This document shows positions 1 to 64,000 of a stretch of 64,000 nt of DNA, piece by piece. The notes below the pieces were generated by a model. The model had not been told where the DNA came from. It was given only the letters and a program-made list of their open reading frames with translations, and did no database searches. This DNA comes from Gillisia sp. CAL575 (GTDB lineage: Bacteria; Bacteroidota; Bacteroidia; Flavobacteriales; Flavobacteriaceae), in NCBI RefSeq assembly GCF_000403785.1, contig NZ_APHJ01000040.1:62001-126000 (forward strand). The letters run 5' to 3'. The position numbers and the translations under genes are program-made. The stretch's first letter is position 1, and every line of letters starts with the position of its first letter.

Positions 1-103
1 AGTGGTTAATAAAAAAATAAAAACTGATAAAAGTGATTTGTTCATTTAATAATATTATAAACTCCAAAAAACGAATATATTAATTAATCAACCAGTATCT
101 CAA

Positions 104-140
104 TCAAAAAAGCCATAAAATTTAATTAATCTTATGGCTT
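104..140 (-). terminator. Rho-independent terminator after carA
   Basis: A 9-base inverted repeat (AAGCCATAA at 110-118, TTATGGCTT at 132-140) is followed, reading the minus strand, by a run of T residues (A105-A110 on the plus strand). It lies 24 bases past the carA stop codon and probably ends the long ribosomal-carA transcription unit. The rest of 1-103 is AT-rich and shows no gene. Confidence 0.75.
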
Positions 141-164
141 ATAACAAAAAAAACTGATAAATCT

Positions 165-1277
165 TTATTTTTTAGAAGATTTTATCCTTTCAATGAATTC
201 ATCGAATAAATAACTTGCATCGTGAGGCCCAGGACTAGCTTCTGGATGATATTGAACTGAAAAACAATTCTTATTGGTGATCTCCATACCCCCTATTGTA
301 TTATCATTTATACAAACGTGTGTTATATTTACGTTAGGATGCGCTTCGGTCTCTGCTCTATCTACAGAGAAACCATGATTTTGAGAAGTGATCTCCCCTT
401 TCCCAGTCTTTAAATTAAGAACCGGATGGTTAATACCTCGGTGCCCATGATGCATCTTATAGGTGGAAATACCGTTAGCTATGGCTATTACTTGATGCCC
501 TAAACAGATTCCAAATAAAGGATGATTCTTTTCCAATATTGTTTTGGTCAAATTAATAGCTGCGCTAAGTGGTTGTGGATCGCCTGGCCCATTAGAAAGA
601 AAATATCCATCAGGTTTCCATGCACTCAATTCTTCATAAGTAGCGTCAAAAGGAAATACTTTTATATATGCATCTCTTTCCGCAAGACAACGAAGGATAT
701 TCTTTTTGATACCAATATCTAATGCTGCTATTCTATAAGTAGCATTTTCATTTCCATATAAGTATGGTTTCTTGGTGGATACTTTAGAAGCCAGTTCCAA
801 ACCATTCATATCTGGCACGGCTTTCAATTGCTCTTTAAGTGCTTCTACATTATCTACATCTGTAGAAATAATTGCATTCATAGCTCCGTTCTCTCGGATG
901 TAAGCAACCAAGGCTCTAGTATCTACATCTGATATAGCAAAGAGTTCACTATTATCTAAAAAGCTAGACAAAGACCCATCTGCCGCTGGACGGGAATAAT
1001 TATAACTAAAATTTTTACAAATAAGTCCTGAGATCTTGGCTTTATCAGATTCGTTCTCTTCCTCTTTTACCCCATAATTCCCAATATGGGCATTCGTTGT
1101 AACCATTAATTGACCAAAATAAGAAGGATCTGTAAAGATTTCCTGATATCCTGTCATTCCAGTATTAAAACATACTTCTCCAACAGCGCTTCCATCTTTA
1201 TCTCCTACAGATTTCCCATGAAAAATGGTCCCGTCTGCCAGGAGAATGATTGCTTTTTTTCTAGTTTGATATTTCAT
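165..1277 (-). CDS. carA: Carbamoyl-phosphate synthase, small (glutaminase) subunit
   Basis: This cytoplasmic subunit hydrolyses glutamine and passes ammonia to the large subunit CarB to make carbamoyl phosphate for pyrimidines and arginine. The 370 residues show the CPSase small-subunit N-domain (about 8-140) and a class I glutamine amidotransferase domain (about 182-365). The visible triad is Cys258 in GICLGHQ, with His344 and Glu346 in YHPEAS. The length is normal for the family. It is the last gene of the ribosomal block, but a terminator after rplQ and a promoter-like element at 1318-1325 suggest it can be transcribed separately. carB is not in the window. Confidence 0.97.
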   Translation of the reverse strand: MKYQTRKKAIILLADGTIFHGKSVGDKDGSAVGEVCFNTGMTGYQEIFTDPSYFGQLMVTTNAHIGNYGVKEEENESDKAKISGLICKNFSYNYSRPAADGSLSSFLDNSELFAISDVDTRALVAYIRENGAMNAIISTDVDNVEALKEQLKAVPDMNGLELASKVSTKKPYLYGNENATYRIAALDIGIKKNILRCLAERDAYIKVFPFDATYEELSAWKPDGYFLSNGPGDPQPLSAAINLTKTILEKNHPLFGICLGHQVIAIANGISTYKMHHGHRGINHPVLNLKTGKGEITSQNHGFSVDRAETEAHPNVNITHVCINDNTIGGMEITNKNCFSVQYHPEASPGPHDASYLFDEFIERIKSSKK

Positions 1278-1317
1278 AATAATATGCAGGTACTATTTAG
1301 TTTTTAACTTCGTGTGG

Positions 1318-1325
1318 CAAAATTA
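1318..1325 (-). promoter_or_regulatory. Probable -7 element of a carA promoter
   Basis: On the minus strand the sequence reads TAATTTTG, a full match to the Bacteroidota -7 consensus TAnnTTTG. A TTTG lies only about 16 bases upstream, shorter than the usual 19-21, so the -33 match is weak. The element lies between the rplQ terminator and carA and would give a leader of about 35 bases. Confidence 0.45.
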
Positions 1326-1372
1326 AATAATTGGTAGCAACCAAAAATATAATTCCCCTTTTTATGTTTAAC

Positions 1373-1408
1373 AAAAAAGGGATAAACCTTAATGGCTTAT
1401 CCCTTTTT
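1373..1408 (-). terminator. Terminator between rplQ and carA
   Basis: A 12-base perfect inverted repeat (AAAAAGGGATAA at 1374-1385, TTATCCCTTTTT at 1397-1408) with an 11-base loop has T-rich flanks on both strands. On the minus strand it follows the rplQ stop by 27 bases and should end or attenuate the alpha-operon transcript before carA. Confidence 0.8.
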
Positions 1409-1435
1409 ATAAATTTGATTAGAAAAGAATCATTA

Positions 1436-1939
1436 TTAGTCTTCTTTTTTATCGTCTTTTTTATCAGCTTTCTTTTCAGAAGTTTTAGTTTCAGCTTTTG
1501 CTGTAGTTGCTTCTGTATCTTTCTTTTTACCAGCTCTACGAGTAGATTTTTTCTTCTCTGGCTTCGTAAGGTTGTAGATCTCGTTGTAATCAACTAATTC
1601 TATCATTGCCATATCCGCGTTATCACCAAGTCTATTACCTAATTTGATAATTCTTGTATAACCACCTGGACGGTCACCTATTTTAGGAGCAACATCTCGG
1701 AACAATTCTGCTACGAAATCTTTCTGGCGAAGTTTAGCGAAAACCAATCTTCTATTGTGAGTTGTATCTTCCTTAGATTTTGTGATCAAAGGCTCTACGA
1801 ACTGCTTTAAAGCTTTTGCTTTAGCTACAGTAGTATTTATACGTTTATGCTCAATTAGGGAACACGCCATGTTAGCCAACATAGACTTACGGTGTGCCGT
1901 TTTTCTTCCTAAATGATTTATTTTTTTTCCGTGTCTCAT
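1436..1939 (-). CDS. rplQ: 50S ribosomal protein L17 with a charged C-terminal tail
   Basis: L17 is a large-subunit protein near the exit tunnel. The conserved core is residues 1-120: [13 protein letters not shown] at the N-terminus, then [16 protein letters not shown] and [17 protein letters not shown]. After about residue 125 comes a 40-residue low-complexity tail of Lys, Ala, Thr and Glu, ending KKDDKKED, which makes the protein 167 residues against about 120-130 in most bacteria. Similar extensions occur in Bacteroidota L17, and the tail is probably disordered. It is the last ribosomal gene of the alpha cluster, 42 bases after rpoA. Confidence 0.97.
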
Positions 1940-1981
1940 TACTATTCTCTTTTAGACTAAGATTTCCTGTAAAGGATCGTA

Positions 1982-2974
1982 CTAGTCTTTATCCAATTTA
2001 TATTTTGAAAGATCCATTCCAAAGTTTAAACCTTTATTGTTCACAAGCTCTTCAAGCTCGGTTAAAGATTTCTTCCCGAAATTACGGAACTTCATCAAGT
2101 CATTTTTGTTGTAGGATACTAAATCACCCAAGGTATCAACTTCAGCAGCCTTCAAACAGTTAAGTGCTCTAACAGAAAGATCCATATCTACCAATTTGGT
2201 TTTTAGCAACTGTCTCATGTGAAGAGATTCTTCATCATAAGTTTCAGTTTGAGCTATCTCATCTGCCTCTAGCGTAATACGCTCATCAGAGAACAACATG
2301 AAATGGTGGATCAAAGTTTTTGCAGCTTCTGTTAATGCATCCTTAGGATGAATAGAACCGTCCGAGATTATTTCAAAAACCAATTTTTCGTAATCGGTTT
2401 TTTGCTCTACACGAAAGTTCTCGATGCTATATTTTACGTTTTTGATTGGTGTGTAAACCGAATCTGTAAAAATAGTACCTAAAGGTGCATTTGCTTTTTT
2501 GTTTTCTTCTGCAGGAACATACCCACGACCTTTTTCCACTGAAAGCTCCATATTGAAACTCACTTTTTTATCAAGGTTACAAATCACTAAATCTGGATTT
2601 AGGATCTGGAAACCAGAGATAAATTTTTGGAAATGACCGGCTGTAAGCTGCTCTTGTCCAGAAACAGAAATTGTAACGGCTTCATTGTCTATTTCATCAA
2701 TTTGCCTTTTAAACCTTACTTGTTTTAGGTTTAATATAATTTCTGTAACATCTTCTACTACCCCAGGGATAGTAGAGAATTCGTGATCAACTCCTTCAAT
2801 GCGAACTGAAGTTATTGCGAATCCTTCTAAAGATGATAACAGTACTCTCCTTAAAGCGTTACCAACAGTTAATCCATATCCTGGTTCCAAAGGGCGAAAC
2901 TCAAACTTCCCTTCGAATTCGGTGGAATCAATCATTATAACTTTATCGGGCTTCTGAAAATTTAGTATTGCCAT
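1982..2974 (-). CDS. rpoA: DNA-directed RNA polymerase alpha subunit
   Basis: Two alpha subunits form the platform on which beta and beta' assemble. The N-terminal dimerisation domain (about 1-235) carries the hallmark [20 protein letters not shown] near residue 30. A linker leads to the C-terminal domain (about 262-320) with the helix-hairpin-helix stretch [15 protein letters not shown] that contacts DNA and activators. The 330-residue length is normal for Bacteroidota. It lies 20 bases after rpsD, in the standard alpha-operon position. Confidence 0.98.
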
Positions 2975-2994
2975 ATTACGACTTCTGTGAATTA

Positions 2995-3600
2995 TTATTT
3001 CGAATATAATTCGACTATGAATTGTTCATTTATATTTTCTGGAATTTGTACTCTTGCAGGAACAGATACAAACGTTCCTTGCTTAGTTTCATTATTCCAG
3101 GTCATCCACTCGTAAGTGGCACTTGAATTTGCTAGCGAATTAGTGATCGCTTCTAAAGATTTAGATTTCTCTCTTACCGCAATTACATCTCCTGGCTTCA
3201 CTTGGTAAGATGGGACGTTTAAAACATCACCGTTTACAGTAATATGTCTGTGAGAAACTAATTGTCTCGCACCACTTCTTGAAGGAGAAACTCCCATTCT
3301 GTAAACTACATTATCTAATCTAGATTCACATAATTGTAAAAGAACCTCACCCGTAATTCCGGTTGATCTGGTTGCTTTTTCAAACATGTTTCTGAACTGA
3401 CGCTCTAATACACCATAAGTATATTTTGCTTTTTGCTTCTCCATTAATTGGATTGCATATTCAGATTTTTTACCTCTTCTACGGTTGTTACCATGTTGTC
3501 CCGGAGGGTAATTTCTTTTTTCGAAAGACTTATCATCTCCGAATATAGCCTCGCCAAATTTACGCGCTATTTTAGTCTTTGGACCAGTATATCTTGCCAT
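2995..3600 (-). CDS. rpsD: 30S ribosomal protein S4
   Basis: S4 is a primary 16S rRNA binder that nucleates small-subunit assembly and, in E. coli, represses its own operon. The 201 residues have the basic N-domain ([24 protein letters not shown]) and an S4 RNA-binding fold around residues 94-155 ([20 protein letters not shown]). The N-terminus lacks the four zinc-binding cysteines of some S4 proteins. A 91-base spacer separates it from rpsK, longer than most gaps in this block; I see no clear S4 target or hairpin there. Confidence 0.98.
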
Positions 3601-3691
3601 TGAAAATTGTTTTTTGTGAGAATGCGATTATGAATTAAGGTCACTGTCCTTCGATAATCTTATTGCGTTCCCGTTTATACTTAATAATTAA

Positions 3692-4084
3692 TTAAACTCT
3701 ACGTCTTTTTGGAGGTCTACATCCATTGTGTGGCAATGGAGTAACATCTATAATTTCTGTTACTTCAATTCCTGCATTATGTATAGAACGCATAGCAGAT
3801 TCTCTACCATTTCCTGGTCCTTTAACATATACTTTAACTTTTCTTAAACCAGCTTCATGTGCAACTTTCGATGCATCTTCCGCAGCTAATTGAGCAGCAT
3901 AAGGAGTGTTTTTCTTAGATCCTCTAAAACCCATTTTACCGGCAGATGACCAAGAAATAAGATCTCCTTTTTTATTTGTTAAAGAAATAATGATATTATT
4001 AAAAGAAGCAGTAATATGCGCTTCTCCATTAGACTCAACGATTACTTTACGTTTCTTTTGAGCAGTTTTTTGAGTTTTTGCCAT
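3692..4084 (-). CDS. rpsK: 30S ribosomal protein S11
   Basis: S11 forms part of the platform of the small subunit near the mRNA exit. The 130-residue protein has the family core ([47 protein letters not shown]) and the basic C-terminus [10 protein letters not shown]. It starts 8 bases after the rpsM stop, so the two are co-transcribed and probably coupled in translation. Confidence 0.98.
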
Positions 4085-4092
4085 CTTACTTA

Positions 4093-4467
4093 TTATTTAG
4101 TTGCTTTCTTCTTATTAGCAACTGTTTTTCTTCTACCTTTTCTGGTTCTTGAATTGTTCTTAGTTCTTTGTCCTCTTAATGGAAGACCAGATCTATGACG
4201 CACACCACGGTAACATCCTATATCCATAAGACGTTTGATACTCATTTGTACTTCTGAACGTAATTCACCTTCAATTTTAAAAGTTCCAACAGCTTCACGA
4301 ATTCTACCAATCTGGTCATCGTCCCAATCTGAAACTTTTATACTCTCATCTACATCAGCTTCCTTCAGGATTCTTTCAGCCCTACTTTTGCCAATTCCGA
4401 AGATATAGGTCAATGCTATAACTCCGCGTTTTTGTTTTGGTATATCAACACCTGCAATTCTAGCCAT
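4093..4467 (-). CDS. rpsM: 30S ribosomal protein S13
   Basis: S13 sits in the head of the 30S subunit and bridges to the large subunit. The 124 residues begin [14 protein letters not shown] and contain the helix-two-turn-helix region and the C-terminal motif [20 protein letters not shown] that reaches toward P-site tRNA. It starts 3 bases after rpmJ. Confidence 0.98.
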
Positions 4468-4470
4468 AAC

Positions 4471-4587
4471 TTAACCTTGTCTTTGTTTAAATTTTGGATT
4501 CTTTTTGTTAATCACGTAAAGTCTACCTTTTCTGCGTACTATTTTGCAGTCGGCACTTCTTTTTTTAACTGATGCTCTTACTTTCAT
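4471..4587 (-). CDS. rpmJ: 50S ribosomal protein L36, zinc-free form
   Basis: This 38-residue gene was found by translating the gap between infA and rpsM. It begins [15 protein letters not shown] and ends PKFKQRQG, which is L36. The zinc-ribbon form has ligands at positions 11, 14, 27 and 32; here residue 11 is Ser and 27 is Asn, no His is present, and only Cys14 remains, so the protein should not bind zinc. L36 is the last small protein added to the 50S subunit. It lies 5 bases after infA. Confidence 0.96.
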
Positions 4588-4592
4588 CTTAA

Positions 4593-4808
4593 TTAGTATC
4601 TGTAAGTTATTCGAGCCTTAGATAAATCGTAAGGACTCATTTCTAATTTCACTTTATCTCCGGGTAATAATTTAATGTAATGCATACGCATCTTTCCCGA
4701 AATATGAGCGGTCACTACGTGTCCGTTCTCAAGTTCCACACGAAACATAGCATTTGATAATGCTTCTATAATTGTTCCGTCTTGTTCTATTGCTGATTGT
4801 TTTGCCAT
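4593..4808 (-). CDS. infA: Translation initiation factor IF-1
   Basis: IF-1 binds the A site of the 30S subunit and assists IF-2 and IF-3 in choosing initiator tRNA. The 71-residue protein is a single S1-type OB fold ([37 protein letters not shown]). It lies 2 bases after secY. In many bacteria adk and/or map sit between secY and infA; here neither does. Confidence 0.98.
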
Positions 4809-4810
4809 AG

Positions 4811-6148
4811 TTACGCTACTGCTTTTCTATTTTTTCCGGTTTTCATCAAACCATCATAATGTCTATTCAACAAATAAGAATTTACTTGCTGCATAGTATC
4901 AATCGCAACCCCCACCATAATTAATAGAGAGGTACCTCCAAAGAACAATGCCCATCCCTGTTGTACACCCAACAGTTGATACACTATAGCAGGGAACACT
5001 GCTATAAGAGCGAGGAATATTGAACCCGGAAGGGTTATCTGAGACATGATTCTATCTAAGTATTCCGCTGTGTCTCCACCTGGTCTAATTCCAGGAATAA
5101 ATCCACCACTTCTCTTAAGATCATCAGCCATTTTATTAGTAGGCACTGTAATTGCCGTATAAAAGTATGTAAATACTATAATTAACAAGGCAAATACTAA
5201 GTTGTACCAAAAACCAAATATATCACTAAACGCAGCTGCAACTCCTTGCGAAGTCTCTCCATCAGAAAGTCCCGCTACCGCAGCCGGTATAAACATTATT
5301 GCTTGAGCAAAGATAATTGGCATAACTCCAGAAGCATTTAATTTAAGCGGAATGTATTGTCTTGATCCAAACACATTCTTCTCATATCCTCCAGATGCCG
5401 TTCTTCGCGCATACTGTACCGCTATCTGCCTAACTCCCATGACTAACATGATACAAGCCATTATAATAGCGAACCAAATTACCAATTCTATAAGGATCAT
5501 AACTAATCCACCATTAGACTCAAATACTCTGGAAGCAAATTCCTGAATAAAAGCTTGAGGTAAAGTTGCTATGATACCAACCATAATTAATAAGGAAATA
5601 CCATTTCCTATACCCTTATCGGTAATTTTCTCACCTAACCACATTGCAAAGATAGTTCCTGTAGTAAGAATTATTACCGAGGATGCAACAAAAGTTACAG
5701 TATTACCCAATAAAAAGGCACTTTGAGGTAAGGTAGCAAACAAGTTATAGATATAACCAGGTCCTTGAACCAGGGTAATAGCTATTGTTAACCATCTTGT
5801 TATTTGATTAATCCTTCTTCTTCCACTTTCACCTTCTTTCTGAAGTTTCTGCAAATAAGGAACTGCGATACCCATTAACTGCACCACAATGGAAGCAGAA
5901 ATGTAAGGCATGATTCCTAATGCAAAAACTGAAGCGTTAGAAAAGGCACCACCAGTAAATGCGTTAAGTAAACCCAAAAGCCCACTCTCAGTTTGACTAG
6001 CTAAATTAGATAACTGTGAAGCATCTATTCCAGGAAGCACAACCTGCGCACCAAAACGGTATACCAATAACAAACCAAGGGTCACTAAAATTCTATTTTT
6101 TAGCTCCTCAATTTTCCAAATATTTTTTATAGTATTGATAAATTTCAT
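4811..6148 (-). CDS. secY: Protein translocase channel subunit SecY
   Basis: SecY is the inner-membrane channel of the general secretion pathway, working with SecE, SecG and the SecA motor. The 445 residues show ten predicted membrane helices. Near residue 70 the plug region has [20 protein letters not shown], and a cytoplasmic basic loop precedes [12 protein letters not shown] near residue 345. The gene lies 10 bases after rplO, the standard spc-operon position. Confidence 0.98.
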
Positions 6149-6158
6149 AGTATATCTA

Positions 6159-6611
6159 TTATAAAGTAACTACTTCTCCTCCGGCAGCTTCGATAGCTTC
6201 CTTGGCTGAGGCAGTAAATTTATGAACAGATATTTTCAACGTTGCTTTTAATTCCCCTCTACCTAATATCTTTACTAATTCGTTTTTACGAGCCAGTCCA
6301 TTTTCAACCAAAACTTGCATATCTACAGTGTCTTTAATACGACCGTTATCTACAAGCCCTTGGAGAGTATCTAGGTTGATACCTTGATAATCTTTACGGT
6401 TAATGTTAGTAAAACCGAATTTAGGAACTCTACGCTGAAGTGGCATTTGCCCACCTTCAAAACCTATCTTTCTAGAGTAACCAGAACGAGATTTAGCTCC
6501 CTTATGTCCACGGGTAGCTGTTCCCCCTTTACCGGATCCTTCTCCTCTACCTACACGTTTACTGTTATTTTGAACTGAACCTTTTGCAGGTCTTAAGTTA
6601 CTTAAATCCAT
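6159..6611 (-). CDS. rplO: 50S ribosomal protein L15
   Basis: L15 is a late-assembly 23S rRNA binder in the core of the large subunit. The Gly/Arg/Lys-rich N-terminal extension (KRVGRGEGSGKGGTATRGHK) precedes the globular part, which includes GFEGGQMPLQRRVPKFGF. The 150 residues are normal in length. It sits between rpmD and secY with 9- and 10-base gaps. Confidence 0.98.
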   Translation of the reverse strand: MDLSNLRPAKGSVQNNSKRVGRGEGSGKGGTATRGHKGAKSRSGYSRKIGFEGGQMPLQRRVPKFGFTNINRKDYQGINLDTLQGLVDNGRIKDTVDMQVLVENGLARKNELVKILGRGELKATLKISVHKFTASAKEAIEAAGGEVVTL

Positions 6612-6620
6612 GTGAGTTTA

Positions 6621-6803
6621 TTATTTTGTTTCCGCTACAGAAACTAAGTGTTGAACTTTATTTACCATACCAAGGATGTTTGGTGTGTTCTCGTGCTCTA
6701 CAACTTGGTTAAGTTTTCTTAAACCAAGTGCTTCTAAAGTACGTTTCTGGTTTGCAGTACGTCTAATTGCACTTTTAACCTGCTTTACATATATCTTTGC
6801 CAT
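6621..6803 (-). CDS. rpmD: 50S ribosomal protein L30
   Basis: This 60-residue large-subunit protein starts MAKIYVKQVKSAIRR and has the typical LGLRKLNQVVEHENTP segment that packs on 23S rRNA. It is placed between rpsE and rplO as in other spc operons. Confidence 0.97.
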   Translation of the reverse strand: MAKIYVKQVKSAIRRTANQKRTLEALGLRKLNQVVEHENTPNILGMVNKVQHLVSVAETK

Positions 6804-6815
6804 CTTGTCCTTGTA

Positions 6816-7340
6816 TTATCCTTTAAAAACTTTGTCTAATGTAATACCACGTTGTTTTGCTACAGTTTGAGCACTACGCAATTGCAATAGGGCATCAAAT
6901 GTTGCTTTTACAACGTTATGCGGGTTTGAAGATCCTTGGTTTTTTGAAAGTACATCATGTACACCAACAGCCTCCAATACGGCGCGTATTGCACCACCAG
7001 CTATTACTCCGGTACCAGTTGCAGCAGGGATCAATAAAACCCTTGCTCCACCATATTTACCTTTTTGCTCATGAGGAATAGATCCTTTATAAATAGGAAT
7101 TCTTACCAAATTCTTTTTGGCATCCTCTATAGATTTTGCGATTGCACTAGCAACGTCTTTAGATTTCCCTAAACCTTGACCTACTACTCCATTCTCATCA
7201 CCTACAACTACGATAGCAGAAAATCCAAATGCTCTACCACCTTTTGTAACTTTTGTAACACGTTGTACACCAACCAAACGATCTTTCAATTCAAGACCTG
7301 CTGGTTTTACAAGTTCTACATTTTTATAATCTTGATACAT
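6816..7340 (-). CDS. rpsE: 30S ribosomal protein S5
   Basis: S5 lies at the mRNA entry channel and affects decoding accuracy. The N-terminal double-stranded-RNA-binding domain (about 20-85) shows [16 protein letters not shown] and [13 protein letters not shown]; the C-terminal domain follows with [19 protein letters not shown]. The 174-residue length is normal. It starts 6 bases after rplR. Confidence 0.98.
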
Positions 7341-7346
7341 ATCTTA

Positions 7347-7703
7347 TTAGAATTTTAGTCCTCCTTCACGAGCACCATCTGCCAATGATTTAACTCTTCC
7401 GTGATATAAATAACCACCTCTATCAAAAGAGATCGAATCTATTCCGGCCTTTAACGCTTTTTCTGCTAAAGCTTTACCAACTAAGGCAGCTTTATCTAAT
7501 TTATTACTATCAGATCCAGTTACGTCTTTATCTCTAGAAGAAGCGGCAACCAAAGTTTTACCTTCTACATCGTCTACTATTTGAGCATAAATTTCTTTAT
7601 TACTTCTAAATACAGCCAATCTTGGGCGACTTTGGGTTCCCGTAATATCTTTACGGATCCTCTTCTTAATCTTTGTTCTTCTTGCTTGTTTTGAAAATGC
7701 CAT
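7347..7703 (-). CDS. rplR: 50S ribosomal protein L18
   Basis: L18 binds 5S rRNA together with L5 and carries it into the central protuberance. The 118 residues have a basic N-terminus ([20 protein letters not shown]) and the C-terminal signature [20 protein letters not shown]. Confidence 0.98.
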
Positions 7704-7715
7704 ATCTACACTTTA

Positions 7716-8258
7716 TTAAGCTGATTTACCAGCTTTTCTTCTTAATTGTTCTCCTACAAACTTAATTCCTTTCCCTTTATACGGCTCTGGAGCACGGAAG
7801 GAACGAATTTTAGCTGCTATTTGACCAACCAATTGTTTATCATGAGAAAACAATTTCACGATTGGGTTTTTCCCTTTATCTGAAACAGTCTCTACCTTCA
7901 CCTCTGGTGCTAGTTCAAAAACAATATTATGAGAGAATCCAACAGCAAGTTCCAATTTTTGTCCTTGGTTGGAAGCACGATAACCTACTCCTACCAATTC
8001 CAATTCCTTCGTGAAACCTTTAGATACTCCTTCAATCATATTATTTACCAAAGAACGGTACAAACCGTGCTTTGCTTTTTGGTCCTTCTTATCTGAAGAG
8101 CGCTCAAAAGTAATCAAATCATCTTCAATTTTCACATCGATGTCTTTAATTTCTTGAGTTAATTCTCCCAATTTTCCTTTTACCGTCACAAACCCGTCTT
8201 TAAGGCTTACTGTAATACCTTCTGGAATCGTGATTGGGCTTTTACCTATTCTTGACAT
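7716..8258 (-). CDS. rplF: 50S ribosomal protein L6
   Basis: L6 lies near the GTPase-associated centre. The 180 residues hold two duplicated L6 folds and the C-terminal signature PEPYKGKGIKF. The start MSRIGKSPITIPEG is the family start. It lies 18 bases after rpsH. Confidence 0.98.
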   Translation of the reverse strand: MSRIGKSPITIPEGITVSLKDGFVTVKGKLGELTQEIKDIDVKIEDDLITFERSSDKKDQKAKHGLYRSLVNNMIEGVSKGFTKELELVGVGYRASNQGQKLELAVGFSHNIVFELAPEVKVETVSDKGKNPIVKLFSHDKQLVGQIAAKIRSFRAPEPYKGKGIKFVGEQLRRKAGKSA

Positions 8259-8276
8259 TTCTTAAGTCTTTAAGTA

Positions 8277-8675
8277 TTAGTAAACGTAGCATAAAACTTC
8301 ACCACCAACTTTTTCAGCTTGAGCTTGTCTACCTGTCATTACTCCGTGAGAAGTAGAAACGATAGCAATACCAAGACCGTTTAAGATACGTGGCAATTCA
8401 TTTGCTCCAGCGTATTTACGTAAACCGGGTTTACTTATTCGTTGAATGTTCTTAATTACCGGGTCTTTAGTAAGCTTGTCGTACTTAAGAGCTATCTTGA
8501 TAGTACCTTGAGCGGTAGCATCTTCAAACTTGTAACTAAGAATATATCCTTGATCGAATAATATTTTAGTGATCTCCTTTTTAAGATTAGATGCTGGTAT
8601 CTCAACCACTCTGTGGTGAGCTGCTACCGCATTTCTAATTCTTGTTAAATAATCTGCAACTGGATCTGTAGTCAT
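8277..8675 (-). CDS. rpsH: 30S ribosomal protein S8
   Basis: S8 binds the central domain of 16S rRNA and in E. coli is the spc-operon repressor. The 132 residues show DPVADYLTRIRNA at the N-terminus and the C-terminal RNA-binding region STSHGVMTGRQAQ. A 71-base spacer containing a small palindrome (8704-8722) separates it from rpsN. Confidence 0.98.
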   Translation of the reverse strand: MTTDPVADYLTRIRNAVAAHHRVVEIPASNLKKEITKILFDQGYILSYKFEDATAQGTIKIALKYDKLTKDPVIKNIQRISKPGLRKYAGANELPRILNGLGIAIVSTSHGVMTGRQAQAEKVGGEVLCYVY

Positions 8676-8703
8676 TTTTTCATTTTACGATAACGGTTTT
8701 CAT

Positions 8704-8722
8704 TCCACGACAACTATCGGGA
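8704..8722. repeat. Short REP-like palindrome in the rpsN-rpsH gap
   Basis: The sequence TCCACGACAACTATCGGGA forms a small bulged hairpin. A close relative with the same CGACAACT core and TCGGGA end occurs at 15081-15101, in the other long gap of the ribosomal block. Both are outside genes. Confidence 0.4.
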
Positions 8723-8746
8723 TGAACCTTTCATCAATTTATAATA

Positions 8747-9016
8747 TTACCAACTAGCTTTTCTTACTCCTGGAATTAATCCCTGGTTAGCCATTTCTCT
8801 AAACATAACTCGAGAAAGACCAAATTGTCTCATGTATCCTTTAGGTCTTCCTGTTAATTTACAACGATTGTGCAAACGAACTGGAGAGGCATTCTTAGGA
8901 AGTTTTTGTAAACCTTCAAAATCACCAGCTTCTTTCAAAGCTTTGCGTTTCTCAGCATATTTCTTCACAACTGCTTGTCTCTTTACCTCACGGGCTTTCA
9001 TTGATTCTTTAGCCAT
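8747..9016 (-). CDS. rpsN: 30S ribosomal protein S14, zinc-free form
   Basis: S14 is a late-binding protein of the 30S head. The 89-residue protein is the longer form without the CxxC zinc ribbon: a single Cys appears in [20 protein letters not shown], followed by the [22 protein letters not shown] end. Together with zinc-free L36 this suggests a ribosome with reduced zinc need. It lies 3 bases after rplE. Confidence 0.97.
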
Positions 9017-9019
9017 ATC

Positions 9020-9571
9020 TTAATTCTTTTTAAAGGGTAAACCTAGTTCCGTTAGCAATGATTTTGCTTCCTTGTCTGTTGGCGCGGAAGTTACAAAAGT
9101 GATATCCATTCCTGAAATTTTATTCACTTTATCAATATCGATCTCTGGAAAAATAATTTGCTCAGTTATACCTAAGTTATAATTACCTCTACCATCAAAA
9201 CCTGTAGCTTTAATACCATTAAAATCACGAACCCTTGGAAGGGCAGATGTGATAAAACGATCTAAGAATTCGTACATTCTCTCTCCACGTAAAGTAACTT
9301 TTGCCCCAATTGGCATTCCTTTACGTAATTTAAAAGAAGCAACATCCTTTTTAGAAATGGTTGATACCGCTTTTTGACCAGTGATCGTAGTTAATTCTTC
9401 TACTGCATGGTCAATAAGTTTCTTATCTGCAACAGCTGCTCCAACTCCACGGCTTAAAACTATCTTTTGTAGTTTTGGAACCTGCATGATGTTAGAGTAA
9501 CTGAATTCTTCTGTAAGAGAAGACACTACTCTGTCTTTATACTCTTGTTTAAGTCTTGGTACGTATGCCAT
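9020..9571 (-). CDS. rplE: 50S ribosomal protein L5
   Basis: L5 binds 5S rRNA and contacts P-site tRNA. The 183 residues include [14 protein letters not shown], the IGAKVTLRG motif, and [18 protein letters not shown] near residue 140. It sits 2 bases after rplX. Confidence 0.98.
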
Positions 9572-9573
9572 AA

Positions 9574-9885
9574 CTAAATTACTTCATTTGATTTTTTGGA
9601 AAATCTAACTTTCTTCCCATCTTCCATTCTATAACCAATACGGGTAGTATCTCCCTTTTTATCGATTAAAGATAAGTTCGATAAATGGATAGCTGCTTCC
9701 TTCTTAACTATCCCTCCTTGTGGGTTAGATGCACTTGGCTTCTCATGTTTTGAGACCATATTTACACCTTCCACAATTGCTTTATTTTTATCTCGAAGAA
9801 TTTTTTGAACTTTTCCTTCTTGACCTTTATGGTCTCCGGCAATAAGTCTAACTGTATCTCCAGATTTTATTTTCAGCTTTGTCAT
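9574..9885 (-). CDS. rplX: 50S ribosomal protein L24
   Basis: L24 is an assembly initiator protein near the tunnel exit. The 103 residues begin with a KOW motif ([20 protein letters not shown]) and continue with [20 protein letters not shown]. It lies 12 bases after rplN. Confidence 0.98.
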
Positions 9886-9897
9886 TATTTCAATGTA

Positions 9898-10266
9898 TTA
9901 AAGCACCTCTGGTGCTAATGATACAATCTTCATGAATTGTTTATCACGAAGTTCACGTGCTACTGGACCAAATACACGAGTACCGCGCATTTCGCCAGTT
10001 GGGTTTAGAAGAACACATGCGTTATCATCAAAACGGATATATGATCCATCTGGTCTACGCACTTCTTTCTTGGTACGAACAACAACTGCCGTTGAAACTG
10101 CACCCTTCTTAATGTTTCCATTAGGTGTAGCTTCTTTAACGCTGACAACTATTTTGTCTCCAACAGAAGCGTATCTTCTTTTTGTACCTCCTAATACTCT
10201 TATAGTCAAAACTTCTTTTGCCCCGGTATTATCTGCTACTCTTAATCTAGACTCTTGTTGTACCAT
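9898..10266 (-). CDS. rplN: 50S ribosomal protein L14
   Basis: L14 lies at the subunit interface and is the docking site for the silencing factor RsfS. The 122 residues contain [18 protein letters not shown] and the signature [13 protein letters not shown]. It starts one base after the rpsQ stop. Confidence 0.98.
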
Positions 10267-10267
10267 T

Positions 10268-10525
10268 TTACTTAGCTCTTTCTATAATTTCTATTAATCT
10301 CCAACATTTAGATTTACTCAATGGACGAGTCTCCATTATTTTTACTGTATCTCCAATGTTGCAGTCATTTGTTTCGTCGTGAGCCACGTATTTTTTCGTT
10401 TTTAAAACGAACTTACCATACATGGGATGTTTTACCTTTTTAACTTCAGCAACCACTATGGATTTCTGCATTTTGTTACTGGTAACTACACCTATACGCT
10501 CTTTTCTTAAATTTCTTTTTTCCAT
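10268..10525 (-). CDS. rpsQ: 30S ribosomal protein S17
   Basis: S17 is a primary 16S rRNA binder with an OB fold. The 85 residues include [19 protein letters not shown] and the signature [20 protein letters not shown]. It is flanked by rpmC and rplN as in other S10 clusters. Confidence 0.98.
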
Positions 10526-10543
10526 CTTTCAGCAGAATAACAC

Positions 10544-10738
10544 TTATTGTTGTTGTTCTCTTTTAGTTAACTCTGTAGCAATTCTCGCTATAGATTTTCT
10601 TACAACTCGTAGTTGTATTGGGTTCTCCAATGGCGAAACTGCGTGAGCCATTTTTAAATCTGAATATGCTTTTCTGGACTTACTAAGTTCTTCTTGTAAA
10701 TCTGCAACAGATGATTCTCTTACTTCTGATTGTTTCAT
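10544..10738 (-). CDS. rpmC: 50S ribosomal protein L29
   Basis: This 64-residue two-helix protein lies at the tunnel exit, where it contacts trigger factor and SRP in other bacteria. The signature region is NPIQLRVVRKSIARIATEL. It sits 12 bases after rplP. Confidence 0.97.
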   Translation of the reverse strand: MKQSEVRESSVADLQEELSKSRKAYSDLKMAHAVSPLENPIQLRVVRKSIARIATELTKREQQQ

Positions 10739-10750
10739 AACTTCTCTAAA

Positions 10751-11170
10751 TTAAGCTTGATAATCTCTAGCTACAATAAACTTAGTTTTCACAGGCAATT
10801 TCTGTGCTGCAAGACGCAATGCTTCTTTTGCAACATCATAAGGAACTCCTCCTATTTCAAATAAGATTCTTCCTGGTTTTACAACTGCTGCCCAATATTC
10901 CACAGCACCCTTACCTTTACCCATACGTACTTCAAGAGGTTTCTTTGTAATAGGCTTGTCTGGAAAAATTTTAATCCATAACGAACCTTCTCTTTTCATA
11001 AAACGGGTAGCGGCTATACGAGCTGCTTCTATTTGACGTGCAGTAAGGAAACTTGAGTCCAATGATTTGATCCCGAATGTTCCGTTTGAAAGTCTATGCC
11101 CTCTTTGAGAGTTTCCTTTCATACGGCCCTTTTGCATCTTACGATATTTTGTTCTTTTAGGCTGTAACAT
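10751..11170 (-). CDS. rplP: 50S ribosomal protein L16
   Basis: L16 helps position tRNA in the A and P sites. The 139 residues start [19 protein letters not shown] and carry the signature region [20 protein letters not shown]. It lies 18 bases after rpsC. Confidence 0.98.
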
Positions 11171-11188
11171 TTTTGTTTCTTTAAAAAA

Positions 11189-11914
11189 TTACTTTCTACG
11201 ACGTGGTTTGTTGTTACCTCCTCGTGCTGGTCCGGATTTTCCTCCTGGTTTCTTGGTAGTCATACCAACAAGTGGGGAAAGCTCTCTTTTTCCGTAAACC
11301 TCACCTTTCATGATCCATACTTTAACACCAAGCCTACCATAAGTAGTATGTGCCTCAACTAAAGCATAATCAATATCGGCTCTAAAAGTCGACAAAGGAA
11401 TTCTTCCATCTTTGTAATGTTCTGAACGAGCCATCTCTGCTCCGTTCAAACGACCTGAAATTTGTATTTTAATACCTTCAGCATTCATTCTCATAGCGGC
11501 TGCAATAGCCATTTTGATAGCACGACGGTAAGAAATACGATTCTCAATTTGTCTAGCAACACTAGAACCTACTAAGTGAGCATCTAATTCTGGTCTTTTA
11601 ATTTCAAAGATGTTAATTTGAACTTCTTTGTCAGTAATTTTCTTAAGCTCTTCTTTCAACTTGTCTACCTCTTGTCCACCTTTCCCGATAATGATACCAG
11701 GTCTTGCAGTAGTGATAGTAACGGTTACAAGTTTAAGAGTACGCTCGATAATTACTCTAGATACACTCGCTTTTGATAAACGAGCATGGATATACTTTCT
11801 AATCTTATCGTCTTCGGCTAATTTATCGCCGTAGTCATTTCCTCCGTACCAGTTGGATTCCCATCCTCTAATGATACCAAGGCGATTCCCGATTGGATTT
11901 GTTTTCTGTCCCAT
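11189..11914 (-). CDS. rpsC: 30S ribosomal protein S3
   Basis: S3 lies at the mRNA entry and takes part in unwinding mRNA. The start at 11914 gives the conserved N-terminus [13 protein letters not shown]; an in-frame start 33 bases upstream would add residues not seen in the family and overlap rplV. The 241 residues show a KH domain ([19 protein letters not shown] near residue 75) and the C-terminal domain (about 110-215), then a basic Gly-rich tail. It starts 4 bases after rplV. Confidence 0.98.
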
Positions 11915-11918
11915 ACTC

Positions 11919-12326
11919 TTAGCTTTGTGTATTTTTATTGTCACCAATCACAATTGTAACGTGGTTGGAACGTTTTCTAATTCTGTGTGCGCGACCTTGT
12001 GGTGCAGGACGAAGTCTCTTCAACATACTCCCACCGTCTACGCGTATCTCTTTTACAAATAAATCTGCCTCCTCAATGTTAGCATCTTCATTTTTTGCTT
12101 GCCAGTTAGCAATAGCAGAAAGAAGTAATTTCTCCAATCTACGTGATGCTTCCTTAGAGCTAAATCTCAACACATGAAGCGCTCTTTCTACTTTTTCACC
12201 TCGAACTAAATCTGCAACTAATCGCATTTTTCTTGGCGAAGTAGGGCAGTTATTCAGTTTTGCAAAAGCTACTAGCTTTTTAGCCTCTTTTGTCTGATCT
12301 GCTTTTTCTCTTTTACGAACTCCCAT
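11919..12326 (-). CDS. rplV: 50S ribosomal protein L22
   Basis: L22 lines the exit tunnel through a beta-hairpin loop and is a site of macrolide-resistance changes. The 135 residues include [18 protein letters not shown] and the loop and C-terminus [20 protein letters not shown]. Confidence 0.97.
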
Positions 12327-12334
12327 AGCTTCAG

Positions 12335-12613
12335 TTATCTTTTACCTTTATTTTTCGCACCTACGTGACCTCTAAAAGATCTAGTTGGTGAAAATTCTCC
12401 TAATTTGTGTCCTACCATATTCTCTGTTACATAAACAGGAACAAATTGTTTCCCATTATGTACAGCGATAGTTTGCCCAACGAAATCTGGAGTTATCATA
12501 GAGGCTCTAGACCAAGTCTTGATTACCGTCTTTTTTCCAGCTTCTACATTGGTAGCAACTTTCTTTTCTAACTTATAGTGAACGTAAGGTCCTTTTTTTA
12601 ATGAACGTGCCAT
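12335..12613 (-). CDS. rpsS: 30S ribosomal protein S19
   Basis: S19 lies in the 30S head with S13 and contacts A-site tRNA through its tail. The 92 residues have [11 protein letters not shown] at the start and the signature [18 protein letters not shown] near the end. Gaps are 6 bases to rplB and 8 to rplV. Confidence 0.98.
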
Positions 12614-12619
12614 ATCTTA

Positions 12620-13447
12620 TTATTTCTTTCTACGTTCTACAATATACTTATTACTCGCTTTCGTCTTAGATCGGGTTCTATAACCTTTTGCAGGTATACC
12701 TTTTCTAGAACGTGGGTGACCTCCAGAAGATTTTCCTTCACCACCACCCATTGGGTGATCCACAGGATTCATCACTACTGGTCTTGTTCTTGGTCTTCTA
12801 CCCAACCATCTACTTCTACCTGCTTTACCAGATACAATTAATTGATGATCACTATTCGAGATAGCTCCTATAGTAGCCATACAAGTTACTAACACCCTTC
12901 TAATTTCTCCTGAAGGAAGTTTAATAGTTGCGTACTTACCCTCTTTTGCTACTAATTGAGCAAAAGCACCTGCACTACGAGCCATAACAGCTCCTTGCCC
13001 AGGACGTAATTCTATACAAGAAATAACAGTTCCTAACGGCACTGCAGAAAGTGGCATTGCATTTCCAATATTTGGAGCAGCAGTTTCAGCGTCAGAAACA
13101 ATGTTCTGATCTACCTGAAGACCATTTTGAGCAATTACATATCTTTTCTCACCATCTTGATAATTCAAAAGAGCGATAAAAGCCGTTCTGTTAGGATCAT
13201 ATTCTATAGACGCAACTGTAGCAGGAACTCCATGCTTGTCACGTTTAAAATCGATAATTCTGTAACGTCTTTTGTGACCACCACCTTTATAGCGCATGGT
13301 CATTTTTCCTTGACTGTTTCTACCACCTGACTTTTTAATCGGAGCTATTAAACTCTTCTCCGGCTTATCAGTAGTAATGGCGTCAAAACCATTAACTACT
13401 CTAAAACGCTGACCAGGGGTGATTGGTTTTAATTTTCTAACTGACAT
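12620..13447 (-). CDS. rplB: 50S ribosomal protein L2
   Basis: L2 is needed for subunit association and peptidyl-transferase activity. The 275 residues hold the OB-fold and SH3-like RNA-binding domains. The conserved C-terminal region is [20 protein letters not shown], which includes the histidine implicated in catalytic-centre structure. Length is normal. Confidence 0.99.
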
Positions 13448-13456
13448 TCTTTAATC

Positions 13457-13747
13457 TTAAAGATTACTGTATAAATCAATAGTTTCACCTTCCGCCACCT
13501 GTACTAATGCTTTTTTATAAGCACTTGTTTTACCAGTGATCACTCCCGTTTTTGTAAAACGAGATTTACGATCTGGACGGACATTTATTGTGCGAACTTT
13601 AGTAACTGAAACTCCATAAGCAGACTCTATTGCGCCTTTAATTTCAATCTTGTTCGACTTATTATTAACAACGAACGAATAACGGTTATTCAACTCGCTA
13701 TCTGCTGTCGCTTTTTCTGTAATAATAGGTTTTATTAAGATACTCAT
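13457..13747 (-). CDS. rplW: 50S ribosomal protein L23
   Basis: L23 is the main docking protein for trigger factor and SRP at the tunnel exit. The 96 residues begin MSILIKPIITEKATADSE and include YGVSVTKVRTINVRPDRKSR. It sits 5 bases after rplD. Confidence 0.98.
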   Translation of the reverse strand: MSILIKPIITEKATADSELNNRYSFVVNNKSNKIEIKGAIESAYGVSVTKVRTINVRPDRKSRFTKTGVITGKTSAYKKALVQVAEGETIDLYSNL

Positions 13748-13752
13748 ATCGT

Positions 13753-14382
13753 TTATTTACTTAAATTCAACTCAATTCCTTCTAAAGACCCTTCTACAAA
13801 CACAAGGTTATTTGCGTTTAATATTTTGTAAGTACTTAATTCTGAACTACTTACAACTTCGGTGCCTTTTAAATTGCGTGACGACAAATATACATTTTTA
13901 TTCGAGTCACCCAACACTATAAGAGATTTTTTCTTATCTACACCTAAGCCTTTTAAAACATCTATAAAGTTTTTGGTTTTAGGAGTATCAAATTGAAAAT
14001 CTTCTACTATGATAATTGCTTTATCATTTGCCTTAATAGAAAGAGCAGATTTTCTTGCTAATCTTTTTAAGTTCTTGTTCAATTTAAAACCATAGTTTCT
14101 TGGACGTGGTCCGAACATACGTCCACCACCTCTAAAAATACCAGATTTTATACTACCAGCACGAGCTGTACCAGTACCTTTTTGTTTCTTAATCTTACGT
14201 GTACTTCCTGAAATCTCCGCACGCTCTTTAGATTTGTGCGTTCCTTGACGTTGATTAGCCAAGTATTGTTTTACATCAAGATATACAGCATGATTGTTAG
14301 GCTCTATTCCGAAAACAGAATCTGAAAGGTTTACCTTTCTTCCTGTTTCTTTTCCTTTAATATCTACAACTGCTATTTCCAT
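13753..14382 (-). CDS. rplD: 50S ribosomal protein L4
   Basis: L4 lines the exit tunnel and in E. coli represses the S10 operon. The 209 residues show the extended loop [39 protein letters not shown], and the globular C-domain. Its start codon shares a base with the rplC stop codon, which suggests translational coupling. Confidence 0.98.
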
Positions 14383-14993
14383 TACTTCTGAATGATTACA
14401 TATGAGTTATTGTGACCAGGAACACATCCTTTTACAACAAGTAGATTTTTATCTGCAACTACTTTTAAAACTCTTAAGTTTTCTAATTTAACTGTGTCAC
14501 CACCCATACGGCCAGCCATACGCATTCCCTTAAATACTCTTGCAGGATATGACGCAGCACCAATCGATCCAGGGGCTCTTAAACGGTTATGTTGACCGTG
14601 AGTAGCTTGTCCTACTCCGGCAAAGCCGTGTCTCTTTACTACACCTTGAAAACCTTTACCTTTGCTCGTTCCTGAAATATCCACGAATTCACCTTCAGCA
14701 AAATGTTCTACTGTGATACTATCACCTAATTTGTGATCCCCATCAAAACCTTTAAATTCAACGACTTTACGCATTGCTGCAACACCTGCTTTTTTAGCGT
14801 GCCCAGTGGCAGCCTTGTTAGCGGTCTTTTTGTCATCGAAACCTAATTGAAGAGCTTCATACCCGTCAATCTCTTTGGTTCTGACTTGGGTAATTACGCA
14901 AGGACCAGCTTGTATAACAGTACAAGGAATATTCTTCCCGTTCTCGTCAAAAATGCTAGTCATGCCTATTTTTTTTCCTATTAACCCAGACAT
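14382..14993 (-). CDS. rplC: 50S ribosomal protein L3
   Basis: L3 starts 50S assembly and reaches the peptidyl-transferase centre. The 203 residues include [17 protein letters not shown] and the signature [19 protein letters not shown], followed by [20 protein letters not shown]. The 153-base gap between it and rpsJ is the longest inside the ribosomal block and contains a terminator-like hairpin. Confidence 0.98.
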
Positions 14994-15033
14994 AATTAAT
15001 TATTGATTAAATTAAAATTATTTATTTAAAAAT

Positions 15034-15065
15034 ATTCAGGATTGAAAATACTTCCAATCCTGAAT
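15034..15065 (-). terminator. Hairpin between rpsJ and rplC, possible attenuator
   Basis: A perfect 11-base inverted repeat (ATTCAGGATTG at 15034-15044, CAATCCTGAAT at 15055-15065) with a 10-base loop is followed on the minus strand by ATTTTTAAAT. It looks like a Rho-independent terminator inside what is usually one operon and may make the S10/spc genes partly independent of the str genes. Confidence 0.55.
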
Positions 15066-15080
15066 GTATTTTTCCGTTTT

Positions 15081-15101
15081 TCCCTCGACAACTGCTCGGG
15101 A
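15081..15101. repeat. Short REP-like palindrome in the rplC-rpsJ gap
   Basis: The sequence shares the CGACAACT core and TCGGGA end with the element at 8704-8722. It lies beside the hairpin at 15034-15065 in the same intergenic gap. Function unknown. Confidence 0.35.
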
Positions 15102-15146
15102 CATGTAATTAATTTTGAATTCAAAAAAGCGAATTCCAAATTAAAA

Positions 15147-15452
15147 TTAAACTTTGATCTCTACTTCTACTCCACTTGGCAATTCCAATTTCATCAAAGC
15201 ATCAATAGTTTTAGATGAAGAACTGTATATGTCCAACAATCTTTTGTAAGAGCTTAATTGAAATTGTTCACGCGCTTTTTTATTAACGTGCGGAGAACGT
15301 AATACTGTAAAGATTTTTTTATGTGTTGGCAATGGGATTGGTCCCGTTACTACAGCACCCGTAGTTTTTACGGTTTTCACGATCTTCTCTGCAGACTTGT
15401 CCACCAAGTTATGATCGTAAGATTTAAGTTTTATTCTGATTTTCTGACTCAT
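15147..15452 (-). CDS. rpsJ: 30S ribosomal protein S10
   Basis: S10 is part of the 30S head and, as NusE, joins antitermination complexes. The 101 residues begin [20 protein letters not shown] and contain [20 protein letters not shown] and [13 protein letters not shown]. It lies 10 bases after fusA, so in this genome it is attached to the str genes and separated by a long gap from rplC. Confidence 0.98.
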
Positions 15453-15462
15453 ATCCCTATTA

Positions 15463-17571
15463 TTAATCGTTTGTACCTTTAGATGCTTTTATAACTGCCT
15501 CAGAAATATTTGATGGAGTTTCAGCATAATGAGAAAATTCCATAGTAGATGTTGCTCTACCAGATGATAATGTTCTCAATGTTGTTACATAACCAAACAT
15601 TTCAGAAAGTGGCACTTCAGCTTTAATAACTTTTGCACCAGATCTATCTGACATATCGTTTACTTGACCTCTTCTTCTGTTAAGATCACCTACGATATCT
15701 CCCATGTTTTCTTCCGGAGTTACACATTCAACTTTCATGATTGGCTCAAGAATTACCGCACCCGCTTTTTTAGCAGCTACTTTATAACCCATTCTTGCAG
15801 CTAATTCAAACGAAAGTTGATCGGAATCCACAGGGTGGAAAGATCCATCCTTTAATTCAACCTTAAGAGTATCCATCTTAAATCCTGCTAGAGGACCAGT
15901 TTTCATAGCTTCTCTAAATCCTTTTTCCACAGATGGAATAAATTCTTTAGGAATACGTCCACCTTTTACAGAGTCGATAAATTGTAGACCTGGACCTTTA
16001 AAGTCCTCATCTGCTGGAGACATCTCAAATACGATATCACCAAATTTACCACGACCACCAGATTGTTTCTTATAGATTTCTCTATGGTCTGCATTTCTAG
16101 TAATGGTCTCTTTATACTCAACCTGAGGCTGACCTTCATTAACTTCTACCTTGAATTCTCTTTTTAAACGATCTACAAGAATTTCCAAGTGCAATTCTCC
16201 CATTCCTGAGATAATTGTTTGTCCTGAAACTTCATCTGTTTTCACCTGGAAAGTTGGATCTTCTTCAGCAAGCTTTGCCAAAGCCATACCCATCTTATCC
16301 ACATCAGCCTTTGTTTTAGGCTCCACTGCAATACCAATTACTGGCGCAGGGAAAGACATAGATTCTAATGTAATAGGATTCTTCTCGTCTGTAAGCGTAT
16401 CTCCAGTTTTAATGTCTTTAAAACCAACAGCAGCACCAATATCTCCAGCTTCAATTCTGTCAATAGGCTCTTGCTTATTAGCATGCATTTGGTAAATACG
16501 TGAGATACGTTCTTTTTTACCAGAACGATTGTTCAACACATAAGAACCAGCATCTAAAGCACCTGAATATACTCTAAAGAAAGCCAAACGTCCTACGAAA
16601 GGATCGGTAGCAATTTTAAAAGCTAAGGCAGAGAATGGAGAATCTACGTTAGGTTTACGAGACTCTTCTACATCTGTATCTGGATTTACTCCAATAATAG
16701 CTTCAATATCTACAGGAGATGGTAAATAACGCATAACCGCATCCAACATCATTTGAACTCCTTTATTTTTAAAGGCAGACCCACACATCATAGGTATGAT
16801 AGACATATCTATGGTTGCAGCTCTTAATGCAGCAATAATTTCATCTTCAGTAATAGAATTTTCATCTTCAAAGAATTTCTCCATTAAAGATTCGTCGTAA
16901 TCAGCAACTGCCTCAACCAACAAAGTTCTATACTTATTAACATCTTCCATTAATTCTTCTGGAATAGCGATAGTCTCATAGGTCATCCCATAATCCTCTT
17001 CATTCCAAACGATCGCTGTTTTAGATATTAAATCTACAACACCTTTAAAGTTTTCTTCCTCACCAATTGGAATTTGTAAAGGTACTGGGTTTCCACCTAG
17101 CATTGACTTCACTTGATCGCAAACATTGAAAAAGTCAGATCCCTGACGGTCCATTTTATTCACAAACCCTAAACGAGGAACTTTATATTTATCTGCTTGT
17201 CTCCATACAGTTTCAGATTGAGGCTCAACACCATCAACCGCACTAAATAGAGCAACCATTCCATCCAACACACGTAAAGAACGTTCCACCTCTACAGTGA
17301 AATCTACGTGACCAGGCGTATCAATTATGTTTACTGTGAATTCTTGATCTCTGTAAGTCCACTTACAGTGAGTAGCAGCAGAAGTAATAGTAATACCTCT
17401 TTCTTGCTCCTGCTCCATCCAGTCCATAGTAGCTGCACCGTCATGAACTTCTCCAATCTTGTGACTTACACCTGTATAAAACAAGACACGCTCTGTTGTC
17501 GTGGTTTTACCAGCATCAATATGCGCAGCAATACCAATATTTCTCGTGAATTTTAAATCTCTTTGTGCCAT
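15463..17571 (-). CDS. fusA: Translation elongation factor G
   Basis: EF-G is the GTPase that drives translocation and, with RRF, ribosome recycling. The 702 residues carry all GTP-binding motifs: AHIDAGKTT (16-24), DTPGH (84-88) and NKMD (138-141), followed by domains [17 protein letters not shown] in the switch I region has Cys-Lys-Trp where Cys-Phe-Trp is common. It starts 4 bases after rpsG and no tuf gene follows it. Confidence 0.98.
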
Positions 17572-17575
17572 TTTT

Positions 17576-18052
17576 TTAGAATCTAAAGTGAGAGAATGCT
17601 TTGTTAGCTTCAGCCATTTTATGAGTATCTACTCTTTTCTTAACAGCAGCACCTTCTTCTTTAGCAGCAGCAATTACTTCTGCAGCTAATCTCTGAGCCA
17701 TTGATTTCTCATTACGTTTTCTAGAATAAGAGATCAACCATTTCATTGCAGTTGAAACTTTACGATCTGGTCTAATTTGCATAGGGATCTGAAAAGTTGC
17801 ACCTCCAACACGTCTACTTCTTACCTCTACGTGTGGCATTACATTAGAAAGAGCATCTTTCCAAACCTCAAGGCCTGTCTTCTCTTCATCCTGCTTTTTC
17901 TCCTCTACGATTGCGATTGCATCATAGAATACTTTGAAAGAAACTGATTTCTTACCATCCCACATCATCATGTTAACAAAACGAGTTACTAACTGATCAT
18001 TAAATTTTGGATCTGGTAAAAGAGGCCTCTTCTTTGCCTGTCTTTTTCTCAT
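17576..18052 (-). CDS. rpsG: 30S ribosomal protein S7
   Basis: S7 nucleates the 30S head and contacts E-site tRNA. The 158 residues start [19 protein letters not shown] and include [20 protein letters not shown]. The gene lies 23 bases after rpsL in the str cluster. Confidence 0.98.
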
Positions 18053-18075
18053 GTCTTTACATTAAAAGTTTTTAA

Positions 18076-18450
18076 TTACTTCTTAGGGCGTTTTGCACCA
18101 TACTTAGATCTCCTTTGCGTTCTACCTTCAACACCTGCGGTATCTAAGGCACCACGAACAATGTGATATCTAACTCCTGGTAAATCTTTTACCCTTCCAC
18201 CTCTAACCAATACTATCGAGTGCTCTTGTAGATTGTGTCCTTCTCCAGGGATGTAGGCGTTCACTTCTTTTCCATTAGTTAGCCTTACTCTTGCAACTTT
18301 ACGCATTGCAGAGTTAGGTTTCTTAGGAGTAGTTGTGTAAACACGCGTACACACACCTCGTCTTTGAGGGCACGAATCTAAAGCAGCCGATTTACTCTTC
18401 TTGGTTATTTTGGCTCTTCCTTTTCGTACTAATTGTGAAATTGTTGGCAT
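18076..18450 (-). CDS. rpsL: 30S ribosomal protein S12
   Basis: S12 sits at the decoding centre and affects accuracy and streptomycin response. The start at 18450 gives [12 protein letters not shown]; a longer reading with 29 extra residues would cover the promoter and is rejected. The 124 residues contain [19 protein letters not shown] with Lys at position 43, and [13 protein letters not shown], the sequences of streptomycin-sensitive proteins. It is the first gene of the str-S10-spc-alpha run. Confidence 0.98.
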
Positions 18451-18507
18451 AATTTCTTTTACACTTATTATTGTTATAAAATTACCTTCCCTATTTTTTA
18501 GGGTCTG

Positions 18508-18538
18508 CAAAGGTATGAATAAAAACTGATTATTCAAA
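18508..18538 (-). promoter_or_regulatory. Promoter of the str ribosomal operon
   Basis: On the minus strand TTTG (18538-18535), 19 bases, then TACCTTTG (18515-18508) match the Bacteroidota housekeeping promoter exactly. Transcription should start near 18502, giving a leader of about 50 bases before rpsL. The remaining 18539-18830 is AT-rich and shows no gene. Confidence 0.85.
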
Positions 18539-18899
18539 TCTTAACTCATTAATTTTCAATTGAATCTTAAAAATACAAGCCATTTTGAGGATAAGTATAT
18601 ATTAAAGACATAATTATCGTTTTTAAAAATTAAATATTCCTTACAATTTTTACAAAATAATATAATATAGAATGAGTCTCTAAACGGAAATGTTATTTAG
18701 GCTATGAGTCCTTCGTCTTTTCAGCAAATCACTATAAAAGAAATAATATTTTAACAGAAAATTTAATTATTTATTTGATCCTTACAAATTACATTTATCC
18801 TTTAAATCAATAGCAAATTTTTAATACACTGTTCTCCAGACATTAAGCATTAATAAACTGATTTCACTAGAGTTTACACTTGAATTTTGTGAATTTAAT

Positions 18900-18931
18900 T
18901 TTGGTGATTTAACATTTTCTTATCACTTTTG
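18900..18931 (+). promoter_or_regulatory. Probable promoter of the first susC
   Basis: TTTG (18900-18903), 20 bases, then CACTTTTG (18924-18931) match the -33 and -7 elements with one mismatch (C for the first T of the -7 box). The predicted start lies near 18937, where the conserved leader box GGCTAATTCAAAT begins. Confidence 0.5.
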
Positions 18932-18936
18932 GCGTT

Positions 18937-18949
18937 GGCTAATTCAAAT
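18937..18949 (+). promoter_or_regulatory. Conserved leader box before susC (copy 1)
   Basis: GGCTAATTCAAAT ends 10 bases before the susC ATG. The same 13 bases occur at 24290-24302, again 10 bases before the ATG of the second susC. No Shine-Dalgarno sequence is present at either gene, so the box may belong to the 5' leader and affect translation. Confidence 0.5.
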
Positions 18950-18959
18950 TAATTAAACA

Positions 18960-21900
18960 ATGAAAGCAAAATTTAGTAGTATTTTAACGCTATTACTAGC
19001 GTTCGTTGTGCAAATAACGTTTGCACAACAACAGTCCGTAACGGGTAACGTTACCGACGAAGATGGATTACCTCTACCCGGGGTAAACATATTAGTAAAG
19101 GGAACCAGCACTGGTACCCAATCAGATTTTGATGGAAACTATGCTATTTCTGCATCTCAAGGAGATGTATTAGTATTTTCTTTCATAGGTCTTGTGAAAA
19201 CTGAAAAAACAGTTGGAACATCTAACACTGTAAGTGTTGTAATGAAATCTGATGCATCGCAACTTGATGAAGTTGTAGTAACTGCATTAGGTATTAAGAG
19301 AGAGAAGAAATCTCTAGGTTATGCTACTCAGGAAGTAGACGGATCTGCAGTTTCTGATGTACCAACCTCTAACTTCATGAATTCACTTTCAGGAAAAGTA
19401 GCAGGTTTAAACATTAAATCCTCTGGAACAATTGGAGGATCCTCTAACGTTGTGATAAGAGGAAGTGCTTCTATTACAGGAAATAACCAAGCGTTATTTG
19501 TTGTTGATGGAACTCCAATTAGTAATGCCAACACGAATGGTTCGAACCAACAAGCTGGTAGAGGTGGATATGACTACGGGAATGCCGCAGCAGATATCAA
19601 CCCTAACAACATTGCATCTATTAACGTTTTGAAAGGTGCTGCTGCAACTGCTCTATATGGTGCAAGAGCTGCAAATGGTGTTGTTATTATTGAAACAAAA
19701 AGAGGGAATAAAGGTAAAGGTATTGGAGTTTCTGTAAGTTCATCTTTGATGATCTCTAATATTGACAGTGAAACATTGCCAGTTTATCAAAATGAATATG
19801 GTGCTGGTTATGGTGCTTACTACGAGTCTGAAGACGGTTATTTCAATTTATTTGATGTAGATGGTGATGGTAACTTAGACGAGACAACTCCTTTTACAGA
19901 AGATGCTTCTTTTGGGGCTAAATTCGATCCTAACAGAGATATCTATCAATGGAATTCAATTTACCCTTCATTAACCGATACTTATTTACAAGCAACTCCT
20001 TGGGTAGCAGCTAAAAATACTCCAAATGACATTTGGGAAACTGGATATACTGCAATAAACTCTGTTGCCTTAGATGGTGGATCAGATACTGGATCTTTCA
20101 GATTATCTGCTAGTAATTTAACACAACAAGGGAATCTACCTAATAGTGAAATTAAAAGAAACACTATTACTTTTAGTGCAACTCAAGATTTAACTGAAAA
20201 GTTTACCGCAGGAACAAATGTAACTTTTACTAAAACAGATGGTAAAGGTAGATATGGTACAGGATATTCTTCTGGAAACCCAATGCAACAATTTAGACAA
20301 TGGTTCCAAACCAACGTTGATATTTACGAGCAAAGAGATGCATATTTCGCTACAGGAGAAAACATCACTTGGAACCCAAATGGTCCGGATAATTTATCAC
20401 CTATTTATTCTGATAATCCTTACTGGACTAGATATGAAAATTACGAAACTGATACAAGATCTCGTTATTTCGGAAATTTAAATCTCAACTATGAAATCAA
20501 TGATATTTTTAGTGTAGTTGGTAGATTCTCTTTTGACACTTACGATGAATTACAAGAAGAGCGTATAAACGTTGGAAGTGCAGATGTAGCAAGTTATTCT
20601 AGATTCAACAACAGAGTAGCAGAATACAACTACGATTTAATTTTAAACTTCAATAAAGACATCACCGAAGATTTGAATCTTGATGGAAATATTGGAGGGA
20701 ACTTAAGAAGAAATCAACGTAACTTTATCCAAGCAGCAACAAATGGTGGTTTAAATGCACCAGGTTTTTATGCTTTAAGTAACAGTGCTGGACCACTATT
20801 AGCTCCAACAGAGGTAGAGTATACTTCAATGGTTGATGGTGTTTACGCTCGTGCCGGATTAGGTTTTCAAAACACTTATTACTTAGAAGGAACTATTAGA
20901 AGAGATAGATCATCTACTTTACCTATAGACAACAATACATTTTACTACCCATCTATATCTACAAGTATCATATTATCTAATTTATTTGATGCTAGTTGGT
21001 TAAATTTTGCAAAGTTTAGAGCTAACTACGCAGAGGTAGGTAATGACACAAGTCCTTATAATGTATTTAACACTTATTTTGTAAATCCAGGTTTTGCTGG
21101 TTCTGGTAGTGCTAGTAACGGAAGTAGTCTGAAGAACTTAGATTTAAAAGCTGAAACTTCAAAATCTTATGAAGTAGGTTTAGAGGCTAACTTCTTAGAC
21201 AAAAGAATTGGTTTAGATTTATCTTATTACAGAACTAGAACTTACGATCAAATTACACCAGTACCAGTTTCAAATTCAACTGGATTCAATACTAAACTTT
21301 TAAACGCAGGAACTGTTGAGAATAAAGGTTTAGAAGTATTGTTAAACCTTAATCCAATAAGATCTGAAGACTTCAATTGGAATATGACCATTAACTGGGC
21401 TAAGAATGAAAGTGAAGTTATTGAGTTGACAGATGGTATTGACAACTTAGAATTAGCTTCTTTACAAGGTGGTATCTCTATAAATGCAGCTCCAGGGCAA
21501 CCTTACGGTGCAATTAGAGGAACAGACTATATTTATGATGACAATGGTAATAAAGTAGTTGGATCTACTGGTTACTATTTAAGAACTGGAACTAGTAATG
21601 AAATTATTGGAAATATTCAACCAGACTGGACAGGTGGTGTGTCAAACACTTTCCAATACAAGAATCTTAGTTTGAATTTCTTAATAGATGTTCAACAAGG
21701 GGGAGACATTTTCTCTTTAGATACTTGGTACGGTTTCGCAACTGGTATGTATGACAGAAGTGTTGGTAATAATGAGTTAGGTAATCCAATAAGAAATACT
21801 ATTGCTAACGGTGGTGGTGTTATACTTCCTGGGGTAACTGCAGATGGACAACCAAACACTGTAAGAGCAAGAACTGATTACTATGCTAACCCATATGGAT

Positions 21901-22178
21901 ATGCTAGAGACGCTAACAAAGGTCACGTTTATGACGCATCTTTTGTTAAGTTAAGAGAAGCAGGACTTACTTATAATTTCGGAGAAAAAGTTCTTGACGC
22001 TATTCCATTCACAAATGCATCTATCTCTTTAACTGGAAGAAATCTTTGGATTATCCACAAAAATATTCCTTACTCCGATCCTGAAGCAGGACTTAGTTCA
22101 GGAAATGTTCAAGGATATCAATCTGGAGCTTATCCAACAGCAAGAGAAATTGGAGCTAGTGTGAAATTTAACTTTTAA
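18960..22178 (+). CDS. SusC/RagA-family TonB-dependent outer-membrane transporter (copy 1)
   Basis: This beta-barrel imports a ligand handed over by its SusD partner, powered by TonB. The 1072 residues have a signal peptide (about 1-22, cleaved before QQSV), a carboxypeptidase-regulatory-like domain (26-105, VTGNVTDEDGLPLPGVNILV), the plug (about 105-250, ending ANGVVIIETKRG) and the barrel, closing in a terminal Phe. Residues 297-306, DVDGDGNLDE, look like a calcium-binding loop. susD follows after 11 bases. No glycoside hydrolase, sulfatase or regulator lies nearby, so the ligand cannot be inferred. Confidence 0.93.
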   Translation: MKAKFSSILTLLLAFVVQITFAQQQSVTGNVTDEDGLPLPGVNILVKGTSTGTQSDFDGNYAISASQGDVLVFSFIGLVKTEKTVGTSNTVSVVMKSDASQLDEVVVTALGIKREKKSLGYATQEVDGSAVSDVPTSNFMNSLSGKVAGLNIKSSGTIGGSSNVVIRGSASITGNNQALFVVDGTPISNANTNGSNQQAGRGGYDYGNAAADINPNNIASINVLKGAAATALYGARAANGVVIIETKRGNKGKGIGVSVSSSLMISNIDSETLPVYQNEYGAGYGAYYESEDGYFNLFDVDGDGNLDETTPFTEDASFGAKFDPNRDIYQWNSIYPSLTDTYLQATPWVAAKNTPNDIWETGYTAINSVALDGGSDTGSFRLSASNLTQQGNLPNSEIKRNTITFSATQDLTEKFTAGTNVTFTKTDGKGRYGTGYSSGNPMQQFRQWFQTNVDIYEQRDAYFATGENITWNPNGPDNLSPIYSDNPYWTRYENYETDTRSRYFGNLNLNYEINDIFSVVGRFSFDTYDELQEERINVGSADVASYSRFNNRVAEYNYDLILNFNKDITEDLNLDGNIGGNLRRNQRNFIQAATNGGLNAPGFYALSNSAGPLLAPTEVEYTSMVDGVYARAGLGFQNTYYLEGTIRRDRSSTLPIDNNTFYYPSISTSIILSNLFDASWLNFAKFRANYAEVGNDTSPYNVFNTYFVNPGFAGSGSASNGSSLKNLDLKAETSKSYEVGLEANFLDKRIGLDLSYYRTRTYDQITPVPVSNSTGFNTKLLNAGTVENKGLEVLLNLNPIRSEDFNWNMTINWAKNESEVIELTDGIDNLELASLQGGISINAAPGQPYGAIRGTDYIYDDNGNKVVGSTGYYLRTGTSNEIIGNIQPDWTGGVSNTFQYKNLSLNFLIDVQQGGDIFSLDTWYGFATGMYDRSVGNNELGNPIRNTIANGGGVILPGVTADGQPNTVRARTDYYANPYGYARDANKGHVYDASFVKLREAGLTYNFGEKVLDAIPFTNASISLTGRNLWIIHKNIPYSDPEAGLSSGNVQGYQSGAYPTAREIGASVKFNF
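18987..19028 (+). repeat. Two tandem inverted repeats in the 5' coding part of susC copy 1
   Basis: The first is ACGCTA-TTAC-TAGCGT (18987-19002). The second is TTGTGCAAA-TAACG-TTTGCACAA (19006-19028), a perfect 9-base stem with a 5-base loop. They lie 28-69 bases into the gene, over the signal-peptide codons. Equivalent hairpins occur at 24340-24381 in the second susC. Confidence 0.6.
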
Positions 22179-22189
22179 TTAAAGAAAAA

Positions 22190-23656
22190 ATGAAAAAATA
22201 CATTTTAACAATTATTGCTCTCGCATCACTATGGTCCTGCCAGACAGACGAGCAATATGAAGATTATAACAGGGACCCTAAAAACCCGACAGAAGTAAAA
22301 GCAGATTTTTTATTTACTGCAGCTACTGTTAGTTTAGGTGACCAAATGGCAAGTGCCAATGTTAACAACAACATCTTTAGATTTGTTTCTCAATATTGGA
22401 CCTCAACTACTTATTTAGATGAGCCTAACTATGATTTAAATAATCGTGGAATTTCAGACAGTCAATGGAATGAACTTTACAGAGATGTTCTTTTTGATAT
22501 TAAAGATGCAAAAAATTTAGTTCAGGCAGATGTAGAATTATCTGAAGGTGAAAAAACTGCTAGATTAGCTCAATTAGAAGTAGTTGAAGTTTACGCATGG
22601 CAAGTTTTAGTGGATACCTTTGGAGATGTTCCTTATTCTGAAGCTTTAAATGCAACAGATTTTCCTCAACCTAAATTTGATGACGCTGCAACTATATATG
22701 CTGACTTAATTTCTAGATTAACTGCAGTAAATTCTGATTTCCAAGCTGGAAGTGGATTTACATCTGCTGATGTTGTTTACGGCGGAGATATGGACAGTTG
22801 GGCAAAATTCTCTAACTCTCTTCTTTTAAGATTAGGGATGAGATTATCTGATGTTAATCCAAGTCTTGCACAATCTACAGCTGAAACTGCTGTGACTAAC
22901 GGAGTATTCATGTCTAACGGAGATAATGCTACAATTGCTTACCAAAGTACAAACCCGAACACGAACCCATTGTGGAGTGATCTTGTGGAAAGCGGAAGAT
23001 CTGATTATGTTCCTGCTAATACTTTAGTAGATATCATGAATGAACTTGAAGATCCAAGAAGATCTGTGTACTTTGATGATAATGTAGCTCCTTATATTGG
23101 TGGAGTTTATGGTGGAAGTAATTCTTACCCTTCTTACTCTCATGTTGGACAAGCATTTTTAGATCCAACTTTACCTGGTATTCTTTTAGATTATTCAGAA
23201 GTTGAATTTCATTTAGCTGAAGCTGCTCAAAGAACTTACGGTGTAACTGGAAGTGCTGAAGATCATTATAATGCTGCAATCACTGCGTCAATTAACTATT
23301 GGGGTGGATCTGATGCTGATGCTACAGCTTATTTAGCACAAGCTGATGTGGCTTATGACGAAGCTAACTGGGAAGAGCAATTAGGAACGCAGTTCTGGAT
23401 AGCTATGTATGACAATTCTATCATGGGATGGAACGTTTGGAGAAAATTTGATACTCCAGTGTTAAATTTACCTGAGGATACTGGTAACTTTGTACCATTA
23501 AGATATACATATCCTATTGGTGAGCAAAACTTGAACTTAACTAACTATGAAGCAGCATCTGCAGCTATAGGTGGTGATGATCAACAAACTCCTCTCTTTT
23601 GGGATATAACTTTTCCAGATCAATCAACGTACCCTGGAGGACCAGCAGAAGAATAA
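22190..23656 (+). CDS. SusD/RagB-family surface lipoprotein (copy 1)
   Basis: SusD-like proteins form the lid over a SusC barrel and capture its ligand at the cell surface. The 488 residues begin with a lipoprotein signal whose lipobox ends at Cys17 (SLWSC). The body is alpha-helical with TPR-like parts, including YAWQVLVDTFGDVPYSEALN near residue 135, typical of the SusD/RagB group. It resembles the SusD-like_2 branch common in marine Flavobacteriia. It is co-transcribed with the preceding susC and followed by a strong terminator. Confidence 0.9.
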   Translation: MKKYILTIIALASLWSCQTDEQYEDYNRDPKNPTEVKADFLFTAATVSLGDQMASANVNNNIFRFVSQYWTSTTYLDEPNYDLNNRGISDSQWNELYRDVLFDIKDAKNLVQADVELSEGEKTARLAQLEVVEVYAWQVLVDTFGDVPYSEALNATDFPQPKFDDAATIYADLISRLTAVNSDFQAGSGFTSADVVYGGDMDSWAKFSNSLLLRLGMRLSDVNPSLAQSTAETAVTNGVFMSNGDNATIAYQSTNPNTNPLWSDLVESGRSDYVPANTLVDIMNELEDPRRSVYFDDNVAPYIGGVYGGSNSYPSYSHVGQAFLDPTLPGILLDYSEVEFHLAEAAQRTYGVTGSAEDHYNAAITASINYWGGSDADATAYLAQADVAYDEANWEEQLGTQFWIAMYDNSIMGWNVWRKFDTPVLNLPEDTGNFVPLRYTYPIGEQNLNLTNYEAASAAIGGDDQQTPLFWDITFPDQSTYPGGPAEE

Positions 23657-23677
23657 TTAAATCACTTTATATTATTT

Positions 23678-23706
23678 AAAAGCTGCCCAATTGGGCAGCT
23701 TTTTTT
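23678..23706 (+). terminator. Terminator after the first susCD pair
   Basis: A 13-base perfect palindrome (AAAAGCTGCCCAA joined to TTGGGCAGCTTTT) ends in a run of T residues 22 bases past the susD stop. It separates the first pair from the rlmB remnant and the second pair. Confidence 0.9.
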
Positions 23707-23734
23707 ATTTACAAGATTTAAGAAAAATATATCG

Positions 23735-23820
23735 GCACCTATGGAAGACACTACTACAATTTATGAGATAGGAATTGTAAATGAAGCTATACAAAACGAA
23801 CAAAATATTTAATAAGTTCT
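23735..23820 (+). pseudogene. Decayed copy of the 5' end of rlmB
   Basis: From 23735 the sequence matches the start of the intact rlmB at 29244 onward: 28 consecutive identical bases spanning the six before the ATG and codons 1-7, then a weaker match to about 23820. Read from ATG 23741 it gives MEDTTTIYEIGIVNEAIQNE and stops after 23 codons (23810-23812), against MEDTTTIFGIRTVIEAIQSE in RlmB. The promoter -7 box of rlmB (TATCTTTG) is degraded here to TATATCGG. It marks an old end of rlmB next to the first susCD pair. The rest of 23821-24250 is AT-rich with no gene seen. Confidence 0.85.
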
Positions 23821-24253
23821 TAGCTAAAAAAAACCTTGATAACATAAATATTTTTTATGATATGTGCCGAACTGAATTAAAGATAGATCTACATATTAAA
23901 TAAAACTGCTTTATTTAAGGACTCTAAATTAATTCTTACTAATTAAGTTTTATGGGCAGTTACATAAATTAATAATAATTGAGATTTGCTATATACTCCA
24001 CTATTCTTAAAAAATAATTAATTATTGCATGAATTGTAAAAATTTAAATAATTTAATTACCACATTTATATACCTAGCAACACTTCCAATTAAATGACAA
24101 GCCTTCCTCTCTAATAATTTTAAGCTAATTATATAAATCCGAATTCTAATGCGGATAGCCTGAGTTATAAACAAGTTTAAGAGGTATTTACAAGGGTAAT
24201 TGTTAGAATCAATCTTAAATCATTAAAAGATCCTAAAATTATATTTAGAATTA

Positions 24254-24289
24254 TTTGTTTTATAACTAATCTTTTATCAAATTTAATGC
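24254..24289 (+). promoter_or_regulatory. Probable promoter region of the second susC
   Basis: A TTTG at 24254-24257 is followed by the stretch TTATCAAATTTAATG, which aligns with TTATCACTTTTGGCG before the first susC. The -7 match is poor, so the assignment rests on the alignment of the two leaders. Confidence 0.3.
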
Positions 24290-24302
24290 GGCTAATTCAA
24301 AT
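24290..24302 (+). promoter_or_regulatory. Conserved leader box before susC (copy 2)
   Basis: GGCTAATTCAAAT, identical to 18937-18949, ends 10 bases before the ATG of the second susC. Flanking sequence is much less similar than the box. Confidence 0.5.
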
Positions 24303-24312
24303 AAACTAAAAT

Positions 24313-27300
24313 ATGAAATCAAATTTTACGCGATTTATGACGCTTTTACTAGCGTTGATTGTGCAAATGACATTTGCACAAGAACAAACGGTGACCGGTA
24401 TGGTAACCGATGAAAATGGACTACCTCTACCTGGGGTTAATGTCCTTGTAAAGGCAGGAACAAGAGGTACTCAAACCGATTTTGATGGAAATTACTCTAT
24501 TCAAGCATTTCAGGAAGATGTATTGGTCTTTTCGTTTATTGGTTTGCTAAAGGCAGAATATCCCGTAGGAAATCGACGAACTATCAATGTAACTTTAAGT
24601 CCTGATGGCGCTACTTTAGATGAAGTAGTTGTAACGGCACTTGGGGTAAAAAGCACTCCTCGCTCAGTTAGTTATGCAGTTGAAAATGTTAGTGCAGAGG
24701 ATATTGAAAATACAGGGGAAACAAACCTTGTGAACTCTTTGGCTTCTAAAGCTGCAGGTGTTAGTGTAGTAAGCGCTTCAGGATCTGTAGGTGCGTCCTC
24801 CAACATAAGAATTAGAGGTAATACTTCTATAGGAAGATCCAATAGTCCTTTATTTATAGTTGACGGAGTTCCAATTGATAACTCATCAACAGGTAACGAT
24901 ACTGGTGGAGCAGATAACTCCAACAGGGCAATCGATATAAATCAAAATGACATTGCTTCTATCGATGTATTAAAAGGTACTGCTGCACAAACTTTATATG
25001 GTTTAAGAGCTGCAAATGGAGTTATAATTATTACAACAAAAAAAGGTCAAACCGGCGCTCCAAGCGTTTCAGTTTCTTCTTCATTACAATTTAGTGAAGT
25101 AAACCAATTACCAGATTTACAAAGGGAGTTCGCTCAAGGTAGACCAGTTGGGGGAGTACCTACTTACCGTGGTCCAGAAACCCGCGAAGGTTTTAGTTGG
25201 GGCCCACGTATCTCTTCGTTAGAATATGACGGAGATGATAGTTACCCATATAGTAATTTTGGTAGGTTGGTACCACAAGGTGAGGGAAATGGTATGGCTG
25301 CCAATTCATACGATCACTATGACTTCTTTGTGACTGGTGTTCTAGATGACCAAAACGTTTCAGTACGTGGAGGTTCAGAAAAAATAAAGTATTTTCTTTC
25401 CGGCGGGAAACTTCATCAAACAGGAATTGCCCCAACAGAAGAATTTGATAGACGCTCATTTAGAGCAGATTTAAGCGCTCAACTTAGAGAAGATTTTGAG
25501 ATTTCTGCAAGTGGAACTTATGTTACTTCAGGTGGGCGTAGAGTCCAAAGAGGATCTAATGTTTCGGGTATTATGTTAGGGCTTTTAAGATCTACACCTA
25601 CTTTTGATAATGGGAATGGTCTAGCAGGTCGTCTTGCAGCTGCCACTCCAAGCACTTATCAATTGGAAGATGGAAGCCAGAGAAGTTACCGTGCCGGAGT
25701 TTATGACAACCCATATTGGACAGTAGCAAAAAACCCTTCTACAGATGATGTTAAGCGTTTCATTGGAAGATTATCGTTCGATTATAAACCATTAGATTGG
25801 GCAACAATAAGAGGAACTCTGGCTTATGATCAATTTTCTGATGTTAGAAAAGCAGGAGTTGATATTAATTCAGCTGGAAATCCTCAAGGTCAAGTAACAG
25901 ATCTTACTCTTTTTAGTGAAGACATCAATTCACAACTTTTATTCTTAGTGGATAAAAATATTTCAGACAATATAACCTTTAATAGTGTAATTGGATACGA
26001 CGGTTTCACAACACAAAGTTTAACAAGAGAGTCTATTGGTAATGGTCTAACAATTCCAGGTTTTTACCATGTATCTAACACTGCAAGTCAAGCGGTTGCT
26101 GAGGGTGTATCAAGGAAAAAATTAGATGCAGTTTTAGCTGATGCCAAATTTGGTTTTAATGACACTTTCTTTATAAATGGTGCAATTAGAAATGACTGGT
26201 CTTCCACTTTACCTGATGACAATAATGATTTTTTATCTTATAGTGCTGGGGGTGCAATTGTGTTTTCAGAATTTGTGGATAATTTAGGGTTCTTTAGTTA
26301 TGGTAAACTGCGTGGTTCATATGGTAAAACTGGTAATGACGCTCCTATATTTGCTACGACAACCTATTATAATGCTGCACTTTCCGGAGGGGACGGTTTT
26401 ATTGATGGTAACCAATTTCCTATATTTTCAACCGTTGCATTCGAGAGAGATTCACAATTAGGGAACCCAGATATTCGTCCTGAAGTTACCAAAGAATTTG
26501 AAGTTGGAGCCGAACTTAGGTTTTGGGATTCGAGATTTAGAGTAGATGTTACATATTACGAAAAAGAGACTACAGATCAGATTATATCTGTAGACCAACC
26601 GGCAGTAACTGGATTCACATCGCGTGTAATAAATGCTGGGGTCATTTCTAACAAAGGTTGGGAAGTTTTAGGATTTCTAAATCCTATTAAGACAGAAAAT
26701 TTCAATTGGAACATAGATGTTAACTGGACTACTTACGAAAATGTTGTTGAAGAATTAACAGAAAATGTTGAATCTATAACCTTAGCAGGATTTACCTCAA
26801 CTTCTTCCAGAGTTATTGCAGGAGAACCTTATGGTGTAATTTTTGGCTCTAAATTCGCCAGAAATGATGAAGGACAGGTTCTTATTGGAGATAATGGATT
26901 CCCTGTTTTGGATACTGAAGATGGAGTTGTAGGAGATCCTACCCCAGACTGGACGATGGGTATAAGAAACACATTCTCTTATAAAGCTTTTTCCGTATCT
27001 GCACTTTTAGATATTAGACAAGGTGGTGATGTATGGTGTGGTACATGTGGTATTATAGATTACTTTGGTACCTCTCAAAAAACTGCGGATCAAAGAGAAA
27101 TTACAGATTTTGTTTTTGAAGGCGTTAACGAAAACTCAGGAGCACAGAATACTACCGAAGTTGCTTTAGCAAATCCTGAAACTGGTATAAATTCTTTTTA
27201 CTGGACACGTTATGCTTTTGGTGGAGTTTCTGAAGATAACATTTTTGATTCATCTTGGGTAAGACTAAGAGAAGCTTCTATTTCTTATAGTTTACCGGGT

Positions 27301-27492
27301 TCTTTATTGGATGCCACCTTTTTAACATCAGGTTCAATTACCGCTTCAGGTAGGAACTTATTTTTAATTACCGACTATCCAGGTATAGATCCTGAAACAA
27401 ATCTTACAGGTTCAAGTAATGGTATTGGTTTGGACTATTTTAACCAGCCTAATACTAAGAGTTATGCTTTAACAGTAAAACTTAATTTTTAA
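24313..27492 (+). CDS. SusC/RagA-family TonB-dependent outer-membrane transporter (copy 2)
   Basis: Same family and layout as the first susC: signal peptide (1-22, LLLALIVQMTFAQ), carboxypeptidase-regulatory-like domain (26-105), plug ending ANGVIIITTKKG near residue 240, then the barrel, 1059 residues in all. The N-terminal third is clearly paralogous to copy 1, while the barrel differs widely, so the ligand is probably different. A CGTC motif in GGDVWCGTCGIIDYFGTS (about residue 905) could form a disulfide. susD follows after 11 bases. No degradative enzymes lie nearby. Confidence 0.93.
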   Translation: MKSNFTRFMTLLLALIVQMTFAQEQTVTGMVTDENGLPLPGVNVLVKAGTRGTQTDFDGNYSIQAFQEDVLVFSFIGLLKAEYPVGNRRTINVTLSPDGATLDEVVVTALGVKSTPRSVSYAVENVSAEDIENTGETNLVNSLASKAAGVSVVSASGSVGASSNIRIRGNTSIGRSNSPLFIVDGVPIDNSSTGNDTGGADNSNRAIDINQNDIASIDVLKGTAAQTLYGLRAANGVIIITTKKGQTGAPSVSVSSSLQFSEVNQLPDLQREFAQGRPVGGVPTYRGPETREGFSWGPRISSLEYDGDDSYPYSNFGRLVPQGEGNGMAANSYDHYDFFVTGVLDDQNVSVRGGSEKIKYFLSGGKLHQTGIAPTEEFDRRSFRADLSAQLREDFEISASGTYVTSGGRRVQRGSNVSGIMLGLLRSTPTFDNGNGLAGRLAAATPSTYQLEDGSQRSYRAGVYDNPYWTVAKNPSTDDVKRFIGRLSFDYKPLDWATIRGTLAYDQFSDVRKAGVDINSAGNPQGQVTDLTLFSEDINSQLLFLVDKNISDNITFNSVIGYDGFTTQSLTRESIGNGLTIPGFYHVSNTASQAVAEGVSRKKLDAVLADAKFGFNDTFFINGAIRNDWSSTLPDDNNDFLSYSAGGAIVFSEFVDNLGFFSYGKLRGSYGKTGNDAPIFATTTYYNAALSGGDGFIDGNQFPIFSTVAFERDSQLGNPDIRPEVTKEFEVGAELRFWDSRFRVDVTYYEKETTDQIISVDQPAVTGFTSRVINAGVISNKGWEVLGFLNPIKTENFNWNIDVNWTTYENVVEELTENVESITLAGFTSTSSRVIAGEPYGVIFGSKFARNDEGQVLIGDNGFPVLDTEDGVVGDPTPDWTMGIRNTFSYKAFSVSALLDIRQGGDVWCGTCGIIDYFGTSQKTADQREITDFVFEGVNENSGAQNTTEVALANPETGINSFYWTRYAFGGVSEDNIFDSSWVRLREASISYSLPGSLLDATFLTSGSITASGRNLFLITDYPGIDPETNLTGSSNGIGLDYFNQPNTKSYALTVKLNF
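24340..24381 (+). repeat. Two tandem inverted repeats in the 5' coding part of susC copy 2
   Basis: The first is ACGCT-TTTACT-AGCGT (24340-24355). The second is TTGTGCAAA-TGACA-TTTGCACAA (24359-24381), with the same 9-base stem as in copy 1 and a changed loop. They occupy the same codons and nearly the same distance from the ATG as in the first susC. Confidence 0.6.
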
Positions 27493-27503
27493 AATAAACT
27501 AAA

Positions 27504-28880
27504 ATGAAAAGCAAAAACATATTTAAGATTTTACTAACAGTATTTTTCAGTTTTGCTGTTATGATCTCCTGTGACTACGATGATGTCAACCAGGATCCCA
27601 CAAGGCCAGGTGGAGATAGTGTACCACTTGTAGCAATAGTGCCTGCAATGCAAACTCAAACTCACCGGAATATAGATGCCGTACTTGGCAGGTATGCAGG
27701 AATTATCATGCAGCAATGGCAAGGTTTTGACGCTCAGCAATTAAATTATACCTCTTATGTTATCGGGGAAAATGATACAGACAATCCATGGGATTTCGGA
27801 TTGTATACTGGATCTATGAGAGATGCAAACGATATAATTGAAAGAGCAACCAATACAGAAGCGTTTAACACCCGGGGCGTAGCTAAAATATATATGGCAA
27901 TCAACTTGGGGCTTGCTACTAATGTTTGGGGGGACGTTCCTTATTCGGAAGCTTTTTTAGGTAAAGAGAACTTATCTCCTAAATATGATGATCAGGAAGA
28001 ACTTTATGGTGTACTTCAAACACTTTTATCTGAAGCCATAGACGATCTTAATGCCGAAGATCCTGCAGGCATCCAAGGTGATTTAATAGGTGGTTCTAAC
28101 GACCAATGGATCGCTGCTGCACATTCTCTAAAAGCGAGATTTTATATTCAACAAACCAGTGTAAATTCAAATGCTGCACAGTTAGCCTTAGACGAACTAG
28201 CCATGGCGGTATCCAGCAATGACGGACAATTGAACTTTCAATTTGAAAATACCCAAAATGGTGGGCATCCCTTAGCTTTGTTTGGTTTCCAAAGACCAAG
28301 CACTATGATTATTGATGACTATTTTGCAAATTTAATGATGGATGATCCACGTATGGACAAATACATGTATGAGGATGAAGGTAACTTTTTCTACTTTGAT
28401 GGAGATAACTCTAATCTTTTCTGGGCACAATTAGATAGTCCCAATCCGGTGATCAGTTATTCAGAAACTAAGTTTATTGAAGCAGAAGCTTTAGCAAGAA
28501 CCGGTGGGGATGGAACAGAGGCTTTAGAAGAAGCGATAAGAGCTAACATGTCCTATTTAGGCATTGCTTCAACTGAAATTGAGGACTATCTCAGCAGCTT
28601 ACCTGCTACTAATATTCAAACTATCATTATTGAAAAATATAAAGCCATGTATGGACAAAATCCAATGCAAGTATGGAATGATTATAGAAGAACAGGATTT
28701 CCAGATATAGTTCCAAACGCGAACGGAGCAAATGCATTCGATCCTTCAGGTATTGTACCTAGAAGATTGCTTTATCCAATCTCTGAACGTCTTTCAAATC
28801 CGATTGAATACGAAGCAGCTATTAACGCTCAAGGAGGTCACTTATTAGATGATGATATTTGGGTTTTTCCTTTGAATTAA
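27504..28880 (+). CDS. SusD/RagB-family surface lipoprotein (copy 2)
   Basis: Surface ligand-binding partner of the second SusC. The 458 residues have a lipoprotein signal ending at Cys23 (AVMISC) followed by DYDDVNQDPTRPGG, an N-terminal pattern typical of SusD-like_2 proteins, and NVWGDVPYSEAFLGKENLSP in the body. It differs strongly from the first SusD outside these motifs. A strong terminator follows. Confidence 0.9.
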   Translation: MKSKNIFKILLTVFFSFAVMISCDYDDVNQDPTRPGGDSVPLVAIVPAMQTQTHRNIDAVLGRYAGIIMQQWQGFDAQQLNYTSYVIGENDTDNPWDFGLYTGSMRDANDIIERATNTEAFNTRGVAKIYMAINLGLATNVWGDVPYSEAFLGKENLSPKYDDQEELYGVLQTLLSEAIDDLNAEDPAGIQGDLIGGSNDQWIAAAHSLKARFYIQQTSVNSNAAQLALDELAMAVSSNDGQLNFQFENTQNGGHPLALFGFQRPSTMIIDDYFANLMMDDPRMDKYMYEDEGNFFYFDGDNSNLFWAQLDSPNPVISYSETKFIEAEALARTGGDGTEALEEAIRANMSYLGIASTEIEDYLSSLPATNIQTIIIEKYKAMYGQNPMQVWNDYRRTGFPDIVPNANGANAFDPSGIVPRRLLYPISERLSNPIEYEAAINAQGGHLLDDDIWVFPLN

Positions 28881-28910
28881 TCTCAATAATACAGCAAATT
28901 TGTTTTAAAG

Positions 28911-28942
28911 AAACCCGTGATATTTCACGGGTTTTTTTTTTT
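28911..28942 (+). terminator. Terminator after the second susCD pair
   Basis: A 10-base stem (AAACCCGTGA at 28911-28920, TCACGGGTTT at 28925-28934) with loop TATT is followed by a T run to 28942. The rest of the gap, 28943-29236, shows no gene. Confidence 0.9.
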
Positions 28943-29236
28943 AGAAACATTTATATCTAAAAATTTACTTCGTGTTTAAGAAAAGGATTTATATTTTTTT
29001 TATTAAGAATAGATAACATTACTGATATAATCCTTTAAGAGAAGGGACCAAAAGTTACAGAAGTTAATCAAACATCCTCAGCGCAGCAAACTAGAAATAT
29101 TGTCTAATAATAGATAAGTTAAATCGTATTCACTGAAACCCTTTTATTTCTTTATTGCAATTGCTCTACTTCCTGATGATTTTTTTTTGATTCTTTATTT
29201 GTTTTACTCAAGTGCTTTTTTTGTCTTAGCAAAGTT

Positions 29237-29244
29237 TATCTTTG
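29237..29244 (+). promoter_or_regulatory. -7 promoter element of rlmB, probably leaderless
   Basis: TATCTTTG matches the Bacteroidota -7 box fully and ends only 5 bases before the ATG at 29250. The transcript would start at or next to the ATG. A clear -33 TTTG at the right distance is not seen. Confidence 0.55.
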
Positions 29245-29249
29245 CACCT

Positions 29250-29987
29250 ATGGAAGACACTACTACAATTTTTGGAATAAGAACTGTTATTGAAGCTATA
29301 CAAAGCGAAAAGAATATAGATAAGATTTATATTCAGAAAGGACTTAATAATCCATTATTTCAGGAGTTATTATCAGTTATTGGTAGAAAGGGATTTAATA
29401 TCTCTTACGTTCCTGTAGAAAAACTTCAAAAACTTACTCAAGGAAATCACCAAGGCGTTGTAGCCAAAATATCTCCTATAGAATTTCCAGATATGGAGGA
29501 AGTTGTACAACGAGTATTAGAAAACACTACTGCCACTCCCCTATTTTTACTTTTAGATCAGATCACAGATGCCAGAAACTTTGGTGCGATCATTAGAACT
29601 GCGGAATGTTGTGGAGTTCACGCAATCATTATTCAAGACAAAGGTGGAGCACCAGTAAATGCAGATACTGTAAAAACTTCAGCTGGAGCGGTATTTAATA
29701 TACCTATATGTAAAGTGAATCATATTAAAGATGCTATTTACTACCTGCAAGGCTCTGGCGTGAATGTAGTAGCCGCAACAGAGAAAAGCGATCAATCCAT
29801 TTACGAAACAGAACTAAATAAACCCACTGCCTTAGTAATGGGTAGTGAAGGGAGAGGAATTAACCCCTCTGTTCTCAAGATCGTAAACGATAAAGCAAAA
29901 TTACCTATGTTTGGAAGCATTGGTTCTTTAAATGTATCTGTAGCTTGTGGTGCTTTTTTATATGAAATCGTTAGACAACGTTCATAA
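29250..29987 (+). CDS. rlmB: 23S rRNA 2'-O-ribose methyltransferase, SpoU/TrmH family (RlmB-like)
   Basis: SpoU-family enzymes of this type methylate a 23S rRNA ribose (G2251 in E. coli) with SAM. The 245 residues have the small N-terminal substrate-binding domain (1-75) and a knotted SPOUT domain with motif 1 DQITDARNFGAIIRTAE, motif 2 LVMGSEGRGI and motif 3 IGSLNVSVACGAFLYEI. Start 29250 is chosen over an upstream in-frame start because MEDTTTIFG is the family-like N-terminus and the -7 box overlaps the longer form. A decayed copy of its 5' end lies at 23735. Confidence 0.92.
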   Translation: MEDTTTIFGIRTVIEAIQSEKNIDKIYIQKGLNNPLFQELLSVIGRKGFNISYVPVEKLQKLTQGNHQGVVAKISPIEFPDMEEVVQRVLENTTATPLFLLLDQITDARNFGAIIRTAECCGVHAIIIQDKGGAPVNADTVKTSAGAVFNIPICKVNHIKDAIYYLQGSGVNVVAATEKSDQSIYETELNKPTALVMGSEGRGINPSVLKIVNDKAKLPMFGSIGSLNVSVACGAFLYEIVRQRS

Positions 29988-29996
29988 GGCTAATTT

Positions 29997-30728
29997 CTAA
30001 TCTTCCTTGTTTTCTTTAAATACATAATTATAGGTGGGATTCAGATCATCTAGGTTCTCTTCGATCTTTTCAATGAAATTCCCCTTTGAATCAAAATGGC
30101 TCATAAAAAGATCACTTTGTGGATCATAATCTTCTTTCTCCCATTCATATTTAGGCTTGATCACTATATTTTGTTTAAATACAAATGCCAATAAAAGTCC
30201 TACAACTAACCCAGATAAATGCCCTTCCCAAGAAATTTTTGGATCTACAGGAACGATAAACCATAGCATACCTCCATATAGAAAAACCACGATTAAAGAA
30301 AGTGCGATCAATCTATAGTATTTGGAAAGGATTCCTTTAAAGAATAAAAAGGAGGCTAATAAGTAGATAACTCCACTAGCTCCTATATGGTTAGCTGGCC
30401 TACCAATCATCCAAGTGAAAAATCCAGTTAGAAGTAATCCTACTACAAGTACTTTCCAACTAATTGTTCTGTAGAAAAAGAACAGTGCTGTTGTCAAGAT
30501 GAAAAGCGGAATGGTATTATGAAAAAGGTGTTTAATGTCTGAGTGAATAAATGGTGAAAAAAGAATTCCTCTCAAGCCTTTTACGGTTCTCGGCTGAATA
30601 CCAAAATGATTAAAATCAAACCCAAAGCGGATCTCAAACCAAAATACAATCCATAAAACTAAAACGAATAAGATTGGGTAGGCTATGACTCCTGTCGAAA
30701 AAATAAATGGTTCTCTTTGTTTCAACAT
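29997..30728 (-). CDS. Rhomboid-family intramembrane serine protease
   Basis: Rhomboids cleave membrane proteins inside the lipid bilayer. The 243 residues have about six membrane helices; the catalytic pair is Ser118 in GASG and His170 in GHLSG, with the supporting HN at 70-71 (LFHN). The charged C-terminal tail of about 50 residues is cytosolic. It converges with rlmB, with 9 bases between the stops. The substrate is unknown. Confidence 0.93.
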   Translation of the reverse strand: MLKQREPFIFSTGVIAYPILFVLVLWIVFWFEIRFGFDFNHFGIQPRTVKGLRGILFSPFIHSDIKHLFHNTIPLFILTTALFFFYRTISWKVLVVGLLLTGFFTWMIGRPANHIGASGVIYLLASFLFFKGILSKYYRLIALSLIVVFLYGGMLWFIVPVDPKISWEGHLSGLVVGLLLAFVFKQNIVIKPKYEWEKEDYDPQSDLFMSHFDSKGNFIEKIEENLDDLNPTYNYVFKENKED

Positions 30729-30863
30729 AGGTCTAATTTATAATTTAATCTTGAATAGCTAAGCTTTGAAGTTGAATTCAATAGCAAAAGCTATGCACAA
30801 CTATGCAAATTGTCATTTTGTCAACAGTATCTTAAATTTTAGAAACAGTCATTCCTGATTTCC

Positions 30864-30871
30864 TACCTTTG
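30864..30871 (+). promoter_or_regulatory. -7 promoter element of rarA, probably leaderless
   Basis: TACCTTTG is a full -7 match and ends 4 bases before the ATG at 30876. A weak TTAG lies 21 bases upstream in the -33 position. As with rlmB, the transcript should start at or within a few bases of the start codon. Confidence 0.55.
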
Positions 30872-30875
30872 TAAG

Positions 30876-32150
30876 ATGAATGAACCTCTTGCAGAACGAT
30901 TAAGACCCAAAAAACTTAGCGATTATTTAAGTCAGCAACATTTAGTAGGAAAAAATGGAGCACTTACGCAGCAGTTAAAACAAGGGATGATCCCATCTCT
31001 TATTTTATGGGGTCCTCCTGGAGTTGGCAAAACCACTCTTGCCAATATAATAGCTACTGAAAGCGAAAGGCCTTTTTACACCCTGAGTGCGATAAATAGC
31101 GGAGTTAAGGATATAAGAGACGTAATAGACCGTGCAAAAAAAGGGGAAGGACTTTTCACTACTAAAAACCCTATTTTATTTATAGATGAAATTCACAGAT
31201 TTAGTAAATCTCAGCAAGATTCATTACTTGGAGCGGTAGAAAAAGGTTGGGTTACTTTAATTGGTGCTACCACAGAAAATCCAAGTTTCGAGGTTATATC
31301 TGCATTGCTTTCTAGATGTCAGGTTTATGTTCTAAAAGCTTTTGAAAATGAAGATCTTATTGCCTTATTGCATCGGGCAATGAAGGAAGATCCAGAAATA
31401 AAAAAAAAGAATATAATTCTTACCGAAACTGAAGCCCTATTGCGTTTAAGCGGAGGAGATGCACGAAAACTATTAAACATTTTTGAGCTATTAGTAAATT
31501 CAGTAGATGAACCTATAGAGATCACTAATGCACTTGTTCTTGAGAAGGTCCAGCAAAATACCGTGCTATATGACAAGACGGGAGAACAGCATTACGATAT
31601 TGTTTCAGCTTTTATAAAATCTATACGTGGTAGCGATCCAAACGGAGCAGTATATTGGCTAGCAAGAATGATAGAAGGTGGTGAAGATGTAAAATTCATT
31701 GCGAGAAGGTTACTGATAGCTGCAAGTGAAGACATTGGAAATGCAAACCCAACTGCATTGATCATGGCAAATAACACATTTCAGGCAGTTAGCACTATTG
31801 GTTTTCCAGAATCTCGTATTATTTTAAGTCAGTGCGCGATCTATTTAGCAACTTCCCCAAAAAGTAATGCATCTTACGCAGCAATTAATGCAGCACAAAG
31901 CCTCGTAAAAGAAACTGGCAACTTATCTGTTCCCTTATCTATTAGAAATGCTCCCACCAAATTGATGAAAGATCTGGGTTATGGAGACAATTACAAATAT
32001 GCTCACAATTATGAAAATAATTTTGCTGAAGCAGAATTTCTCCCTGATGAAATTAAAAATACCATGTTCTATCAACCTGGAAACAATCAGCGAGAAAATG
32101 CACAACGAGAGTTCCTAAAAAAGCGCTGGACAAACAAATACAATTATTAA
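30876..32150 (+). CDS. rarA: Replication-associated recombination protein A (RarA/MgsA), AAA+ ATPase
   Basis: RarA acts at stalled replication forks and shares ancestry with clamp loaders. The 424 residues carry Walker A GPPGVGKTT (46-54), Walker B ILFIDEIH (100-107) and sensor GATTENPSFEV, then a C-terminal tetramerisation domain with YWLARMIEGGEDVKFIARRL. The length is normal. Its stop overlaps the convergent downstream gene by 4 bases. Confidence 0.95.
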   Translation: MNEPLAERLRPKKLSDYLSQQHLVGKNGALTQQLKQGMIPSLILWGPPGVGKTTLANIIATESERPFYTLSAINSGVKDIRDVIDRAKKGEGLFTTKNPILFIDEIHRFSKSQQDSLLGAVEKGWVTLIGATTENPSFEVISALLSRCQVYVLKAFENEDLIALLHRAMKEDPEIKKKNIILTETEALLRLSGGDARKLLNIFELLVNSVDEPIEITNALVLEKVQQNTVLYDKTGEQHYDIVSAFIKSIRGSDPNGAVYWLARMIEGGEDVKFIARRLLIAASEDIGNANPTALIMANNTFQAVSTIGFPESRIILSQCAIYLATSPKSNASYAAINAAQSLVKETGNLSVPLSIRNAPTKLMKDLGYGDNYKYAHNYENNFAEAEFLPDEIKNTMFYQPGNNQRENAQREFLKKRWTNKYNY

Positions 32151-32995
32151 TTTTTAAGTTTGTATGTTTTGATTGAAGTGGAATTATCTTGAGCGTTTAA
32201 AATCTCTACGACTAAATTCTCATTATTATCAAAATATGCGATTCCGTGACTTTGAATAGTGGAATAAATTAAATAATTTGAGTTTTCAGTTTTTATAAGT
32301 TTTGCGAATGGCTCTTCTATTTGTTTCAGAAATAATTGATACCCAAACTCAGTATTCAGAATATAGAATTCCGCATCACCTGAAACATAAATATTTACCT
32401 CTTTGTTAGCAGGAACCCTTTTCTCTGCTGTTAAAATCTCTTCTTTCACAGCTTGAGGAATAGCCGTTAAAATCACTTCCTCTTTCTTCTGTAACCTTTC
32501 TTCTTCAGGAATCTGAATGCCGTTTTTAACTTGCATATTACTTTCTACAGATTCACTTTTTACTGAATTCTGATCGTAACTATAGTTAACCTCCTCAAAT
32601 GATAAAAAAGCATCTCGAAGTGCTTCCTGAAATGCCTTCTTATATTCCTTCTCTCTGCTAATTCCCTCCTTAGAAACAAAAACTTCCTGATTTGCACAGT
32701 TGGACAATACAACCTTGAGTTTAGTTTGAAACAATCCGCCATCCTCAAGAATAGATGCCTTTAAAACATTACAAGGACTCATGGATAAGTCTGAAGGTTT
32801 TATTTCATTTTCCATAAACACATTAAACCCATATTTTTCAAATAAAAACTTTGTAAGTTGATTCATTTGATATTGATTTGATTCCTTTAAAAAATCAAAT
32901 TTTTCGGGTACAGATATATATTTATAGGTATTTAAATTCTGTCCTAAACTGGTAAATCCAACTAATAGCGTGAAAATTAAAAAGATATTTCTCAT
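32147..32995 (-). CDS. Exported protein of unknown function, third gene of an envelope set
   Basis: The 282-residue product has a signal peptide (FLIFTLLVGFTSLG then QN). I recognise no domain. The first half resembles a small alpha/beta fold (KYGFNVFMENEIKPSDLSMS, LKASILEDGGLFQTKLKVVL); the second half contains a Lys/Glu-rich linker followed by a beta-rich segment. Its ATG overlaps the stop of the upstream DUF5723-like gene by 4 bases, so the two are probably translated together. It is presumably periplasmic or attached to the outer membrane. Confidence 0.8.
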   Translation of the reverse strand: MRNIFLIFTLLVGFTSLGQNLNTYKYISVPEKFDFLKESNQYQMNQLTKFLFEKYGFNVFMENEIKPSDLSMSPCNVLKASILEDGGLFQTKLKVVLSNCANQEVFVSKEGISREKEYKKAFQEALRDAFLSFEEVNYSYDQNSVKSESVESNMQVKNGIQIPEEERLQKKEEVILTAIPQAVKEEILTAEKRVPANKEVNIYVSGDAEFYILNTEFGYQLFLKQIEEPFAKLIKTENSNYLIYSTIQSHGIAYFDNNENLVVEILNAQDNSTSIKTYKLKN

Positions 32996-34401
32996 TGTTT
33001 TTTGAATATAAATTGCATTCCCAATTGTAGGGAAGCACTTTGTGATTTTGCAAGATTAAAATATCCAGCTAAGTTATCTGCTGCAATATAAAAATTAAAC
33101 TTCTTAATTTTCGTTGAAACTAATAAACCTATATTATAATATGAAAAGTCATCTACAGTATAAGAAATTTTTGCTCGAAAATTGTTAGAAAACTTCCTGT
33201 CATAATATGTGGTTAAAGCATAATTCATAGTTCTTGGTCTTTTTACTCCAAAAAGGTGAACACCTATTAGATTATAGTTTCTCCTCTTATAAGTTCTCCT
33301 ATAATCACAAATCTCAACCATTTCCTCAAACCCAAATTCTAAAGCTGCATTAAATTTAACGGGTCTCCAGGTGGTATAATTCTCATTAACAGTTTCATCC
33401 TTTAAATTTTTGTCTACCTCATCTTCAAAAAGATCCCAATAAGGAATCGTATTGTCATTAGGAGCAACATCTGGAAACAAAGGTTCTATACCGTCTGTCT
33501 CATAATCTCCATAATACAAATAGTTCTCTACATCGTGCTGCTGAAACATGATTCCAATATCTAGCACAGATCCTGTAATTCTAAGATTATCGGCTAAGTT
33601 ATAGGTGGCTCCAAGATCTATCCCAGCACCAATATTACCACCAAAAAAGGAACGTTTTAAAAGATCTGCTGTAGATTCCTGAACTGTCATTCCAGAATTA
33701 TTTAAGGAAGCATAGCCAGAGGTATTAACCCTAATATCTATGTTTTCTGCATAATGTCTATAGAAATTAGGAGAATTTGGATCGTCTCTCGTTATAAATC
33801 TACCAGAATTGTTTGTACTAGCTACATTAAAAATCCCCGAATATAATTTCCCTCTAGCGCCCACAGTTAATTTATTACTTATTCTTTTATTAATTCCTAA
33901 ATGATAAACAGTCATGATCTCCCCCGTAAACGATACATCCGAAAAGTCAAAAGGAACATTCAAATAAGCATTGTTACCTTCATTTACTAGGAGTGCAGGA
34001 TCTTTAGGAAAATAGGCGAACATATCCATTTCTTGATAAACTCCTGCAGAAAGATATTGACCATTATTAAGTCTCCAACCAAAAGAAAGAATTTCCAATT
34101 GCTGATGGAGTGTGAAATAATCATTTCTAGTTAATCTTCTAATAGCAGCACTTACTTTCTTATTGACATCCACATTGGTTTCATCAAAAATATCGAATAA
34201 ATTTACACCAGAGGAACCGGTTGAAATATGGAATTTAGAGAACAAAGGAACTCCAATATGCCCATCGAAATTCACATTAGCGCCAGGATTATTAAGCAAT
34301 GATTGGGGCAAGCCATTTACATTATATAACAACTGCTTATTTTGGGCCTGACTTATTAAAATTCCAAAAAGTATAATTGCGAAAGAAAAGTAGGGTCTCA
34401 T
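32992..34401 (-). CDS. DUF5723-like outer-membrane beta-barrel protein
   Basis: The 469 residues begin with a signal peptide (FAIILFGILISQAQ) and continue as alternating beta strands with repeated Gly-rich turns, ending in LQLGMQFIFKKQ, as expected of an outer-membrane barrel. The N-terminal region LPQSLLNNPGANVNF recalls the PorP/SprF-like LNPA motif. I assign it to the DUF5723 family from memory of its pattern. It lies 3 bases after a lipoprotein gene and overlaps the next exported gene by 4 bases, so all three likely act together. Confidence 0.75.
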   Translation of the reverse strand: MRPYFSFAIILFGILISQAQNKQLLYNVNGLPQSLLNNPGANVNFDGHIGVPLFSKFHISTGSSGVNLFDIFDETNVDVNKKVSAAIRRLTRNDYFTLHQQLEILSFGWRLNNGQYLSAGVYQEMDMFAYFPKDPALLVNEGNNAYLNVPFDFSDVSFTGEIMTVYHLGINKRISNKLTVGARGKLYSGIFNVASTNNSGRFITRDDPNSPNFYRHYAENIDIRVNTSGYASLNNSGMTVQESTADLLKRSFFGGNIGAGIDLGATYNLADNLRITGSVLDIGIMFQQHDVENYLYYGDYETDGIEPLFPDVAPNDNTIPYWDLFEDEVDKNLKDETVNENYTTWRPVKFNAALEFGFEEMVEICDYRRTYKRRNYNLIGVHLFGVKRPRTMNYALTTYYDRKFSNNFRAKISYTVDDFSYYNIGLLVSTKIKKFNFYIAADNLAGYFNLAKSQSASLQLGMQFIFKKQ

Positions 34402-34404
34402 GCG

Positions 34405-34956
34405 CTAGAATTCAAATGAAAAAAGGCCTTTGGATTCAAATTTCAATTCACCTTCAAAGGGATTTTCATTTGGTATTACCTCTATTTCCACCACCATTTG
34501 AATGGATCTTTTTATTACATCAATCCTTTCATTTTCTATGAATTCTACCCAATCTGTAACTACCGGATTCACCTTTTCTCCTTGTGCAATGTCAAATTGT
34601 AAAAAATGTTGCACCCTATCATTTTCAGAAAGAAAAGAGATCTTATTTCTAAACGATTGTGGAAATGAATTTGTGTATCTAAAGCTAAATTCTACGGTAC
34701 TTAGGTCATCCTGAATATAACTATCATCTAAAAATTCTAATCGAACAGTATCACGAATTATTGCCGTAAATTCTCCGGTGTCTTTATCTATAAAATCCAC
34801 GCTGGTTACATCAAAAACTAACAAACTAACTTGAAGGTCTGGTGTAAGCGCAATTTCTTCTGTTTGATCTAGATCTACTCCTTTTACACAAGAAAGCATA
34901 ACCGCGCAAAAAAGCAGTAGCAAAATGGGGGTTTTAAGAAGTTTTACAAAAGACAT
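34405..34956 (-). CDS. Predicted lipoprotein, first gene of the envelope set
   Basis: The 183-residue product has a lipoprotein signal ending at Cys23 (CAVMLSC) and then a beta-rich body (LTPDLQVSLLVFDVTSVDFI, STVEFSFRYTNSFPQSFRNK). No known domain was recognised. It starts the three-gene set with the DUF5723-like barrel and the exported protein at 32147, with only 3 bases to the next gene. Confidence 0.8.
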   Translation of the reverse strand: MSFVKLLKTPILLLLFCAVMLSCVKGVDLDQTEEIALTPDLQVSLLVFDVTSVDFIDKDTGEFTAIIRDTVRLEFLDDSYIQDDLSTVEFSFRYTNSFPQSFRNKISFLSENDRVQHFLQFDIAQGEKVNPVVTDWVEFIENERIDVIKRSIQMVVEIEVIPNENPFEGELKFESKGLFSFEF

Positions 34957-35002
34957 TAGGGGAGTATTCTTTTAGTGAAACGAATATATAATTTCTTTAT
35001 TG

Positions 35003-35692
35003 CTATAAATACAAACGCAACTCATTTAACTTTTGAATTTGAATCACTTGCATACTTTCATTTTTACCATAATAATCAAAAAACACAGCTTGTAAGCCCG
35101 CATTCTTAGCTCCTTCTATATCAGCTTCATAACTATCCCCAATCATAATTGAATTATCTGGGGTGGCATTGGCTTTTTGTAGTGCCATTTCAAATATTTG
35201 AAAATGAGGTTTTTTAACGCCAGCTTCTTCAGAAGTTGTAATGGTATCAAAAAAGTCTAATATTTGAGAATTTTGCATTTTATTATGCTGAATTTCTTCA
35301 AACCCATTAGTTATAATATGCAATTTGTATTGCGGCTTCAAATAATCTAAAATTTCTATTGTATCTTCAAGTAAATGATTAAAACTAGGCAACACACTAA
35401 TATATCGATTTGATAGGTTATCAATAACTACGTCTGAAACTTCTATTTTCAATGATTTAAAACTATCACGAAGCCTGCCAACCCGAAGCACCTCTTTGGA
35501 AACCAAATTATTTCTATATCGCGCCCAATAGTCTACATTTATAGGCACATAGGCATCTAAAAAATCCTGAACTTCAATACCTATACATTCTTCCTTGAAA
35601 ATCACATCGAAGGTTAATGCTGAATTTTTATCGAAATCCCAAAGGGTATGATCAAGATCAAAATAAACATGTTTTATATTATTGAATTTCAT
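35003..35692 (-). CDS. yjjG: HAD-superfamily noncanonical pyrimidine nucleotidase, YjjG type
   Basis: YjjG removes phosphate from nucleoside monophosphates, including non-standard pyrimidines. The 229 residues contain the HAD motif I FDLDHTLWDFD (nucleophile Asp12, Asp14), motif II HIITNGF, Lys in GVKKPHFQIFE, and motif IV MIGDSYEADIEGAKNAG. The cap domain lies at about 20-95. It overlaps the end of the upstream deacetylase-like gene by 14 bases. Confidence 0.88.
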   Translation of the reverse strand: MKFNNIKHVYFDLDHTLWDFDKNSALTFDVIFKEECIGIEVQDFLDAYVPINVDYWARYRNNLVSKEVLRVGRLRDSFKSLKIEVSDVVIDNLSNRYISVLPSFNHLLEDTIEILDYLKPQYKLHIITNGFEEIQHNKMQNSQILDFFDTITTSEEAGVKKPHFQIFEMALQKANATPDNSIMIGDSYEADIEGAKNAGLQAVFFDYYGKNESMQVIQIQKLNELRLYL

Positions 35693-36968
35693 GTATTTGC
35701 TTTAATAATGAATAATGAAAATTATAATTGGCATATTCAGAGAAATCCCTGTTTTTAAAGATAGTAAGCATATTCCCTTTTACTTGCTTTAATTCCTTTA
35801 CGATTTTAAGAACAATTTCCTGAAGTTCATTTGCATCATAAATACGAGTTACTTGAGAATGAAAAACATAAGGATGAACTTTTAGTGGCGTTGTTATTTC
35901 CAAATTGATATCGTAAAACAAAAAAGGCAAACTCGTTCCTGCTCTAAATCCAATTGTTTCAGGATACCCCATAGAATAGTCATTAGGAATTTCTAGTTCA
36001 TTCAAAAAACCGTAGTGCTCTGGCAGCAATAAATTATATTTTGTATTTATTACATTTTGCAATGGACCATGAATAATGTTTTCGAATCGTTTCTTTTCAA
36101 CTTTTAAAGCTTCAATATCAGATATTGCGAAAAACCCTAGTCTAAGACCAACAATAGAATAATCTGCTACGTATTTAATGATTTCACGATAGTTTAACCG
36201 ATTATGATTTATATTTCTATCATACGCATTAAAGTTGCTAAGCTGAAACATGAACTTTAAATTAATCTTATGTTTTTTTACTAAGAATATTAGGTCATCA
36301 AAAACATTGTATGGATCTTTTTTAATTCTGAGCAATACCTTGAAGCGATCTCTAATTCTGCTGAATTTCAATTTTGTTAGGTCTGCAACAATTCCCGAAA
36401 AGCTTCTAAGCAGACCTTTATTTTTGAAATTAAAAACGTGACTAACTGAAATTAAAGAAGAGGATTGGTATTTTCCTTTTGAAAAAGAAATTTCCGGAAA
36501 CTTATTAAAAAGCAAATTGGAAAAATTCTGAATCCAAATATCAATTACCGGAGAATCTAGAAATCCCTCTTTAGAGGCTAAACTTTCTAATGCTGGAAAT
36601 CTTCCATAACTATCTTTAACATGAGGTAAATATTCCTCATATCTAGAAAGTAAATAAAAGGAAGCTGCAAAAACATCAAATGGAAGGTCGCTATTTTCGG
36701 AAACAGAGAAAAAACACTTAGAATTATCCCAATCTTGCACTTTTATCTCTACATCACTAAAACCTTGTTCTAATAATAGATCTACATTTTGAAAAAACAT
36801 CTCATTCCCTAATCTCTTTTTTCCATAGGAAAATTTCATTCCATCATACGCGATGAATTCTTCAATTTTTGAAGTGAATTTAATATCTATCCCTAAAACG
36901 CGAGTGCAAATATGCTTAAATGCGTAGGTAATTCTGGGAGTTACTTTTTGAGTATAAATTAAAAGCAT
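35679..36968 (-). CDS. Polysaccharide-deacetylase-like protein with degraded active site
   Basis: The 429 residues match the Bacteroidota family of polysaccharide deacetylase proteins with a DUF7033-type N-domain: FAASFYLLSRYEEYLP near residue 105, KGLLRSFSGIVADL near 190 and DYSMGYPETIGFRAGTSLPF near 335. Where active members have an FDIDNAY-type segment just before the KGLLR stretch, this one reads ISVSHVFNFKN, and the later His and Arg ligands also appear changed. It may therefore be a non-catalytic relative. No signal peptide is seen, so it is probably cytosolic. Gene order with yjjG and radC suggests no specific pathway. Confidence 0.7.
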   Translation of the reverse strand: MLLIYTQKVTPRITYAFKHICTRVLGIDIKFTSKIEEFIAYDGMKFSYGKKRLGNEMFFQNVDLLLEQGFSDVEIKVQDWDNSKCFFSVSENSDLPFDVFAASFYLLSRYEEYLPHVKDSYGRFPALESLASKEGFLDSPVIDIWIQNFSNLLFNKFPEISFSKGKYQSSSLISVSHVFNFKNKGLLRSFSGIVADLTKLKFSRIRDRFKVLLRIKKDPYNVFDDLIFLVKKHKINLKFMFQLSNFNAYDRNINHNRLNYREIIKYVADYSIVGLRLGFFAISDIEALKVEKKRFENIIHGPLQNVINTKYNLLLPEHYGFLNELEIPNDYSMGYPETIGFRAGTSLPFLFYDINLEITTPLKVHPYVFHSQVTRIYDANELQEIVLKIVKELKQVKGNMLTIFKNRDFSEYANYNFHYSLLKQIHEIQ

Positions 36969-36980
36969 TGTAAATGGGAG

Positions 36981-37679
36981 TTACATCAATCCTTCGTCGG
37001 CAAAGCTAAAATAGGACTTTTCAGTAACAATAAGGTGATCTAGAATTTTAATATCCATACTTTCCGCGGCCGTTTTAAGCTTAAGAGTTAATTGTTTATC
37101 TGCATCACTTGGATTTAAATTTCCTGAAGGATGATTATGAGCAAGAATTAAAGAAACCGCTCCAAGTTCTAAAGCTTTGCGTAAAGTTATACGAACATCA
37201 ACCAAGGTTCCAGTGATCCCGCCTTTACTTATCTGGAATTGCTCGATAATCTTATTTGCATTATTTAAATATAAGATCCAAAATTCTTCATGAGCTAGAT
37301 CTCCAAGTATTGGTTGCAAAACTTCGAAAACCGAATTACTAGAGGTAACCTTCACATTTTCTAATGCTTCTTCAGAACGTCTTCTCCTACCCAACTCCAT
37401 GGCAGCAATAATGGAAATTGCTTTGGCCTCTCCAATTCCTTTAAATTGCATTAGTTGAGAAACAGATTGCTTACCCAATATGTTCAGGTTATTTAGATTT
37501 TTTGAAAGGATCTTTTTTGAAAGCTCCACAGCACTCTCGTCCCTATTCCCAGAACCTATAAGTATTGCAATTAGCTCTGCATCTGTTAAAGAAAGTCTGC
37601 CCTTTTGAAGCAATTTTTCCCGAGGCCTATCATCTGTTGCCCAATTTTTTATTGTGAAAGGAATTTTATCGCTATTCAT
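36981..37679 (-). CDS. radC: RadC-family JAB/MPN-domain protein
   Basis: The 232 residues have an N-terminal helix-hairpin-helix region (LMQFKGIGEAKAISIIAAME) and a C-terminal JAB domain with the metal motif HNHPSGNLNPSDAD (His181, His183, Ser191, Asp194). The family is named for DNA repair but its biochemical role is unsettled. This is a chromosomal full-length copy in a housekeeping setting, not a mobile-element version. Confidence 0.93.
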   Translation of the reverse strand: MNSDKIPFTIKNWATDDRPREKLLQKGRLSLTDAELIAILIGSGNRDESAVELSKKILSKNLNNLNILGKQSVSQLMQFKGIGEAKAISIIAAMELGRRRRSEEALENVKVTSSNSVFEVLQPILGDLAHEEFWILYLNNANKIIEQFQISKGGITGTLVDVRITLRKALELGAVSLILAHNHPSGNLNPSDADKQLTLKLKTAAESMDIKILDHLIVTEKSYFSFADEGLM

Positions 37680-37755
37680 GGATTTTATTTATATAAATAT
37701 AAACAAATCAAGCAATTATGAACCAAATTCTAATTATTTCGACAAAATGAACCTC

Positions 37756-39111
37756 CTAAGAAATCCAACTTTTGATCTCATTAAAATCTAATCCGCCATA
37801 GTTCCCGCTACTCATAAGTAATAAAACTTTGTTTGAGTATTCTATATTCTTTAGATGAAGTTTAAAATCATCAGAATTGATAAAAATCTTTAAATGTGAG
37901 TTTCCAAAAGCTTCAAATATCTGTTCTTCTGTGATTGGAGGTAACTTTTTTATTAGAAGAGCTTCCGGAGAGAAAAAAACTATAGCTTCATCAGCACTAT
38001 TCAAACTGGACTTATATTGTTTTAAAAATTCAGGAGTCAGACTACTATAAGTATGCAACTCCAAACATGCTACAACTGTTTTATTTGGATATTGATCTTT
38101 TACCGCATTAGTTGTGGCCATAACCTTAGAAGGACTATGGGCAAAATCTTTAAACACTAAGGTATTATTAGTATCTACTATTTTCTCTAATCTTTTAGAG
38201 GCCCCTTTAAAAGTTGAAATAGCTTGATAAAAATCATCTTCATCTACACCCATATGCTGACAAATCCATTTTGCTCCAGCTAGATTATTAAGATTATGAG
38301 CTCCAAACAATTCAATTGGCAAATCTCCTTCGGGAGTGTTTAAAACTGTGATTCCATCTTCTATAGAATATTCTGGAGTTTTATATCCATGTTTTCGAAT
38401 TTCATTCGTTGTATTCTCTGCAATTCTAACAAGTTCAGGATCTTCCTCGTTATAAACTAAGATACCTCCACTTACAATAGAATCAACAAAGATTTCGAAT
38501 TGCTCTACATAATTTTCATAAGTAGGAAAAACATTAATATGATCCCAGGCAACTCCACTTAATAAAGCAATATTTGGTTTATAAAGGTGGAATTTTGGCC
38601 TTCTATCTATTGGAGAAGATAAATACTCATCTCCTTCTAATAAAATAAAATCATTTTCTTCTGTTAAGTGAACCATGTTGGTAAACCCCTCCAATTGCGC
38701 ACCAACCATAAAGTCTATTTCCTTACCGTTATAATGTAAAACATGCAGAATCATTGAGGTAATTGTGGTTTTCCCATGGGAACCTCCTATTACTACTCTA
38801 GTTTTGTTCTTGGATTGTTCAAACAAAAATTCTGGATAAGAATATATTTTGATTCCTAACTCTGTAGCTTTTAGCAATTCTGGATTATCACTCTTAGCGT
38901 GCATACCCAAAATAATAGCATCAAGTTCTTTCGAAATTTTCTCTGGGAACCAACCATTTTTCACGGGCAATAAACCATCTTTTTCTAATTTAGATTTAGA
39001 TGGCTCAAAGATGGCATCATCGCTTCCTGTAACTTTATATCCTTTGTGATGTAATGCCAAAGCCAGATTGTGCATAGCACTTCCCCCAATAGCAATAAAA
39101 TGAAGATTCAT
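37756..39111 (-). CDS. mpl: Mpl-type UDP-N-acetylmuramate-tripeptide ligase (peptidoglycan recycling)
   Basis: Mpl joins recycled murein tripeptide to UDP-MurNAc and so re-enters peptidoglycan synthesis. The 451 residues show the Mur-ligase order: nucleotide-sugar domain starting MNLHFIAIGGSAMHNLALAL, ATP site VVIGGSHGKTTITS near 115, central domain with LLEGDEYLSS, and C-domain with FKDFAHSPSKV. ATG 39111 is chosen over an in-frame TTG nine bases earlier. A promoter -7 box lies at 39128-39135. Confidence 0.9.
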   Translation of the reverse strand: MNLHFIAIGGSAMHNLALALHHKGYKVTGSDDAIFEPSKSKLEKDGLLPVKNGWFPEKISKELDAIILGMHAKSDNPELLKATELGIKIYSYPEFLFEQSKNKTRVVIGGSHGKTTITSMILHVLHYNGKEIDFMVGAQLEGFTNMVHLTEENDFILLEGDEYLSSPIDRRPKFHLYKPNIALLSGVAWDHINVFPTYENYVEQFEIFVDSIVSGGILVYNEEDPELVRIAENTTNEIRKHGYKTPEYSIEDGITVLNTPEGDLPIELFGAHNLNNLAGAKWICQHMGVDEDDFYQAISTFKGASKRLEKIVDTNNTLVFKDFAHSPSKVMATTNAVKDQYPNKTVVACLELHTYSSLTPEFLKQYKSSLNSADEAIVFFSPEALLIKKLPPITEEQIFEAFGNSHLKIFINSDDFKLHLKNIEYSNKVLLLMSSGNYGGLDFNEIKSWIS

Positions 39112-39127
39112 GTAATACAATTTGAGG

Positions 39128-39135
39128 CAAATATA
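39128..39135 (-). promoter_or_regulatory. -7 promoter element of mpl
   Basis: On the minus strand the bases read TATATTTG, a full match to TAnnTTTG, 16 bases before the ATG. A clear -33 TTTG is not seen. Just upstream, AGCAT (39144-39148) and ATGCT (39155-39159) form a short inverted repeat that may end the TPR gene transcript. Confidence 0.45.
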
Positions 39136-39172
39136 GGTATTCTAGCATATTAAAATGCTGTAAAACGCTCAA

Positions 39173-40054
39173 TTATAGTTCTTGAATTCTCTTCTTTTCA
39201 TCCATGGCTTCATTAAAATCAGCCTTAAGCGTTAGAGCCTTATCGATATATGCTAATGCATCTTTTTTATTGCTCATATTAGCCAAGATTTGAGCTTTAC
39301 GCAGGTACACCCACTCCATGGAATAAATATCCTTATAACTGTAGTTTTTTGCATAAGTATCAAGCAATTGTATGCCATATTGAGATTCCAAATTGAGCTC
39401 AGCAGCGACTTTTCCTAATTCATAATTAAGAGAATTGGATTTTAAATTATCGCTGGCACTTCTATACTTATTAAAAGCATTTTTATAATAGACCAAAGCC
39501 TCCTGAATATTCACACTCTCTTTTACAATAAATCCCTTTGCTAAGTAAGCATTAACAGGACTTACCTCCTTTAGTTGGTTAGCATACATCAAAGCTTTTT
39601 CCTCGCTCCCACCTAATAATCCAGGTAACTTAATATATAGTTCTACAAGAGCCCGTCTAGACTGAATTTGAGAGCGATCTTGCTCTGCAGCCAAGGCTAA
39701 ATGCTTCTTAATATCTGGAATATAAACGACCGCTTGAAATTTGGAAACACTTAAAGCTTTCATACCTAAAGCTCCACCATATTTAAGATTAAAACCAGCA
39801 TTTTCCGGATTAGTAACAACCAATTTTTTGTAATAAGAAATAGCTAAATCCCAGTTTTTCTCGAAACTTGCAATATCTCCAAGTAATTCGAATACCTTAA
39901 GATCTGCATTATTCTTATTAACCTGTTCATTAAGAAGGGACTTAGCTTGGGTAAGTTTTCCTTCATCCAAATAAGAAATTGCCCTTTCCGAAATAGATTG
40001 AGAATAGGACCAAGCAGTTGATAATATAAGACACAAAAACAAAGTATTTTTCAT
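39173..40054 (-). CDS. Exported TPR-repeat protein
   Basis: The 293 residues have a signal peptide (NTLFLCLILSTAWSYSQ) followed by tetratricopeptide-like helix pairs, for example AISYLDEGKLTQAKSLLNEQ and WDLAISYYKKLVVTNPENAG, and a final pair ALAYIDKALTLKADFNEAM. TPR proteins are protein-binding scaffolds; the partner is unknown. It is probably periplasmic. It points away from the adhesin operon. Confidence 0.85.
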   Translation of the reverse strand: MKNTLFLCLILSTAWSYSQSISERAISYLDEGKLTQAKSLLNEQVNKNNADLKVFELLGDIASFEKNWDLAISYYKKLVVTNPENAGFNLKYGGALGMKALSVSKFQAVVYIPDIKKHLALAAEQDRSQIQSRRALVELYIKLPGLLGGSEEKALMYANQLKEVSPVNAYLAKGFIVKESVNIQEALVYYKNAFNKYRSASDNLKSNSLNYELGKVAAELNLESQYGIQLLDTYAKNYSYKDIYSMEWVYLRKAQILANMSNKKDALAYIDKALTLKADFNEAMDEKKRIQEL

Positions 40055-40264
40055 AAAACCTAATGTAAGAAATTATTTGCTTACATAATTCTTACCATAC
40101 AGCTGCCTGAGTATCAGATTAACAAAACATTAACAGCAACGTTTCTTCATGTTAAATAAAAGCCTAAAAATAACTATATTGTTGAAAAAAATTCTAATAT
40201 TTGTGTTGCCTTATGCGGCCATTTATTAACTAAATATTTTAATGTTAAACTTAACACCTAGCCT

Positions 40265-43200
40265 ATGCAAAATTTTACTTTAGGAAAGAAAGGGTATTCT
40301 ATGCTTCTTTTTGCCCTAGTTTTATTAATTGGAAGCACCACTTCCTATGGACAATGTCCGACGCCCGCTGGCACAGATTCCAATCAGGAATTCTGTTTTC
40401 TAGCAACCGTTGAAGATATTCAGACAGACGGTTCTGCTGTATTTCAAACTGCAGATAATCAAAATGACACGCAGCCAATACCTTCAGATGAATTATTGTC
40501 TGGTATAATTAAGACTGTTGATGGGAAGACTTATTCTGAGAACACTTATTATATTGGCGGACAATCAGGAAGCTGCACTAGAGTACCTGTAGTAGTTAAA
40601 GTTTATTTTGAAGACTATCCAAATAATAGATTGGTACCAGGGGAAAACAGTTTCACTATAAGCCCTTGTGAATCAAATTTTACAGCAGAGCAATTGGCTA
40701 CCTATTTTGATCCAATTACTGGTTATGAAATTAGAGTTTATGAAGAAGAATTTGGGACTGTTCAAGCAACTGGACCATTGACTCCAAACGATAGTTATTT
40801 TGTTGGACAAGTATCTAGCTCTGGAAATTCGAGGCCAGACAACTGCCCTTCTTTAAGAGTAGCTGTAGGATATGATCCACAACCAACTCCTCCTCCCACT
40901 GCTCAAACTCCTCAAGCTTTTTGCGACGGTGCTACAGTAGGAGATTTGGAAGCTCAAGGAACTTCACCAAATACCCAGGCTATAAGATGGTATAGAACTG
41001 CTAACTCATTTCAACCTTTACCAAATGGCACAATTTTGTTGGATGGTGCAACTTATTACGCTACCCAAGTAATCAATGATAGAAATAGCCCGTTACCTCC
41101 ATGTGAGAGCGACACGAGAACTGCTGTTACGGTAGAAATTCAATCCACTAGTTTCAATGAATCAACTCAAGCTTTCTGTGAGTCTGTAGGATCGGGTAAT
41201 GATTTTAGAATGCCACAAGTTCAAGATCTCTCACCTCAAGGTGGAACGTTTTATGCTGAATCTAATTCTGCTACCCCATTGGATCCTACAACGGATTTAG
41301 TTGAAGGTGAAGATTATTTCAATAGAAATACTGGTGATGATTGTACCCAAGATAGGATTACTGTAAACTTCTTTGACACACCAAATGCAGGAAGTACTAC
41401 TTTTACTTCAGCTTGTACAAACGAAGCACCTTTTGATTTAGTAAGTAGGATAAATGATTCTCAATTAGGTGCTCCACAAACAACAGGTTTCTTTACACCT
41501 GCACTATCTTCTGGAGATAACACTTTTATTCCACAAGATTACGCAGCTGGAAATTACACTTTTACATATACTGTACCCGGCAATACTAATTGTCCAACAG
41601 ACACTTCGGTAATAAGCGTAGAGGTTCAACAAGCTCCTAATGCTGGTCCAGATCAAACTATAGAATTTTGTCAGAATGAAATTGAATCTTTAATCGGTTT
41701 AGCAATAAATGACCCAGCTGCAGCAGAAGCGATTATTACTCAAAGAATAACTAATGCAGATCTAAACGGGAATTTTGAGACTGATGATTTACAGAATATT
41801 GCTATTGCATATGCACAAGCAGTAAATTCAAATACATTTCCTTTTACAACTCAAGCAACATATACTGTAGATAATAGTAATTGCTCAGATTCTGCTATAA
41901 TTGGTGTACTCGTAAAGGAATCTCCAAATGCGGGAGATGACAGCAGTGTTACCTTAAGCACAGAGCAAGATCCTGTTAATTTATTTTCTTTTATTCAAGG
42001 AAATCCAGATACAGGTGGAACATTTTCGCCAGAAAATGCAAATGGAGACTTAAATCCGGCAGATTATACTCCGGGCGATTACACCTTCAGGTATACCGTA
42101 TCTTCTAACGGATGTTCAGATTTTTCTGATTTAACCGTTACAATTACAAATGAAATTATTTGCCCTGTAATTGAAGATACCACCCAAGAATTTTGCGAAT
42201 CGATTTCTGATGTAGATGGAAATAATCCAAGGAGACCTCAGGTTAGAGATTTATTGCCAATGAATATCACATGGTATGCAACAGCTGATTCAGACGATGC
42301 TTTATCTCCAAATGAAACTCTTAGGGATAATGAAGACTATTTTGCAGGTAATGCAAATGGAGATTGTCCTAATAGAGAAAGAGTAAATGTTCAAATAGGC
42401 ATCGCGCCAAATGCTGGAGCTACAACAAACATTACTGCATGTAGAAACGAAGATCCTTTCGACATTGTTAGTAGGTTAAACCCTTCAATATTAGGGCCTG
42501 CAATGTCTGGAGGAACAGTAACACCAGCATTTGCTAGTGGTACAACTGTATTCAACCCATCTATAGATGCTGCGAGACAGTACACATACACAGTAAACAG
42601 TGAATTTGGGAAATGTGAAGATGATTTTACTTTTGTAAACATCACTATTACAGAACCTGTTCCTGTAAATCCAGGTAACATCACTGGTCAACCAGTATGT
42701 TCCAGTGATGACCCAATAATGCTTGCAGGATTCTTAACTGGTTCTGGAGCAACTCCTGGAGGAACATTCTCTGGTATTGGAGTTAACGCAGAGGGAACAA
42801 TGTTTGACCCTTCTGTTGGACCAAATGACAATGGTTATACTATTACATATACGGTAAATGAAGATGATACAGATGCATGTGTGTCCGGTGAAGATAGTTC
42901 AACTTTTGTTTTAACTGTTATACAGGGACCATACGCAGGAGATAACACCACTAGAGAGGTAAATCCTAATGACCCAGCTTTTAATTTATTTGATGTTTTA
43001 GTTGCTGATAGTTCAAGTATGCCAGATGCCAACGGAACTTTTTCTTCACCAAACGCAAATGGTGATTTCGATCCTTCAACTGGAAATGCAGGAACCTATA
43101 CTTACACCGTTACCAATCTAAACGGATGTATTGATACAGCTGACATTATAATTACATTTACAAACGAAGTTATATGTCCTCAAATTGCGGATACAACTCA

Positions 43201-45478
43201 AGAATTCTGTGAATCGATTTCTGATGTAGATGGAAATAATCCAAGGAGACCTCAGGTTAGAGATTTATTGCCAATGAATATTACTTGGTATGCAACAGCT
43301 GATTCAGATACCGCTTTATCTCCAAATGAAATTCTTAGGGATAATGTAAACTATTTTGCAGGTAATGCAAACGGGGATTGTCCTAATAGAGAAAGAGTAA
43401 ATGTTCAAATAGGAAGAGCCCCAAATGCTGGAGCTACAACAAACATTACAGCTTGCACTTCAGACGTGTCTTTTGATATCGTAGATAGATTAAATCCTTC
43501 AATATTAGGAGCTGCAATGTCTGGAGGAACAGTAACACCAGCATTTGCTAGTGGTACCACTGTATTTAATCCAGCAGTAGATGCTGCTAGACAATACAGA
43601 TACACTATAACTAGTGAATTTGGGAAATGTGATGATGATTTTACATTTGTGAACATTAATTTTACTCAAGCTACCCAAGCTGAAGTGGGAGTTATTGCAA
43701 ATCAAGAAACCTGTGTAGAAGGAGAAGTGATCTCGCTTGCAACATTATTAAATGCTGATACTACATCTCTTGGTGGAACTTTTAGTGGAACAGGAGTATT
43801 AAATGGAATCTTTGATCCAGCATTAGCTGGTGCAGGATTGTTCACTATTACATATAATGTAAATGGTGATATCATTTCTTGTACAAATGGAAATGCTTCA
43901 GGAACGTTCACAGTTAATGTAACAGAAGAAGCTACTACAGCAATAGTTGGAACTATTCCAAATCAAGAAACTTGTGTAGATGGTGATGCTATATCACTTG
44001 GTACTTTGTTAAATGTTGATACAACTTCTCTTAACGGGACATTCACTGGAACAGGAGTAAACAATGGAATATTTAATCCAGCAGTAGCTGGTGCAGGCTT
44101 GTTCACAATTACTTATAATGTGAATGGTGATAATAATCCTTGTATCGATGGAAATGCTTCGGGAACGTTTACAATTAATGTAACAGAAGAAGCTACTACA
44201 GCAATGGTTGGAACTATTCCAAATCAAGAAACTTGTGTAGATGGTGACGCTATATCACTTGGTACTTTGTTGAATGCTGATACAACTTCTCTTAACGGGA
44301 CATTCACAGGAACAGGAGTAAACAATGGAATATTTAATCCAGCAGTAGCTGGTGCAGGATTGTTCACAATTACTTATAATGTTAACGGTGATAATAATCC
44401 TTGTATCGATGGAAATGCTTCAGGAACGTTCACAATTAATGTAACAGAAGAAGCTACTACAGCAATTGTTGGAACTATTCCAAATCAAGAAACTTGTATA
44501 GATGGTGATGCTATATCACTTGGTACTTTGTTAAATGCTGATACAACTTCTCTTAACGGGACATTCACAGGAACAGGAGTAAACAATGGAATATTTAATC
44601 CAGCAGTAGCTGGTGCAGGTTTGTTCACAATTACTTATGATGTTAATGGTGACAATAATCCTTGTATCAATGGAACTGCTTCAGGAACGTTCACAATCAA
44701 TGTGACTGATCCTGCCGATTCTCCAACAGCTGAAACAAGTCAATCTTTCTGCCTTATCGATAATCCAACAGTTGGAGATATCGTTGTTGTAGGAGATAAT
44801 ATTGTTATCTATTCTGATGCTGACTTAACAGAGGTGGTTGATGCTACAACTGAATTAGTAAGCGGAATGATTTACTATACAGTATCAACTAATGATACTG
44901 GTAGTTGTTCTTCTGATGCTACAGTGATTTCGGTTACAATTACAGATCCTTCAGCTCCAGCACTGTCTATTGAAGGTAATGAGTTTTGCAGAAGTGATAA
45001 TCCTACTGTTCAAGACTTAATCAACAACTTCACTGGCTCTGGAGTTTTAGTATACACTTCATCTACTGGCGGTTCAGCTATTTCAGCGACAACCCCTTTA
45101 CAAAATGGAGCAACATATTATGGAGCTTCCGTAGATGGAACTACAGGCTGTGAAAGTTCAGAGAGACTTGCAGTTGTTGCTAAAGTTGAATTCTGTGGGA
45201 TCCCAGAAGGATTTTCTCCTAATGGTGATGGAAAAAACGACATGTTTGTAATTCCTGAAATTGCTGAAAGTTTCCCAAATTATTCTATTGAAATTTTCAA
45301 TAGATGGGGTAATGTGGTCTTCAAAGGAAATGCGAGCACAGGAGACTGGGATGGTATTTCAAATCAGTCAGGAACCTTAGGAAATGATGTTTTACCAGTA
45401 GGTGTATACTTCTATATCCTAAATTACAACGACGGACAAACATCTCCGGTACAAGGAAAATTATACTTAAGTATATAA
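40265..45478 (+). CDS. Giant repeat-rich surface protein with T9SS type B sorting domain
   Basis: The 1737 residues begin with a signal peptide (about 1-29, ending SYGQ) and continue as Ig-like or SprB-like modules marked by repeated PNAG and TQEFC/TQAFC motifs. Modules are duplicated at two scales: a block of about 485 bases recurring 1014 bases apart, and four tandem 87-residue repeats (about 1141-1480). The C-terminus (about 1648-1737: EGFSPNGDGKNDMFVIP, IEIFNRWGNVVFKG, LPVGVYFYILNY) is the gliding-motility-associated type B sorting domain, so it is exported by the type IX system. PorP/SprF and OmpA genes follow, a usual partnership for such proteins. Its role is probably adhesion or gliding. 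Confidence 0.92.
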   Translation: MQNFTLGKKGYSMLLFALVLLIGSTTSYGQCPTPAGTDSNQEFCFLATVEDIQTDGSAVFQTADNQNDTQPIPSDELLSGIIKTVDGKTYSENTYYIGGQSGSCTRVPVVVKVYFEDYPNNRLVPGENSFTISPCESNFTAEQLATYFDPITGYEIRVYEEEFGTVQATGPLTPNDSYFVGQVSSSGNSRPDNCPSLRVAVGYDPQPTPPPTAQTPQAFCDGATVGDLEAQGTSPNTQAIRWYRTANSFQPLPNGTILLDGATYYATQVINDRNSPLPPCESDTRTAVTVEIQSTSFNESTQAFCESVGSGNDFRMPQVQDLSPQGGTFYAESNSATPLDPTTDLVEGEDYFNRNTGDDCTQDRITVNFFDTPNAGSTTFTSACTNEAPFDLVSRINDSQLGAPQTTGFFTPALSSGDNTFIPQDYAAGNYTFTYTVPGNTNCPTDTSVISVEVQQAPNAGPDQTIEFCQNEIESLIGLAINDPAAAEAIITQRITNADLNGNFETDDLQNIAIAYAQAVNSNTFPFTTQATYTVDNSNCSDSAIIGVLVKESPNAGDDSSVTLSTEQDPVNLFSFIQGNPDTGGTFSPENANGDLNPADYTPGDYTFRYTVSSNGCSDFSDLTVTITNEIICPVIEDTTQEFCESISDVDGNNPRRPQVRDLLPMNITWYATADSDDALSPNETLRDNEDYFAGNANGDCPNRERVNVQIGIAPNAGATTNITACRNEDPFDIVSRLNPSILGPAMSGGTVTPAFASGTTVFNPSIDAARQYTYTVNSEFGKCEDDFTFVNITITEPVPVNPGNITGQPVCSSDDPIMLAGFLTGSGATPGGTFSGIGVNAEGTMFDPSVGPNDNGYTITYTVNEDDTDACVSGEDSSTFVLTVIQGPYAGDNTTREVNPNDPAFNLFDVLVADSSSMPDANGTFSSPNANGDFDPSTGNAGTYTYTVTNLNGCIDTADIIITFTNEVICPQIADTTQEFCESISDVDGNNPRRPQVRDLLPMNITWYATADSDTALSPNEILRDNVNYFAGNANGDCPNRERVNVQIGRAPNAGATTNITACTSDVSFDIVDRLNPSILGAAMSGGTVTPAFASGTTVFNPAVDAARQYRYTITSEFGKCDDDFTFVNINFTQATQAEVGVIANQETCVEGEVISLATLLNADTTSLGGTFSGTGVLNGIFDPALAGAGLFTITYNVNGDIISCTNGNASGTFTVNVTEEATTAIVGTIPNQETCVDGDAISLGTLLNVDTTSLNGTFTGTGVNNGIFNPAVAGAGLFTITYNVNGDNNPCIDGNASGTFTINVTEEATTAMVGTIPNQETCVDGDAISLGTLLNADTTSLNGTFTGTGVNNGIFNPAVAGAGLFTITYNVNGDNNPCIDGNASGTFTINVTEEATTAIVGTIPNQETCIDGDAISLGTLLNADTTSLNGTFTGTGVNNGIFNPAVAGAGLFTITYDVNGDNNPCINGTASGTFTINVTDPADSPTAETSQSFCLIDNPTVGDIVVVGDNIVIYSDADLTEVVDATTELVSGMIYYTVSTNDTGSCSSDATVISVTITDPSAPALSIEGNEFCRSDNPTVQDLINNFTGSGVLVYTSSTGGSAISATTPLQNGATYYGASVDGTTGCESSERLAVVAKVEFCGIPEGFSPNGDGKNDMFVIPEIAESFPNYSIEIFNRWGNVVFKGNASTGDWDGISNQSGTLGNDVLPVGVYFYILNYNDGQTSPVQGKLYLSI
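42172..42655 (+). repeat. Duplicated module in the adhesin, copy 1
   Basis: This segment is nearly repeated at 43186-43669, offset by exactly 1014 bases (338 codons). It encodes the module from TTQEFCESISDVDGNNPRRP to SEFGKCEDDFTF. Differences cluster in a few codons. Confidence 0.85.
43186..43669 (+). repeat. Duplicated module in the adhesin, copy 2
   Basis: Second copy of the 42172-42655 segment. Long stretches of bases are identical, including synonymous positions, which points to recent duplication or gene conversion. Confidence 0.85.
43685..44710 (+). repeat. Four tandem 261-base repeats in the adhesin
   Basis: Units begin near 43685, 43946, 44207 and 44468, spaced by exactly 261 bases (87 residues). 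Each encodes PNQETCVDGDAISLGTLL followed by a GTFTGTGVNNGIFNPAVAG segment. Units 2-4 are almost identical at the base level; unit 1 is more diverged, which suggests expansion from the downstream side. Confidence 0.92.
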
Positions 45479-45502
45479 CTAAAGGATAAACATTAGAAAG
45501 AA

Positions 45503-46444
45503 ATGAAAAATAATATAACAAAATTCTTAATTTTTACAGGCATTATCCTTATTTCCTTTCAAGGAATGTCTCAGCAAGACCCCCTATACACTCAATACAT
45601 GTATAACATGAGTGTGTTAAACCCTGCTTACGCTACGGATGATGCCGGAATGTTAAAGATGGGTGGTATATATAGATCTCAATGGGTAGGAATTGACGGT
45701 GCTCCAAGCACCGCCAGTTTCTTTGCTCACACTCCGGTGAGTGAGCGAGTTGAACTTGGTATATCCATAGTTCACGATGAAATTGGTGACTGGGTAAAGG
45801 AAAATAACATTACTGCAGATTTTGCGTATGTTTTACCTTTAAATGAAACCAATAAATTGTCTTTGGGTATAAAAGGTGGATTATCCACTTTTGATGCTAA
45901 CGTATCAGGTTTAATTTTAAACCAATTAGATGATCCAGCTTTTCGTGAGAACATAAATGAAGTGTTTCCCGTAGTTGGTGTTGGAGCTTACTTTTTTGGA
46001 GAGAAATACTATGTTGGTCTTTCTGCACCAAACCTTCTTACTTCTAAACATTTAGAGAACGAACAAGGTTTAAGAACTCTTGGAGAAGAAAACATTCACT
46101 ATTTTGTAACTGGTGGATATGTTTTTGACATCAATGAGGACTTCAAATTAAAGCCTGCTTTTATGGCTAGGGGTGTACAAGGAGCTCCATTATCTGTGGA
46201 CATTACAGCAAATGTTTTAATGTTTAATAAATTAGAAGCTGGTTTAGGATACAGATTTGGAGATGCTATTACCGGACTGGTTAATTTCGCAGTAACTCCA
46301 CAAATTAGAGTTGGATATGCATATGACAGAACCACATCTAATCTTGGAGATTACAACGATGGAACCCACGAATTCCTTTTGTTATTCGATCTAGACCTAT
46401 TCGGATTGTCTAAAGGATATGACAAATCACCTAGATTCTTCTAA
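45503..46444 (+). CDS. PorP/SprF-family outer-membrane protein
   Basis: PorP/SprF proteins are outer-membrane barrels that work with T9SS type B substrates, attaching or helping deliver them; SprF does so for the gliding adhesin SprB. The 313 residues have a signal peptide ending GMSQ, the family start QQDPLYTQYMYNMSVLNPAY, and a barrel ending in LFDLDLFGLSKGYDKSPRFF. It starts 24 bases after the adhesin and is probably its partner. Confidence 0.92.
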   Translation: MKNNITKFLIFTGIILISFQGMSQQDPLYTQYMYNMSVLNPAYATDDAGMLKMGGIYRSQWVGIDGAPSTASFFAHTPVSERVELGISIVHDEIGDWVKENNITADFAYVLPLNETNKLSLGIKGGLSTFDANVSGLILNQLDDPAFRENINEVFPVVGVGAYFFGEKYYVGLSAPNLLTSKHLENEQGLRTLGEENIHYFVTGGYVFDINEDFKLKPAFMARGVQGAPLSVDITANVLMFNKLEAGLGYRFGDAITGLVNFAVTPQIRVGYAYDRTTSNLGDYNDGTHEFLLLFDLDLFGLSKGYDKSPRFF

Positions 46445-46457
46445 AACCAAAAACAAC

Positions 46458-48077
46458 ATGAAAAAATTATATAGTTTTATATTAATAGCGGTAATTAGTT
46501 TCTCAGGTTTTGCCCAAAATTCTGAGATTAAGAAAGCCGATAGATTTTTTGCCCAGCGAGCATTTATGGATGCTAGTGATGCTTATGAGAACGTAAATGA
46601 TAAAAGCCAAGAAGTTCTTCAAAATCTTGCAGACTCATACTTTTATACCAATCAGATGCAAAATGCATCTGAGGTATATAAGAACTTGTTTCTGAAGTAC
46701 GGAGAAGAAGTTGTAGCAGAATACAAATTTAGGTATGCACATGCTTCAATGGCAGCTGGTAATCATAAGGAAGCTGATAAGTATTTTTCGGAATTCTCTG
46801 GTAATGAATATGACTTTGAGAAATTTAGAAAAGAATTAGATACTACTGTTTCCCACGTATTTACTTCTAACCAAGTAATGAATAATGCTGCTTCTGCAGA
46901 TTTTGGAATCTCTTTTTATGGAGATGATAAAGTGATTTTTGCTTCTACAAGAAATGCAGAACGTCCTTTGTATCCTTGGAACAAAAAGCCAACTTTAGAT
47001 TTGTACACTGCAACTACAGACGACGAAGGTCAATTAAGCGAAATTGTACTTTTCCCAGGTGACATCAATACTGACTCTCATGAAAGCTCTGCTACCTTTA
47101 GCAAAGACGGAATGACAATGTATTTTGATAGAACTAACGATAAGAGAGTAAAAATAGAAGATGACAAGATTGCTCATATCAGCCTTTACCGTGCACAAAT
47201 GGTAGATGGAAAATGGTCAAATATCGAAGTTCTTCCTTTCTCTAGTGATTCCTACTCTGTAGAACACCCAAGTTTAAGTGCAGATGGTAAAAAGTTATAC
47301 TTTGCCAGTGATATGCCAGGAACAAATGGTTCTTTCGATATCTATATGGTAGATGTTAATGAAGATGGAACTTTTGGATCTCCTCAAAATCTAGGAGCTG
47401 GAGTTAACACTGCTCATAGAGAACAGTTTCCTTTTATTAGTGAAGAAGGAGTTCTTTACTTCTCTTCAGATGGACATAAAGGTTTTGGTAACTTAGATAT
47501 CTACAAGTCTGAAGGTGATTTTTCTGAAACTAAGAACTTAGGAGCGACTATCAACAGCGGATTCGATGATTTTGCATACGTTGTAAAAGAAGGAGAAGAC
47601 ACAGGATGGTTTGCATCTAACAGAAGAGGTACAGATAATCTTTACAATTTCTTAAGAGAAGACTACACGCCTCCTGTTGTGGAAATTGACGAAAGAGAAA
47701 CAAATTCTGAAACTGGAAGACAACAATTAAAAGATGTTGGAAACATTTATTTTGACTTTGATAAAGCAACCATCAAAAAAGAATCTGAGGTTACCTTAGA
47801 TAAGGTTGTTACTATCATGAAGAAATACCCATCATTAAATATTGAAGTAGGATCTCATGCAGATGCAAGAGGAACAGATAGCTATAACATGGCTCTTTCT
47901 GAAAGACGTGCCGCTTCTACTTTAGAATACTTAGTAAATCATGGTATTGAAAGGGATCGTTTAACCTCTAAAGGTTATGGAGAAACCATGCCATTGAATG
48001 ATTGTACTAAACCAACCGGATGTACTAATGAGCAATATGCTAAGAACAGACGTAGTGAGTTTACTATCATGAACTGA
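46458..48077 (+). CDS. OmpA-family protein with PD40 beta-propeller repeats
   Basis: The 539 residues have a signal peptide (SFILIAVISFSGFAQ), a TPR-like N-part, PD40/WD40-like strands (KLYFASDMPGTNGSFDIYMV) and a C-terminal OmpA domain (about 430-539, YFDFDKATIKKESEV, SERRAASTLEYLVNHG) that binds peptidoglycan. The start at 46458 is preferred over an in-frame one 39 bases upstream because it gives a clean signal peptide. It is the third gene of the adhesin operon, a common arrangement that anchors such surface proteins to the cell wall. Confidence 0.93.
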   Translation: MKKLYSFILIAVISFSGFAQNSEIKKADRFFAQRAFMDASDAYENVNDKSQEVLQNLADSYFYTNQMQNASEVYKNLFLKYGEEVVAEYKFRYAHASMAAGNHKEADKYFSEFSGNEYDFEKFRKELDTTVSHVFTSNQVMNNAASADFGISFYGDDKVIFASTRNAERPLYPWNKKPTLDLYTATTDDEGQLSEIVLFPGDINTDSHESSATFSKDGMTMYFDRTNDKRVKIEDDKIAHISLYRAQMVDGKWSNIEVLPFSSDSYSVEHPSLSADGKKLYFASDMPGTNGSFDIYMVDVNEDGTFGSPQNLGAGVNTAHREQFPFISEEGVLYFSSDGHKGFGNLDIYKSEGDFSETKNLGATINSGFDDFAYVVKEGEDTGWFASNRRGTDNLYNFLREDYTPPVVEIDERETNSETGRQQLKDVGNIYFDFDKATIKKESEVTLDKVVTIMKKYPSLNIEVGSHADARGTDSYNMALSERRAASTLEYLVNHGIERDRLTSKGYGETMPLNDCTKPTGCTNEQYAKNRRSEFTIMN

Positions 48078-48100
48078 AAAGTTGTAACTAACTAATCAAG

Positions 48101-48129
48101 AAAAGCCCCAAGAAATTGGGGCTTTTTTT
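48101..48129 (+). terminator. Terminator of the adhesin-sprF-ompA operon
   Basis: An 11-base stem (AAAAGCCCCAA at 48101-48111, TTGGGGCTTTT at 48116-48126) with loop GAAA and a T run lies 23 bases past the ompA stop. The rest of 48130-48373 shows no gene. Confidence 0.92.
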
Positions 48130-48373
48130 ATTTTAAATTCTAAATGTGCTTTGAAATTTTAATATGTTAATCGAACAATAGCTCGTCTCTTACTTTTTGT
48201 TTTTCAACCTGAGATAGAAACGTTATTATTCACATAAGCTGCCGATAAAAATATTGCTGAAATATTATAGTGTTCAATAGGGAGTTAATATTAAATCTGA
48301 GATCTTGTAATTTACAGCGAAGCGGTTATTTGTCTTTAATTGGACATTACTATTTGGAACTGTTGAGCAGATT

Positions 48374-48895
48374 TTATTTATTAGGTGGATACCCTTCCAA
48401 TGCCTTTTGAACGATAGCTCTCAATTGATTTTCACGCTCTTCTGGAGATCCATTTCTAGCAAAAGGACTATCTACAATCGCTTGCCAAATCAAAGCATCT
48501 GTTTTCACGTTTATAAAATCAAAAGTTACTCTTAAATAGGTATTAGACCCACCTAATGGGATTCCACCAGAAACTCCAACCCCAACATTTCTGCCAGACC
48601 CTCCTACTCCAATCCCAATATTATTCCTACTCGGTTCTTCATAAGAAGTTGAATAAAAATTTAGATAAACATCTGGTATTTCTGAAGAAGAAAAATTGAT
48701 CTCATTCATTTCTGAATTCAGCACATTGATCATTCGCTGTTCATCTAATTGACTTAGATTAGATTTTAGATCTGGATAGATTTGATAGGTATTAATGGAA
48801 GTAAATTCCATTTTCTGATCATAGTCATATGTTGCTCTAGGAGCATTACAAGAAGTGACTATAAGTAATAAAAGAAGAAATTTAAAATTTTTCAT
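48374..48895 (-). CDS. DUF4136-family lipoprotein
   Basis: The 173 residues have a lipoprotein signal ending at Cys16 (LLIVTSC) and a body typical of DUF4136: the N-terminal YDYDQKMEFTSINTYQIYPD, a Gly-rich stretch (GIGVGGSGRNVGVGVSGG) and the C-terminal LRVTFDFINVKTDALIWQAI. Function of the family is unknown. Its start codon lies within a 44-base palindrome at 48893-48936. It follows obgE on the same strand, 60 bases away. Confidence 0.87.
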   Translation of the reverse strand: MKNFKFLLLLLIVTSCNAPRATYDYDQKMEFTSINTYQIYPDLKSNLSQLDEQRMINVLNSEMNEINFSSSEIPDVYLNFYSTSYEEPSRNNIGIGVGGSGRNVGVGVSGGIPLGGSNTYLRVTFDFINVKTDALIWQAIVDSPFARNGSPEERENQLRAIVQKALEGYPPNK

Positions 48896-48936
48896 GGGAT
48901 GATTTTTACTTAAAGTTAAGCAAAAATCATCCCATG
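48893..48936 (-). promoter_or_regulatory. Palindrome covering the start codon of the DUF4136 gene
   Basis: CATGGGATGATTTTT (48893-48907) and AAAAATCATCCCATG (48922-48936) are perfect 15-base inverted repeats, and the loop contains a second inverted repeat, CTTAA-AG-TTAAG. The whole forms one long stem with a single A/C mismatch. On the minus strand the start ATG is the last part of the stem, so in RNA the start codon would be paired. It also lies 19 bases after the obgE stop and might act in termination. Confidence 0.7.
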
Positions 48937-48955
48937 AAAAGATTGATTAAAAAAT

Positions 48956-49963
48956 TTAAGAGTCTTCGGTATTCAGCATTTCCCAAAGTTTATCCTTTAG
49001 CTCCATCAAACCTTGCTGCGCTACTGAAGAAATAAATAGGTAAGGTGCCTTAAGGCCTTTATCTAAAATCACTTTCAACTCGGCTTTCAATTCTTCATCT
49101 AACATATCACTTTTAGAAATAGCAATTAGTCGATCCTTATCCAGCATTTCAGGATTATATCTTCTAAGTTCATCCAAAAGGATCTCATATTGTTTTATAA
49201 TATCTGGTGCATCAGCAGGAACTAAAAATAACAAGGTAGAGTTACGTTCTATATGGCGTAAAAATCTATGTCCAATCCCTTTACCTTCCGCAGCACCTTC
49301 AATGATCCCAGGAATATCTGCAACCACAAAAGTTTTAAATTCTCTATATTCTACTATACCTAAATTAGGTTTTAGAGTAGTAAATTCATAATCGGCGATT
49401 TTTGGTTTCGCCGCAGTAATTACAGACAGTAGAGTAGATTTTCCTGCATTAGGAAAACCAACCAATCCAACATCTGCCAAAATTTTCAACTCTAAAGTAA
49501 CATCTACCTCTTGCCCATCTATTCCAGGCTGTGCATATCTCGGAGTTTGGTTTGTAGATGATTTAAAGTTCCAGTTACCCAGACCACCTTTACCACCTTG
49601 TGCTACAATACGTTCCTCCCCATCATCGGTGATCTCAAACAAGATCTCTTCTGTCTCTGTATCTCTCACCACGGTTCCCAACGGAACCTCAATGTATTGA
49701 TCTGCTCCATCTGCACCAGAACTTCGCTGCTTAGATCCGTGAGACCCATGCTCTGCTCTTGCGTGCCTTTTAAATTTAAGATGAAAAAGTGTCCAAAGAC
49801 TCTTATTACCTTTCAGGATAATATGACCTCCACGACCACCATCACCGCCATCTGGCCCACCTTTGGTTATATATTTTTCCCGACGTAAATGCGCAGACCC
49901 CTGCCCTCCTTTTCCGGAAGCAACGTGGATCTTAACATAATCTACAAAATTCCCCTCTGTCAT
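48956..49963 (-). CDS. obgE: Obg/CgtA GTPase (ribosome assembly)
   Basis: Obg binds the 50S subunit and links ribosome maturation to GTP and ppGpp levels. The 335 residues have the Gly-rich Obg fold (1-158, [15 protein letters not shown]) and a G domain with GFPNAGKST (169-177), DIPGIIEGA and later SKSD. The C-terminal OCT domain of some Gram-positive Obgs is absent, as usual in this phylum. It follows the hpt-adk fusion after 56 bases. Confidence 0.96.
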
Positions 49964-50019
49964 TGTCTTCTATTTTTTTTGCGATCTCACAATCGGTTGT
50001 AATAATTGTTAACTGTAAT

Positions 50020-51126
50020 CTATAAAGAATCTATCACTTTGCTAATTCTCTCTGTGATTTCTGGAACTGATCCTACTCCATCCACTCCAAAATATTTATC
50101 TTCCTTAAGATAAAATTGCTTTAGAATAGCAGTTTCCTCATAATAGATATGAATTCTATTTCTTATAATAGCTTCATCTGCATCATCTTTTCGTCCAGAT
50201 GTTTTTCCTCTTTCTAATAGACGTTCTACTAGGACCTCATCATCTACTTCTAAAGCAATCATTGCAGAAACTTCGGTAATCTTTTCTTTCATTAACTCTG
50301 CAAGAGCTTCTGCTTGAGCAACAGTTCTTGGAAAACCATCAAAAATAAATCCGTTGGCATCTGGATTTGTATCTACTTCTGCGCCCAACATTTTAATAGT
50401 AACATCATCTGGAACTAATTGCCCTTTATCCATAAAGGACTTAGCGTGCAATCCAAGCTCAGTTGCATTCTTAATATTATATCTAAACACATCTCCAGTA
50501 GAGATATGTACCAGTTTATATTTTTCCTTTAAAAAGTTCGCTTGGGTTCCTTTTCCTGCACCCGGAGGGCCAAATAACACCAAATTTGTCATGTTCTCTT
50601 CTTTAAGTTTATAGACTTCAGTTAGATTCCGGCCTAGACCATTATAATCTAATCCATATCCCACAATAAAATCGTTGGGGATTTCTAATCCTATATAATT
50701 TATTTTGAAATTTTTCTGATATGCTTTCGGCTTAAAGAACAAAGATGCAATGCGAACATCAGCAACATTTTCCTTTTCCATTATTTTATAAATGGCAGCT
50801 AATGTGATTCCTGTATCTACGATATCCTCAATTATTATTACCTGTCTATTTTTTAAAGATATATTCAAACCTACTAGGGTTTCTACATTCCCCGTAGTTT
50901 CTGTACCCTTATAAGACTCTAACTTTACAAATGCAACCTCACAATCTCCTTCAAAACGCTTTATGATTTCTGAAGCAACCATGAAAGCACCATTTAAAAC
51001 AGCCAAAAATACAGGCGTTTTCCCTTTATAATCTTGGTTGATGTTTAGTGCCATTGCATCTATAGCAGCGGTGATTTTTCCTTCAGAAATAAAAGGCTCG
51101 AACTTAAGATCGTGTAATTGGATCAC
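50020..51126 (-). CDS. Hypoxanthine phosphoribosyltransferase-adenylate kinase fusion
   Basis: One open frame encodes two purine enzymes. Residues 1-175 form an Hpt domain (start MIQLHDLKFEPFISEG, PRPP site IIIEDIVDTGIT at 97-108) that makes IMP or GMP from bases. Residues 179-368 form adenylate kinase (LVLFGPPGAGKGTQ at the P-loop, DGFPRTVAQAEAL), without the zinc-binding LID insert. The GTG at 51126 is chosen because MIQLHD is typical of Hpt N-termini and the promoter -7 box at 51147-51154 lies upstream. An ATG exactly at the Adk start (50592) could also allow separate Adk. No other adk is in the window. Confidence 0.9.
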   Translation of the reverse strand: MIQLHDLKFEPFISEGKITAAIDAMALNINQDYKGKTPVFLAVLNGAFMVASEIIKRFEGDCEVAFVKLESYKGTETTGNVETLVGLNISLKNRQVIIIEDIVDTGITLAAIYKIMEKENVADVRIASLFFKPKAYQKNFKINYIGLEIPNDFIVGYGLDYNGLGRNLTEVYKLKEENMTNLVLFGPPGAGKGTQANFLKEKYKLVHISTGDVFRYNIKNATELGLHAKSFMDKGQLVPDDVTIKMLGAEVDTNPDANGFIFDGFPRTVAQAEALAELMKEKITEVSAMIALEVDDEVLVERLLERGKTSGRKDDADEAIIRNRIHIYYEETAILKQFYLKEDKYFGVDGVGSVPEITERISKVIDSL

Positions 51127-51146
51127 TATTATAAATTTTAAAGCAG

Positions 51147-51154
51147 CAAAGATA
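51147..51154 (-). promoter_or_regulatory. -7 promoter element of hpt-adk
   Basis: On the minus strand the bases read TATCTTTG, a full -7 match, 20 bases before the GTG start. No clear -33 TTTG is seen. It is divergent from the purK promoter. Confidence 0.45.
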
Positions 51155-51207
51155 GGGATTCTTATCATCCTAACCCCTTAATAAATAAATGCATTTGTGT
51201 TACAATC

Positions 51208-51240
51208 TTTGGACTATTCCATCTTAAAAAATTATTTTTG
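51208..51240 (+). promoter_or_regulatory. Promoter of purK
   Basis: TTTG (51208-51211), 21 bases, then TATTTTTG (51233-51240) match both promoter elements. Transcription would begin near 51246, 14 bases before the ATG at 51260, which rules out the longer in-frame reading from 51197. Confidence 0.7.
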
Positions 51241-51259
51241 CGTAAACATCGGAATCGCT

Positions 51260-52420
51260 ATGAATAATTATTTTTCTTCAGAATTTAAGTTAGGTATTTT
51301 AGGTGGTGGACAACTCGGTAAAATGCTTCTGTATGAAACCAGAAAACTTGATATCCAAACCATTGTGATGGATCCAAGCGATGAGGCTCCCTGTAAAATA
51401 TCAGCAAATACTTTTATCCAAGGAGACTTAATGGATTATGATGCTGTTCTTGATTTTGGCAGAAAAGCAGACCTTGTAACCTTCGAAATAGAATCTGTTA
51501 ATATTGAAGCTTTAAAACAACTAGAAAAGGAAGGCATTAAAGTATTTCCTTCTTCCAATACTTTAGAGAAGATAGGTGACAAAGTTATTCAGAAGCAATT
51601 TTACCTAGATAATGATATTGCAACTGCTGCTTTTTCCGCCTTTAATTCTAAACTAGAATTACTAAAAGCTTTTAATGAAAACCAAGTTTCATTGCCATTT
51701 GTATGGAAAAGCGCTACCGGTGGTTATGATGGAAGAGGTGTAATGATTGTGAAATCTCAAGAAGATTTGGATCAAATCCCAGAAGGAAAATGTTTAGCGG
51801 AAAAATTGATCCCGTTTAAAAACGAATTAGCAGTTATTGTAGCTCGAAACCCTTCTGGCGAAGTAATCTCCTACCCTGTGGTAGAAATGGAATTTCACCC
51901 AGTTGCCAATCAAGTGGAATATGTGATATGCCCAGCGAGAATAGAAGCATCTATTTCAGCAAAAGCCAGACAGTTAGCAGAAAAGGTGTCTGATGCATTT
52001 AGACATGTTGGATTGTTAGCTGTTGAAATGTTTTTAACTCAAGATGATGAATTGGTTGTAAATGAAGTAGCACCCAGACCGCATAATAGCGGCCATTATA
52101 GTATTGAAGCTAGTTATACAAACCAGTTCGAGCAACATTTAAGAGCGATTTTGGATCTACCTTTAGGAAATACTGAGAGCAAAGTTGCTGGAATAATGGT
52201 AAATTTATCTGGGGAAGAAAATTATACAGGCCCTCCTATTTATAAAAATATGGAGCAAATACTGAAAATACCAGGTGTAACTCCTCATATATATGGTAAA
52301 AAAGAAACTCGCCCATTTAGAAAAATGGGTCATGTTACCATAGTAAATAAAGACATTAAGGAAGCAAGAACTATTGCTGAAGAGGTTAAAAAGACTCTAA
52401 AGGTAATTAGCAAAAACTAA
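51260..52420 (+). CDS. purK: N5-carboxyaminoimidazole ribonucleotide synthase
   Basis: PurK uses ATP and bicarbonate to carboxylate AIR in purine synthesis; PurE then rearranges the product. The 386 residues form an ATP-grasp protein: N-domain FKLGILGGGQLGKMLLYETR, ATP loop FVWKSATGGYDGRGV near 150 and the metal-binding EVAPRPHNSGHYSIEA near 265. The start follows the promoter at 51208-51240. purE follows on the same strand after 130 bases. Confidence 0.95.
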   Translation: MNNYFSSEFKLGILGGGQLGKMLLYETRKLDIQTIVMDPSDEAPCKISANTFIQGDLMDYDAVLDFGRKADLVTFEIESVNIEALKQLEKEGIKVFPSSNTLEKIGDKVIQKQFYLDNDIATAAFSAFNSKLELLKAFNENQVSLPFVWKSATGGYDGRGVMIVKSQEDLDQIPEGKCLAEKLIPFKNELAVIVARNPSGEVISYPVVEMEFHPVANQVEYVICPARIEASISAKARQLAEKVSDAFRHVGLLAVEMFLTQDDELVVNEVAPRPHNSGHYSIEASYTNQFEQHLRAILDLPLGNTESKVAGIMVNLSGEENYTGPPIYKNMEQILKIPGVTPHIYGKKETRPFRKMGHVTIVNKDIKEARTIAEEVKKTLKVISKN

Positions 52421-52522
52421 CTATATAATTAGATTGATATAAATCAAAAACCTCCGGGCAAGTCTAAGAGAAATGAACTGGTAAATATTTTAAAAATTCT
52501 AGGCAAACCTCTAGAAATCAAA

Positions 52523-52535
52523 CCCTCAATGAGGG
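52523..52535 (+). repeat. Small inverted repeat upstream of purE
   Basis: CCCTCA-A-TGAGGG is a perfect 6-base inverted repeat 15 bases before the purE ATG. No T run follows. It could modulate purE translation or be chance. Confidence 0.25.
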
Positions 52536-52550
52536 ATTAAAACATAACTA

Positions 52551-53033
52551 ATGAGTAAAGTAGCGGTAATAATGGGTAGTACGAGTGACATGCCTGTAAT
52601 GCAAGAAGCAATAGATATTTTGAAAGGTTTCGATATTGAGGTTGAAGTAGATATTGTTTCAGCACATCGCACCCCAGAGAAATTATTTGAATTCAGCAAA
52701 TCTGCACATACTCGTGGGATAAAAGTAATTATAGCAGGGGCAGGCGGAGCAGCACATTTACCAGGAATGGTAGCATCATTATCCCCGCTTCCAGTTATTG
52801 GTGTTCCAGTAAAATCGAGTAACTCTATAGATGGTTGGGATTCTGTTCTATCTATCCTACAAATGCCAGGAGGAGTTCCAGTAGCTACGGTCGCATTAAA
52901 TGGTGCAAAAAACGCAGGAATTCTTGCAGCTCAAATATTAGGAAGTTCAGATAAATGCATGCTGGACAAGATATTAGTCTACAAAGAAGGTTTGAAACAA
53001 AAAGTGATTGAAGGAGCTAAAACTATTAGATAG
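52551..53033 (+). CDS. purE: N5-carboxyaminoimidazole ribonucleotide mutase
   Basis: PurE converts N5-CAIR to CAIR in purine biosynthesis. The 160 residues contain MGSTSDMPVMQEA at the phosphate-binding site, SAHRTPEKLFEF, and AGAGGAAHLPGMVASLSPLP. This is the short class I form that works with PurK. A terminator follows at once. Confidence 0.96.
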   Translation: MSKVAVIMGSTSDMPVMQEAIDILKGFDIEVEVDIVSAHRTPEKLFEFSKSAHTRGIKVIIAGAGGAAHLPGMVASLSPLPVIGVPVKSSNSIDGWDSVLSILQMPGGVPVATVALNGAKNAGILAAQILGSSDKCMLDKILVYKEGLKQKVIEGAKTIR

Positions 53034-53035
53034 CA

Positions 53036-53062
53036 AAAAAGCCACAATAAATGTGGCTTTTT
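53036..53062 (+). terminator. Terminator after purE
   Basis: AAAAAGCCACA-ATAAA-TGTGGCTTTTT forms an 11-base stem with a U tail, starting 2 bases after the purE stop. The following 53063-53262 shows no gene. Confidence 0.9.
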
Positions 53063-53262
53063 CTGTAGTACTTCTTCGTTAAAATTATCATTTATTAACC
53101 ATTCTAAATATATTATTCCAAACTATTAAGACTACTTACTATAAAAACTTAAAACATAATTTCAAGCTTGTAAGATACATGTTTTTTTGAAATATCACCA
53201 AATACGTTAGAAATTAATCGTAATGGTATAAACGATAACTATTTATAAAAAGATTTTATATA

Positions 53263-55296
53263 ATGAACACTTATAATCCACTCCTTCAAGATTTCCATTT
53301 CGCACCATTTTCTAAGATAAAAACCGAGCATTTTAAGCCGGCGATCCTAGAAGCTATAGATTTAGCAAAGAATGAAATTAAAGAAATCTCCGACTCAACT
53401 GCTGCTCCAACTTTCAAGAATACTATTGAGACCTTGGAATTCTCAGGCAAAAAATTAGATAGAATTACCAGCATCTTTTTCAATCTAAATTCCGCAGAAA
53501 CTAATGAGAAGATCCAAAAGATCGCTCAGGAAGTTTCACCTCTTCTTACAGAATTCAAAAATGATATCATTTTAAATGAAGATCTTTTTGAAAGAGTAAA
53601 AGTGGTTTTCAATAAAAAGGAAAGCTTAGGATTAAATGGTGAGCAAATGATGTTGCTGGATAAAAAATATAAAGCATTCTCCAGAAACGGAGCAAATCTG
53701 AATTTGGAAGACAAAACTAAATTGAGAGAAATTGATAAGAAGTTATCTTCTCTCAGTCTTAAATTTGGAGAAAATGTGTTAGCCGAAGCGAATAAATTCG
53801 AGCTTCATATAACCAATGAGTCTGATCTTGATGGACTCCCGGATCATGTTAAAGAAGCCGCCAGTGAAGTAGCAAATTCAAAAAATAAGGAAGGCTGGAT
53901 CTTCACTTTAGAATATCCTAGCTACATCCCATTTATGAAATATGCCAAGAATAGAGAACTTCGAAAAACAATGGCTCTTGCTTTTGGTGCAAAAGGATTT
54001 CAAAATGATGAGTTGGATAACCAAGAAAATGTCCTTCAAATTGTAAAATTAAGATTTGATCGCGCAAAATTATTAGGTTATAAATCTCATGCGGACTTTG
54101 TTTTAGAAGAAAGAATGGCGAAAAATCCAAAAACCGTTACTACTTTTCTACAGGACCTTCTTGAAAAAGCTAAGCCAGCCGCGAAAGAAGAATTTACCAA
54201 ACTGGAAAGTTTTGCTAAAGATCTGGAAGGAATAGATCTGCTTCAAAAATGGGATGCTGCGTATTTTCAAGAGAAATTAAAACAGAAATTATTTAACCTA
54301 GACGACGAAATATTAAAGCCCTATTTTCAACTTAATAATGTAGTAGATGGGGTTCTTATAGTCGCTAAAAAACTCTACAATTTAACTTTTACTGAAGTAA
54401 AAGATATAGATGTATATCATGAAGATGTAAAGACCTACCAAGTTACCGATAACGAAGGAAAAGAGGTTGCATTATTCTATGCCGACTTCCATCCAAGAGC
54501 CGGGAAAAGAGATGGTGCTTGGATGACCGTTTATAAATCACAAGAAATATTAGATGGCAAAAATACCAGACCTCATATTTCTATAGTTTGCAACTTTACC
54601 AAACCAACCAAAAAAACACCTTCTTTACTCACCTTTAATGAAGTGACCACGCTGTTCCATGAATTTGGGCATGCATTACATGGAATGTTAGCCAATACAA
54701 CATACCCTAGTCTTTCTGGAACAAGTGTTTATTGGGATTTTGTAGAACTTCCTAGCCAAGTGCTGGAGAATTGGTGCTACGAGCCGGAAGCGCTTCAGCT
54801 TTTTGCCAAACATTATGAAACTGGCGAAATTATTCCGCAGGAATTAATAGATAAGATCAAAAAAGCTTCCAACTTTCACGAAGGGATGGCTACTTTACGT
54901 CAAATAAGCTTCGGGATGTTAGACATGGGATATCATGCAGTGGATCCTTCAAAAATCAATAGCATAAAGGAATTTGAAAATGAAGCCTTTGAACCTACAA
55001 AGCTTTATCCAGATGTGAAAGAAAACTGTATGAGCACTTCATTCTCTCATATTTTTCAAGGGGGATATTCTTCTGGTTATTATTCCTATAAATGGGCAGA
55101 AGTATTGGATGCAGATGCCTTTGAGTATTTTAAAGAAAAAGGAATCTTTAATCCAGAAGTAGCCAAAAAATTTCAAGAAACAGTTCTTTCTTTAGGAGGA
55201 ACAGAAGAACCTATGACCTTGTACAAGCGTTTTAGAGGAAAAGAACCTCAACCAGATGCTTTGCTTAAAAGGGCCGGATTATTAGAAAAACAATAA
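53263..55296 (+). CDS. M3-family zinc metallopeptidase (peptidyl-dipeptidase or oligopeptidase)
   Basis: The 677 residues match the M3A peptidases (Dcp, oligopeptidase A). The zinc motif HEFGH is at 466-470 in TTLFHEFGHALHGM, and the expected downstream glutamate and substrate segment VYWDFVELPSQVLENWCYEP follow. There is no signal peptide, so it acts in the cytoplasm on short peptides. The family does not fix whether it releases dipeptides or cuts internally. Confidence 0.92.
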   Translation: MNTYNPLLQDFHFAPFSKIKTEHFKPAILEAIDLAKNEIKEISDSTAAPTFKNTIETLEFSGKKLDRITSIFFNLNSAETNEKIQKIAQEVSPLLTEFKNDIILNEDLFERVKVVFNKKESLGLNGEQMMLLDKKYKAFSRNGANLNLEDKTKLREIDKKLSSLSLKFGENVLAEANKFELHITNESDLDGLPDHVKEAASEVANSKNKEGWIFTLEYPSYIPFMKYAKNRELRKTMALAFGAKGFQNDELDNQENVLQIVKLRFDRAKLLGYKSHADFVLEERMAKNPKTVTTFLQDLLEKAKPAAKEEFTKLESFAKDLEGIDLLQKWDAAYFQEKLKQKLFNLDDEILKPYFQLNNVVDGVLIVAKKLYNLTFTEVKDIDVYHEDVKTYQVTDNEGKEVALFYADFHPRAGKRDGAWMTVYKSQEILDGKNTRPHISIVCNFTKPTKKTPSLLTFNEVTTLFHEFGHALHGMLANTTYPSLSGTSVYWDFVELPSQVLENWCYEPEALQLFAKHYETGEIIPQELIDKIKKASNFHEGMATLRQISFGMLDMGYHAVDPSKINSIKEFENEAFEPTKLYPDVKENCMSTSFSHIFQGGYSSGYYSYKWAEVLDADAFEYFKEKGIFNPEVAKKFQETVLSLGGTEEPMTLYKRFRGKEPQPDALLKRAGLLEKQ

Positions 55297-55358
55297 AATT
55301 CTATTTTAACTTAGATATATCTTATCTTTCAATTAATATTTTGGTTTCAAACTATTTT

Positions 55359-55366
55359 TAATTTTG
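55359..55366 (+). promoter_or_regulatory. Probable -7 element of the sigma factor gene
   Basis: TAATTTTG is a full -7 match, 21 bases before the ATG. A TTTG lies only about 15 bases upstream, a short spacer. The sigma factor might instead use its own promoter type, which cannot be recognised here. Confidence 0.3.
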
Positions 55367-55387
55367 AAGAATTAACCCTATTTACCT

Positions 55388-55939
55388 ATGTCCATAAATA
55401 AAATAGATCCAAATAAATGGGTAGATAAATACTCCGATTATCTCTTCAATTTTACGATTGTTAGGGTGAATGATCGGGAGGTAGCTCATGATCTTATTTC
55501 TGAAACATTTTTGGCAGGTTTAAAATCTATGAAAAACTTTAAAGGAGAGGCTACTGAACGTACTTGGCTAATCTCCATTTTAAAGAGAAAGATCATAGAT
55601 CACTACAGAAAAACCAATTCTAGAAAAGGTAAGGCTGAAATAAAAATTCAATACAACGATGATTCTAATGAAGGGGACTGGTTGGAAGAAAATGCCCCTG
55701 ATAGATTTGACAAGACAGCTGAAGATGTTATGGAGAATGAAGAGTTGGGAATAGCCATCTTAGAATGCATGGAGCATTTAACCGAAAAACAGGCTAAGAT
55801 TTTTAAAATGAAAACTATAGATGGTTTTGAGACTGAAGCTATTTGTAATGAGTTTGATATTACCCCGTCTAATCTCTGGGTTATAATTCACAGAGCTCGA
55901 ACAACCTTAGCTCAATGTTTAGAAAAAAACTGGTTTTAA
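55388..55939 (+). CDS. ECF-type RNA polymerase sigma factor
   Basis: The 183 residues contain sigma region 2 (about 14-75: YLFNFTIVRVNDREVAHDLI, ERTWLISILKRKIIDHYRK) and region 4 (about 120-180: LTEKQAKIFKMKTIDGFETE, ITPSNLWVIIHRARTTLAQC), without region 3, as in ECF sigma factors. It directs polymerase to a small set of stress or envelope promoters in other systems; the targets here are unknown. A small zinc-motif protein follows after one base and is probably its regulator. Confidence 0.93.
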   Translation: MSINKIDPNKWVDKYSDYLFNFTIVRVNDREVAHDLISETFLAGLKSMKNFKGEATERTWLISILKRKIIDHYRKTNSRKGKAEIKIQYNDDSNEGDWLEENAPDRFDKTAEDVMENEELGIAILECMEHLTEKQAKIFKMKTIDGFETEAICNEFDITPSNLWVIIHRARTTLAQCLEKNWF

Positions 55940-55940
55940 T

Positions 55941-56198
55941 ATGAATAACAAAAAAACACTTTTTATAGATTGCTCAGAAGCGGCTTACTGTTGTGACAAA
56001 AAGCAATACAATGAAGCTTCTCTTCCGGAGAAATTAAAAATGTTGTTGCATCTTGTCTTTTGCAAAAGATGTAGAAAATACTCTTCACACAATAACCGTC
56101 TTACAGAGCTAATGGAGAAATCTAATATTAAAACCTGTACAGAAGATGAGAAAAAAGTATGGAAAGAGGGAATTAAAAAGGAACTTACAGATAAATAA
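55941..56198 (+). CDS. Small zinc-motif protein, probable anti-sigma factor
   Basis: The 85-residue product starts one base after the sigma factor stop. It contains H37-x3-C41-x2-C44 (HLVFCKRC), the core of the ZAS zinc-binding anti-sigma motif, with further cysteines at 11, 17 and 18 (DCSEAAYCC) that could supply the fourth ligand. No membrane helix follows, so it would be a soluble cytoplasmic regulator. Its last 14 bases overlap the convergent UbiA-like gene. Confidence 0.7.
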   Translation: MNNKKTLFIDCSEAAYCCDKKQYNEASLPEKLKMLLHLVFCKRCRKYSSHNNRLTELMEKSNIKTCTEDEKKVWKEGIKKELTDK

Positions 56199-57009
56199 AT
56201 TGCATTGCTAAAAGTAGTAAACACCACAAAATAGGTATTCCCTCTACCCAAAGTGAAGAATAATATTTGGTTTGTCTTATTCTGGATTTAATTATTAGTA
56301 TACTCAACAAAACACTAATCAGGATTAACGAAATCAAACTTCTAATTGTAGACTCAACTTTTACAAACTCCAAAAGAATAATAGCTAATATTATTAAGAC
56401 TCCAATAATTTTAGCCTTTCGAACTCCAAACACCTGAGCCACAGTTTTTAGATTTGCCATATCAAATTTGAGATCTCTAATTTCAAAAGGAAGCGTTAGC
56501 GCAAAAACGAAAAGAAACCTTTGAATGAATTCGAGAAGCACATCCCATTGCATCAATTCAGTTTTACCAATTAGCGGCAATAACACGGTAACTCCACTCC
56601 ACACAAAGGCAATTACATAGATCTTTACGCCGGCTAATGCTCTTAAATTTCTTCCTCCTCCAAAAAAAGGTAGAATATAAAGTAAGGTTACTAATCCCAT
56701 TAATGCAGAAAATATAATCACATTCCAAGACAATTGAAACAAAACATACAATAATGCAAGAAATATTAAGAATGAAAAAACTTGAATAAGCCTAAGGTTT
56801 TTTGTCAAACTCAAATGATGTAATCCGGCAATTCCAACATACTTTACAATATTGTAACCAGTAATGGCGCCAAGAAAAACAAATAAACACAAATTGAAAT
56901 CTATAGAAATCTCAAAATTAAGCATAGTTATAATAGCCAGACTCACTACCGTCAAAGCTACATGAATACTACTACTAACATAAAAATTAAGTATAGATCT
57001 CAAGTACAT
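56185..57009 (-). CDS. UbiA-like polytopic membrane protein
   Basis: The 274 residues have about eight membrane helices and resemble UbiA prenyltransferases in spacing. The second aspartate region is recognisable as FEIRDLKFDMANLKTVAQVF (near residue 180), but the first NDxxD motif is replaced by TGYNIVKYVG near residue 50. It may therefore be a diverged or inactive member. The gene converges on the anti-sigma gene and is divergent from gcvP. Confidence 0.65.
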   Translation of the reverse strand: MYLRSILNFYVSSSIHVALTVVSLAIITMLNFEISIDFNLCLFVFLGAITGYNIVKYVGIAGLHHLSLTKNLRLIQVFSFLIFLALLYVLFQLSWNVIIFSALMGLVTLLYILPFFGGGRNLRALAGVKIYVIAFVWSGVTVLLPLIGKTELMQWDVLLEFIQRFLFVFALTLPFEIRDLKFDMANLKTVAQVFGVRKAKIIGVLIILAIILLEFVKVESTIRSLISLILISVLLSILIIKSRIRQTKYYSSLWVEGIPILWCLLLLAMQFIYL

Positions 57010-57130
57010 TTATTAACTGCTTTTCCCATCAAAAATAGGCTATAAAATCTTAACAAGTCTAAGTAGGTAATTTGTAAAAATTTACGTTTAAAATATGTAA
57101 TTTCGCAGCACAAAACACAACTAAATTTTG

Positions 57131-59980
57131 ATGAGAACAGATTCTTTTGCACTTAGACATATCGGTCCCAAGGAAAGTGAGCTTTCAGAAATGCTTTCCA
57201 CCGTTGGCGCCTCTTCTTTAGACCAGCTTATCTACGAAACAATCCCAGATGATATTCGTTTAAAATCTCCCTTAAATCTAGATACAGCTTTAAGCGAAAA
57301 CGAATATGCTGAACATATTGGAGAGCTCGCTGCAAAAAATAAAGTATTCAAATCTTATATTGGCTTAGGGTATCACCAAGCTATTATGCCAGCAGTGATA
57401 CAACGTAACGTTTTGGAAAATCCGGGATGGTATACTGCATACACTCCATATCAGGCAGAAATTGCTCAAGGGAGATTAGAAGCTTTATTAAATTTCCAAA
57501 CTATGATCGCAGATCTAACAGGAATGGAATTAGCTAATGCTTCTCTTTTAGATGAATCTACAGCTGCTGCAGAAGCCATGGCTTTACTATTTGCTGTAAG
57601 AGAAAAAGATCAGAAAAAAAATAAGGTTATAAAATTCTTCATTTCAGAAGAAGTATTACCACAATCCATCTCATTACTAAAAACCAGAGCCATTCCTTTA
57701 GGAATTGAATTGGTTGTTGGTAATCATGCGGAATTCGATTTTTCCTCAGAATTCTTTGGAGCACTACTACAATACCCAGGGAAATCTGGACACGTATTTG
57801 ACTATTCCAGCTACGTTGCGAAATGTAAAGAAGCCGGAATTAAGGTTGTGGTTGCTGCAGATATTTTAAGTTTAATAAAATTAGAATCTCCTGGTCATTT
57901 TGGAGCAGATGTAGTTGTTGGAACTACGCAACGTTTTGGAATACCATTAGGATATGGCGGACCACATGCCGCGTATTTTGCAACAAGAGAAGAATACAAA
58001 AGAAGTATTCCTGGAAGAATTATTGGTGTAACTAAAGATCTTAATGGTAATCGTGCCTTAAGAATGGCGTTACAAACCAGAGAACAACATATTAAAAGAG
58101 ACAAAGCGACTTCTAATATTTGTACAGCACAAGTATTACTTGCCGTAATGGCCGGAATGTATGCGGTATATCATGGCCCAAAAGGACTAGAATATATAGC
58201 AAACACTGTCCATGCTTCAGCATATACACTCCATAAGAAACTGGAAACTTTAGGTTTTGAACAACTTAACGATTCTTATTTTGACACAATTCAGATTAAA
58301 GCAAATGTTAAAGCCATTAAAGTCTTAGCTGAAAATAATAAAATAAATTTCTATTATCCAGATGAAGAAACTGTGGTAATCGCTTTAAACGAAACGACAA
58401 CTGTTAAGGACCTTAATAGTATAGTTTCCATTTTTGCAGAGGTTGCTAACAAGAAATTTGATAAGATAGACGAATTAGTTGATGGTACTTCGATTACTTC
58501 AGAAGTGAATAGAAAAACAGAATTTTTAACAAATGATGTTTTTAGTTCTTATCATTCTGAAACCGAATTGATGAGATACATTAAGAAATTGGAACGAAAA
58601 GACCTTTCTCTTAATCACTCTATGATTCCACTAGGCTCTTGTACTATGAAACTGAATGCAGCTTCAGAAATGCTGCCTTTAAGCAACCCACAGTGGGGAA
58701 ATATTCATCCATTCGCACCTATAGATCAGGCTGAAGGATATCAAATAGTTCTAAAAAGATTAGAAGATCAATTAACTGAAATTACAGGATTTGCAGGTAC
58801 TTCTTTACAACCAAATTCTGGAGCGCAAGGGGAATATGCAGGGTTGATGGTTATTCGTGCTTATCATGAGTCTCGTGGAGATTCAAAAAGAAATATTTGT
58901 TTAATCCCTTCTTCTGCTCATGGTACCAACCCTGCTTCTGCTGTAATGGCTGGAATGAAGGTTGTGGTTACAAAATCAACCAAGGAGGGAAATATAGATA
59001 TAGATGACCTTAGGGAGAAAGCCCTAAAATATAAAGATAATTTAGCAGCTTTAATGGTGACCTATCCATCTACTCACGGAGTATATGAGTCTGCTATTAA
59101 AGAAATCACCCAATTGATCCATGATAATGGTGGTCAAGTTTATATGGATGGCGCTAATATGAATGCTCAGGTTGGGTTAACAAATCCTGGTGCAATTGGA
59201 GCCGATGTATGTCATTTAAATCTTCATAAAACTTTTGCTATTCCGCATGGTGGTGGTGGTCCAGGAGTAGGGCCAATATGTGTTGCAAAACAATTACTTC
59301 CTTTTTTACCAGGAAATCCCGTGATAAAAACTGGAGGGGAACAAGCAATCACCGCTATTTCATCAGCCCCGTGGGGATCTTCTTTAGTATGTCTTATTTC
59401 TTATGGATATATAACTATGCTAGGGGTAAACGGACTTCAGAAAGCTACAGAATATGCGATTTTAAATGCAAACTATATCAAGGCTCGTTTAAAAGATCAT
59501 TATCAAACTTTATATTCTGGAGAAAGAGGGCGTGCTGCTCATGAAATGATTTTGGATTGCAGACCGTTCAAAACCAATGGGATTGAAGTTGTAGATATTG
59601 CAAAAAGATTAATTGATTATGGTTTCCACGCTCCAACGGTTTCTTTTCCTGTCGCAGGAACCTTAATGATTGAGCCTACAGAGAGTGAAAGCAAAGCAGA
59701 ATTAGATAGATTTTGCGATGCATTAATATCTATTCGTAAGGAAATTACCAACTCATCTACTAATGATGAAGTAAATATTCTAAAGAACGCACCACATACA
59801 TTAGCAATGTTGACAGCAGACACTTGGGATTTTCCATATTCGAGAGAACAAGCTGCATTCCCATTGGAGTATGTTGCAGATAATAAATTTTGGCCTACAG
59901 TTAGAAGAGTAGATGATGCATATGGAGACAGAAATCTTATATGTACATGTGCTCCTATTGAAGAATATATGGAAGCATAA
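57131..59980 (+). CDS. gcvP: Glycine dehydrogenase (decarboxylating), P-protein of the glycine cleavage system
   Basis: The P-protein decarboxylates glycine and passes the aminomethyl group to lipoylated GcvH. At 949 residues it is the fused single-chain form. The N-half has [17 protein letters not shown] and [14 protein letters not shown]; the PLP lysine is Lys700 in [21 protein letters not shown] 57131 is used rather than the TTG just before it. No glycine riboswitch precedes it, and gcvH and gcvT are not in the window. A poor -7 match (TAATTTCG at 57098) lies upstream. Confidence 0.97.
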
Positions 59981-59989
59981 ACAGTTTTT

Positions 59990-60026
59990 AGCCCAAGGCT
60001 TGACTTAATAACTTTGGGCTATTTTT
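59990..60026 (+). terminator. Terminator after gcvP
   Basis: AGCCCAA (59990-59996) pairs with TTGGGCT (60014-60020), followed by ATTTTTAA. The loop is long (17 bases), so strength is uncertain. The gap to 60174 shows nothing else. Confidence 0.65.
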
Positions 60027-60174
60027 AATTTAAAGCGCTATAATTATCAATTCAATAATTAAAATCGCGAATTTTACTAATACCATAAAATGTCGCAAAT
60101 TATGTATTTCCTTAAGGATTTCTTAGATTGCTTTTAGTATTTTAGTTGATATAATTACAAAACACTCAGTTTCA

Positions 60175-61233
60175 ATGAGCATAAAGATGACTGGTTTAGG
60201 AAGTTTTATTCCGAACTTAAAGAGAAAGAATTCAGACTTTTTGAAACATGAATTTTTTAATATAGATGGATCAGGATTTCCTCATACTAATGAGGTAACA
60301 ATTGAAAAATTTAAAGCTATTACCGGGATTGAAGAAAGAAGGTATCTTGAAGAAGACCTAAGCACTTCAGACATGGCAACTGTGGCTGCTCAAAAAGCTA
60401 TAGAAAATGCAGGTATAGATCCCGAAACATTAGACTACATAATAGTTGCCCATAATTATGGCGATGTAAGATTTGGAAGTAGCCAAAGCGATACCGTACC
60501 TAGTCTTGCCACTAGAGTAAAACACAATCTTAGGATAAAAAATCCAAAATGCGTTGGTTATGATGTTCTTTTTGGTTGTCCAGGTTGGATAGAAGGTGTC
60601 ATTCAGGCTAAAGCCTTTATTAAGAGTGGAATGGCTAAGAAATGCTTGGTTATTGGAGCTGAAGCACTCTCCAGAGTAGTAGATAATAACGACCGAGATT
60701 CTATGATTTTTTCTGATGGTTCTGGAGCTGCAATCTTTGAAGCTTCAGATGAAACAGGTGGAATACTTGCTCACAGTTCTGCTACCCATGCTTATCAAGA
60801 TGCACATCATATCTATTTCGGCAAATCTAATAGAAGCGAAGAGGAAGATGATACCAGATACATTAAAATGAATGGTAGAAAGATCTACGAATTTGCTTTA
60901 AAACATGTACCAGAAGCGATGAAAGCTTGTTTGGAAGAAAGTGGAAAGTCTATTGAAGATGTAAAAAAAGTGTTTATACATCAAGCTAATGAAAAAATGG
61001 ATGAAGCTATCATAACCCGTTTTTACAAGCAATACAAAATGAAAGCTCCAGAGAATGTTATGCCAATGAGTATTCATGAACTTGGGAATAGTAGCGTAGC
61101 AACTGTTCCTACTCTTTTAGACTTGGTAATTACTGGAAATATTCCAAATCAAGAATTAAACAAAGGAGATGTGATAATTCTTGCAAGCGTTGGAGCGGGA
61201 ATGAATATTAATGCACTTGTCTACCAATACTAG
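60175..61233 (+). CDS. 3-oxoacyl-ACP synthase III (KAS III)-like enzyme
   Basis: KAS III enzymes condense an acyl-CoA with malonyl-ACP. The 352 residues have the thiolase fold with the full triad: Cys135 (FGCPGWIEG), His269 (FIHQANEKM) and Asn305 (ELGNSSVAT). It differs from housekeeping FabH in a longer N-terminus and an insert near DDTRYIKMNGRKIYEFALKH. Its neighbours, a methyltransferase and glycosyltransferase, suggest a special lipid or secondary product, not general fatty acid synthesis. The methyltransferase ATG follows its stop directly. Confidence 0.88.
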   Translation: MSIKMTGLGSFIPNLKRKNSDFLKHEFFNIDGSGFPHTNEVTIEKFKAITGIEERRYLEEDLSTSDMATVAAQKAIENAGIDPETLDYIIVAHNYGDVRFGSSQSDTVPSLATRVKHNLRIKNPKCVGYDVLFGCPGWIEGVIQAKAFIKSGMAKKCLVIGAEALSRVVDNNDRDSMIFSDGSGAAIFEASDETGGILAHSSATHAYQDAHHIYFGKSNRSEEEDDTRYIKMNGRKIYEFALKHVPEAMKACLEESGKSIEDVKKVFIHQANEKMDEAIITRFYKQYKMKAPENVMPMSIHELGNSSVATVPTLLDLVITGNIPNQELNKGDVIILASVGAGMNINALVYQY

Positions 61234-61752
61234 ATGTACGAAAATACATTTCCGAATAAAAGATTTAAAAAAACATTAGAGTTTCTTGAAAATGCTGTTC
61301 CATCTCCTGCTAGGGTTTTGGATCTGGGCGTAGAAAATCCGTTTTCTGCGATCATGAAATCTCAAAAATACCATGTCACTAATACTTCTGGAGAAGATCT
61401 AGACCTTCATCCACATGTAGATTATGAAAGTGAATATGATTTAGTAACTGCATTTGAAATATTTGAGCATTTACTATCTCCTTTTAACTTACTGAAAGAT
61501 CTTAAAACTAATAAGCTAGTAGCCACAGTACCTTTGAAACTATGGTTTAGCGATGCATATAGAAGTAAGACCGATATACGAGATCGCCATTATCATGAAT
61601 TTGAAGATTGGCAATTTGATTGGCTTTTAGAGAAAGCAGGATGGAATATCCAGAAGAGGGCTAAATGGACGAATCCTGTTCAAAAAATAGGTCTTAGACC
61701 ATTACTTAGAACTATCACCCCTAGATATTACGCTGTATATGCAGAGAGATAA
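61234..61752 (+). CDS. SAM-dependent methyltransferase-like protein
   Basis: The 172 residues are shorter than most class I methyltransferases. Motif I is reduced to ARVLDLGVENPFSAIMK; an acidic motif LDLHPHVDYESEYDLVTAFE and FEHLLSPFNLLKDLK follow, as in methyltransferases of the Methyltransf_11/23 type. The start codon directly abuts the stop of the KAS III gene, so the two are coupled. The substrate is unknown. Confidence 0.7.
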   Translation: MYENTFPNKRFKKTLEFLENAVPSPARVLDLGVENPFSAIMKSQKYHVTNTSGEDLDLHPHVDYESEYDLVTAFEIFEHLLSPFNLLKDLKTNKLVATVPLKLWFSDAYRSKTDIRDRHYHEFEDWQFDWLLEKAGWNIQKRAKWTNPVQKIGLRPLLRTITPRYYAVYAER

Positions 61753-61812
61753 ATTTTATTTATAGAAAATTTATCCTCAACTTCATTTCTACTAAATTAA
61801 TTCAGTCTTATT

Positions 61813-62661
61813 TTGAAGATTTATATTGTAATCCCAGCACATAACGAAGCTGAATTTATTGGCTCTACTTTACAATCTTTAGTTGACCAGACTTATTTAC
61901 CAGAGAAGATCGTGATTGTAGATGATCAGTCTAATGATGCCACACACAGTATAGTTTCAGAATTCAAAAATAAACATTCTTATATATCATTAATATCTAT
62001 TACCTCAACAGAAGCGCATCTACCCGGAAGCAAGGTGATTAATGCATTCAATGAAGGGCTTAAGACTTTGGATGAGAAATATGATATAATATGTAAATTT
62101 GACGCCGACCTTGTTTTCCCTAAAAACTATCTAGAAACTATAGTAAATCATTTTGAAAATGATTCAAAAGTTGGGATGTCCGGCGGTTTTTGTAGCATCC
62201 AAAAAGGAAATGATTGGATCTTGGAAAACCTCACCAATAATGATCATATAAGAGGAGCGTTAAAAGCTTATCGCAAAACTTGTTTTAAAGACATTGAGGG
62301 ATTAAAACCCAACATGGGTTGGGATACCGCAGATGAACTTGTAGCGCAATTTTATGGATGGAAAATTAAGACAGATAAAAGTCTTTTAGTAAAACACCTT
62401 AAACCTACGGGAAGCACGTATAATGAAGCGTCTAAGTATAAACAGGGAGAAGCTTTTTATAAACTTAGATATGGTTTATTAATTACCTTGATAGCATCTG
62501 CAAAACTTGCTTTTAGAAAAAAAGATATAAGTCTATTTCAAGATTATATTACAGGATACTTTAAAGCTGCAAAACAAAAAGAAGAATTTCTACTTTCTAA
62601 AGATCAAGGTAGTTTCACAAGAAAACTTCGATGGAGAAAAATGTTTGAAAAAATATTTTAG
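61813..62661 (+). CDS. Family 2 glycosyltransferase
   Basis: The 282 residues start with a GT-A fold, KIYIVIPAHNEAEFIGSTLQ, and have VDDQSNDATHSIVS and the metal-binding DAD at 97-99 (CKFDADLVFP). The start is a TTG at 61813; no ATG gives the conserved N-terminus. There is no membrane helix, so it probably acts at the inner face of the membrane on a lipid or glycan. Its stop codon overlaps the convergent phosphatase by 4 bases. Confidence 0.85.
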   Translation: MKIYIVIPAHNEAEFIGSTLQSLVDQTYLPEKIVIVDDQSNDATHSIVSEFKNKHSYISLISITSTEAHLPGSKVINAFNEGLKTLDEKYDIICKFDADLVFPKNYLETIVNHFENDSKVGMSGGFCSIQKGNDWILENLTNNDHIRGALKAYRKTCFKDIEGLKPNMGWDTADELVAQFYGWKIKTDKSLLVKHLKPTGSTYNEASKYKQGEAFYKLRYGLLITLIASAKLAFRKKDISLFQDYITGYFKAAKQKEEFLLSKDQGSFTRKLRWRKMFEKIF

Positions 62662-64000
62662 TTCTTCTCTAAAACCTCAACTAGAGGATTACCAGTCGCA
62701 GAATTTGGAAAGGCGATACCTAATAACACAGAAATCGTTGGAGCAATATCTACTACTTCAGACTTTTTTGCAGTACTACCGTGCTTTATTCCTTTACCAA
62801 AGAAAATTAATGGCGCATGAGTGTCATAAGAAAACCCGCTACCATGAGTAGAGCCAGTAGTGGTTGTATAAGAAATAACTGCAGGATCCAGCACAAATAT
62901 CACATCTCCACTACGCTTCTGATTAAATCCTTTCTGTACTAAACTCGAAATTCCTTCAGAATAATTCCCGCTTTCTAACTGGCTTCGGGTAAAAACTTTA
63001 TTCACTTTTGGATATTGCAGAATAAAATGTGCTATTTCATTTTCAAAAGCAGTTCTGTCAATTTTTGCCTCTTCAATTGTTCTGTAATTAAAGAACACTT
63101 GATAATTAGAAATAGATTCAATTAAATTTTCTTTCTTATATTTTTCAAAAACAAACTCCTTTAATTTTGAATCGAATTCTGGATCATCAAAATATCCCGA
63201 AGGAATTTTAACTGATGTCAAATAGGTTGGAACATCTCCCCCACCATGATCGGACGTTAGAAAGAGTGTGTAATTCCCTTTGCCTACTTGTGTATCTAAG
63301 CTAGAAAGCAACTTAGCTAAATCTAGATCTAGTCTTAAATAGGCATCTTCAATCTCCTTGGAGTTAACCCCAAAATTGTGTCCTACATAATCTGTACTTG
63401 AAAAACTTACAGTTAAAAAATCTGTAAATTCATCTTTACCTAATTCCTCCCCTTTAATCGCGGCGATTGCAAAATCTGCAGTCAAGGAGTTCCCATAAGG
63501 AGTGATTTTTAAAAGATCATAATTCCCATTATCCTTTCCAAGAGATTCCAGATCATAAGGAAAAGTAGCAGTTTTCTTACCACTAAATCCACCTTCAAAA
63601 AGGTTTTCATCTAACCCGCTTTCTAAATAAGTTTCTATATCCTGGATTGCATCCCAAGGCTTCATATAAGAAAGTGCAGTCCCCGAAATATTGAAATCCT
63701 TAACCCACTTAGGAAGCTCCTGCATATAATAAGTACTACTTATCCATTTTCCTTCTTCTTGGCCATGAAACCAGTAAGCAGCGTTAGCCGTATGTCCTGC
63801 TGGCAATATTGCTCCTCTATCTTTTAAGGCAATCCCTATTGTTTTTCCTCGCATTTGAGTAAACAATCTATTTTCATCTGCAATTGTAGTAGCCATTAAT
63901 CTGTTTGGAGACATTTTACCTGCGGACGCAATTGTTCCTAATGCTTGCACATTTTCATCTGTAACACAATAAATATATTGTTCCTCAAATTTATTATACC
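62658..64000 (-). CDS. Alkaline phosphatase family protein, PafA-like (5' end beyond window)
   Basis: The frame stays open to the window edge, so the signal peptide and the catalytic Thr of the family lie outside. The visible 447 residues contain the PafA-type KMSPNRLMATTIADENRL, IGIALKDRGAILPAGHTANA, metal ligands in TSDHGGGD and the C-terminal GSTHGSGFSYDTHAPLIFFG. Such enzymes are periplasmic phosphatases or phosphodiesterases. It ends convergently on the glycosyltransferase gene. Confidence 0.88.
   Translation of the reverse strand, partial: YNKFEEQYIYCVTDENVQALGTIASAGKMSPNRLMATTIADENRLFTQMRGKTIGIALKDRGAILPAGHTANAAYWFHGQEEGKWISSTYYMQELPKWVKDFNISGTALSYMKPWDAIQDIETYLESGLDENLFEGGFSGKKTATFPYDLESLGKDNGNYDLLKITPYGNSLTADFAIAAIKGEELGKDEFTDFLTVSFSSTDYVGHNFGVNSKEIEDAYLRLDLDLAKLLSSLDTQVGKGNYTLFLTSDHGGGDVPTYLTSVKIPSGYFDDPEFDSKLKEFVFEKYKKENLIESISNYQVFFNYRTIEEAKIDRTAFENEIAHFILQYPKVNKVFTRSQLESGNYSEGISSLVQKGFNQKRSGDVIFVLDPAVISYTTTTGSTHGSGFSYDTHAPLIFFGKGIKHGSTAKKSEVVDIAPTISVLLGIAFPNSATGNPLVEVLEKN

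Follow-up and report, generated by a model that had tools for sequence, protein, structure and literature searches.

The 64,000-nucleotide stretch of Gillisia DNA analysed here, referred to below as the window, carries two susCD pairs followed by rlmB, all on the forward strand. The first pair consists of susC1 (18960–22178), encoding a SusC/RagA-type TonB-dependent transporter (TIGR04056, 631 bits, cut-off 368), and susD1 (22190–23656), encoding a SusD-like_2 lipoprotein (PF12771, 389 bits). The second is formed by susC2 (24313–27492; TIGR04056, 637 bits) and susD2 (27504–28880; PF12771, 164 bits). With both SusC proteins above the TIGR04056 cut-off and both SusD proteins above the cut-offs of PF12771 and PF12741, the genes qualify as SusC/RagA pairs; no NCBIfam model matched SusD1 or SusD2. 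Intact rlmB (29250–29987) follows a promoter region at 29223–29249, and its product, a 23S rRNA methyltransferase, belongs to the RlmB family by TIGR00186 (203 bits, cut-off 160.15), while scoring below the cut-off of a second RlmB model, NF008386 (163.5 vs 366). SusC1 and SusC2 are 35% identical and SusD1 and SusD2 25%, which rules out tandem duplication of one pair; the first-pass annotation had disfavoured it from the strong divergence of the SusC proteins. Between 23657 and 29186, susC2 and susD2 are the only forward-strand open reading frames (ORFs) of at least 100 amino acids and the other strand has none of that size; since no recombinase gene was found among them, the interval does not qualify as a mobile-element insertion by transposase or integrase.

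Between the two pairs lies a broken copy of the start of rlmB. Local alignment of 23701–24300 against 29151–29420 matched approximately 23721–23809 to 29228–29318 with a score of 99 and a single 2-base gap in the promoter, compared with a top score of 41 among 2000 first-order Markov shuffles, ruling out a chance match as the source of the copy. As the first-pass annotation had described, 28 identical bases (GCACCT and the first 22 coding bases) give way to a weaker match and a stop: the fossil coding part (codons 1–23, 23741–23809) differs from intact rlmB at 11 of 69 bases, all within nucleotides 23–69 and without an indel, and runs into a TAA (23810–23812). Its account of the promoter box likewise held, the box being retained 5' of intact rlmB (TATCTTTG, 29237–29244) and lost in the copy (TATATCGG, 23728–23735). 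The motif TAnnTTTG, which we take to be the Bacteroidota -7 box, occurs within 25 bases 5' of rlmB in 15 of 19 intact genes examined and is absent before the fossil.

The fossil is larger than first annotated. Its 84 upstream bases (23657–23740), comprising the susD1 terminator hairpin and a dead promoter remnant, are part of the feature, because they align without a break, together with the fossil codons, to living susD–rlmB junctions of one-pair relatives: 23657–23808 to that of Gillisia mitskevichiae (G014; 85.7% identity), 23664–23808 to that of genome G005 (81.3%) and 23657–23795, reaching nucleotide 55 of rlmB, to that of Gillisia lutea (G009; 80.9%). Past codon 23, anchored extensions of 30, 45, 60 and 90 bases detected no rlmB homology (p = 0.43, 0.09, 0.26 and 0.26), leaving a longer remnant unsupported. 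The further junction sequence that the first-pass annotation had suggested looking for was present upstream, by comparison with relatives, and undetected beyond codon 23. The next 426 bases (23810–24235, 24% GC) are an orphan stretch, unmatched in the locus regions fetched from relatives; against 99 other genomes of the family they gave only weak short matches, the best (E 3.4e-5) just before susC2. Sequence common to relatives resumes in the susC2 upstream region (24236–24312), which is 84.6% identical to Gillisia hiemivivida (G006) and also has matches in G008 and Gillisia marina (G004). These comparisons confirm 23657–23809 as a decayed susD-terminator, promoter and rlmB-start junction that ends after rlmB codon 23.

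It is very improbable that the 23-codon ORF or its RNA was retained for a function, as a leader peptide or regulator. The unchanged first 28 bases would fit such a role (p = 0.0095 that 11 random differences would all spare the first 22 of 69 bases), yet the promoter box is gone, seven of the nine changed codons are non-synonymous and the feature was not found in 15 other Gillisia. In addition, of the 13 Rfam matches with E no higher than 1, none reached its gathering score, and the best ones lie on the susD1 terminator hairpin. A functional leader or RNA is accordingly unsupported.

A second rlmB start was found in one of 16 Gillisia genomes searched, that of the window itself (E 6.3e-19), further matches having E 0.003 or weaker; in two of the 15 genomes without it (G011 and G012, both incomplete assemblies), the start of the main copy is missing as well. 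The conserved short ORF that the first-pass annotation had named as evidence against its reading is therefore not seen in the relatives. The stretch before rlmB could be read in 12 of these 15 genomes, G011 having no good rlmB match, the G012 contig beginning inside rlmB and G015 offering 2 kb only. Four of the 12 (G. mitskevichiae, G. lutea, G005 and G003) carry a lone SusC1D1-type pair directly 5' of rlmB, the arrangement that had been predicted for relatives. The proposal that rlmB once stood behind the first pair is borne out, be it for this lineage or for the donor of the pair, by the 81–86% junction alignments with three one-pair Gillisia. In four others (G. hiemivivida, G. marina, G008 and G007), a SusC2D2-type pair adjoins rlmB and is itself preceded by other pairs, and the remaining four (Gillisia limnaea (G001), G002, G010 and G013) have other or broken units.

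Some of these loci contain further material. In G002 (L034), the C-terminal part of a SusD1-like protein (residues 377–470, 60%), encoded at 12493–12768 of the reversed stretch, is followed by another SusCD pair and rlmB; this locus is rearranged, with rpsL, rpsG and fusA absent from the fetched stretch on its left. Between the pairs of G. hiemivivida (L032) lies a 374-aa ORF 3' of the first SusD gene, SusE-like by eye, and between those of G007 (L040) a 534-aa minus-strand ORF 5' of SusC2, by eye a transposase. Relatives of SusC2 also occur outside the rpsL–rlmB locus or on another contig, as a second copy in G007 (G007:C46:1572-4745, 78%) and in two frames in G010 (G010:C1:4042157-4045302, 67–71%).

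Phylogenetic comparison addressed which pair is resident. The tree of ten right-flank genes was ((((own,G006),G014),G004),G008),G009, where own, here and in the site counts, denotes the window's genome; own and G. hiemivivida group at 100/100 with branches of 0.12 and 0.083, and forcing own together with G. mitskevichiae costs 74.65 lnL and is rejected. The SusC2D2 tree (five genomes) again joins own and G. hiemivivida (100/100; branches 0.12 and 0.082) with G. marina next, in the same order as the right flank. The SusC1D1 tree (seven genomes) places own with G. mitskevichiae (100/99) and then G. lutea (100/100), own with G. hiemivivida being rejected (p-AU 1.5e-5). The gyrB tree alone leaves the species order unsettled. 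Because the branching order and branch lengths of SusC2D2 match the right flank while SusC1D1 conflicts with it, SusC2D2 looks resident. The first-pass annotation had taken the second pair for an already diverged insert from another strain; with a SusC2D2-type pair next to rlmB in four of 12 relatives and a flank-like history, an alien second pair is disfavoured. What stands of the earlier reading is the fossil susCD–rlmB junction, and what falls is the alien second pair, save for the possibility, weighed below, that SusC2D2 came back from a close relative into an ancestor with one pair.

Affinities along the chromosome change on reaching the first pair. The window's genome is closer to G. hiemivivida than to G. 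mitskevichiae in 21 of 24 genes left of the window (three are opposite, one strongly), in 15 of 23 ribosomal genes (six closer to G. mitskevichiae, two ties) and, from rlmB rightwards, in 10 of 11 genes (one tie). From rpsJ to susD1, it is closer to G. mitskevichiae in six of six genes (strongly so in fusA, 151:76, susC1, 490:165, and susD1, 290:82 sites), rpsG and rpsL being near signal-free at 9:8 and 3:1 sites. Such a switch is the pattern expected of a graft ending at the fossil. The own–G. mitskevichiae synonymous difference is 0.345 for SusD1, under all 19 background genes, and 0.40 for SusC1, under 17 of 19, with averages taken over genes present in all four genomes and the gene at -23593..-22436 left out. 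In the rpsJ–susD1 tract, G. hiemivivida is the outlier, about equally far from own and from G. mitskevichiae, and in fusA, where it groups with G008 (100/99), as far as from G. lutea; gauged against G. lutea, own and G. mitskevichiae are not unusually close there. Part of their affinity may thus stem from replacement in G. hiemivivida, and the case for import of the whole tract from a G. mitskevichiae-like donor as a proven event is weakened. Left of the window, the gene at -23593..-22436 (G000:C39:38407-39564) deviates from the background in the direction that susC1D1 does, with 300 sites shared with that genome vs 86 with G. hiemivivida.

The intact rlmB is itself a mosaic, its first 57–77 bases forming a one-pair-type patch. 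Over nucleotides 1–77, informative sites resemble G. mitskevichiae rather than G. hiemivivida by 8:0, compared with 27:58 in the remainder (Fisher p = 2.3e-4), with a change point at nucleotides 57–78 (permutation p = 0.002). The sequence just 5' of the start is of the G. hiemivivida/G. marina type. The patch extends from about the point at which the promoters cease to match to about the end of the fossil, as would be expected had the fossil converted this stretch. The rlmB of G. mitskevichiae also switches type, at nucleotides 51–72, consistent with alleles having been cleanly exchanged by a crossover within the conserved rlmB start; this switch is the main support for a late arrival of the second pair, discussed below. 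Fossil and intact rlmB diverge by 0.18 per site (0.09–0.33). Between own and G. hiemivivida, dS is 0.57 for gyrB, 0.66 for rlmB, 0.79 for SusC2 and 0.92 for SusD2, or roughly 0.3–0.45 a lineage. Assuming a neutral fossil, the copies probably began to diverge on the window's own branch, after the split from G. hiemivivida, which the upper limit of the interval (0.33 per site) just touches.

A parallel scar, independent of the one in the window, was found in Gillisia marina. It lies one gene further along and has the same geometry, in that a pair is preceded by a leftover of its downstream neighbour's near end. In locus L051, 257 bp of the end of a rhomboid gene (10736–10992) follow rlmB and share 93% identity with the full-length copy 5.3 kb further along (16028–16768), compared with 77% for the next genome, G015; a SusC2D2-like pair lies between the two copies (11347–15936; 53–59% and 48%), and the rhomboid homology stops sharply at 257 bp. 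On this contig, two frames are needed to read each of four genes (rarA, the rhomboid gene and two SusC genes), making sequencing errors likely, and both rhomboid copies are reached by L051 only, not by G004. We then compared 74 regions (1.46 Mb) with themselves, namely 60 controls, the locus in 12 relatives, the window and L051, the G. marina locus being counted twice (G004 and L051). The repeats sought were direct, at least 50 bases long, at least 72%, at E up to 1e-6 and 1.5–15 kb apart, SusC-to-SusC and SusD-to-SusD repeats being dropped. Repeats spanning a SusC gene occurred in two regions, the window and L051; three other listed repeats span none. None of the 60 control susC regions had such a repeat (six Gillisia, 63 SusC-like ORFs; the set omits some SusC genes, several of G. 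lutea), and among 43 rlmB loci of named genomes L051 alone did. Protein and DNA self-searches of the other named loci gave five DNA matches of 23–36 bases (E 2e-4 to 9e-4; L073, L077, L079, L081 and L082), which we take as chance rather than scars.

Taken together, the fossil is a recombination scar at which two versions of this chromosome stretch were spliced together. We give about an even chance to the reading that rpsL–[susCD]–rlmB is an exchangeable locus, two alleles of which were fused through a homologous join on one side and an illegitimate join on the other; this is favoured as the most economical way of obtaining a fused locus with a useless tail. The locus would exist in at least two alleles, a one-pair form (rpsL–susC1D1–rlmB) and a longer form ending with the pair susC2D2 immediately 5' of rlmB. 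Incoming DNA would have brought susC1D1 with its trailing terminator, promoter and first 69 rlmB bases. Its left end may have joined by homology somewhere between the ribosomal genes and susC1: the left side offers conserved ribosomal genes, and affinity changes along the tract, G. hiemivivida being the outlier there. The right end would have joined illegitimately just 5' of the resident susC2, and the 426 orphan bases that begin where rlmB homology stops, at codon 23, must then contain and conceal this join. The graft would have displaced an earlier first pair, with the donor rlmB start staying behind as a useless tail that then decayed and, in the same event or later, may have converted the resident rlmB start. 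We infer homology-facilitated illegitimate recombination as the joining mechanism, and likewise the order of arrival and the conversion step. We lean towards the first pair and its trailing rlmB end as the newcomer; a graft anchored on the left requires no additional duplication step. Against this reading, it needs conversion to explain the patch, for which the rlmB mosaic of G. mitskevichiae serves a late arrival of the second pair directly.

Such a late arrival, the course closest to the first-pass annotation, is possible, if doubtful: from a one-pair ancestor like G. mitskevichiae, susC2D2 and the rlmB promoter would have re-entered from a close two-pair relative. In detail, and with the same degree of doubt, the right end would have crossed over at the rlmB start and the left end joined behind it, doubling the first 69 rlmB bases. 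The patch then needs no conversion, matching the like mosaic start of the one-pair rlmB in G. mitskevichiae, and a close donor would give SusC2D2 its flank-like branch lengths; that match in length would, however, be owed to a special donor. The same pair must moreover be lost and then regained, and the left join must fall behind the right crossover, which amounts to a duplication. The G. marina parallel fits this course at least as well as it fits the fusion of alleles, since rlmB–rhomboid adjacency is the rule in other Gillisia, making the pair there the derived element, and the fossil rhomboid end is nearest to that genome's own gene. A further alternative, which we consider unlikely, is that the fused arrangement predates the split from G. 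mitskevichiae, which lost susC2D2 via recombination between the rlmB starts, while in G. hiemivivida replacement of the first pair removed the fossil. The position of G. mitskevichiae inside the two-pair clade of the right-flank tree, the end of its one-pair-type rlmB start within the fossil length and the replaced look of the fusA–susD1 tract in G. hiemivivida all agree with an old fusion. The fossil is nevertheless too little diverged for that age, both from intact rlmB and from the rlmB of G. mitskevichiae (13 of 69 bases), when own and G. mitskevichiae differ by 0.54–0.63 at synonymous sites in the flanks, and repeated conversion would be needed to keep it fresh.

Among the 43 named-genome loci, the order rpsL, SusC, rlmB was seen in 17, and in 35 the fetched stretch includes a SusC- or SusD-like gene 5' of rlmB; many of the remaining loci end at the 10 kb limit or a contig edge, and some have no SusC/SusD-like gene. 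Directly 3' of rlmB, and before rhomboid or rarA where these were seen, a SusCD pair occurs in L064, L065, L066 and L074 (Christiangramia) and in L063 (Winogradskyella), indicating that both sides of rlmB accept such pairs. We tentatively suggest, at somewhat less than even confidence, that the rpsL–rlmB–rhomboid stretch of Gillisia, and perhaps of Flavobacteriaceae, is a standing susCD exchange site where the near end of the gene downstream is repeatedly left behind when a pair is added. If true, the two scars, with none in 60 controls and SusC/SusD genes upstream of rlmB in most loci, would be a natural record of tandem susCD arrays growing without a mobile element.

Comparable events have been described in other systems. 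For the type VI secretion system (T6SS) effector-immunity arrays of Vibrio cholerae, homology-facilitated illegitimate recombination, much rarer than ordinary recombination, has been proposed, and orphan Rhs 3' ends are mentioned (PMC5361080). As in those arrays, the event proposed here has a homologous anchor and an illegitimate end, pieces of the older allele lie beside the new module, and clean homologous replacement is considered the commoner outcome (PMC5361080). There, whole immunity genes or effector 3' ends persist and may be useful, in contrast to a 69-base tail of a housekeeping neighbour, of no likely use, between susCD modules (PMC5361080). Laboratory transfer has also yielded homology-facilitated illegitimate recombination, in which integrating DNA joins by homology on one side and illegitimately on the other (PMC3240628); there, events on introduced DNA were followed, whereas here the event is read from a fossil and the illegitimate join is not visible (PMC3240628). 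The susCD-type ragAB locus of Porphyromonas gingivalis undergoes allelic exchange, and, as here, a TonB-transporter/lipoprotein pair varies among strains, which is ascribed to horizontal transfer and allelic exchange (PMC5907639, PMC5266723). The neighbour-gene scar and the fused two-pair allele described here are not part of the ragAB account, as far as its consulted portion goes (PMC5907639). For the rpsL–susCD–rlmB locus of Gillisia itself, we found no paper in the open-access literature, judged by titles and abstract openings.

Nutrient-uptake susCD pairs vary greatly in Bacteroidota, and as an instance of surface-transporter reshuffling in such bacteria the scar is clear, though fairly ordinary. 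The arrival of a second susCD pair beside a first is rarely visible. The scar at the join shows the parts and makes the order of events testable, and it indicates a locus where the addition of susCD pairs can be followed in populations.
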